The notes beneath the pieces are model-generated. The model searched no databases. It saw only the letters and a program-made list of their open reading frames with translations, and was not told the DNA's origin. DNA of 32,447 nucleotides from positions 1 through 32,447 of the IMG/VR virus record IMGVR_UViG_3300046804_004427; one strand, given 5' to 3'. The DNA is from a virus. This document shows, piece by piece, positions 1-32,447 of the stretch (its first letter is position 1; each line of letters starts with the position of its first letter). A program made the translations under genes and the position numbers.

Positions 1-576
1 GGACACGATATACTTCCAGAAGTTTTTAATAAAGCCTTTACAGAAGACGATGATGTTCTTTTAGTCATGATGCCAAGTAATTTTTTTCTAAATCCTCAAG
101 AGGTTGAATCGTGGGTTAAGAGCTTTAAAAATACTAAACTTGGTGATAAGATACTATTTATTGAGAGACAAAAAAGCCATTCAATGGTGTATAATATAAT
201 GTCACAAATACACTGTGGAATATTTCCTTCAAGAGCAGAAGGCTGGAACTTAGAAGCACTGGAGCTATTAGCTTGTGGAAGACATTTAATAATAACAAAT
301 GCCACAGCACATACAGAATTCTGTAATAGTGAAAATTCTTATCTTGTTGAAATGACTAGCGGATACGAAAAAGCTAAAGATTTTAAATTTTTCGACGGCT
401 CTTTTGAATGGAGAAAAATTGGAACTGACGAAATAGATCAAATGGTTAATCACATGAGGACTATTCATTCAAAAGTACAGAATAATCGATTAGAAGTAAA
501 TAATGCTGGCATATCAACTGCACAGAAATATAGTTGGAATAATACAGCATTAACTATTGAGAAATTATTAAACTAA
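1..576 (+). CDS. GT4-type glycosyltransferase, C-terminal part (5' truncated by window edge)
   Basis: The frame is open from base 1 (GHDILPEVF...) to a TAA at 574-576, so the gene begins outside the window; the internal Met codons at 67 and 70 are not the start. The visible 191 residues are the nucleotide-sugar-binding Rossmann half of a GT-B enzyme: the hallmark stretch PSRAEGWNLEALE followed by LLACGRHLIITN matches the EGWxLxxLEaMacGxpvI motif of GT4 family transferases. Such enzymes move a sugar from a nucleotide-sugar donor to a glycan or protein. Donor and acceptor cannot be told. It belongs to the same theme as the glycosyltransferase cassette at 25115-29497. Family assignment is firm, biological role is inferred. 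Confidence 0.85.
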   Translation, partial: GHDILPEVFNKAFTEDDDVLLVMMPSNFFLNPQEVESWVKSFKNTKLGDKILFIERQKSHSMVYNIMSQIHCGIFPSRAEGWNLEALELLACGRHLIITNATAHTEFCNSENSYLVEMTSGYEKAKDFKFFDGSFEWRKIGTDEIDQMVNHMRTIHSKVQNNRLEVNNAGISTAQKYSWNNTALTIEKLLN

Positions 577-578
577 TA

Positions 579-932
579 ATGGAATGTTTTTCAGTTAATA
601 TATATCTAAGAATAATTACCACATCAGAAGAAGATGGTAAAATATTAGTATTTCTAGATGAAACTGGAGAGTTTCCAAAAATATCATTAGCTAGCAATAC
701 TCACTTAGATACTCAAATAAGAGAAAAATTGTTTGAATACTTCTATGATAATGATATATTTTTAATCAATTCCACCAAACAAGTATCCACAATTACAAAT
801 AATAGTAATAATAATTTAGATATAGTCTATAACTTCATAACTTCAAACACTGCCTCAAAAAAAGGATCATTCATATATTTTAATAAGAATAGTATTGAAT
901 TATATAGAATAATAAATAATAATAAAATATGA
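579..932 (+). CDS. Hypothetical phage protein, 117 aa
   Basis: No family is recognised. The protein starts MECFSVNIYLRI two bases after the glycosyltransferase stop and ends with a TGA that overlaps the next ATG (ATGA at 929-932). No clear Shine-Dalgarno precedes it, so it is probably read by translational coupling. The sequence is Asn- and Ile-rich with alternating hydrophobic residues in the first 60 positions, compatible with a small alpha/beta or beta fold. No membrane segment or cysteine motif is visible. The tight spacing on both sides supports a real gene. Confidence 0.6.
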   Translation: MECFSVNIYLRIITTSEEDGKILVFLDETGEFPKISLASNTHLDTQIREKLFEYFYDNDIFLINSTKQVSTITNNSNNNLDIVYNFITSNTASKKGSFIYFNKNSIELYRIINNNKI

Positions 933-1195
933 GCAATGGATACATAAAAATAGATATAGAAGATTCCACTCCTTTTATAACAGTTGAGTATGAAGATTTA
1001 GCAACATTTAAAGATTTAATGTTTTTTATATTATCTCCATCTGGTATGGAATTATTTTGTCAAACTATAGAAAAAGATCTTGTAGAAAACAATAAAGCTG
1101 ATGAATTAAAAATATTAAATACAATGATAAAATTAATTAATAGCCAATATGATGTTGTCGATGACGAATTTATTAGTCCAAGCTCTTTTAGATGA
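929..1195 (+). CDS. Hypothetical phage protein, 88 aa
   Basis: A small acidic protein (MSNGYIKIDIED...) whose ATG overlaps the preceding stop and whose TGA (1193-1195) lies inside the ribosome-binding region of the next gene. It has no recognisable motif; the middle (KDLMFFILSPSGMELF) is hydrophobic but too short and interrupted to call a membrane helix with confidence. Its place in an unbroken, coupled run of genes and its open frame are the only support. A minus-strand ORF of the same length overlaps it but has no phage-like neighbours on its strand. Confidence 0.55.
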   Translation: MSNGYIKIDIEDSTPFITVEYEDLATFKDLMFFILSPSGMELFCQTIEKDLVENNKADELKILNTMIKLINSQYDVVDDEFISPSSFR

Positions 1196-1201
1196 GGAGG
1201 T
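1194..1201 (+). promoter_or_regulatory. Strong Shine-Dalgarno that fixes the start at 1207
   Basis: GAGGAGGT lies 5 bases before ATG 1207. The alternative upstream ATG at 1192 would bury this near-perfect ribosome-binding site in the coding region, so 1207 is the better start for the gene ending at 1872. Confidence 0.8.
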
Positions 1202-1206
1202 ATTTT

Positions 1207-1872
1207 ATGAACTCTGTTAGAAAAATAGCTTGGGAAAAATTTACTCCAATATCTGAGACTGGCACTGGCCAAGCAGAGGAAGAAAAAGATATAGATGAAG
1301 AATCTGAGGAATTTGATGAGGAACAAGAAGGATTAGTTAATCTAATTAATCTTGAAGATGTTTTATCAAGAAGAAAAGTTAAAACTCCGTTTGGATATTA
1401 CGATCTGAATGATGACTTTTCGCCATATAATATGTTTGAGTGCTGGATAGGACACACAAACTTTAGATTAACAAAAAGCGATTTTAATATCCTAAATTCT
1501 AAAATAGAAGGAATAGGATGCTTAAAAATTCTATCTCCCTACAGATTCTTTATAGGCATTGAAAAAATGTTTACGTTTCCTGCCGTAAGAATTCAAATAC
1601 AAAAAGATCTTTGTAATAATTTAGAAATACAAGATGATATAAATACATTAAATAATAATGTTGATTATACTATAAATATGGTAATATCAAAGATTAACGA
1701 TGCTCTTTTTAGTATTAGAGATTCAGAAAAATGGGCAGTTTTTATAAGCCGTGATGGTAATGTAGAGACTATCAAAAACTCCGAATTTGAATCGGATATA
1801 GACTATCAAAACAAGCTAAAAAACTTGAAATCTCTAAAAAATGGAAATATTATTACATACGATAGCTTATAA
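1207..1872 (+). CDS. Conserved-looking phage protein with acidic N-terminal tract, 221 aa
   Basis: Start chosen at ATG 1207 (MNSVRKIAWEKF) because of the Shine-Dalgarno at 1194-1201. Residues about 15-45 form a highly acidic, probably disordered stretch (runs of E and D). The following region KTPFGYYDLNDDFSPYNMF, then a WIGHTNF segment and SPYRFFIGIEKMF, resembles a module I associate with conserved hypothetical proteins of large environmental phages, but I cannot name a domain. The rest is mixed alpha/beta with no membrane helix. It sits just upstream of virion-type genes, so a role in assembly is possible, though nothing in the sequence proves it. Confidence 0.7.
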   Translation: MNSVRKIAWEKFTPISETGTGQAEEEKDIDEESEEFDEEQEGLVNLINLEDVLSRRKVKTPFGYYDLNDDFSPYNMFECWIGHTNFRLTKSDFNILNSKIEGIGCLKILSPYRFFIGIEKMFTFPAVRIQIQKDLCNNLEIQDDINTLNNNVDYTINMVISKINDALFSIRDSEKWAVFISRDGNVETIKNSEFESDIDYQNKLKNLKSLKNGNIITYDSL

Positions 1873-1946
1873 TGGCGTATATAAGTACAGGAAATGGAAC
1901 TAAATATTTATTAGGAAAATTGGGAAATTGGCTATTAAAGCTATAG
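1872..1946 (+). CDS. Tiny ORF, 24 aa (tentative)
   Basis: An ATG at 1872 overlaps the TAA of the preceding gene (TAATG), the same coupling arrangement used by certain neighbours in this window. It encodes MAYISTGNGTKYLLGKLGNW and four more residues before TAG at 1944-1946. The following gene has its own good ribosome-binding site (AGGAGA at about 1946-1951) and starts at 1956. The peptide has a short amphipathic C-terminal half but no recognised motif. It fills an otherwise empty 83-base gap, which favours a real mini-gene or leader peptide, but length alone makes this uncertain. Confidence 0.3.
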   Translation: MAYISTGNGTKYLLGKLGNWLLKL

Positions 1947-1955
1947 GAGAATATC

Positions 1956-2576
1956 ATGGCTTTACTACCAAGCGGTTATATTTATGCCACAACTGGCAAT
2001 TACAATCTACCAACTGAAAAGGTAGACGGCGGCACTGTCGTTGGTGTTACATCAGCAACAAATACAACAACTGGTCCAATTACTCGTACTTTTCCACTAA
2101 CATCAAATGCCATAGAAGGCTCTATTGATAGAAGAGTGGTTGTAGTTGCTGCATCTGGTGCAGCACATGCTTATAGTGCTACAAAGGCTTATGCCGCTGG
2201 TACTTTTGCATATGACCAGGATCAGTTCATGATTAGAACAGTTGCTACAAAGATCAATAATGTAGCAAGTACTCTACTCTCAATCAATGGTCTTCCAAAG
2301 AACCGTCCACACACACTTATCAGTAATAAGTCTAAAGGTGCTAAAACATCAACTGCACACAGAAGCGGCTACTGGAATGGTGTTGGCGTTGCTAATCAAA
2401 GAACAAATTGGAGCACACCACCGTCCTCCAATAATGTCAGTTATGTTCTTCCAACCAATAATGCATCTAATGCTGATGATCAAGGTCAATTTGTAACATA
2501 CAAAAGCGTTCCTGGTGAACTCGCTTACATGTATGGTGCAATTGATCCAAAACTTAAAGATTATCCAGCTAAATAA
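1956..2576 (+). CDS. Probable abundant virion structural protein, 206 aa
   Basis: The ATG at 1956 follows AGGAGA with good spacing. The protein is rich in Ala, Thr, Ser, Gly, Asn and Val (VVVVAASGAAHAYSATKAYA) with few Lys/Glu, a composition typical of phage capsid, head-decoration or tail proteins, and its codons are visibly less AT-rich than those of its neighbours, as expected for a highly expressed gene. No named family is recognised. It is followed almost at once by a strong G/C hairpin terminator at 2591-2614, which fits a monocistronic or end-of-transcript abundant mRNA. Head decoration, major tail or fibre subunit are all possible. Confidence 0.65.
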   Translation: MALLPSGYIYATTGNYNLPTEKVDGGTVVGVTSATNTTTGPITRTFPLTSNAIEGSIDRRVVVVAASGAAHAYSATKAYAAGTFAYDQDQFMIRTVATKINNVASTLLSINGLPKNRPHTLISNKSKGAKTSTAHRSGYWNGVGVANQRTNWSTPPSSNNVSYVLPTNNASNADDQGQFVTYKSVPGELAYMYGAIDPKLKDYPAK

Positions 2577-2590
2577 ATGATGTATTCAAT

Positions 2591-2620
2591 CGCCCCCCAT
2601 TAATTTGGGGGGTGATTACT
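2591..2620 (+). terminator. Intrinsic terminator-like hairpin after the virion gene
   Basis: CCCCCCA at 2593-2599 pairs perfectly with TGGGGGG at 2606-2612 across a TTAATT loop, and the stem can be extended by two pairs (2591-2592 with 2613-2614, one of them G-T). The downstream bases TGATTACTTTT are T-rich but not a clean T run, so termination may be partial. The run of six C in an AT-rich genome is striking. Confidence 0.75.
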
Positions 2621-2635
2621 TTTGGGAGAAACATT

Positions 2636-2941
2636 ATGAATTTTCCTTTTTTAAGTAATACAGCAACTGAATTAGGAATAGTTGGCTTAACCGTATCTTC
2701 ATTGATCGGCCTTCTATATTATACGATTATGTCTTCTAATAAGCGTGAGGATAAAAGAACACAGTCTTTTCAAGAAACTATCTGTCAAATACATGATATG
2801 CATAAAGATGAACGGTCTGAATGGCGTGAAGATGCTAATTTAAGACAGTCTCAAACAAATGAGGCTATTAAAGAGTTATCTAATGCTATACAAGATTTAA
2901 TTAAAAATAATGATGCTGTTTTAAAATTAGAGACAAGGTAA
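2636..2941 (+). CDS. Single-TM protein with charged helical tail, 101 aa
   Basis: Start chosen at ATG 2636 (MNFPFLSNTATEL) with GGGAGA 6-7 bases upstream; a GTG at 2612 in the same frame lies inside the terminator hairpin and is unlikely. Residues about 12-32 (LGIVGLTVSSLIGLLYYTIM) are a clear membrane helix. The remainder is strongly charged and Gln/Glu-rich with heptad-like spacing (RTQSFQETICQIHDMHKDER), suggesting a coiled coil outside the membrane. This layout is seen in phage lysis accessory and spanin-like proteins and in membrane-anchored tail proteins. Position three genes upstream of a holin-like protein makes a lysis or envelope role reasonable, but unproven. Confidence 0.65.
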   Translation: MNFPFLSNTATELGIVGLTVSSLIGLLYYTIMSSNKREDKRTQSFQETICQIHDMHKDERSEWREDANLRQSQTNEAIKELSNAIQDLIKNNDAVLKLETR

Positions 2942-2945
2942 AAAA

Positions 2946-3452
2946 ATGGCTTTATCAATAACATCTTCAACTAGTTATAAAACAAGCTTCTCATTAACTG
3001 AATCTAGATCTAATGAATCTATTTCATTAACAGATTCAAATAGTTCATCAAGTTCATATACATATGGAAGTGGAAATAATGAAATAACAAATGCTGTTTC
3101 TATTACTGGAGTTCTATCATCTGGTGGTTCTACACAGATAGATCTTTATAGTATTAATCAAACAACATTTGGTGCAACTCAATCGATTCAATTCACAGGA
3201 GTAAAAAACTTTACTATATATAACACTTCATCGACTAGAGGTTATGATTTTACAATTGTAGCAACTGGAACGTCTGCTTGTACAAATCTTTTCAACGGAG
3301 GAAGTGGTAATCTCTTAGTTAAACCCTATTCTATATTTACCTACAATGATTCATTTGATGGATGTACGGTAAGTACTGGACAAAGATATCTTTATCTAAA
3401 AGATCTCGGATCTGGTGTATCTTATAAACTTTTTGTTCTTGGTTTAGATTAG
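2946..3452 (+). CDS. Ser/Thr/Gly-rich beta protein, probable virion component, 168 aa
   Basis: The first 45 residues are almost all Ser, Thr, Asn, Gly (SRSNESISLTDSNSSSSSY) followed by regularly alternating hydrophobic and polar residues typical of beta-sandwich or fibre-type phage proteins. Two cysteines are present, in GTSACTNLF and DGCTVSTG. There is no signal peptide or catalytic motif. The gene lies between a TM/coiled-coil protein and a holin-like gene. A tail-fibre tip, decoration or adsorption protein is the most likely guess; the family is not recognised. Confidence 0.6.
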   Translation: MALSITSSTSYKTSFSLTESRSNESISLTDSNSSSSSYTYGSGNNEITNAVSITGVLSSGGSTQIDLYSINQTTFGATQSIQFTGVKNFTIYNTSSTRGYDFTIVATGTSACTNLFNGGSGNLLVKPYSIFTYNDSFDGCTVSTGQRYLYLKDLGSGVSYKLFVLGLD

Positions 3453-3462
3453 GAGAAATAAC

Positions 3463-3678
3463 ATGGGTTCAAAATCTTTTTCTTTAAATACTGACGATAT
3501 TGTTAAATTAGCAAAGAACGCTGCTTTAGTTGGTATGGCCGCTTTATTAACATATATTGGCGAAAATCTTACTAAAGTTGATCTTGGTGCTGCTGGTATA
3601 ATGTTAGTTCCTGTGGTAAGCGTGGTTATTGATTCTTTAGTAAAGTGGGTAAGGGACAATACAAAAGAAACAAAGTGA
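3463..3678 (+). CDS. Holin-like small membrane protein, 71 aa
   Basis: The ATG at 3463 follows AGGAGAAATAAC, a good ribosome-binding site. The protein has two predicted membrane helices (about residues 18-34, AKNAALVGMAALLTYIG, and 41-60, LGAAGIMLVPVVSVVIDSLV), separated by a short polar turn, and ends in a charged tail (KWVRDNTKETK). Size, two helices and charged C-terminus match class II holins, which make holes in the cytoplasmic membrane at the end of infection. The next gene encodes a papain-like peptidase, so the pair could form a lysis unit. Holin families are diverse and the call rests on topology only. Confidence 0.6.
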   Translation: MGSKSFSLNTDDIVKLAKNAALVGMAALLTYIGENLTKVDLGAAGIMLVPVVSVVIDSLVKWVRDNTKETK

Positions 3679-3682
3679 AATT

Positions 3683-4603
3683 ATGTTCGATAAACCTAGC
3701 GATCTTTTAAGAGCCTATAAAAATGGTTTTATAGGCTCACAATGTGACCCAGAGGATGTCGATAAGCTTCTTGGAGAATTACCACATCCTCTGTTTGGTG
3801 CGGCAGCATATAATTTAAATGGGACCGGAAAAGGAAAAATAGCACTTTTATATAAATCTGTTCAAAAGTTTGATCCAACATTTGGTGCTCACGAAAGACA
3901 ATCTGTTGGTGATTGTGTTTCACATAGTACACGAAGTAGTGTGGACGTTACACGTTGCCATGAAATTGTTGGTGGTCAAAGAGAAGAGTTTGTTGTAAGA
4001 GGTGCTACTGAAGGCATATATGGTGCTAGAGGTCATGGTGGTGAAGGAATGTCTTGTTCCGTTGCCGCTAGATTCGTACACCAGAATGGTGGCATCTTAT
4101 TAAGACAGAAGTATGGTAATGTAGATCTATCTAAATATGATGGCAGACTTGGTGCTTCATGGGGAAGATCTGGTCCACCATCTGAATTAGTACAAGCCGC
4201 TAAAAAACATCAAGTTAAAACCATCAGTATGATTACTACTGTTGATGAGGCTAGAGATGCTCTTGCCAATGGTTATGCTATTAGTGTATGCTCTGGATAT
4301 GGATTTAGTTCACGCAGAGATAAATATGGTATAGCTAAAAGAAGTGGATCTTGGGCTCATGCGATGGCTTGGGTAGCGATGGATGATACTCATGAAATAT
4401 ATAATGAGACATTATTTTTAGTCCAAAATTCTTGGGGAGTTTGGAATGGTGGTGATAAACGACATGATCAGCCAGATGGTAGTTTTTGGATTAGAGAAAG
4501 CGATGCTGCTGGAATGTTAGCCCAAAATGGATCATGGGTATTTAGTGATGTTGATGGCTTTCCTCCAAGAAAAGTACAATGGACATTAGACACTGTATTT
4601 TAA
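3683..4603 (+). CDS. Papain-like (C1 family) cysteine peptidase, 306 aa
   Basis: The papain catalytic set is readable: RQSVGDCVSHS supplies an oxyanion-hole Gln (Q73) and the nucleophile C78; SWAHAMAW supplies H226; and VQNSWGVWNGG supplies N249 in the hallmark NSWG context. There is no signal peptide, and the roughly 70 residues before the catalytic Cys are too short to be a typical inhibitory pro-region. The enzyme should therefore cleave peptide bonds, and its target is unknown. It starts 4 bases after the holin-like gene and is followed by exported and membrane proteins, so it may act in lysis, on the host envelope, or in virion protein processing. Family is firm; role is inferred. Confidence 0.85.
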   Translation: MFDKPSDLLRAYKNGFIGSQCDPEDVDKLLGELPHPLFGAAAYNLNGTGKGKIALLYKSVQKFDPTFGAHERQSVGDCVSHSTRSSVDVTRCHEIVGGQREEFVVRGATEGIYGARGHGGEGMSCSVAARFVHQNGGILLRQKYGNVDLSKYDGRLGASWGRSGPPSELVQAAKKHQVKTISMITTVDEARDALANGYAISVCSGYGFSSRRDKYGIAKRSGSWAHAMAWVAMDDTHEIYNETLFLVQNSWGVWNGGDKRHDQPDGSFWIRESDAAGMLAQNGSWVFSDVDGFPPRKVQWTLDTVF

Positions 4604-4613
4604 TAGGCTTTGT

Positions 4614-5006
4614 ATGAAAAATAAAATTATCTTATCATTAATCTTAGTATTATCTTCACAATATGTTTATTCAGATGATAATATTTTATCAATGTATTCT
4701 AGCTTGGTTAAGCAGTGGAAGGAAGACATTGCAAATGCATTTGACATGGCAGAAAAGGAAGTTTACAATGTTGTGCCATCACCAAATAATGAACCAGTTC
4801 CAGACAAAGATCCCAGCAAGTGTGCTTGTAAGGGTACTGGAAAAATAGTTCAAGGCGATGGTCACGTTACACCATGTCCATATCATAGTTCATCTGCTGC
4901 ACCGTCTGCAACAGTAGAAGTGAAAAATATAACAAATTTTACATGTAAATGCGAAACTAGATGTGCTTGTAAAACCTGTCAATGCAAGAAAGTGGAGAAG
5001 AAGTAA
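4614..5006 (+). CDS. Exported Cys-rich protein, 130 aa
   Basis: Residues 1-20 form a classical signal peptide (MKNKIILSLILVLSSQYVYS, then DD), with a positively charged start and an 11-residue hydrophobic core. The mature part holds nine cysteines: CACKGTG at 70-76, then GDGHVTPCPYH, and a C-terminal tail with six Cys at residues 111-124 in CxC/CxxC spacing. The CxCxGTG pattern recalls DnaJ-type zinc-binding repeats, but only one is present. It may bind metal or form disulfides outside the cytoplasm. A membrane-anchored thioredoxin is encoded four genes later in the same run, a plausible redox partner. No named family is recognised. Confidence 0.7.
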   Translation: MKNKIILSLILVLSSQYVYSDDNILSMYSSLVKQWKEDIANAFDMAEKEVYNVVPSPNNEPVPDKDPSKCACKGTGKIVQGDGHVTPCPYHSSSAAPSATVEVKNITNFTCKCETRCACKTCQCKKVEKK

Positions 5007-5290
5007 TGTTTGATATTGAATTCTTACTAAAAGCTGTTGCCTTAGTAGTTGCAGTTGGATTATTACTTTCTAGTATAGATGTTTCTTATCTATTAACTAA
5101 ATTGTTTGTTAAAGAAACAAAACCAGTAGTAGATACTGATGTTACGGTTGATAATGGTGATAAATTTCTAGCTACTATGGAATTGTGGTTTTTACTTAAA
5201 AAGAAGTGCGACGAATCATCATTGACTGCCGCTTCTAAAAAAATGGATGAAGTTTTTCCTCTATTAAATGACAACATAGAGGAGAAGTAA
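5006..5290 (+). CDS. Small single-TM protein, 94 aa
   Basis: The ATG at 5006 overlaps the TAA of the previous gene (TAATG) and is preceded by GGAGAAG; an upstream in-frame ATG at 4982 lies inside the previous gene and is less likely. Residues about 6-23 (FLLKAVALVVAVGLLLSS) form a membrane helix, followed by a soluble domain with charged, helical character (LWFLLKKKCDESSLTAASKK). No family is recognised. It belongs to the tightly coupled envelope run 4614-6799. Confidence 0.65.
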   Translation: MFDIEFLLKAVALVVAVGLLLSSIDVSYLLTKLFVKETKPVVDTDVTVDNGDKFLATMELWFLLKKKCDESSLTAASKKMDEVFPLLNDNIEEK

Positions 5291-5291
5291 A

Positions 5292-5750
5292 ATGCTAAGA
5301 ATACTTGTTGCTATAGGATTGTTATGGTTTGTATTTTTTGGATCTATTCCAAATATAGATATAAAACCAGTTCCAGATAAAATAGATGAAGTTAGTTCTA
5401 TTTTAGATATTAGTAAACCATCTGATGAAATTCTAAGTAAAGTTAGACCAGTAGCTAAATTAGTTACAGATACAGAAGATCGAGCCAAGATTGCCCTTTT
5501 TAACTATGAATTTTCTCAAAGAGTTTTAAAATATGATACTGATGCACAAAAGCTAAATGATCTTTATTCTAGAGCCGGGAGCAATTTTTTCCATGGTTCG
5601 CTAAAAGGCAAATATGGTGGATTTGCTGATTCATTAAAATTTTTATTTGAATCAGTCGTTGGTTCAGATAATCATGTTTTAACCCAGCAAGAGAAACAAT
5701 CTTTAAAGGAACTATTCAGTGGCCTATCTTGGGCATTAATAGAAAAGTAA
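5292..5750 (+). CDS. N-terminally membrane-anchored protein, 152 aa
   Basis: It starts one base after the preceding TAA with GGAGAAG upstream. Residues 2-18 (LRILVAIGLLWFVFFGS) are a membrane anchor or uncleaved signal. The rest is mostly helical and charged and contains no cysteine motif. The anchor followed by IDIKPVPDKIDEVSS suggests that the main domain lies in the periplasm or outside. No family is recognised. It is part of the envelope gene run and ends directly before the next ATG. Confidence 0.65.
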   Translation: MLRILVAIGLLWFVFFGSIPNIDIKPVPDKIDEVSSILDISKPSDEILSKVRPVAKLVTDTEDRAKIALFNYEFSQRVLKYDTDAQKLNDLYSRAGSNFFHGSLKGKYGGFADSLKFLFESVVGSDNHVLTQQEKQSLKELFSGLSWALIEK

Positions 5751-5751
5751 A

Positions 5752-6405
5752 ATGGATATATCTTATATAAAAGATGCTATAGAACAAGCCTTTTCTAAGG
5801 CTGGATTTAATATTGCAAAATTTGCTATTTCATGTCCATCACCACTATCTGTTATAATTGAAAAGAATGACGATGGCGTTAAAATAACATTTATACAAAA
5901 CTTTCCAACAATTAAAACTACTAAGTTTTTTCTATCTATTAAAACTGAAGTTGAAGGAATTTTTCTAGGTAAAGATGGCGGCTCTATAAAGCTAAGACAT
6001 TTTCCAGATTTCAATTTCAAATATAGTGATGAAAATACTGAATTATTTGGTTCTAGTAATTTTAATTTAGATAATATACAGCAAGAAATAAATACTAAGT
6101 ATTCAGATAGAAAAAGAAAAAGAATAGCAGACCTTGCTTTAACATATGCAAATGAATGGGCGAACATAGCCAGCCAAAATGGGGTTGTCTTTAGTGGTTG
6201 CGAACAGACCAATAAGGATAAACTAAGCAATGATTGCCAGCAGTTTGTGTATGAAAACATAATTAACTCAAAAGAAATAGAAGCAAAGTCCGCAGCACTA
6301 GCATTTATACTGCTATATTTTATATTGCCAACAATAATTAACTGGGTTGTAAAAAGATTTTTAGATCAACTATTTAATCAACAGCCCTTAAATTATACGG
6401 CTTAA
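5752..6405 (+). CDS. Tail-anchored membrane protein, 217 aa
   Basis: The first ~175 residues look soluble, with alternating beta and helical segments and two Cys near residues 150-160 (VVFSGCEQTNK, NDCQQF). A single hydrophobic helix near the C-terminus (about 180-200, SAALAFILLYFILPTIINWV) is followed by a basic flank (KRF) and a 16-residue tail, i.e. a tail anchor. The gene starts one base after the previous TAA. No recognisable family. Together with its neighbours it would place a large domain at the host membrane. Confidence 0.65.
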   Translation: MDISYIKDAIEQAFSKAGFNIAKFAISCPSPLSVIIEKNDDGVKITFIQNFPTIKTTKFFLSIKTEVEGIFLGKDGGSIKLRHFPDFNFKYSDENTELFGSSNFNLDNIQQEINTKYSDRKRKRIADLALTYANEWANIASQNGVVFSGCEQTNKDKLSNDCQQFVYENIINSKEIEAKSAALAFILLYFILPTIINWVVKRFLDQLFNQQPLNYTA

Positions 6406-6406
6406 T

Positions 6407-6799
6407 ATGAAAAATATAATTGCTGCTATAGCATTACTATTTTTTGGTAACTTTGATTTTCTTGAAGATCAAAATACAACCAATAAAAGAATATTTTATT
6501 TCACAGCCTCTTGGTGTGGTCCTTGTAAAAATTTTAAAGACAAGGAAATACCAAAGCTGAAATCTTTTGGTTTAAGCTCTAGTGAAGCAAATGACGATAC
6601 TCTATCTAATATAGAGATATATGATATTGATCTCCATAAAGACTTCTATGAGCAATTGAAAAAAGACAGCAGGGTTGTCCCCCTTTTTATTTTTTTAAAT
6701 GATGAAGGTATTGAGTATGCTAGATTAACTGGCTATCAATCTGCTGAAAATATCTTTAAGTTATGGAATCAAAAGAGCGGCCTTGACTTTAAGAACTAA
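6407..6799 (+). CDS. Membrane-anchored thioredoxin-like protein, 130 aa
   Basis: A hydrophobic N-terminus (MKNIIAAIALLFFGNF) serves as signal or anchor. It is followed by a thioredoxin domain with the active site ASWCGPCKNFKD (C37 and C40) and the expected cis-proline loop in RVVPLFIFL. Thioredoxins reduce or isomerise disulfides; the hydrophobic start suggests that this one works at or beyond the cytoplasmic membrane, not on ribonucleotide reductase. It closes the coupled envelope run that begins with the exported Cys-rich protein, a natural candidate substrate. It is separated from nrdA by an intrinsic terminator. If the N-terminus is not a signal, it could instead be the reductant of the downstream NrdAB enzyme. 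Confidence 0.85.
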   Translation: MKNIIAAIALLFFGNFDFLEDQNTTNKRIFYFTASWCGPCKNFKDKEIPKLKSFGLSSSEANDDTLSNIEIYDIDLHKDFYEQLKKDSRVVPLFIFLNDEGIEYARLTGYQSAENIFKLWNQKSGLDFKN

Positions 6800-6864
6800 T
6801 GGTGCATAATATGAGATATGCAAGTATTTTTTAAGATGTTCAAGCTAAAATAGGAATATGCCAT

Positions 6865-6888
6865 TGCCAGCCTTTGCTGGTATTTTTT
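6865..6888 (+). terminator. Intrinsic terminator before nrdA
   Basis: TGCCAGC (6865-6871) pairs with GCTGGTA (6876-6882) around a four-base loop (CTTT) and is followed by six T (6883-6888). This is a textbook Rho-independent terminator and separates the envelope run from the nrd genes. The rest of the 6800-6915 gap shows no gene and no convincing promoter. Confidence 0.85.
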
Positions 6889-6915
6889 ATAATTTTAAGA
6901 ACGGAAAATTGGAAT

Positions 6916-9144
6916 ATGAAAGTACAAAAAAGAAATGGAGAAAAAGAAGATTTCTCCGTAGAGAAAATACACAAGGTATTAGAATGGGCAACTGATGATA
7001 TTAATGGAGTGTCATTTTCGGATGTTGAAATGAATGCCCATCTATCTCTATATGATGGTATCACTAGCGAAGAAATACACCAGATATTAATTAAATCTGC
7101 TAATGATCTCATATCAAAGAACGCACCAAACTATCAATATGTTGCGGCTAGATTATTAAATATGCATCTTAGAAAAATAGTATGGGGATATGGAGATAAG
7201 CCAACAAACTTTTTAACTTTTCTACAAAGAAATGTAGATAATGGAATATATGATCCAGCAATACTTTCAAAGTGGTCAAATGAAGATATTAAAACATTAG
7301 AAAAATTTATTGATCACGATAGAGATAATTTATTTACATATGCTGGATTACAGCAACTAATTGATAAATATCTAGTAAAGAATAGAACTACTGGAAAAAT
7401 ATATGAAACTCCACAGTTTGCATATATATGCATAGCCATGTGTTTATTTGATACTATTGAAGATGTTAAGAAGGCATACGATTGTTATTCAACTTTCCAG
7501 ATTAATTTGCCAACTCCAATTATGGCTGGAGTGAGAACAAATATTAGACAATTTGCCAGTTGCGTTTTAGTTGATGTTGATGATAATTTAGATGCTATTT
7601 TTTCTAGCCTACATGCTGTTGGTAAATATACAGCCCGCCGTGCAGGAATTGGATTGAATATTGGTCGTATGCGTCCAATCAATTCGCCCATTCGTGGAGG
7701 CGAAGTTATCCATACTGGTCTTATACCATATCTTAAAAATTTTGAATCTGCCGTTAAGTCTACTAGCCAGAATGGGCTTCGCGGAGGCTCGGCCACTGTT
7801 CATATTCCATTCTGGCATTATGAGATTGAGGATATTCTAGTTCTTAAAAACAATGCTGGAACAGACGATAATAGAGTTAGAAAGCTAGATTATTCTATTC
7901 AGTTCTGCAAGTTATTCTATGATCGTTTAATTAAGAATGAAGAGATTACTCTATTTAGTCCAAACGAAGCAGTTGGACTATATGAAGCTTTTGGAGATAA
8001 TGATAAGTTTGAATCGCTCTACTTAAAGTATGAAAATTCTAGAAATATTAAATTCAAGAAAAAGATATCATCAAGAAAGCTAGCCGAAATATATGCTAGA
8101 GAAAGACTAGAAACTGGTCGTATTTATTCAATGAATATAGATAATGCTAACGAAAATGGCTCATGGGGTGTTCCATGCTATATGTCTAATCTTTGTCAAG
8201 AAATTATTCATCCAACTAAGCCAATTCAATCTATTAATGATCCAGAAGGTGAAATAGGTATTTGCATTCTTTCTGCACTTAATTTACTAGAACTTTCTAG
8301 TGATGAAGATATTGAAGAAGCTTGCAGAATGGCAGTTAGAACGCTAGACTCTGTAATTGATTATCAGCATTATCCAATTCTTGCTGGTGAAAACTTTACA
8401 AAAAATCGTAGATCAATTGGTATTGGTATTACTAATCTAGCTGGATTTTTAGCAAAAAATAAATTGTTCTATGATGACAAAGAGACACTAACTGTTGTGC
8501 ATGAATTAATGGAAAAGATTCAATGGCATTTAATTAATGCTAGTTGTGATCTTGCCAAAGAAAAAGGACCATGCCCAAAGTTTAATGAAACAAAATATGC
8601 TCAAGGTCTTTTACCAATAGATTGGTATAAAAAAACTGTTGATGAGCTTGTAAAGCCAAAATATATTATGGATTGGGAATTCTTGCGAGAAAAGATAAAG
8701 CAGTTTGGCTTGCGTCATTCAACGCTATCTGCTATAATGCCATGCGAAAGTAGTTCAGTAATTCAGAATAGTACCAATGGTATAGAGCCTGTTAGAAATC
8801 TACTTTCTTACAAGAAGGCAAAGAATGGTGTGTTAAAACAATTAGTGCCAAACTTCTACAATAGAAAAAATTATTATACCACAGCCTGGAATCTAAAAGA
8901 TAATAAAGCTATTATTAATATTACTGCAATTCTACAAAAATTTGTTGATATGAGCATTAGTGTCAATTTATACTATAATTACGCACATTATCCAGATGGT
9001 AATATTCCATTAAGCGTAATCATTAAAGATCAAATTTATTCTTACAAGTATGGGCTTAAAAATCTTTACTATGCGAACACACCAGACGGTGATGGCGAAA
9101 CAGAAAAAGACAACAACTGTGAAAGTGGAGCATGTGCTATATGA
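6916..9144 (+). CDS. nrdA: Class Ia ribonucleoside-diphosphate reductase, large (alpha) subunit, 742 aa
   Basis: Start set at ATG 6916 (MKVQKRNGEKEDF), which gives the exact N-terminus of the ATP-cone; the upstream in-frame ATG at 6874 overlaps the terminator hairpin. The protein reduces NDPs to dNDPs with NrdB. Visible hallmarks are the ATP-cone (residues 1-90), C216 in RQFASCVLVD, the catalytic N425/C427/E429 in SNLCQEI, the partner cysteine C450 in GEIGIC, the radical-transfer tyrosines in NLYYANT, and the C-terminal redox pair in CESGACAI. Length is close to E. coli NrdA (761 aa). Its TGA overlaps the nrdB ATG. All catalytic residues are intact, so an active enzyme is expected. Confidence 0.97.
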   Translation: MKVQKRNGEKEDFSVEKIHKVLEWATDDINGVSFSDVEMNAHLSLYDGITSEEIHQILIKSANDLISKNAPNYQYVAARLLNMHLRKIVWGYGDKPTNFLTFLQRNVDNGIYDPAILSKWSNEDIKTLEKFIDHDRDNLFTYAGLQQLIDKYLVKNRTTGKIYETPQFAYICIAMCLFDTIEDVKKAYDCYSTFQINLPTPIMAGVRTNIRQFASCVLVDVDDNLDAIFSSLHAVGKYTARRAGIGLNIGRMRPINSPIRGGEVIHTGLIPYLKNFESAVKSTSQNGLRGGSATVHIPFWHYEIEDILVLKNNAGTDDNRVRKLDYSIQFCKLFYDRLIKNEEITLFSPNEAVGLYEAFGDNDKFESLYLKYENSRNIKFKKKISSRKLAEIYARERLETGRIYSMNIDNANENGSWGVPCYMSNLCQEIIHPTKPIQSINDPEGEIGICILSALNLLELSSDEDIEEACRMAVRTLDSVIDYQHYPILAGENFTKNRRSIGIGITNLAGFLAKNKLFYDDKETLTVVHELMEKIQWHLINASCDLAKEKGPCPKFNETKYAQGLLPIDWYKKTVDELVKPKYIMDWEFLREKIKQFGLRHSTLSAIMPCESSSVIQNSTNGIEPVRNLLSYKKAKNGVLKQLVPNFYNRKNYYTTAWNLKDNKAIINITAILQKFVDMSISVNLYYNYAHYPDGNIPLSVIIKDQIYSYKYGLKNLYYANTPDGDGETEKDNNCESGACAI

Positions 9145-10214
9145 AAACTATATTTAATACTAAAAATATTGATCCAATGAGTCAGCCACTTTTTCTAGGC
9201 AAAGATCTTGGAGTGCAAAGATACGATATTGTTAAATATCCTATATTCAAAGATCTTGATAGCAAGCAGATGATGAATTTCTGGCGTCCAGAAGAAATAG
9301 AATTAAAGAAGGATAGGGGTGATTTTCAAACCCTGACAGCAAATGAGAAGTTTATTTTTACTTCTAATTTAAAATATCAAACAATGCTTGATAGTGTTAT
9401 TTGCCGTGGAGTGCCAACACTATTAGAATATGTAACAAATACTGAATTAGAAGCATGTCTAATGACTTGGCAGTTTTTCGAAAAAATTCATTCACAAAGT
9501 TATAGCTATATTATACAGAATGTCTATGCAGATAGCTCTGAAGTCTTTGGTGGAATATATGAAGATGTTGAAATTATTAAAAGAGCAAACAGAGCTATTG
9601 AAGACTATAATAATCTCATGGGCATGAACTCTGATAGTACAAAAACATCAGATCTAAAGAAGCAAATTTACATGACCCTCATTAGTATTAATATACTAGA
9701 AGCTGTAAGATTCTACGTTAGTTTTATCTGTTCATTTGCTTTTGCTGAGAATAAGAAGATGGTTGGCAATGCAGATATTATTAAACTTATTAAGCGTGAT
9801 GAAGCTTTACATTTGAAAAATACACAAGAAATAATTAAAATCCTACAAAGAGAAGAATGTGAAGGCTTTGTTAAGACTGCTGAACAATGCGAAGAACTTG
9901 CCATTCAAATGTTTGAAAGTGCCGCAAAAGAAGAGAAGGAATGGGCATCTTACTTATTTAAAGATGGATCAATTATTGGCTTGAATGAAAATGTTCTACA
10001 TCAATATATTGATTGGCTATGTATGAGTAGAAGAAAGAACATTGGCCTGCCATACGATAATGTTGGTAAGAATCCAGTTGCTGGCTGGACAGAACCATGG
10101 ATGAATAGTGAAAGTGTTCAAGTTGCACCACAAGAGCATGAAATCACTTCATATAAGATTGGTGCAAGCAAAAATGATTTGAATGATATTGATTTTGGAG
10201 ATATAAAACTATGA
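9141..10214 (+). CDS. nrdB: Class Ia ribonucleotide reductase, small (beta) subunit, 357 aa
   Basis: Start set at ATG 9141 (MKTIFNTKNIDP), which overlaps the nrdA stop (ATGA). The protein houses the di-iron/tyrosyl-radical cofactor. Iron ligands are visible as D84 (TMLDSV), E114 and H117 (FFEKIHSQS) and, later, in a RDEALHL segment; the radical tyrosine is Y121 in HSQSYSYII, equivalent to E. coli Y122. FWRPEE and NLKYQTMLDS are further NrdB signatures. The C-terminus (NDIDFGDIKL) resembles the acidic tail by which NrdB docks to NrdA. It should raise dNTP supply for phage replication. Confidence 0.97.
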   Translation: MKTIFNTKNIDPMSQPLFLGKDLGVQRYDIVKYPIFKDLDSKQMMNFWRPEEIELKKDRGDFQTLTANEKFIFTSNLKYQTMLDSVICRGVPTLLEYVTNTELEACLMTWQFFEKIHSQSYSYIIQNVYADSSEVFGGIYEDVEIIKRANRAIEDYNNLMGMNSDSTKTSDLKKQIYMTLISINILEAVRFYVSFICSFAFAENKKMVGNADIIKLIKRDEALHLKNTQEIIKILQREECEGFVKTAEQCEELAIQMFESAAKEEKEWASYLFKDGSIIGLNENVLHQYIDWLCMSRRKNIGLPYDNVGKNPVAGWTEPWMNSESVQVAPQEHEITSYKIGASKNDLNDIDFGDIKL

Positions 10215-10564
10215 GTAATTATGTTGGAACAGAATATGGACAAACTGTAGAAAATCCATATGCAAGTCTAGTTGATTTAATAAATAAAATTATCACTTGG
10301 CACCATGATAGAAATTTAATTGATGGTAGCACAGATAAGGATCAAACATTAAAACTATTGCAAGAGCTTGGAGAGCTTTCAGATAGTGTATGCAAAAATA
10401 AAGATATTAGAGATGATCTTGGCGACATGATGGTTGTCATGCTAAATATTATGGAAAGAAATAATATCACACTGGTGGATTGTTTATCAAGAGCCTATGA
10501 TGATATTAAAGATCGTAAAGGAAAAATGATTAATGGGGTTTTCGTCAAACAACAAGATTTATGA
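10211..10564 (+). CDS. MazG-like nucleotide pyrophosphohydrolase, 117 aa
   Basis: Coupled to nrdB by ATGA. The MazG metal-binding pattern is present: QELGELSD gives the ExxE pair (E52, E55) and RDDLGDMMV the downstream D/D pair (D69, D72), embedded in the usual four-helix arrangement. MazG-type enzymes hydrolyse (d)NTPs or alarmones to monophosphates. In phages they are often found beside nucleotide metabolism genes, as here next to nrdAB. The N-terminus (MSNYVGTEYG) and the C-terminal KGKMINGVFVKQQ segment are typical of phage versions. Substrate is not predictable from sequence. Confidence 0.85.
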   Translation: MSNYVGTEYGQTVENPYASLVDLINKIITWHHDRNLIDGSTDKDQTLKLLQELGELSDSVCKNKDIRDDLGDMMVVMLNIMERNNITLVDCLSRAYDDIKDRKGKMINGVFVKQQDL

Positions 10565-10572
10565 GGTAAATC

Positions 10573-11556
10573 ATGCCAATTCCTAAAAGAAGAAAAGACG
10601 AAGATAGAACAGATTTTCTATCTAGATGTATGGGTGATTCTGTTATGAATAAAGACTACCCAGATAATTCACAAAGATATGCTGTATGCATCTCCTCTTT
10701 AAAGACATCTAAAGCAGAAGAAATTAAAGATAATTATTATGATCAAACTTTTGGTTCTACAGAACTAATCGTTAATGAAGATACAATGTATATTCCAGCT
10801 GAAGCAGAATATGTTGACTTTGGCGAAACAGTTGAAGAATATACAGTTGGTCAAAATAAGCCCGGTCTATGGGAAAACATTCGCAAAAAGAAGGAACGCG
10901 AAGGTAAGAATTATAAACCAGCTAAGCCTGGAGATCCAGATAGACCAAATAAAGAGGCTTTTAAGAAAGCACAATCTAATGGCGAAGGCGGATCGATGCA
11001 AGCCTCCCAATTAAAGAAGATGTATAAACAACTTGCTATGCTTGTTAAGGTTGTAGAAAATATTCCAATGGAATTTGAGGATTGGGCTAAAGATAAAATT
11101 TCTAAAGCAGAACATTACATAGAAGCAGTATATGATTCTATTTTCTATAGAGTTCCAGAAGTTGAAGATGAAACTGAAGAAGAACCAGAAGATGAGATGG
11201 AAGATGAAACTGAAGATGAAACTGAAGAAGAATCCATGGAAACTATGATAGAATTACCAGAAAATCCAATGGAATATGCCGCTGAAAAAACTGGCAAAAA
11301 AGTAACTCTTAATAAGCCATTTAGAACACCAAAAGGTCCAAAAAAATTCTCTGTATATGTCAAGAATGATAAGGGCAATATTGTTAAAGTTAACTTTGGT
11401 GATCCAAATATGGATATCAAGAGAGATGATCCAGAAAGAAGAAAGAGCTTTAGAGCTAGACATCAGTGTGATACTAATCCCGGTCCTAAATGGAAAGCTA
11501 GATATTGGAGTTGCAGGTTTTGGGAGGCTGGTAAGCCAGTAAACAAACTTATATAA
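10573..11556 (+). CDS. Mosaic phage protein with three recurring short modules, probable head/assembly protein, 327 aa
   Basis: Three short modules are joined by variable linkers. Residues 1-42 (MPIPKRRKDEDRTDFLSRCM, then a YPDNSQRYAVC segment) match the N-terminal tag often carried by phage portal or prohead-protease-type proteins. Residues ~95-125 (KPGLWENIRKKKEREG, PAKPGDPDRP) form a second recurring motif. The C-terminal ~70 residues (FGDPNMDIKRDDPERR, ARHQCDTNPGPK, ARYWSCRFWE) form a third, with two Cys in a putative metal or nucleic-acid-binding unit. Between them lies an acidic low-complexity stretch (residues ~197-220). I know these modules from phage structural or DNA-associated proteins but cannot name a Pfam family. 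Preceded by GAGG and a good ATG. Confidence 0.7.
   Translation: MPIPKRRKDEDRTDFLSRCMGDSVMNKDYPDNSQRYAVCISSLKTSKAEEIKDNYYDQTFGSTELIVNEDTMYIPAEAEYVDFGETVEEYTVGQNKPGLWENIRKKKEREGKNYKPAKPGDPDRPNKEAFKKAQSNGEGGSMQASQLKKMYKQLAMLVKVVENIPMEFEDWAKDKISKAEHYIEAVYDSIFYRVPEVEDETEEEPEDEMEDETEDETEEESMETMIELPENPMEYAAEKTGKKVTLNKPFRTPKGPKKFSVYVKNDKGNIVKVNFGDPNMDIKRDDPERRKSFRARHQCDTNPGPKWKARYWSCRFWEAGKPVNKLI
11161..11235 (+). repeat. Low-complexity acidic coding repeat
   Basis: A GAA/GAT/ACT-rich stretch inside the mosaic protein gene repeats units such as GATGAAACTGAAGA and encodes a Glu/Asp/Thr tract. It is a simple intragenic repeat, prone to length change, and probably a flexible acidic linker. Confidence 0.7.
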
Positions 11557-11583
11557 ATCTCATAATTATAATAAGAGAATACA

Positions 11584-12276
11584 ATGAGAAAAAATAGATC
11601 CAATAATCATAAAATTATTAAAAATAAGAAACAAGCACAGCAAGAAAAACGTAATGCTATTAAAATTGTAGAAGCAAAAACAGATAATCACAAGGAGTAT
11701 ATTAAGTCAATAACTACAAATGATATTACAATCTGTATTGGACCTGCGGGATGTGGAAAATCCTACATAGCTGCTGGAATGTTTGCACAGTATTTACATT
11801 CTGGTAGATATAATCAGATAATAGCTACTCGACCACTTGTATGTGCTGGAAAAGATATTGGATCTTTACCGGGTGAAATGAATGAGAAAATAGCACCATA
11901 TTTAAAACCAATAGAAGAAAATATCAGAAGTTTTCTTGGTATATCAAACTACGGTCAATATTTTAATGATGGTCGTATTAGATATGAACCATTGGAATTA
12001 ATGCGTGGTGCTACATTCTCAAATTCATTAATGATTCTTGATGAAGCACAGAATTGCACTTTAGAACAAATAAAAATGTTTATTACCCGTATGGGTGAAA
12101 ACTCTAAAATTATTATTAATGGTGATCATAAGCAAGCAGATATTAGGGTAAATGGTTTAATTACTATATTATCTAAATTATCTGGTATTGATGGTATTGG
12201 TATTTGTAGATTAACTATTGATGATATTCAAAGAAATGGAATCATTGGAAAAGTTCTTAAAGCTTTGGAGGAATAA
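11584..12276 (+). CDS. phoH: PhoH-like ATPase, 230 aa
   Basis: A P-loop protein of the PhoH family, common in large and marine phages. Walker A is GPAGCGKS (residues 53-60), followed by the PhoH signature ATRPLVCAGKDIGSLPGEMN; Walker B is LMILDEAQNCT (D153, E154); and NGDHKQADI is the sensor/motif region seen in PhoH. The first 35 residues are very basic and may bind nucleic acid. PhoH proteins are thought to be RNA helicase/nucleotide-dependent RNA-processing factors; their role in phage infection is unsettled. The stop is immediately followed by the next ATG (12277). Confidence 0.93.
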   Translation: MRKNRSNNHKIIKNKKQAQQEKRNAIKIVEAKTDNHKEYIKSITTNDITICIGPAGCGKSYIAAGMFAQYLHSGRYNQIIATRPLVCAGKDIGSLPGEMNEKIAPYLKPIEENIRSFLGISNYGQYFNDGRIRYEPLELMRGATFSNSLMILDEAQNCTLEQIKMFITRMGENSKIIINGDHKQADIRVNGLITILSKLSGIDGIGICRLTIDDIQRNGIIGKVLKALEE

Positions 12277-12624
12277 ATGCCGACTTATGACTATGAATGT
12301 AGTAATTGTGGCCATAAGATAGTTGATTTTTATCAATCAATTAATTCAGAAGCAATTACATATTGTAATGAATGTAAACAGAATACATTAGAAAGATTGA
12401 TTTTTTCTCCATATATTGCTGTTAAGGGAGAAGCAAAAACTATAGGACAGCTAGCAGAACGTAATAGCAATAAATTTGGTAAATCACAAGTTGAAGATAA
12501 AATAAATAAGGATAAGGAATCTAAACAGCAGGCTTTGAAAGAAGCTAAAAAAGAGATTCGTTCTAAGATTAATTCAATGTCAGAAACTCAAAAGCGGAGA
12601 TATATTGAAGATGGAAAAGTTTGA
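12277..12624 (+). CDS. FmdB-type zinc-ribbon protein, 115 aa
   Basis: The N-terminus MPTYDYECSNCGHKI with a second knuckle at CNECKQNTLERLIF is the FmdB-type putative regulatory zinc ribbon (CxxC...CxxC, residues 8, 11, 31 and 34). The C-terminal half is basic and helical (KESKQQALKEAKKEIRSKIN), so nucleic-acid binding is plausible. A GGAGGAA site lies at the end of phoH. Function of FmdB-type proteins in phages is unknown; transcriptional regulation is a guess based on family naming. Confidence 0.85.
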   Translation: MPTYDYECSNCGHKIVDFYQSINSEAITYCNECKQNTLERLIFSPYIAVKGEAKTIGQLAERNSNKFGKSQVEDKINKDKESKQQALKEAKKEIRSKINSMSETQKRRYIEDGKV

Positions 12625-12823
12625 TTCTGTAATATTAATTAATCCAAATATTGGAGAATATTATGGAAATAATGTTTTTTTAAGAATTTTAACTAAAGAC
12701 GAGATTGAATTTCTGCAAGAAGAGATTATAATAGAATATAGAAAAAAGCATAATTCTTATGTAGAATGTATGAAAGATTTGAAAGATAAACTTCAAAAAA
12801 TTAAATCTATACTGGAGGGCTAG
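12611..12823 (+). CDS. Small hypothetical protein, 70 aa
   Basis: Starts at ATG 12611 (MEKFDSVILINP) inside the end of the preceding gene (14-base overlap); a TTG at 12605 is in frame but less likely. The N-terminal half looks like a short beta region and the C-terminal half a charged helix (YVECMKDLKDKLQKIKSI), possibly coiled coil. No family recognised. Supported by the coupled arrangement on both sides. Confidence 0.55.
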   Translation: MEKFDSVILINPNIGEYYGNNVFLRILTKDEIEFLQEEIIIEYRKKHNSYVECMKDLKDKLQKIKSILEG

Positions 12824-12827
12824 TTAT

Positions 12828-13157
12828 ATGTCAGATAAGGTAAATAAGCCAAAGTCAAAGAAGGAAGTAGAACTATCTAAGGCTGAAAAGTTTTATGTAG
12901 ATAGTAATTGTGGTATATTAAGTTTAGAAGAATTGTGTAGTGATCTTGGTTGTGAGACATCATATATTGAGAAGTATTATAATGAATGCGTTGACAAAAA
13001 CAGCCGTTCTAATACAATAGATAAGCTAATGATTGTAAATAGCAAGAGTGGATATGCCATTATGAGTAAGGAGGCATCGGAAAAAGGTGAATCAACCAGA
13101 AAAAAAAGCTCGCCCCCATTGTCAGAACACATCCATAAAATCAGAAAAGACAGATAA
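12828..13157 (+). CDS. Conserved-looking small basic phage protein, 109 aa
   Basis: Preceded by a GGAGGG site. The region LSKAEKFYVDSNCG...SLEELCSDLGCETSYIEKYY reads like a helix-turn-helix of the kind found in small phage DNA-binding proteins, and the later segment SGYAIMSKEASEKGE followed by HIHKIRKDR resembles a C-terminal motif I associate with a family of small phage proteins of unknown role. Basic overall. Its last 71 bases overlap the start of the next gene in another frame. DNA binding is inferred, not shown. Confidence 0.55.
   Translation: MSDKVNKPKSKKEVELSKAEKFYVDSNCGILSLEELCSDLGCETSYIEKYYNECVDKNSRSNTIDKLMIVNSKSGYAIMSKEASEKGESTRKKSSPPLSEHIHKIRKDR
13068..13075 (+). promoter_or_regulatory. 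Shine-Dalgarno supporting a GTG start at 13087
   Basis: AAGGAGGC lies 12 bases before GTG 13087, inside the preceding gene. The spacing is on the long side, but the downstream frame has no other plausible start until well into the protein, so this site decides the start. Confidence 0.55.
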
Positions 13158-13587
13158 TAGGAAGCAGAATAAGCCAAAGGAATGCAGTGAGAAAACTCCA
13201 TTTAAGTCCAAATATAAAGAAGGATATATTACCCCGGCTAACTTTTTAGCTGAAATGATTTTTGATAAGCGTAATGAGTTTTTCAATAATGGTAAGTGTC
13301 CAGAAAGATTTTGGATTACAGGGAATAAATTACATGGAGCATATAAAGGACAAGTAATTGCTGCATCTAAACTATTGAAAAAATATAATGCTGAATCTAT
13401 TATAAAAGCATTAAAATCAAATGACGCTAAGTTTATATTCAAGTTACAGGATAAAAAACTAGAGCCGATCATTAAGAAGTTTGAAGATAGCCGAGTTGAC
13501 AAGCAACTCGTTCAGAGCTATAATGAGAATGAAGAAGTATCAAAACCTTTTCGTTCTGGGAAGAAGAACATTTTGAAGGATCTTTAA
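13087..13587 (+). CDS. Hypothetical basic protein, 166 aa (GTG start)
   Basis: Begins with GTG (MNQPEKKARPHC...) and overlaps the previous gene by 71 bases, an unusually long overlap in this window. The first 45 residues are Lys-rich and look disordered. The core (TPANFLAEMIFDKRNEFF, ERFWITGNKLHGAYKGQV, AASKLLKKYNAESIIKAL) is helical and well ordered in appearance. No family recognised. It directly precedes the RecA-like gene, so a part in recombination or replication is possible by position only. Confidence 0.55.
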   Translation: MNQPEKKARPHCQNTSIKSEKTDNRKQNKPKECSEKTPFKSKYKEGYITPANFLAEMIFDKRNEFFNNGKCPERFWITGNKLHGAYKGQVIAASKLLKKYNAESIIKALKSNDAKFIFKLQDKKLEPIIKKFEDSRVDKQLVQSYNENEEVSKPFRSGKKNILKDL

Positions 13588-13590
13588 TTT

Positions 13591-14631
13591 ATGTCTAAAG
13601 AGAAGAAAAAAGTTGATTTAAGTAATGACAAGGCAATACAGAAAGCGTTTGGAAAAGTAGTATCAAAGGGATCTGAATTAGTTTCAGCAAAAAAGAATCT
13701 AAAACCAGTAAGTGTTAGTCCAGCTTTAGATCTTGCCTTAAATGGTGGTCTATTGGAGGGAAGCTGGACTATTATATCAGGTGATCCAAAAACTGGCAAA
13801 AGCACCACCTGTTTACAAATATGCAAGAACGCACAAGATGAAAACAGGCCAGTAATTTATATAGACGGTGAGAGCCGCTTAAAAGCATATAATCTTGTTG
13901 GCATTGAAGGTTTAGATCTAGACAAGATACAAATTATTCACAGTCCAGAAGATGGTGAATCTCTGTCCGCAGAAGACTTTCTTGATATTGCTGAAAGTCT
14001 AATGAAGCGTCCAGAAAATAATGGTGCTATCTGCGTTATTGATTCATGCTCATCCCTAGTTCCAAGATCAGAACTTGAAGAGAGTTCATCAGCATCTTTA
14101 AGAGCTAGTCTTCCAAAACTATTATCGCATTGGATCAAAAAGAACGCACAAACAGTGGTTAAGAATAAAATCAATGTATTGATAATTACTCACTATATTA
14201 CTAATACCTCTGGATATGGTAAAGTAAAAATTCCAGATTGTGGAGTAATGGTACAATATCAGGCAGATACTAGACTTGATATTGCTAAAGTAGAGCCATG
14301 GGAAGAAAATAATAAGAAGGTTGGACAACTTGTTCATTGGAAAATTAGTTGCTCATCAATGGGTGCGTCTGGTGCTGAATGTATTAGTTATATCAAATAC
14401 AATAAAGGTATTGATAAGGAAAAAGAGATCATTGAACTTGCAGAATCTTTTGGCATCGTAGAAAAAGCTGGTGCTTGGTACTGCATTCCATTTCTAGAAA
14501 ATGAGAAAGAGTTTAGTCAAGAAGCACCAAAATTTCAAGGTCAATCAAAGATATATGATTTCTTAGTAGAAAGAAAAGATATTTTTGATTTAATTAAAAA
14601 GCGTGTTGAAGAAATGATATCTGATGATTAG
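13591..14631 (+). CDS. RecA-like recombinase ATPase, 346 aa
   Basis: A RecA-superfamily ATPase. Walker A is GDPKTGKST (residues 64-72), the region after it (VIYIDGESRL) carries the RecA-type catalytic acidic segment, and Walker B is GAICVIDSCSSL (146-155). The segment IITHYITNTSGYG corresponds to the loop where RecA/UvsX touches DNA. N-terminal residues are Lys-rich. Phage homologues form filaments on ssDNA and carry out strand exchange for recombination-dependent replication and repair. Length fits UvsX/RecA (350-390 aa). Bacterial-type RecA C-terminal domain is not obvious, so I leave open RecA, UvsX or a RadA/Sak4-like variant. The stop overlaps the following nuclease gene. Confidence 0.88.
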   Translation: MSKEKKKVDLSNDKAIQKAFGKVVSKGSELVSAKKNLKPVSVSPALDLALNGGLLEGSWTIISGDPKTGKSTTCLQICKNAQDENRPVIYIDGESRLKAYNLVGIEGLDLDKIQIIHSPEDGESLSAEDFLDIAESLMKRPENNGAICVIDSCSSLVPRSELEESSSASLRASLPKLLSHWIKKNAQTVVKNKINVLIITHYITNTSGYGKVKIPDCGVMVQYQADTRLDIAKVEPWEENNKKVGQLVHWKISCSSMGASGAECISYIKYNKGIDKEKEIIELAESFGIVEKAGAWYCIPFLENEKEFSQEAPKFQGQSKIYDFLVERKDIFDLIKKRVEEMISDD

Positions 14632-15052
14632 AGTAATTGGATTTGATAATAAAGAACATAAATTCAATTTTGCTAAAAATAAGAAACGACGATATCAAGA
14701 TAATAAATCTTCTCTCCATGAAAAAGCCAGACTGATAATCAAGGAATTGTTTCCAACATTATCAGTATATGAAGAAGTTACTTTGCCAGGATCTAAGAGG
14801 CTTGGAAGAACTTCATTATTATATGCTGATTTTTTTATACCAGAGATAATGTTGATAGTCGAAGTTCATGGTAAACAACATTACGAATATTGCTCTTTCT
14901 TTCATAAAGACAAAATGGATTTTTTAAAATCTAAAAAGAGAGATATTGACAAAATCGAATGGTGTGGGTTAAATAATATTAAGTTAATAGCTCTACCATA
15001 TAACGAGGAAAAAGAATGGAAGAATTTGATACAACAAAAACTGAATCAGTAG
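14624..15052 (+). CDS. Small PD-(D/E)XK/Vsr-like endonuclease, 142 aa
   Basis: The ATG lies 8 bases inside the RecA-like gene. The signature is LYADFFIPEIMLIVEVHGKQH (quoted in part): an acidic residue in ADFFIP, then EVHGKQHYEY, the pattern of small Vsr-like or DUF559-like nucleases in the PD-(D/E)XK superfamily. LKSKKRDIDKIEWCGLNNIK continues the usual helix after the active site. The Lys/Arg-rich N-terminus could contact DNA. It may be a recombination or repair nuclease working with its RecA-like neighbour, or a free-standing homing endonuclease. Family level is reasonably sure, role is inferred. Confidence 0.75.
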   Translation: MIRVIGFDNKEHKFNFAKNKKRRYQDNKSSLHEKARLIIKELFPTLSVYEEVTLPGSKRLGRTSLLYADFFIPEIMLIVEVHGKQHYEYCSFFHKDKMDFLKSKKRDIDKIEWCGLNNIKLIALPYNEEKEWKNLIQQKLNQ

Positions 15053-15507
15053 AAGTATTAGATAAATTTACGGAATGGGTAGAATCATTCTGTAAAGAAA
15101 ATGGCATTATAGAATATAAAGATCGTGGTGAGTATGAGCCGATAATAAATATGTCTAGTGAAGATATTATGGCTCTATCAAGCGACGAATGCTTTACTTA
15201 TGCAATTACGCTTATGAACTATGCTGGCATGTTACAGAAAAAATATGATCTAATTAATAGTCAGTATAATTGGTGCATGGAGGCTCTTAACTTTTTATAT
15301 GCAAAATATTGGGATAGATATGATAAGTTTCTACCAGCAGAAGTTAGAAAGAAGTCAATTATTGTAGAAAATTCTTTTGCACAGAGTGTTGAAAAATGTA
15401 GACTCAGACTGTATGCTGGTATGCAGATGTTAGCTGAAACGACCAAAGACATAAAAAAAAGAGTAAACCTACTACAAGATTTAGGCAAGGCGAGGAATTA
15501 TAAATGA
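15016..15507 (+). CDS. Hypothetical helical protein, 163 aa
   Basis: Starts inside the nuclease gene (37-base overlap) with CGAGGAAAAAGA upstream. The sequence is almost wholly helical and acidic in the N-terminal third, with aromatic-rich segments (SQYNWCMEALNFLYAKYWDR) and a final KKRVNLLQDLGKAR helix. No catalytic motif. Its place between recombination and helicase genes suggests a replication accessory role, but nothing more can be said. Confidence 0.6.
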   Translation: MEEFDTTKTESVEVLDKFTEWVESFCKENGIIEYKDRGEYEPIINMSSEDIMALSSDECFTYAITLMNYAGMLQKKYDLINSQYNWCMEALNFLYAKYWDRYDKFLPAEVRKKSIIVENSFAQSVEKCRLRLYAGMQMLAETTKDIKKRVNLLQDLGKARNYK

Positions 15508-16025
15508 CATTACTATCATCCTTAAATAAAATTGTTGATCTGCTTGGAGATGGACTAAATAATAATGATTGGAATTTAATATCAGAAGCATACGAGCTAT
15601 TTACTGGTGAAGTAATAGAAGTTAAAAGCCAAGATCCTTCTGATATGCTTGCAATGATGATGCAAAGGCTAGAAAAGCTTGAAAATACAAAACAGACAAG
15701 CAATAATAAGAAGAAAGATAAGACCAAGCAGGAAGATAAAAAAGAATCTAATTTTTCTGTAGAGTCTAATAGAAAGTCAAGAAAAGTGACTGATAGAAAA
15801 GTAGAGAATAAGTTTGATCGTATGCAAGACATTATAGCGGAGGCTGGTAGGGAAGAAGGATTTGATCGTATCAATGATAATGTTAAGCCATCTGATCGTA
15901 GTCGAAGACCATATCAACCAAAGATGGTGAAATGTTCTGAGTGCAATTCAGATCATGAAGTGCATCCATTATTTGCTAGAGATAATTATACTTGTGATAG
16001 GTGTATTCAGCGACGGGGTGGTTAA
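15504..16025 (+). CDS. Protein with C-terminal zinc ribbon, 173 aa
   Basis: Coupled by ATGA to the previous gene. The N-terminal 60 residues are helical (LLSSLNKIVDLLGDGL), the middle is a long Lys/Glu-rich disordered linker, and the last 35 residues form a zinc ribbon: MVKCSECNSDHEVHPLF ... YTCDRCIQRR (two CxxC knuckles). The TAA overlaps the helicase ATG (TAATG). In phages such proteins often occur beside helicase genes and could act as helicase loader or ssDNA-binding accessory; this is positional inference. Confidence 0.65.
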   Translation: MTLLSSLNKIVDLLGDGLNNNDWNLISEAYELFTGEVIEVKSQDPSDMLAMMMQRLEKLENTKQTSNNKKKDKTKQEDKKESNFSVESNRKSRKVTDRKVENKFDRMQDIIAEAGREEGFDRINDNVKPSDRSRRPYQPKMVKCSECNSDHEVHPLFARDNYTCDRCIQRRGG

Positions 16026-17506
16026 TGTCTAAGATAGAAACAAGCCTTAAGAATATTGCGTCTGAACGGGCGGTACTGGCTGGCCTATTCCAATATGGTC
16101 AGGAAAGCCTGCTTGAAGTAGAATTACTTGTTAATGAAGATAGTTTTACTGTAGACGCAAATAAAGTTCTATACAAGTGCATTCTACATGCATTAAAGGA
16201 TAAGGAGTCTGCTGGATATACAGATATTTTATCTTCTGCTAAAAGCTTGCAACTAGATGAGTATGTAGAAAAGAATGAAGTTCTAAAGCATATGTCTGGG
16301 ATCATGAATACTCCCATTCATATTGACAATGTTCTTGAACATGCTAAGAAACTAAAACGATTAGAGTTTGCCAGAAAGATTCAGTCTGAATTAAGAACAA
16401 TCTATACAGACTTGAATAAAGTCACTGGCGATGAATCTATCACTGAGATATTGTCATTAACAGAAAGTCCAATACAAAATATCTGCCTTTCTTATATTAA
16501 AGAAGATGAGTTATTGCCACAGTCTATTGGCAATGATATCGATGAATACATTAATCATCTACAAGACAATCAAGGTAAATCAATTGGAATTACCACTGGC
16601 TTTGCGGCATTCGATAAGGCAATTGGTGGTGGATTAAGAAGAAAGTGCGTCGATCTTATTGCTGCCCGTCCAAAGACGGGCAAAAGTTGCTTGGCGGATA
16701 ATATGGCACTATACGTTGCTAGTAAACATAAGATTCCTGTCTTAATGCTAGATACGGAAATGAGTAAACAAGATCATATTAATAGATTATTGGCTAATCT
16801 AAGCGAAATAGAGATTAATAAGATTGCTTCTGGAGAGTTTTTCCAGGATGATGAAAAGAAGGATAAAGTTATACAAGGATCGAATCTGCTCAAAGATTTA
16901 CCATATGATTATATTAGCATTGCGGGAAGACCATTTGATGAAACGCTGTCAATTGCTAAAAGATGGCTAATTAAGAATGTTGGTTATGATGAAAATGGTG
17001 TGCTTAATGATTGCCTAATTATTTACGATTATCTGAAACTAATGACATCAGACAGTATAAATAATAACTTAGCAGAATTTCAAGTGCTAGGCTTTCAGAT
17101 TACGGCACTACATAATTTTTGTGTTGAGAATGACTGTCCATGTCTATCGTTTGTGCAGTTAAATAGAGATGGCATCACAAAAGAAACAACAGACGTTGTT
17201 AGCGGCTCAGATAGACTAGTCTGGCTATGTACAAGCTTCTCTATCTTTAAAGATAAAACCGATGAGGAAAGAATCACAGATGGAATTGCATCTGGTAATA
17301 AGAAGCTAATACCTGTTGTATCTAGGCATGGCCCTGGAATAGAAGACGAAGGCTATATTTGCTTGCAAATGGATGGAAAGTATGCTAAGATTAGAGAGAT
17401 CGGAACAATCAGGAGTATCAAGAGAAATGAACACGGTGGCCAACAAGGATTTGCAGATCAAGCAAACGCTGATTCTGAAAATCAAGATGATGAAGAAGAT
17501 TTTTGA
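16025..17506 (+). CDS. dnaB: DnaB-like replicative DNA helicase, 493 aa
   Basis: Start set at ATG 16025 (MSKIETSLKNIASERAVLAG), overlapping the previous TAA; an ATG at 16001 lies inside the previous gene and is not needed. The N-terminal helical domain resembles the DnaB N-domain, and from about residue 187 the RecA-fold core begins: GITTGFAAFDKAIGGG, Walker A ARPKTGKS (214-221), DTEMSKQDH, Walker B LIIYDYLKLM, and the VVSGSDRLVW segment. It should unwind DNA 5'-3' at the fork with the adjoining primase. Length fits DnaB (450-500). The acidic C-terminus overlaps the primase start by 20 bases. Confidence 0.92.
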   Translation: MSKIETSLKNIASERAVLAGLFQYGQESLLEVELLVNEDSFTVDANKVLYKCILHALKDKESAGYTDILSSAKSLQLDEYVEKNEVLKHMSGIMNTPIHIDNVLEHAKKLKRLEFARKIQSELRTIYTDLNKVTGDESITEILSLTESPIQNICLSYIKEDELLPQSIGNDIDEYINHLQDNQGKSIGITTGFAAFDKAIGGGLRRKCVDLIAARPKTGKSCLADNMALYVASKHKIPVLMLDTEMSKQDHINRLLANLSEIEINKIASGEFFQDDEKKDKVIQGSNLLKDLPYDYISIAGRPFDETLSIAKRWLIKNVGYDENGVLNDCLIIYDYLKLMTSDSINNNLAEFQVLGFQITALHNFCVENDCPCLSFVQLNRDGITKETTDVVSGSDRLVWLCTSFSIFKDKTDEERITDGIASGNKKLIPVVSRHGPGIEDEGYICLQMDGKYAKIREIGTIRSIKRNEHGGQQGFADQANADSENQDDEEDF

Positions 17507-18500
17507 AGTTTTAGAATTCTTTGATATTGATGAATATTATGAGTCTAATAATCTAATTATTAGTAAATGCCCAATTCATGATGGCGATAATCCAACAGCT
17601 TTTAATATTAATATAGATGAAGAAAATGAAGAACATTATGGCAAGTGGTTTTGTAATACAAAAAATTGTCATAATGAAAAACCAGGAAAAGATATTCTAT
17701 CTCTTATATGGATGCTACTAGAGAAAAAGCATAATAAGCAAATAAAATTTCCAGAGGTTGTTAAATTTTGTAATAATTTTGCAGCCGATATTCATATAAA
17801 TGAGAATAATCTAATAGCCGCAAAAAGTGATGCTATTGATAAATTATTGAAAATGGAGTCTAAAAAAGCCTCCAAATCTAATGATGTAAAAATCGATAGA
17901 AAGACTGTTAGAAAGTATTTATCATTTCCAGCACAGTTCTATATTGATAGGGGTTTTTCAGCAGAAGTATTAGATATATTTGATATTGGACTATGTACTA
18001 ATCCTAAGAGCCAAATGTATAAAAGAATTGTATTTCCGGTATATGATGAAAATGATGAGTTTATGATTGGCTGTACTGGAAGAACAATATGCAATGATCC
18101 AAGAAAGTGGATTAATCAAAAGGGATTTAACAAATCTAACTTTCTATATAATTATGGAAAAGCAATGGGGCATATCAAGAGGACTCAAACTATAATACTA
18201 GTGGAAGGTCAAGGAGATGTAATAAGGCTTTGGGAGGCCGGTATTCATAATTGCGTTGGCATGTTTGGATCTAAAATAAGCGATGCACAAGAGTTTTTGA
18301 TTCAAAAAACAGGTGCTTCTAATATCATCACAATGACTGATAATGATGATGCGGGACAGGCTTGTGCAAAAGATCTACATAATAGACTAAAGTATTTATT
18401 TAATATATATTCAATTAATATTCCTAAAAAAGACATAGGCGAAATGACGGTTGATGAAATCAACTGTAGTATTAAGCCACAAATTGAAGGACAGTTTTAA
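17487..18500 (+). CDS. dnaG: DnaG-like primase, 337 aa
   Basis: Start at ATG 17487 or 17490 (MMKKIFEVLEFFDID), inside the helicase 3' end; earlier in-frame starts would extend far into the helicase gene. A zinc-binding region (CPIHDGDNPTAFN at 28-40, FCNTKNCH at 55-62) is followed by a TOPRIM-type catalytic domain: IILVEGQGDVIRLW supplies the Glu and MTDNDDAGQACA the DxD pair. GLCTNPKSQMYKRIVFPVYD matches the RNA-polymerase-domain start of DnaG-like primases. The C-terminal helicase-binding domain is short or missing, so helicase contact may differ. It should make RNA primers for the phage fork. Confidence 0.9.
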   Translation: MMKKIFEVLEFFDIDEYYESNNLIISKCPIHDGDNPTAFNINIDEENEEHYGKWFCNTKNCHNEKPGKDILSLIWMLLEKKHNKQIKFPEVVKFCNNFAADIHINENNLIAAKSDAIDKLLKMESKKASKSNDVKIDRKTVRKYLSFPAQFYIDRGFSAEVLDIFDIGLCTNPKSQMYKRIVFPVYDENDEFMIGCTGRTICNDPRKWINQKGFNKSNFLYNYGKAMGHIKRTQTIILVEGQGDVIRLWEAGIHNCVGMFGSKISDAQEFLIQKTGASNIITMTDNDDAGQACAKDLHNRLKYLFNIYSINIPKKDIGEMTVDEINCSIKPQIEGQF

Positions 18501-19291
18501 TGACAAAAATTATAGCTTTATGCGGTAAGAAACAAAGCGGCAAAACTACTCTATCAAACTATCTTCATGGTCATGAGATGAAACGACATGATGTAGTAGA
18601 AAAGTTTTTTATTTCACCAGAAGGTAATTTGGTGGTCAATTGCACCTTTTATGATGACAATGGCAAAGAGTTTGAAGAGATGGGCGTATTAGATCTTCAA
18701 CAAAAGAATGATGAATTTTATCAGTATGCATCCAGAAGAATATGGCCATTAGTTCGATCTTATAATTTTGCAGACTCATTAAAAGAAATATGCGTAATGT
18801 TATTTAATATGCCTCCAGAATGCGTGTATGGCACAGACGAACAAAAGAATCAAGTTCAAGAGCATCTACGCTGGGAAAACATGCCGGGCATTACTGGTCA
18901 ATCTGGGCCAATGACATCTCGCGAATTTATGCAGTTTTTTGGTACAGACGTTATGCGTAAAATGTATGAACCCATTTGGCTAGAAAACTGTATGAGACGA
19001 ATAGAAACTGATAAGCCAGAAATAGCCGTTATTGGAGATTGTAGATTTACTAATGAAATTAAAATGGTTCAAGATAACGGAGGAAAGGTTATTAGATTAA
19101 CTAGATCACTATACAAAAGTGAGCATCAAAGTGAAATTGATGCTGATAACTATGATAAGTTTGATGCGGTTATTGACAATCAAAATCTAAGCATAGATGA
19201 ATCTTGTAATAAGTTTGTATCTATTCTAATAGATATGGGGATTACTAAGAAAATTAGAGAAACTGGTAAATACACGGTTTCAATCAAATGA
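18500..19291 (+). CDS. Deoxynucleoside monophosphate kinase, 263 aa
   Basis: Coupled to the primase by TAATG. A P-loop GKKQSGKTT (residues 9-17) opens the protein. Further phage dNMP-kinase signatures are SREFMQFFGTDVMRKMYEP and IWLENCMRR, then AVIGDCRFTNEI, which in T4-type enzymes forms the DR(F/Y) segment of the lid/base-binding site. It should phosphorylate dNMPs to dNDPs, feeding the nrdAB-made pool. Length matches phage dNMP kinases (about 240 aa) with a ~30-residue insertion near residues 30-60. Confidence 0.88.
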   Translation: MTKIIALCGKKQSGKTTLSNYLHGHEMKRHDVVEKFFISPEGNLVVNCTFYDDNGKEFEEMGVLDLQQKNDEFYQYASRRIWPLVRSYNFADSLKEICVMLFNMPPECVYGTDEQKNQVQEHLRWENMPGITGQSGPMTSREFMQFFGTDVMRKMYEPIWLENCMRRIETDKPEIAVIGDCRFTNEIKMVQDNGGKVIRLTRSLYKSEHQSEIDADNYDKFDAVIDNQNLSIDESCNKFVSILIDMGITKKIRETGKYTVSIK

Positions 19292-20301
19292 TTATATGCT
19301 ACCATAGAAGCTCATCTCTAGGTACATTAGAGATGTGCGAAATGAAATACTTTTTCCAATATGTACTTGGAATGAAAGACAAGACTAATAAAAAGGCTGT
19401 TCTTGGCACTATCTTTCATAGAACAATGCAAGTATTGGCAGACAAGAAAAAAGCCCAGGTCAATAAGCAAAAGTTATTAAAAAATGATGATATTTCCAAT
19501 TTAACTTTTGCACAGTGCGATGATATCGAATATATAACCCGACTATGTTTTGAGTATTATAAAAAGCACGAAGAAGATGTGGGATTAACTAATACTGATT
19601 ATAAAACATGTCTTGGCTGGGTTAATAAAGCATTAGCATATAATAATGGATCTTTAGATCCAAGAAATCAAGATATATACGCTACAGAGCTTTTCTTTGA
19701 TATAGAAATTAAAAAGCCATGGGCAAAATATTCTTATAATATTAATGGTAAAAGTTTCTCTGGATACTTAGCCATCAAAGGCACGATAGATCTTATAGTT
19801 AAAGAAGATTCAGCATATTATCAAGTGCTAGATTATAAGTCTGGAAAAAGATTGAATTGGGCTACTGGTAAAGAGAAAACATATGAGGATTTATGTTCTG
19901 ATAAACAACTTCTATTATATTTTTATGCATTAAAGAACATGTATCCAAAGTATGATTTTTATACTAGTATATTTTATATTAATGATGGAGGAGTATTTGA
20001 TATTGTTTTTTCTGAAGATGATTACGATAAAGCAGAAAAAATGCTTAAAGAAAAGTTTGATCAAATCCGATCTATTGAATTGCCAAGACAGCTATCTAGT
20101 GATCAAAGTCATTGGAAATGTACTAAATTATGTAAATTTGCTGAGCAATTTCCTGGTTCCAAAAAAACTACTTGCCAGCACTTCCATGATATGATAAAAT
20201 CTGATGGCATGGGCACGGTTGTAAACAAGTACGCGGACTTAAATAAGTTTGGACAATATGGTGCTGGTGGAGGAAAATTAGACAATGCTGAGAAATCATA
20301 G
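19288..20301 (+). CDS. RecB/Cas4-family PD-(D/E)XK nuclease with Fe-S cysteines, 337 aa
   Basis: Coupled by ATGA. The nuclease core is visible as H44 (GTIFHRTMQ), D168 (KGTIDLIV), D182-x-K184 (VLDYKSGK) and Q207-Y211 (KQLLLYFYA), the RecB motifs. Four cysteines, one near the N-terminus (C17, LEMCEMKYFF) and three near the C-terminus (C278, C282, C296: KCTKLCKF...TTCQHFH), match the 4Fe-4S cluster arrangement of Cas4, AddB and Dna2. The protein is therefore probably a 5'-3' ssDNA exonuclease used in recombination and end processing. There is no CRISPR array nearby. It overlaps the polymerase start. Confidence 0.88.
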   Translation: MIICYHRSSSLGTLEMCEMKYFFQYVLGMKDKTNKKAVLGTIFHRTMQVLADKKKAQVNKQKLLKNDDISNLTFAQCDDIEYITRLCFEYYKKHEEDVGLTNTDYKTCLGWVNKALAYNNGSLDPRNQDIYATELFFDIEIKKPWAKYSYNINGKSFSGYLAIKGTIDLIVKEDSAYYQVLDYKSGKRLNWATGKEKTYEDLCSDKQLLLYFYALKNMYPKYDFYTSIFYINDGGVFDIVFSEDDYDKAEKMLKEKFDQIRSIELPRQLSSDQSHWKCTKLCKFAEQFPGSKKTTCQHFHDMIKSDGMGTVVNKYADLNKFGQYGAGGGKLDNAEKS

Positions 20302-22132
20302 TCATTACTCGTTATTATTATCTACATCAAGATCTGAGCAGATTACACAAACCTGCAAAGATGCCGGGTATGAATATGCTGGCATTCTAGATATTGCTAC
20401 TATCAGTGGCTGTGTGAATTTTATTCAAGCCTGCAAGAGCAGTGGTGTTAAGCCAATTATTGGTTCTGAAATCATACTTGATGATGGGTCAAGGCTAGCA
20501 TTAATCTGTAGAAATGATGCGGCATGGATAGAGTTACTAAAAATCATATCTATATCTAATAGTCCAGAAAACTATGATGAAACGCCCACTATCAAATTTG
20601 AAGATCTAATTAAGAATATCACATGTCATAACTTTATCTGCATAGATGGTTTTACAATGAGTAAACTATTTACAACGGTAATGCCAGATCATGATTGTAT
20701 TTTTAAATCATTAGATCATGATGGTATTCATGATTGTTTAGTCAATGACTATCTTAATATTGCTAAGAAGCATGTAGAAAACATGCGTTCATATTTTAAG
20801 CATTATTATTTAGAATATAATAGCATAGATCATGACTCTTACCCAATTACTAAGATAATGTCAGATATTATTTCTAGTATTGATCCAGATCAAAGTTTTT
20901 CTATTCCAGACACATCGTCTTATTATCCAGAAAGAAAAGATGCTATAGATCATAGGGTGCTGATATGCACAAAGCTCAAGACTACTATGAAGAAGCTAGA
21001 TCAAAAGATTATAGAAAATAAAGATTTAGATTCTTTAAGATTTATTCGTAGTAGTAACTATTATATTAAGAGTTTAGATTTTTTGAAAGAGCATTATGGC
21101 GAGAAGCCAATTAGTAATTTAATTCATATAACATCATTAATTGAAGATATAAACATTCTATCTAGACCTAAACTCCCAGAATTTGAAACGCCAAATAAAA
21201 CATCAGAAGATGAATATCTAAAACAGCTTTGTAGAGATGGCTGGAAAAATTTAATAGCAAATCGTATTGACAAGTCTAAGCATGAAGTCTATAAAAATAG
21301 AGTACTAAAGGAACTTGAAGTTATCAAGAACGCCAAACTGTCTGGATACTTTCTTATTGTACAAGACTATGTAAATCACTTTAGGAATCAAGGATGCTTA
21401 GTTGGTCCAGCCCGTGGTTCTGGTGGCGGGTCATTAGTCTGCTATTTAACGGGAATTACTCTAATTGATCCTATTGAATATAGTTTACTATTCGAAAGGT
21501 TTTATAATGAGGGCAGAAATACTGAGGATCATGTTTCTCTACCAGATATTGACGTTGACTTCCCACCAGATTATAGAGACTCTGTAATTCAATATCTTAA
21601 AGATAAATATGGAGAATCTAGAGTTTGTCAAATGTTAACATTTGGTAGACTTGCTGGAAGATCAATCTTGAAAGAAGTGCTAAGAGTTAATGAGTCGTGC
21701 AGTTTTGATGAGATGAATATCATAACTGAAAAGATTCCTAATGAAGCGGCCATTTCAGATTTACTAGAAGAAATGGATAATCCTTCAGTAATTAGATGGG
21801 CATTAGAGAATGATAAAAATGCTCTAATTGATTATTGCTGGATTGATGATAATGGCGAGTTGCAAGGAGAATATGCTAAAGTATTTCAGCAAGCCATTAG
21901 AATGGAAGGCATATTTAAGACTCAGGGTAAACATGCCGCTGGCGTTGTTATAGCCTCGCATGATTTAAAAGAGATATGTCCCATGGTAAAGTCATCAAGA
22001 AGTTCAGAACAAATTGCTGGGATGGAAATGGGCGATCTTGAGGCTATTGGATGCGTTAAATTTGATATTTTAGGAGTTAATCTTTTAAAGAAGATCGCAG
22101 AAACCGTACACGAGGTTAATAATGAATTATAG
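20285..22132 (+). CDS. dnaE: DNA polymerase III alpha, N-terminal part (PHP and palm), 615 aa
   Basis: ATG 20285 follows GGAGGA and lies inside the previous gene. Residues 1-~230 are a PHP domain (LRNHSHYSLLLS start), degenerate in later metal ligands. The palm follows: GPARGSGGGSLVCYLTGI, LPDIDVDFPPDYRD with catalytic D421 and D423, CQMLTFGRLAGRS, GKHAAGVVIA, and VKFDILGVNLLKKI with the third catalytic D594. All three metal-binding aspartates of DnaE are thus in this part. It stops at VNNEL, just after the point where E. coli DnaE continues to the fingers. The rest of the polymerase is encoded at 22789-24342, beyond the exonuclease gene. No intein motif is present at the C-terminus. Confidence 0.95.
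   Translation: MLRNHSHYSLLLSTSRSEQITQTCKDAGYEYAGILDIATISGCVNFIQACKSSGVKPIIGSEIILDDGSRLALICRNDAAWIELLKIISISNSPENYDETPTIKFEDLIKNITCHNFICIDGFTMSKLFTTVMPDHDCIFKSLDHDGIHDCLVNDYLNIAKKHVENMRSYFKHYYLEYNSIDHDSYPITKIMSDIISSIDPDQSFSIPDTSSYYPERKDAIDHRVLICTKLKTTMKKLDQKIIENKDLDSLRFIRSSNYYIKSLDFLKEHYGEKPISNLIHITSLIEDINILSRPKLPEFETPNKTSEDEYLKQLCRDGWKNLIANRIDKSKHEVYKNRVLKELEVIKNAKLSGYFLIVQDYVNHFRNQGCLVGPARGSGGGSLVCYLTGITLIDPIEYSLLFERFYNEGRNTEDHVSLPDIDVDFPPDYRDSVIQYLKDKYGESRVCQMLTFGRLAGRSILKEVLRVNESCSFDEMNIITEKIPNEAAISDLLEEMDNPSVIRWALENDKNALIDYCWIDDNGELQGEYAKVFQQAIRMEGIFKTQGKHAAGVVIASHDLKEICPMVKSSRSSEQIAGMEMGDLEAIGCVKFDILGVNLLKKIAETVHEVNNEL
22112..22115 (+). promoter_or_regulatory. Shine-Dalgarno for the exonuclease within the polymerase gene
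   Basis: GAGG sits 6 bases before ATG 22122, within the last codons of the alpha N-part. It indicates that the exonuclease is started separately and is not made by read-through or frameshift. Confidence 0.6.
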
Positions 22133-22805
22133 AGACTTTATTGTTTATGACTTTGAAACCACTAGTGCTAATCCATATACTACGCAGCCAGTGCAAATAG
22201 CGGCTGTAGTTGTTCATGGAAGAAAACTAGAGATTAAAAGTGGCTCTGAATTTCAATCACTAATGAAGCCAGTATTTGATCATGATAAATGTAAAAAGCT
22301 GGGAATAGATCCGCTTGAAGATGGTGCGGTTGCGGTACACGGAAAAACAGAAGAAATATTGAAGTCTGCCCCAAGTATAGAATCTGTTTGGAAAAACTTT
22401 ACAGACTATGTTAATCAGTATAATTTTAAGTCCAGTAATTGGAGTGCCCCAATTTCTGTAGGATATAACATTAAAAACTTTGATTCTATTATAGTAAATA
22501 GACTGTGTTCACAAGCACCATATAAGTTTGGACCAATGGATTCCAAGCGTGGAGAACAAGACTTATTTAATCGCATTCATAGCATAGACATGCTTGACTT
22601 CATGTTTGCTTTATTCGAAAATAACAAAGACGTTAATTCACTATCAGCAGATAATTTAGTTCGCGGATACATGGGATATACACAGGGTAAAGCACACGAT
22701 GCTATGTCAGACGTTATAATGACCGCAGAGCTTTTTTGTCGCACAATGAAAATGCTAAGAACAACAGCATCTAGAAAGAATTTTAAAAATGCATTCACAG
22801 ATTAA
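22122..22805 (+). CDS. DnaQ-like DEDDh 3'-5' exonuclease (proofreading-type), 227 aa
   Basis: The gene lies between the two halves of the polymerase, overlapping the first by 11 bases and the second by 17. The DEDDh motifs are complete: Exo I VYDFETT (D10, E12), Exo II VGYNIKNFDS (D121), and Exo III KAHDAMSDV (H192, D197). It should remove 3' mismatches, i.e. act as an epsilon-like proofreader for the surrounding alpha. A bacterial epsilon-type C-terminal alpha-binding tail is not clear, so contact with alpha may be different. An RNase T-like or ExoI-like function is the alternative. Confidence 0.92.
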   Translation: MNYRDFIVYDFETTSANPYTTQPVQIAAVVVHGRKLEIKSGSEFQSLMKPVFDHDKCKKLGIDPLEDGAVAVHGKTEEILKSAPSIESVWKNFTDYVNQYNFKSSNWSAPISVGYNIKNFDSIIVNRLCSQAPYKFGPMDSKRGEQDLFNRIHSIDMLDFMFALFENNKDVNSLSADNLVRGYMGYTQGKAHDAMSDVIMTAELFCRTMKMLRTTASRKNFKNAFTD

Positions 22806-24342
22806 TATTACCAATGTACCAGAAGACGATGCCAACGTATGGAAAATGATTAGCGAAGGCAGAGTTAAAGGCTGTTTTCAAATTGAAAGCCATCTTGGTA
22901 AGACATGGTGTAAGAAATTAATGCCAGAAAATATGATTGAACTGGCCGCTCTGATTAGTATTATTAGGCCAGGAACACTAAAGGCTATCGTAGATGGAAA
23001 GTCAATGACACAGCACTTCGTTGATCGTAAGCATAAAAAAGAGGAAATTCCAAGCCTACATCCATTGATCGATGATCTGCTTAAAGAAACATATGGTGTT
23101 ATCGTATATCAAGAACAGGCAATGGAAATCGCAGTCAAAATGGCTGGATTCAATCTAAAGCAGGCAGATGATCTAAGAAAGGCTATCGGTAAAAAGAAAG
23201 CTGACCTTATGAAAGAGGTTAGAATTAAATTTATCGATGGTTGTAAAAATAATCATATTGATGAAGATAAAGCAATAGAAATTTTCGATATGATTGAAAA
23301 ATCTGCTAGATACTCATTTAATAAGTCACATGCTGTGGCTTATGCAAAGATGGCATATTGGTCTGCATGGGTAAAGTATCATTATCCAGAAAAATTTTTC
23401 AAGCATTGGCTACAGAACGCCGATGAGAAGATAGATCCAGATTTAGAAAAAAGACAACTGATCATATCTGCAAAGTCTGAAGGAATTAAGGTTTGTGGAC
23501 CAAGTATAAAGATATTAGAAGAAAACTTTTCATGGCATAATAATGCTATACATTTTGGTATTTGCAATGTGAAAAATGTTGGCAATGCCCATCTAGCCCA
23601 GCTAAAAGATTATCTATCTAAAATAGATGCTACTGACTTGAACTGGACAACACTATTAGTTAAAGTATTACCAAATATTAATAAGCGAGCGGTTGAAAAT
23701 CTTATTAGCGTTGGTGCATTTTCTGGCTTTGGCAAAAGTAGAAGTGAAATGCTACACGAATATCATTGCTATTTAGATTTAACCGATAAGGAGCTAGACC
23801 ATTTAGCCAAACATAGTAATACTAAAGATTTAAATGTTACAACCATATTAGATAATTTTATTAAATCTGGAACAAAGAAAAATGGTGGATTTATATCCAC
23901 ACAATCTAGATTAGACAAAATAGAAAACATCTTATTAAGGATCAATAACCCCGGCAGAAGCCTAGTTGACAACTCTGTTGTTTATGCTAAAATTGAAGAG
24001 AAACTACTAGGATACTCTATTAATCATTCTGAGCTTAATGCCTGTTCAGAAACATGTCATGCAAATGCAACATGTAAAGAAGTAACTGATGGTAAAACTG
24101 GCGGATCTATTATTGCGGCCATTATCAAGCGTGTGCGTGAGCATAAAACAAAAAATGGCGATTTTATGGCTTTCTTATCAATAGAGGATGAGTCTGGAGA
24201 ATTAGAAAACATTGTAGTTTTTCCAGACATATACGAGCAAAACAGAGATATAATATATGAGCAGGCAACTGTTTTAATCTCTGGTGAAATTAAGGATAAA
24301 CAGAGAAATTCATTTATTGTTGATAAGATATTTACAATATAG
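22789..24342 (+). CDS. dnaE: DNA polymerase III alpha, C-terminal part (fingers, OB), 517 aa
   Basis: This continues DnaE almost exactly where the N-part stops: NITNVPEDDANVWKMISEGR, then KGCFQIESHLG, corresponds to the DnaE stretch leading into FQLES. Fingers motifs follow (ISIIRPGTL, YGVIVYQEQAMEIAVKMAG, LRKAIGKKKADLM, RYSFNKSHAVAYA). The end carries a DnaE-type OB domain (IKRVREHKTKNGDFMAFLSI, ENIVVFPDIYE). It has no PHP or catalytic Asp triad, so it can only work with the 615-aa part. Combined length (1132 aa) is near normal DnaE (~1160); the tau-binding C-terminus is short. ATG 22789 lies inside the exonuclease gene; a weak AGAAAG lies about 10 bases upstream. Confidence 0.94.
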   Translation: MHSQINITNVPEDDANVWKMISEGRVKGCFQIESHLGKTWCKKLMPENMIELAALISIIRPGTLKAIVDGKSMTQHFVDRKHKKEEIPSLHPLIDDLLKETYGVIVYQEQAMEIAVKMAGFNLKQADDLRKAIGKKKADLMKEVRIKFIDGCKNNHIDEDKAIEIFDMIEKSARYSFNKSHAVAYAKMAYWSAWVKYHYPEKFFKHWLQNADEKIDPDLEKRQLIISAKSEGIKVCGPSIKILEENFSWHNNAIHFGICNVKNVGNAHLAQLKDYLSKIDATDLNWTTLLVKVLPNINKRAVENLISVGAFSGFGKSRSEMLHEYHCYLDLTDKELDHLAKHSNTKDLNVTTILDNFIKSGTKKNGGFISTQSRLDKIENILLRINNPGRSLVDNSVVYAKIEEKLLGYSINHSELNACSETCHANATCKEVTDGKTGGSIIAAIIKRVREHKTKNGDFMAFLSIEDESGELENIVVFPDIYEQNRDIIYEQATVLISGEIKDKQRNSFIVDKIFTI

Positions 24343-24350
24343 GTTTGGAA

Positions 24351-24644
24351 ATGAATCAGTGTACATTTTTAGGAAAGCTAAAATCAATAAATATTGAAAA
24401 TAATGGAATTGATAGGGTTGAATTGATACTACAGGTTGAGAATAAAAGGAAGGTAAAAAATGAAATCAAAAAAATGGATTATGAATACCTTTCTTTTGAA
24501 GCCTGGGGTGGTGCCGCAATAACTATACATAAGAATCTAAGTGTAGATGACTATTTACTAGTTATTGATTCCACGGCAAGAAAGAATAAAGAGAAGGTAT
24601 GTTTTAGAATAAATGAATTTAAAATTATGAAAATAGGAAGTTGA
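24351..24644 (+). CDS. ssb: SSB-like OB-fold protein, 97 aa
   Basis: ATG 24351 (MNQCTFLGKLKSINIE) is preferred; a TTG at 24345 adds two residues. The pattern NQCTFLGKL, YLSFEAWGGAAITIHKNLSV, then DDYLLVIDSTARKNKEKVCF is that of a single OB-fold SSB, truncated to the DNA-binding domain, without the acidic Pro/Gly-rich tail by which bacterial SSB recruits partners. It probably coats ssDNA at the fork. Its place right after the polymerase supports this. Confidence 0.75.
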   Translation: MNQCTFLGKLKSINIENNGIDRVELILQVENKRKVKNEIKKMDYEYLSFEAWGGAAITIHKNLSVDDYLLVIDSTARKNKEKVCFRINEFKIMKIGS

Positions 24645-24645
24645 T

Positions 24646-25122
24646 ATGGATAAAAAAGTTGAATTGATGATTGAAAAAAATAAGAAGCTAATATATAGTA
24701 TAGCCAATTCTATTTATATTAAGAATAAGCTATTTAGTAAAGAAGATTTGATTCAAGTAGGATTTTTATCATTATGCAAGAGTGGGCATAAATATGATGA
24801 AGCCAGAGGTAAAGTTTCAACATTTATTACTCACTGCGTTAGAAATGATATGATTAAATTTATCAAATCAAATAAGATGCAAGGCGATCTTCTATATTCA
24901 GAAAATCAAAATTTAAGCTATAATAACAATAATAATCTAACCTGCCTGGATTATTATGATATTTGCTGTGCTAAAACAGAACTAGAAAAGAATATTATAA
25001 AACTAAAAATGAATGGGGAAACCAATAAGAATGTTGCATTAGCATTAGATATTTCTCCAAATAAAGTATCAAAGTTACTTTCCATAATGAAATCTAGAAT
25101 GGATAAGAGAAAAAATGCATAA
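24646..25122 (+). CDS. Small sigma-70-like RNA polymerase sigma factor, 158 aa
   Basis: Residues ~15-75 match sigma region 2: NKKLIYSIANSIY, KEDLIQVGFLSLCKSGHKYD, RGKVSTFITHCVRNDMIKFI. The C-terminal part (NGETNKNVALALDISPNKVSKLLSIMKSR) looks like a region-4 helix-turn-helix. Region 1 and region 3 are missing, as in ECF-type or phage-encoded sigma factors. It would direct host RNA polymerase to phage promoters, perhaps for late genes. No promoter consensus for it can be derived from this window. Its TAA overlaps the following gene. Confidence 0.85.
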   Translation: MDKKVELMIEKNKKLIYSIANSIYIKNKLFSKEDLIQVGFLSLCKSGHKYDEARGKVSTFITHCVRNDMIKFIKSNKMQGDLLYSENQNLSYNNNNNLTCLDYYDICCAKTELEKNIIKLKMNGETNKNVALALDISPNKVSKLLSIMKSRMDKRKNA

Positions 25123-26764
25123 GAAGAAAAAGGTATTATTTTTATCAGAAGCCGCATATCTAAATACTGGATATGCAAAGTATAGTAAAGAAGTAATATC
25201 TAGAATACATGCTTCTAATAAGTATGATATTGCTGAATTTTCTATATATGGTGGTCCTAGCGATCCAAGAAGGCAGGGCATACCATGGAAAAACTATGCT
25301 AATATGCCAGAGCCTAATAATGAACAAGAGGTGGCCGCATATAATTCAAACCCCATCAATCAATTTGGTCAATGGAGATTTGAAAGAGTATGTCTAGATT
25401 TTGAGCCAGATATTGTTCTATCTATTAGAGACTTTTGGATGGATTCATTTATATATCATTCTCCATACAGAAGAATATTCTCTTGGGCTTGGATGCCAAC
25501 CGTGGATGCTAGTCCACAAAATCAAGAATGGATTGATATGTTTTCTGATGCCAATTATATTCTTACCTATTCTGATTGGGCTAAAAAGATATTGGATGAT
25601 CAGGGCGGATATAGAATTAATACTTGTGGTGTAGCATCTCCTTCTGCTTCACCATGCTTTATGCCAATGGATCAAAAGAAAATTAGAGAAGAATTTAATA
25701 TTAAGCCAGATGTTAATATTATTGGCACAGTGATGAGAAATCAACGTAGAAAGTTATTTCCAGCGTTGATAGAAGCATTCAGTGCATATATCAAAAATTC
25801 TGGTGATACAAATACTTTCCTATATTTACACACTAGCTTTCCAGATGCTGGTTGGAATCTAGCAGAATTAATGCATGAATATGAAATATCTTCTAGAGTC
25901 TTGATGACATATGTATGTGAAAATTGTAAACATATAGAGCCATCATTCTTTAGAGATGCGAAGAAACTATGCAGTGCTTGCAAACAATATGCATCTACTC
26001 CATCCAATGTTGGAAATGGTGTATCAGATGAAAATTTAGCTAAGATATATAATATCTTTGATCTATATGTTCAATGTGCCAATTCAGAAGGCTTTGGCTT
26101 ACCGCAAGTAGAAGCCGCAGCCTGTGGAACGCCACTAGCATGTACAAACTATTCTGCCATGGAAGATGTTGTAAATAAGCTTGGTGCTTATCCAATTGCA
26201 TATAATTATTATAAAGAACTAGAAACCGGATGCAATAGGGCAGTACCAGATTTATTATCTATGGTAAATATTTTTACAGAATTTTTTAATCTAAGTATTG
26301 ATCAAAGAAATGATAGAAGAAATATTACTAGAAAACTATTTGAGAAAAATTATAGTTGGGATAAAACATCAGAAGAATGGATGAAAATTGTTGACGATTG
26401 TAATTATGCTGATTGGAAACAACCTTTGAGGCTTATTCCTCCACAAAAAATTAATTTAGAAAATCCATCTACACATGGATTTATGACAGAACTATTATCA
26501 GCTTATAGTTATTATAAGCCACATAATAATTCACATTTCTATAGATCTTTATTAACAGACCTTCATAGAGGCGTATCAAAAGCTGGTTGGGATGGATTTT
26601 ATACTAGTGAATTTTCACCATTTTCAGCAAATAAGCCAAGGCAAATAAATAGAGAGGCTGTTTTTAAGCTATTTGAATCTAGGCTACAAAATTATAATAT
26701 ATGGGAAGAAGTAAGATTAGATAGATCAAAACTTATTGATAGGGATAAAAAATGGTTAGGTTAG
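25115..26764 (+). CDS. GT4 glycosyltransferase with an inserted zinc ribbon, 549 aa
   Basis: The N-terminus KKVLFLSEAAYLNTGYAKY is a GT-B Rossmann start; TYSDWAKKIL and IIGTVMRNQRRKLFPALIEAF are the typical middle motifs; CANSEGFGLPQVEAAACGTP is the donor-binding EGFGLPxxEAxAcGxP signature. Inside the C-terminal domain, residues 265-291 insert a zinc ribbon (VCENCKHIEP, KLCSACKQ: C268, C271, C286, C289), a rare feature for this family. After residue ~400 comes a ~150-residue extension without known motif. It should transfer a sugar to an unknown acceptor (virion protein, DNA base or host glycan). First gene of the glycosylation cassette. Confidence 0.88.
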   Translation: MHKKKKVLFLSEAAYLNTGYAKYSKEVISRIHASNKYDIAEFSIYGGPSDPRRQGIPWKNYANMPEPNNEQEVAAYNSNPINQFGQWRFERVCLDFEPDIVLSIRDFWMDSFIYHSPYRRIFSWAWMPTVDASPQNQEWIDMFSDANYILTYSDWAKKILDDQGGYRINTCGVASPSASPCFMPMDQKKIREEFNIKPDVNIIGTVMRNQRRKLFPALIEAFSAYIKNSGDTNTFLYLHTSFPDAGWNLAELMHEYEISSRVLMTYVCENCKHIEPSFFRDAKKLCSACKQYASTPSNVGNGVSDENLAKIYNIFDLYVQCANSEGFGLPQVEAAACGTPLACTNYSAMEDVVNKLGAYPIAYNYYKELETGCNRAVPDLLSMVNIFTEFFNLSIDQRNDRRNITRKLFEKNYSWDKTSEEWMKIVDDCNYADWKQPLRLIPPQKINLENPSTHGFMTELLSAYSYYKPHNNSHFYRSLLTDLHRGVSKAGWDGFYTSEFSPFSANKPRQINREAVFKLFESRLQNYNIWEEVRLDRSKLIDRDKKWLG

Positions 26765-27489
26765 GAACATTCTGTAGTCAGTGCTGTTTTTATGATAGCA
26801 CTAATAAAAGCTGTGCTCATAAATTATTAGATGTATTTCAATCTAGAGATGCACAAGTAGAATGGCATGAAGATGGACCTTCTATAGATAGAATATGTCA
26901 ATATAGAAGAAACCATGAATGGAATGAAGATAAAACTATAGAAGAAAAAATTAAGCTATGCCAAGACCATGTTTATTTAACTGGCACTATCGCAGTCTTA
27001 GCCAATAATAAAGATAGTTTACTAAGCACTATTACTAAGTTAAATTCAAATCCAAAAATTAGTAATTTTAAATTTATTATAATATATACAAATATAAAGC
27101 AAAATGACTTATTAGATGTTTGTGGTAATAATATTAATGGTCAGTATAAGCTTGTATATGCTGCGAATAATAATATTAACTTCCAAATTTATAAATCATT
27201 AGTATTTGCTAAAAATGGGTATCTATTTATTTTAGATTCGAATAAGATCTTTGATGATAATATAATAGATAAAATTAATTATGTTGTTAATAAAAAATTA
27301 TTTAGACTACTACACGTTCCAGGAACAGATGGTTTACATCAATCAGTTAGTATGGTCCATATATACAAATGGCTCAAAGGCGATTTAGAAGTTGAATTTA
27401 AAAATAAACTAGAAGATATTTCTGAACAAGAAAAGTCTGATGCCCAGATATTAACCTGGAAGGAAATAAATGAAGAATATAGTAATTAA
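26752..27489 (+). CDS. Cys-rich N-terminal module fused to a degenerate GT-A-like domain, 245 aa
   Basis: The first ~60 residues hold a Cys-rich module (FCSQCCFYDSTNKSCAHK, then RICQYRRNHEW), probably metal-binding. The rest resembles the GT-A (GT2-like) fold: TGTIAVLANNKDSLLSTITK start and AKNGYLFILDSNKIFDDNII near the metal site, where DSN replaces the usual DxD. Catalysis is therefore doubtful; it may bind a glycan or partner. Overlaps the preceding glycosyltransferase by 13 bases. Confidence 0.6.
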   Translation: MVRLGTFCSQCCFYDSTNKSCAHKLLDVFQSRDAQVEWHEDGPSIDRICQYRRNHEWNEDKTIEEKIKLCQDHVYLTGTIAVLANNKDSLLSTITKLNSNPKISNFKFIIIYTNIKQNDLLDVCGNNINGQYKLVYAANNNINFQIYKSLVFAKNGYLFILDSNKIFDDNIIDKINYVVNKKLFRLLHVPGTDGLHQSVSMVHIYKWLKGDLEVEFKNKLEDISEQEKSDAQILTWKEINEEYSN

Positions 27490-28039
27490 TTATAAGATTC
27501 TAAAAGATATAAGTCAAGATGTTTTGGAAAAAATTGTTACGGGATGCTATTCCCAAAAGTATAAAATTTTTCTAAATCTATACGATTTTTCACTATCTAA
27601 GAATACTGCCGAATATATTAAAACCCTAAATGTAGCAGATAATATAAATATTTCTTATTCAAGTCAAAACTATGAAGATATTCAAGAATCCGATAATATA
27701 ATTCTATATAATCTTATTCAACACGGAGATTCATTATCTTTTGGTATCTTTGCAGATAATCTTATCTTTAATCAAGGTGCAATGGATGGTATGGATTTTG
27801 AAGCATTAGCTGATGAAACAAATGGATTTTTATATTTTGATTATAATATTAAAAATATTAGATGTTTTTTAAGATCCAGATCAGTAAATGTACAAATCAA
27901 TGTTCCCGCCATATTTTGGTCTACATCTAAACTGATTAGACATATACCACAAAAGGATAAGTTAAATATTGTTGGAAACAATTATGGTAGTATTCATATT
28001 CCACATAGTATGTGTACAATTTATCCAGATGAAAAATAA
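27470..28039 (+). CDS. Hypothetical protein of the glycosylation cassette, 189 aa
   Basis: Starts inside the preceding gene (20-base overlap) and ends overlapping the next. The sequence is Asn/Ile/Tyr-rich, with alternating beta and helical stretches (GCYSQKYKIFLNLYDFSL, FGIFADNLIFNQGAMDG). No catalytic motif or membrane helix. Its place between sugar-related genes suggests a part in the same pathway. No family recognised. Confidence 0.55.
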   Translation: MKNIVINYKILKDISQDVLEKIVTGCYSQKYKIFLNLYDFSLSKNTAEYIKTLNVADNINISYSSQNYEDIQESDNIILYNLIQHGDSLSFGIFADNLIFNQGAMDGMDFEALADETNGFLYFDYNIKNIRCFLRSRSVNVQINVPAIFWSTSKLIRHIPQKDKLNIVGNNYGSIHIPHSMCTIYPDEK

Positions 28040-28721
28040 AAAATGCATAGATAAAAATAAGCATGAATGCGACTCTAAAACAACATTCATAATATTATCT
28101 GCTCAAAAATCTAATAAGCGAGGATACAAAAATATACCGCTAACAATATTAAATAATAATGAAACTTTGATTGATAGACAGATTAATACCATATTAAGAT
28201 GTAATAAAAATAGCGATATTATACTTGTATCTGGTTTTGAGCATGATAGAATTGTAGATTATATTCACAGTAATCAATATAATAGTGTTAGAATTGCAGA
28301 AAATCAACATTATAAAATGTCTAGCATATTAGAAAGCTGGAGATTAGGCTTAAACTTAGCATTAAATCAAGATACATATATAATACATGGTGATAGAATT
28401 TTTAATGAATCTTGTTTATCTTCCAAAGCAAATGGGGAAACTCACACGTTAGTTCATGATATAAATAAAAATAATTATAATTTAGGAATATTGTACGAAG
28501 AAAATAAACTTATTAATATGTCATATGGATTGCCCAGTGTATGGTCTGAAATTTTTTTTATTAGCAAAAAAGATTTTAACATTACACGAACTTTAATAAA
28601 TGAATATAAAAAGAGAAAAATCTACACAATAGAAAGCTTTATTAATACTTTGTGTCATGAAATACCAATATCAATATTACACAAATCAGTAGACGATGTA
28701 AAAACATTGAAGGAAATATAA
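28029..28721 (+). CDS. Degenerate nucleotidyltransferase-like (NTP-transferase fold) protein, 230 aa
   Basis: ATG 28029 (MKNKKCIDKNKHEC) is preferred over the ATG at 27969, which lies deep in the previous gene. The layout follows sugar-nucleotidyltransferases: FIILSAQKSNKRGYKNIPLT in place of the LAAGxGxR...KpL loop, TLIDRQINTILR, DIILVSGFEHDRIVDYI, and IIHGDRIFNE in place of the (N)GDxxF metal site. The Gly-rich loop is altered, so activity is uncertain. If active it would make an NDP-sugar for the neighbouring transferases; alternatively it may be a choline/phospho-transferring relative. Confidence 0.6.
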   Translation: MKNKKCIDKNKHECDSKTTFIILSAQKSNKRGYKNIPLTILNNNETLIDRQINTILRCNKNSDIILVSGFEHDRIVDYIHSNQYNSVRIAENQHYKMSSILESWRLGLNLALNQDTYIIHGDRIFNESCLSSKANGETHTLVHDINKNNYNLGILYEENKLINMSYGLPSVWSEIFFISKKDFNITRTLINEYKKRKIYTIESFINTLCHEIPISILHKSVDDVKTLKEI

Positions 28722-29497
28722 TGAAAATACTATTCTATCGTTATGCTCAAGATCCAAATTTTGAAGCTATTATTACATCAATTAATAAAACAAAGCATCA
28801 ATTTGGATATGCTAGTGGTGAAGTTACTCAAGAAGCAATAGCTAATTTTGCTCCAGATATTATTATTCATAATATACCAAATACTGAATCTTTTCCAATT
28901 AAAAGTAGTGCTATATCAATCAATATTAATGATACAGATAATAAACATTCATTCTCATTTACCAAGCCCGAATCTAAGAATTATATCGGAAAGTTTGTCT
29001 ATTTAAGAGATTGTAATGTTAATGAAAATGAATTAGAAAAATATAAATCCGATGTTGTTTATATAGGATCTCCAGTAGTATTTGGTAATGTATTGGATTT
29101 TCTCGTTAATAACAATATCAATTTTAAATTTTTTAATCATCAACCACATAATATTAATGGATATTGTGGCATGTGCAGTAGCGAAGACTATGGTAAATTT
29201 TATAAGAATGCTAAAGCCTGTATTGTAACTTCTGGTGATGATGCGAGACTAATGGATATTGTCTCATGTGATGGAAATCCAGTAGTATATAATAACAATG
29301 CTGACCAGTGCATAGAACAAATTTTATCAGCTATTAATGAAAATAAAAAATATACTATTGATGGATATAATAAAGAAGATATACTAAAACAGCATACTTC
29401 ATTTGATAAGGCTGCACAGATATTTAAAACTATTGGATTATCTAAAATATCTGAAGAAATTCTAAAAATCAAAAAAATAGATTGGTATAAAAAATGA
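28721..29497 (+). CDS. Divergent GT-B-like glycosyltransferase, 258 aa (tentative)
   Basis: TAATG coupling to the previous gene. It begins MKILFYRYAQD and later shows VYIGSPVVFGNVLDFL, CGMCSSEDYGKFYKNAKACI and GDDARLMDIVSCDGNPVVYN, which resembles the donor-side half of GT-B enzymes (position-specific Gly, acidic residue and xNP segment). Only about half the normal length of a GT4 enzyme, so it may be a shortened or partner-dependent form. The CGMC pair is unusual. Overlaps the next gene by ATGA. Confidence 0.5.
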   Translation: MKILFYRYAQDPNFEAIITSINKTKHQFGYASGEVTQEAIANFAPDIIIHNIPNTESFPIKSSAISININDTDNKHSFSFTKPESKNYIGKFVYLRDCNVNENELEKYKSDVVYIGSPVVFGNVLDFLVNNNINFKFFNHQPHNINGYCGMCSSEDYGKFYKNAKACIVTSGDDARLMDIVSCDGNPVVYNNNADQCIEQILSAINENKKYTIDGYNKEDILKQHTSFDKAAQIFKTIGLSKISEEILKIKKIDWYKK

Positions 29498-29949
29498 AAA
29501 CAATGATTTGTTTTGAAAATCTTTCATATTCTCAGTTCAATCATGAAGTGACGAATGAAATAAATAAATATACATTATTATCAAATGAAGAAATATGCAT
29601 ATCGTCGTTAGATCAATCATATCCATTTACTAATATTAATACAGCTGTTTTTTCTCCATTAGAAATGGATTCATTTAACAATGGTGTAATAATAGCAAAT
29701 ACTATCAGAAATGCTGAAAATATCTTAGGATGTTCTAATAATTCTAAAAAGGCACTATATCTTTTTGATCTTGATTGGATGTTTTATCCAATGTTCTATG
29801 ACGATATATACAATATATTAACAGAAAAAAATATTAAATTAATATTAAGGTCAGAAGATCATATTAGGCCCATATATAATATTTGCAAAAGAAAACCAGA
29901 TGCAGTATTAAATCGTTTTAGTCTGGAGGGTATATGGAATTTGCTTTAA
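29494..29949 (+). CDS. Hypothetical protein, 151 aa
   Basis: Begins MKTMICFENLSYSQFNHEV and contains the aromatic and acidic segment ALYLFDLDWMFYPMFYDD followed by NIKLILRSEDHIRPIYN. The alternation of strands and helices and the end-of-cassette position suggest a Rossmann-like or glycosyltransferase-associated protein. No family recognised; ends just inside the endonuclease gene. Confidence 0.55.
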   Translation: MKTMICFENLSYSQFNHEVTNEINKYTLLSNEEICISSLDQSYPFTNINTAVFSPLEMDSFNNGVIIANTIRNAENILGCSNNSKKALYLFDLDWMFYPMFYDDIYNILTEKNIKLILRSEDHIRPIYNICKRKPDAVLNRFSLEGIWNLL

Positions 29950-30761
29950 AAAATAAAGATAAGATTCTCAAGATGTATGAGAATGGCTGTAGCAGTTATG
30001 AAATTGCTGAGTCATTGAATACATACTCTACTAAAGTATTGAGAGCATTAAAATTCTTAGGTAAAGTATTATATAATGATGAAAACCATTATAAGCGAGA
30101 TTATTCAGAAGCACAAAAACTAGCTCTAGAAAAAGGTAGAGCAAAGCATCCCACCGAAGGAAAAAGTTTAGATAATAATCACAGAGAAAAGATTGGTGCG
30201 TCCAGATCCAAAGCCTACCATAGCTTATCTGATGAAGATAAGAAAAAGATATCTGATCTTAGTAAGAAAAACTGGGATGCTCTTGGTCGTGCAAAGCAAG
30301 AAGAAATAAGATGTTTAGCACTAGAAAGCGTGAGACATGCTAGTAAGTTTGGATCTAAAACAGAACGACATCTAAATAATGGCCTGATTAAATCTGGCTA
30401 TAATGTAGAATTTCATAAAACTGGATTAGTATTTGGTAATAATTTAGAAGTAGATTTATTCCTGCCAGAAGTAAAAACTGCAATTGAGATTGATGGTCCA
30501 GGTCACTTTATGCCGATATGGGGTGAAGAGAAGTTAATGAAGCAGAAAATTGCTGACACAGCAAAGCAAGGTATTTTAATTAATAATGGTTATGTGATTA
30601 TAAGAATTCGTCAAATAGACAAAAGTATCTCCTTGACAAAGATGAATCATCTGCTATCATTAGTATTGGACGAAGTTGAAAAGATAAAGAACAAATTTCC
30701 GCTGCCTAAACACCGTTTGATAGAAATTGAGGTAAAAGATGGACAAACCAGAAGAATCTAA
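29934..30761 (+). CDS. EDxHD/Vsr-like endonuclease with N-terminal helix-turn-helix (homing-type candidate), 275 aa
   Basis: GGAGGG precedes ATG 29934. Residues 1-45 form a helix-turn-helix (MYENGCSSYEIAESLNTYST). Residues ~70-120 contain NUMOD3-like basic repeats (HREKIGASRSKAYHSLS, KKKISDLSKKNWDALG), known as DNA-binding parts of homing endonucleases. The catalytic part is EVDLFLPEVKTAIEIDGPGH (quoted in part, E-x-D-G-x-x-H), then IADTAKQGI and GYVIIRIRQ, the pattern of EDxHD/Vsr-type nucleases. It most likely cuts DNA site-specifically and may be mobile. It shares its superfamily with the nuclease at 14624. Confidence 0.8.
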   Translation: MEFALKNKDKILKMYENGCSSYEIAESLNTYSTKVLRALKFLGKVLYNDENHYKRDYSEAQKLALEKGRAKHPTEGKSLDNNHREKIGASRSKAYHSLSDEDKKKISDLSKKNWDALGRAKQEEIRCLALESVRHASKFGSKTERHLNNGLIKSGYNVEFHKTGLVFGNNLEVDLFLPEVKTAIEIDGPGHFMPIWGEEKLMKQKIADTAKQGILINNGYVIIRIRQIDKSISLTKMNHLLSLVLDEVEKIKNKFPLPKHRLIEIEVKDGQTRRI

Positions 30762-31431
30762 AGTTCCAAGCATGTTATCCCCAGAGTGGAATGATTATGC
30801 TATGGGATTCTTTACGGAAAAGGAACTAATAGATGGTAATCCGCTAACTGCCGGATTGCGTCGTGTGGCAGAACTATTAATTGGCGAAATTATTTCTAGC
30901 AAGCCAGTACAAGTAAATAGGGTGGAAACCGGTGATCCCATTGGTAAAACTACAGTTATTTATGAAGTACAGTTTCTAGTTAAGAATGGCGATAAAGAAT
31001 ATATTAAAACATATGCTGACGTAGCTGATGTGTGGGCAGGCAACACTGACGATTTATTTGCCGTTCATGCGGCTGCTACAGCCTCCACAAAGGCAGAAGG
31101 TAGAGCATTAAGAAAAGCACTTAAGCTGCGTGTTGTTGCCGCTGAAGAACTCTGCAAGAAAGATGTTTCTCAGTTTTTGAGTCAGCAATCTAATCAGCTT
31201 GATGAAAGAATCAAACCAGAGCAGATAAAATATATTGATATTAATTGTAAGAAATTAAATATTGATGTAGTCAAGTTTATTAATTCTGGCGAGAAGGTAT
31301 ATAATAGTATATACGAGGTTAAGAGGGATACTGCCGCAAAGATGATTGATATTATCAATAAGATCAAACGCGGAGATCAGGAATTAAACAAGGATTTACA
31401 AGGCTATAAAGAAGATTGGAATGAAGCATGA
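30739..31431 (+). CDS. Conserved phage protein, possible recombination mediator/annealing protein, 230 aa
   Basis: GAGG precedes ATG 30739 within the nuclease gene. The N-terminal region PSMLSPEWNDYAMGFFTEKE and the strongly conserved-looking core YADVADVWAGNTDDLFAVHA, ATASTKAEGRALRKALKLR, recall the alanine-rich, basic helix of Rad52/ERF-type annealing proteins, and the C-terminal KPEQIKYIDINCKKLNIDVV...DTAAKMIDIINKIKRG resembles the C-terminal helical domain of such proteins. I cannot prove the family. A less AT-rich codon mix in the first half suggests good expression. ATGA links it to the next gene. Confidence 0.55.
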   Translation: MDKPEESKVPSMLSPEWNDYAMGFFTEKELIDGNPLTAGLRRVAELLIGEIISSKPVQVNRVETGDPIGKTTVIYEVQFLVKNGDKEYIKTYADVADVWAGNTDDLFAVHAAATASTKAEGRALRKALKLRVVAAEELCKKDVSQFLSQQSNQLDERIKPEQIKYIDINCKKLNIDVVKFINSGEKVYNSIYEVKRDTAAKMIDIINKIKRGDQELNKDLQGYKEDWNEA

Positions 31432-31787
31432 AAGTAGAATATTTTGTTAAGCTTGGCGAAAGAAATGTTGTTGTTTCCAATGACTGTGAATCTGACACAG
31501 ACATGTTTAAGTTTCTTCATCATATGCACGAGTTATTTGACGATGCAGTATGTACCAGAAATGGGCAAACATCAGAAAATGTTCGTGTAAATGTAAGAAC
31601 TGACAAGGATGAAAATGAATATTTTGAGATGGTTTGTTTCGATCCAAAGAAGCCAGAATGCCATTATGCTAGGCGTGTCTTTGGTGTGAACAAGAAGGGT
31701 GGTGGATTATTCCCAAAGAATAAGGATGAAGAGGGCAACTGGAAGCCATGGAGAAAGTATAATAAGGAAACCGGCAAGGACGAATGA
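31428..31787 (+). CDS. Conserved-looking small protein, possible partner of the annealing-type protein, 119 aa
   Basis: Coupled by ATGA. The N-terminal half is beta-rich (KVEYFVKLGERNVVVSND) and the C-terminal half has the distinctive segment ARRVFGVNKKGGGLFPKNKD and WKPWRKYNKETGKDE, which I associate with small phage proteins near recombination genes. No catalytic motif is seen. ssDNA or partner binding is a guess from position. Confidence 0.55.
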   Translation: MKVEYFVKLGERNVVVSNDCESDTDMFKFLHHMHELFDDAVCTRNGQTSENVRVNVRTDKDENEYFEMVCFDPKKPECHYARRVFGVNKKGGGLFPKNKDEEGNWKPWRKYNKETGKDE

Positions 31788-31798
31788 TCTAGGAAATA

Positions 31799-31849
31799 GT
31801 GACTTGAGCCAGTGTTATATAATCTCATCTTTTATCTGGCTCTTGTCGC
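31799..31849 (+). other. Long imperfect hairpin just upstream of the tRNA
   Basis: GTGAC at 31799-31803 and GAGCCAG at 31806-31812 pair with CTGGCTC at 31836-31842 and GTCGC at 31845-31849, with a TT/TT internal loop and one T-G pair; the 23-base loop contains TATAAT at 31818-31823. It could be a processing site, a terminator for the upstream run (it lacks a T tract), or a stem around a -10 promoter element. The rest of the 31788-31856 gap is empty. Confidence 0.5.
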
Positions 31850-31856
31850 TATTACT

Positions 31857-31941
31857 GGAGGTTTGGCAGAGAGGTCTAATGCACCGGTTTACTAAACCGA
31901 CGAGGTGAAAACTTCCACAGGTTCGAATCCTGTAGCCTCCG
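31857..31941 (+). tRNA. tRNA-Ser, anticodon ACU
   Basis: A complete class II tRNA folds: acceptor GGAGGTT/AGCCTCC (7 pairs), D stem GCA/TGC, anticodon arm CCGGT-TTACTAA-ACCGA (four pairs plus an outer C-A mismatch), long variable arm (GAGGT/ACTTC), T arm ACAGG-TTCGAAT-CCTGT and discriminator G at 31941. The long variable arm and G73 fit serine. The anticodon is at 31891-31893 (ACT), reading AGU; GCU is the usual form for this codon box. CCA is not encoded. Confidence 0.93.
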
Positions 31942-31959
31942 TTTTAAAAAGGAGATAAT

Positions 31960-32190
31960 ATGAAATACTACAGATTAATATTTAAAAGAGAAAATGATAA
32001 GGCTATGTTCAGTGAAATCATAGAGCAAGATATTTCACAAAAAGATTTAGAATCTATGAATTGGGATGCACCAATAATTAGACATGAAATTGCTGGCCAT
32101 ATACATTTTCTTGCTTTAGACAAAGACTATTTAGATTCTATGCTTCTTGGTATTGGTACATATCAAGCACTAATGGGTATTAACGAATAG
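31960..32190 (+). CDS. Small hypothetical protein, 76 aa
   Basis: AAAGGAGATAATATG gives a very good ribosome-binding site for ATG 31960. The protein (MKYYRLIFKRENDKAMFSEI) begins with a beta strand and basic residues, and has a central EIAGHIHFLALDKDYLDSML segment. No family recognised. Its own strong start signal after the tRNA suggests a separate translation unit. Confidence 0.6.
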   Translation: MKYYRLIFKRENDKAMFSEIIEQDISQKDLESMNWDAPIIRHEIAGHIHFLALDKDYLDSMLLGIGTYQALMGINE

Positions 32191-32197
32191 GTTAATT

Positions 32198-32447
32198 ATG
32201 TCCAATGATAAAAAAACTCCATGCGAGTGTCCAGCCGCTGGCTATTGTAATCGACACGGAATAAATAAGTCACAACATTTGCATAAACTATGCCAAAATC
32301 ATGTTGGCTATTTTAATTTATGGGAGCAATGTCGTGGACCAAAACAAAATCCCAATGATTGCGTAAAAGCTTCACCTGATCAGATAAATACACAAGTACC
32401 GATTGTAAATACACAGGAAGTAGCAAATCAAATACAATTGCCATCCA
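32198..32447 (+). CDS. Cys-rich phage protein, N-terminal part (3' truncated by window edge)
   Basis: Open from ATG 32198 to the window end (83 codons). The first 52 residues hold seven cysteines and two Trp/His-rich stretches (PCECPAAGYCNRHGI, HLHKLCQNHVGYFNLWEQC, RGPKQNPNDC), probably a metal-binding module, then a Gln/Val/Thr linker. I associate this kind of leader with glycosyltransferase-type phage genes; a Cys-rich leader also precedes the GT-A-like domain at 26752. The rest of the gene and its main domain lie outside the window. Confidence 0.65.
   Translation, partial: MSNDKKTPCECPAAGYCNRHGINKSQHLHKLCQNHVGYFNLWEQCRGPKQNPNDCVKASPDQINTQVPIVNTQEVANQIQLPS

Follow-up and report, generated by a model that had tools for sequence, protein, structure and literature searches.

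A DnaE-type polymerase III alpha encoded in two pieces, with an exonuclease gene between them, in a large phage lineage

Introduction

The stretch of DNA analysed here, the window, is an entire IMG/VR record of 32,447 bases, that is, a 32-kb virus fragment. Among its replication genes is a DnaE-type polymerase III alpha that is encoded not as a single chain but as two separate open reading frames, alphaN and alphaC, between which lies the gene of a DEDDh 3'-5' exonuclease (exo). That this arrangement is real and conserved is very well supported; the enzymatic functions are those predicted from sequence. Our preferred reading, to which we would assign a probability of somewhat more than three-quarters, is that the locus is replicative and encodes a permanently two-chain C-family alpha, the halves of which would associate non-covalently, with the product of the intervening gene as the probable proofreader. 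We infer that the three proteins act as one enzyme.

The locus and its neighbourhood

The three genes alphaN (positions 20285..22132, 615 residues), exo (22122..22805, 227 residues) and alphaC (22789..24342, 517 residues) all lie on the plus strand, each in a different frame. The end of alphaN overlaps the start of exo by 11 nt (22122..22132), with GAGG preceding the ATG of exo by 6 nt, and the end of exo overlaps the start of alphaC by 17 nt (22789..22805), here without a clear Shine-Dalgarno sequence. A prior sequence-only reading of the window had proposed just such an alpha in two ORFs with an exonuclease between them; its coordinates, both overlaps and the three frames are all reproduced, and Pfam and PHROG domain matches agree with its gene assignments.

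The genes that flank the break are those of replication. Upstream, and likewise on the plus strand, are a DnaB-like replicative helicase, part of the replication module by Pfam and PHROG (16001..17506), a Toprim DnaG-type primase (17373..18500), a deoxynucleoside monophosphate kinase (18500..19291) and a PD-(D/E)XK (Cas4/RecB-like) nuclease (19288..20301), the last of which overlaps the start of alphaN by 17 nt. Downstream, on the same strand, come a small protein of 99 residues with a TTG start and no family match (24345..24644) and a sigma-70-like protein (24646..25122). The small protein is kept directly 3' of alphaC in close relatives, and an SSB-like identity for it would be a guess only. 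The helicase and primase ORFs share 134 nt (17373-17506) in different frames, much as they do in most close relatives, and in several relatives the helicase is interrupted at residue ~225 by about 1 kb, probably an intein or intron (L003 2635-3662, L018 2996-4020, L020 1844-2841). A single tRNA gene is found in the window at the Rfam gathering threshold (31857-31941), and a search for a T4-type capsid gave no match anywhere.

The position of the break

By Pfam, alphaN, the PHP/palm/thumb half, contains a PHP domain (PF02811, 5e-17) and the PF07733 palm family (3e-71), the latter matched at profile positions 1-260 of 260. In alphaC, the fingers/tandem HhH/OB half, the matches are to the fingers (PF17657, 4e-46) and HHH_6; that to OB falls below the cut-off, and the alphaC model shows a beta domain at its C-terminal end. 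All three catalytic palm aspartates, D421, D423 and D594, lie in the 615-residue ORF, as had been claimed from the letters, and are kept in 117 of 117 lineages.

Three lines of comparison place the break. In phrog_405, a one-chain phage polymerase, positions 47-616 are matched by alphaN and 623-1071 by alphaC, with about 6 positions missing. With profiles built from relatives, alphaN aligns to E. coli alpha as far as residue ~573 (2hnh) and alphaC from ~584 (5fku), such that the halves are complementary with some 10 residues left uncovered. In Foldseek, separate AlphaFold (AF2) models of the two halves, with mean pLDDT values of 80 and 83, both hit structures of Pol III alpha. As mapped on these profiles, the break is at the palm/fingers border of Pol III alpha. 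PHP, PF07733 palm, fingers, HhH and OB thus follow one another in DnaE order across two chains, and at every clade locus these are separate ORFs. The N-terminal half is shortened to about 525 residues in some members. Interruptions of ~0.6-1.3 kb are also seen within the halves of certain members of the clade: alphaN is entered at PDIDVD, the catalytic site (residues 418-421; L024 9157-10138), and alphaC at residues ~64 and ~179 (L015, L016, L022).

The PHP metal ligands are degraded in the window, with the first His, the LLDG Asp and the TDH His all absent, and, judged by these residues, alphaN does not appear to carry an active Zn-dependent PHP proofreading domain. In L023, a distant member of the clade, the ligands are intact. 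Decay of the metal site in the window's subclade, with the ligands kept in L023, fits reliance on a separate exonuclease.

DnaE is the classic split-intein host, and the ORFs of the window overlap in three frames, both of which could suggest that the halves are rejoined, whether through a split intein, an exo-bearing intron spliced in trans or in cis, or programmed frameshifting into one alphaN-exo-alphaC chain. A split intein does indeed occur in the wider phage DnaE family, with a Cys start and a VHN/S end (L339). That alphaN ends no more than 21 residues past D594, and that 17 residues of alphaC precede the first invariant position of its fingers, argues against such a device in the window clade, as these margins leave no room for intein halves; neither an IntN on the N-terminal piece nor an IntC on the C-terminal piece is present, the halves being without extensions. 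The window's overlaps are too tight to hold a ribozyme, and no intron family reached the Rfam gathering threshold in eight loci. As for frameshifting, both junctions show all three frame relations among the 117 lineages, with gaps running from -41 to +1601 nt, and this mixture of frames and width of range rules out a conserved mechanism. We consider rejoining very improbable. Separate, associating chains are the most likely product, since the junctions show every frame relation, many lineages lack the overlaps and no intein signature is present. The site at which the cyanobacterial DnaE is broken, the FNKSHS region, had been described as intact, and the motif, here FNKSHA, does stand unbroken within alphaC.

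The intein-bearing gene of L339 (a phage contig, 5512-10455) is a canonical split-intein-like dnaE, reading GRG/CFIPDSM... and ...VHN/SAAGS at its junctions (slash), with its halves ~740 nt apart.

Conservation among relatives

The search of relatives for the same gene order, which the sequence-only reading had put forward as a check, was run as six IMG/VR scans and yielded several hundred relatives. In the first five scans, 249 loci have alphaN, exo and alphaC in this order and orientation, a count that includes the window's own sequence (L001) and in which some contigs appear as several overlapping loci; the other loci of these scans are cut off by the contig end, have an interrupted half or hold distant exonucleases that belong to other genes. 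No fused alpha, unsplit alpha or missing exo was found among the first-five-scan loci of the clade. The sixth scan, centred deliberately on an unsplit outgroup, returned about forty unsplit DnaE genes together with about twenty or more further, divergent alphaN-exo-alphaC loci. Counting as a lineage any sequence of less than 97% identity in alphaN (that is, differing by more than 3%), the order is present in every sufficiently complete relative, in 117 lineages, down to ~40% identity to the window. In GenBank phages, no alphaN match exceeds ~31% identity.

All three genes are under purifying selection, with median dN/dS values of 0.045 for alphaN, 0.018 for exo and 0.054 for alphaC, which are rough figures, many pairs being saturated at synonymous sites. 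The fingers residues examined are kept in the 117 lineages. Pairwise distances of alphaN, exo and alphaC correlate (r 0.86-0.90), and in trees the split group forms one side of a branch with support of 100/100, and of 100 SH-aLRT in a second tree; so well supported a branch is consistent with one founding split.

These results bear directly on the possibility, natural enough for a short metagenomic contig, that the window merely holds a frame-shifted dnaE pseudogene or a degraded or misassembled sequence. An error joining the ORFs had been named at the outset as the case that would undo the two-piece alpha. Sequencing error is not compatible with so conserved a gene order, and the comparative data exclude this case: the same architecture recurs in more than a hundred independent lineages, assembled separately, under strong purifying selection and with invariant catalytic residues. 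We regard artefact as a negligible prospect.

What is not conserved is the fine structure of the junctions. The overlap of alphaN with exo occurs in 38 of the 117 lineages and that of exo with alphaC in 75; elsewhere the order persists although the genes stand from tens of bases to over 1000 bases apart, with other genes in some of the gaps. The inserts found beside exo are EndoVII/HNH-like, T5orf172-domain, methyltransferase, nuclease and UDG genes, and this variety indicates that the broken border tolerates insertions. The earlier proposal of a co-translated alpha assembled at the ribosome is consequently not supported as a general rule: with all frame relations and such gaps, obligatory translational coupling is not the conserved feature. 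Co-translational assembly is possible in the window and is not supported as an obligatory mechanism across the clade.

The exonuclease between the halves

The intervening ORF matches PF00929 (3e-17), and all five residues of the complete DEDDh exonuclease first recognised by eye (D10, E12, D121, H192, D197) are confirmed and conserved across the 117 lineages, four apparent catalytic gaps being start-codon misassignments. Its best phage family is phrog_192, annotated as "DNA polymerase exonuclease subunit". Among solved structures, exo comes closest in sequence to a PolC exonuclease domain, a weak match, and in GenBank phages it finds only 26-30% identity, in Rctr197k and B. theta phages, where the gene has other surroundings. 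From gene position and fold, an epsilon-like proofreading subunit is the most likely assignment; because exo is only distantly related to known epsilon and PolC exonucleases, another 3'-5' exonuclease task is possible.

It might be, for example, that exo is an independent 3'-5' exonuclease, acting on DNA or RNA, that lodged at the break in alpha, perhaps instead of a homing endonuclease, and has been kept there by linkage. The spot is prone to insertion, with EndoVII/HNH-like, T5orf172 and unrelated genes entering the gaps repeatedly; Rossellomorea phage phiT1, broken at the same border, has an unrelated small ORF in place of exo; and similarity to known epsilon is weak. But while other inserts come and go, exo is never lost or moved in any locus, it is the most tightly constrained of the three genes, and phrog_192 remains its best phage family. 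We therefore think this account unlikely, and prefer that of a proofreader working with the two-chain alpha.

At the other extreme, alphaN, exo and alphaC might form an obligate core, in which exo helps to bridge or stabilise the palm/fingers break and polymerisation depends on the proofreader. If true, this would be an enzyme unable to polymerise without its own editor. We hold this stronger form to be less likely still.

A probable sole polymerase

The window has one PF07733 match. In twelve records of 96-173 kb, none known to be complete, there is exactly one PF07733 match each, and neither a family A or B polymerase (family B as PF00136) nor a beta-clamp C-terminal domain was found; PF17657 likewise occurs once in the twelve records searched for it. 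A full-length alpha elsewhere in the genome, with the two halves inactive, would have told against the initial proposal; there is none in these twelve large relatives. As the window's record is itself a 32-kb fragment, the case that its virus lacks a second alpha is backed only by these larger relatives, and, most records being fragments, a second polymerase beyond their ends is possible.

A proposed two-chain alpha with its own proofreader

In the mechanism that we favour, alphaN and alphaC would be translated independently from one replication operon, alphaN bringing all three catalytic aspartates and alphaC the fingers, HhH and OB. To our knowledge, extensive contacts are made between these parts in every Pol III alpha, and by way of such contacts the halves would associate non-covalently to give a working alpha. 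The exonuclease would serve as an epsilon-like 3'-5' proofreader, in succession to the PHP domain, of which the metal site is degraded in the subclade of the window. The order of the genes would descend from one founding split and be retained by a shared need for all three products, with overlaps and translational coupling as local features. A plausible history is that alpha broke at a permissive domain border, where an exonuclease gene then became fixed.

On this evidence the catalytic alpha of a bacterial-type replicase can be kept stably in two pieces, each translated on its own, throughout a large and old phage lineage, with the gene of the probable proofreader fixed between them. It would offer a natural, ready-cut system for the study of palm-fingers communication and of the coupling of proofreading to polymerisation. 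The gene order is a distinctive marker for a large group of uncultured phages, and it carries a warning for annotation, in that two "partial dnaE" genes flanking an exonuclease are real.

Comparison with known systems

In the open-licence literature we found no published description of the alphaN-exo-alphaC arrangement. The survey of DnaE and PolC architectures, which includes a Bacteroidetes DnaE1 with an N-terminally fused exonuclease, does not contain it (Timinskas et al., PMC3919608). The bacterial Pol III core of DnaE1 and DnaQ has the same alpha domains and a separate DEDDh exonuclease, but there a single chain makes up alpha and the epsilon gene lies at another place, whereas the window has two chains with exo between them. 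PolC, too, combines a polymerase and a DEDDh exonuclease in one locus, and it is the PolC exonuclease that exo, weakly, most resembles. In PolC, however, the exonuclease sits inside the PHP domain of a single chain; the alpha of the window is DnaE-type in domain order, and its exo has an ORF of its own, which follows the palm. Cyanobacterial DnaE of the Ssp split-intein type likewise comes from two genes, although with the break at another site and with an intein, of which the window has no sequence.

Phage DnaE in two ORFs is also known from Cellulophaga phiST-type phages and Bacillus phage Jayan, in which, unlike the window, the palm itself is cut, directly ahead of the catalytic PDIDxDF motif, and no exonuclease lies between. 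In the phiST-type phages (L043 7100-7320; L352, L355, L357) it immediately precedes PDIDTDF, and the pieces carry a C-terminal extension of ~50 residues ending EGDDLIKY* and an N-terminal one of ~17 residues, without intein Cys/HN signatures. Pseudomonas phage Y1 (L314, OQ572403, an unverified record) was set aside as an unsplit relative; its dnaE groups with bacterial DnaE1, and the record may accordingly hold host sequence.

Another two-piece alpha of DnaE type is that of the isolate phiT1 (PV767480). It breaks at the palm/fingers border as well (gp20/gp18), yet with the unrelated 49-residue gp19 (L317 5698-5850), and no exonuclease, between the halves. Judged by identity, it stands closest (~42%) to gut-phage DnaEs that are unsplit, and this speaks for a break of independent origin, although one tree puts it weakly beside the window clade. 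As an isolate, phiT1 indicates that a break at this border is compatible with a viable phage, and it is a possible model system.

In the group 2.2 jumbo phages, a minimal Pol III alpha is split into distant genes beside a family B polymerase (Iyer et al., PMC7824862). There, as here, a two-protein C-family alpha without an intein is proposed to reconstitute one enzyme. The window clade has instead a full PHP-to-OB alpha in adjacent genes, with exo between them and, in the twelve large records, neither a family A nor a family B polymerase. Non-intein split phage alphas of other designs are thus already known, and it is the adjacency of the halves, their full size, the exonuclease between them and the apparent lack of another polymerase that set this one apart.
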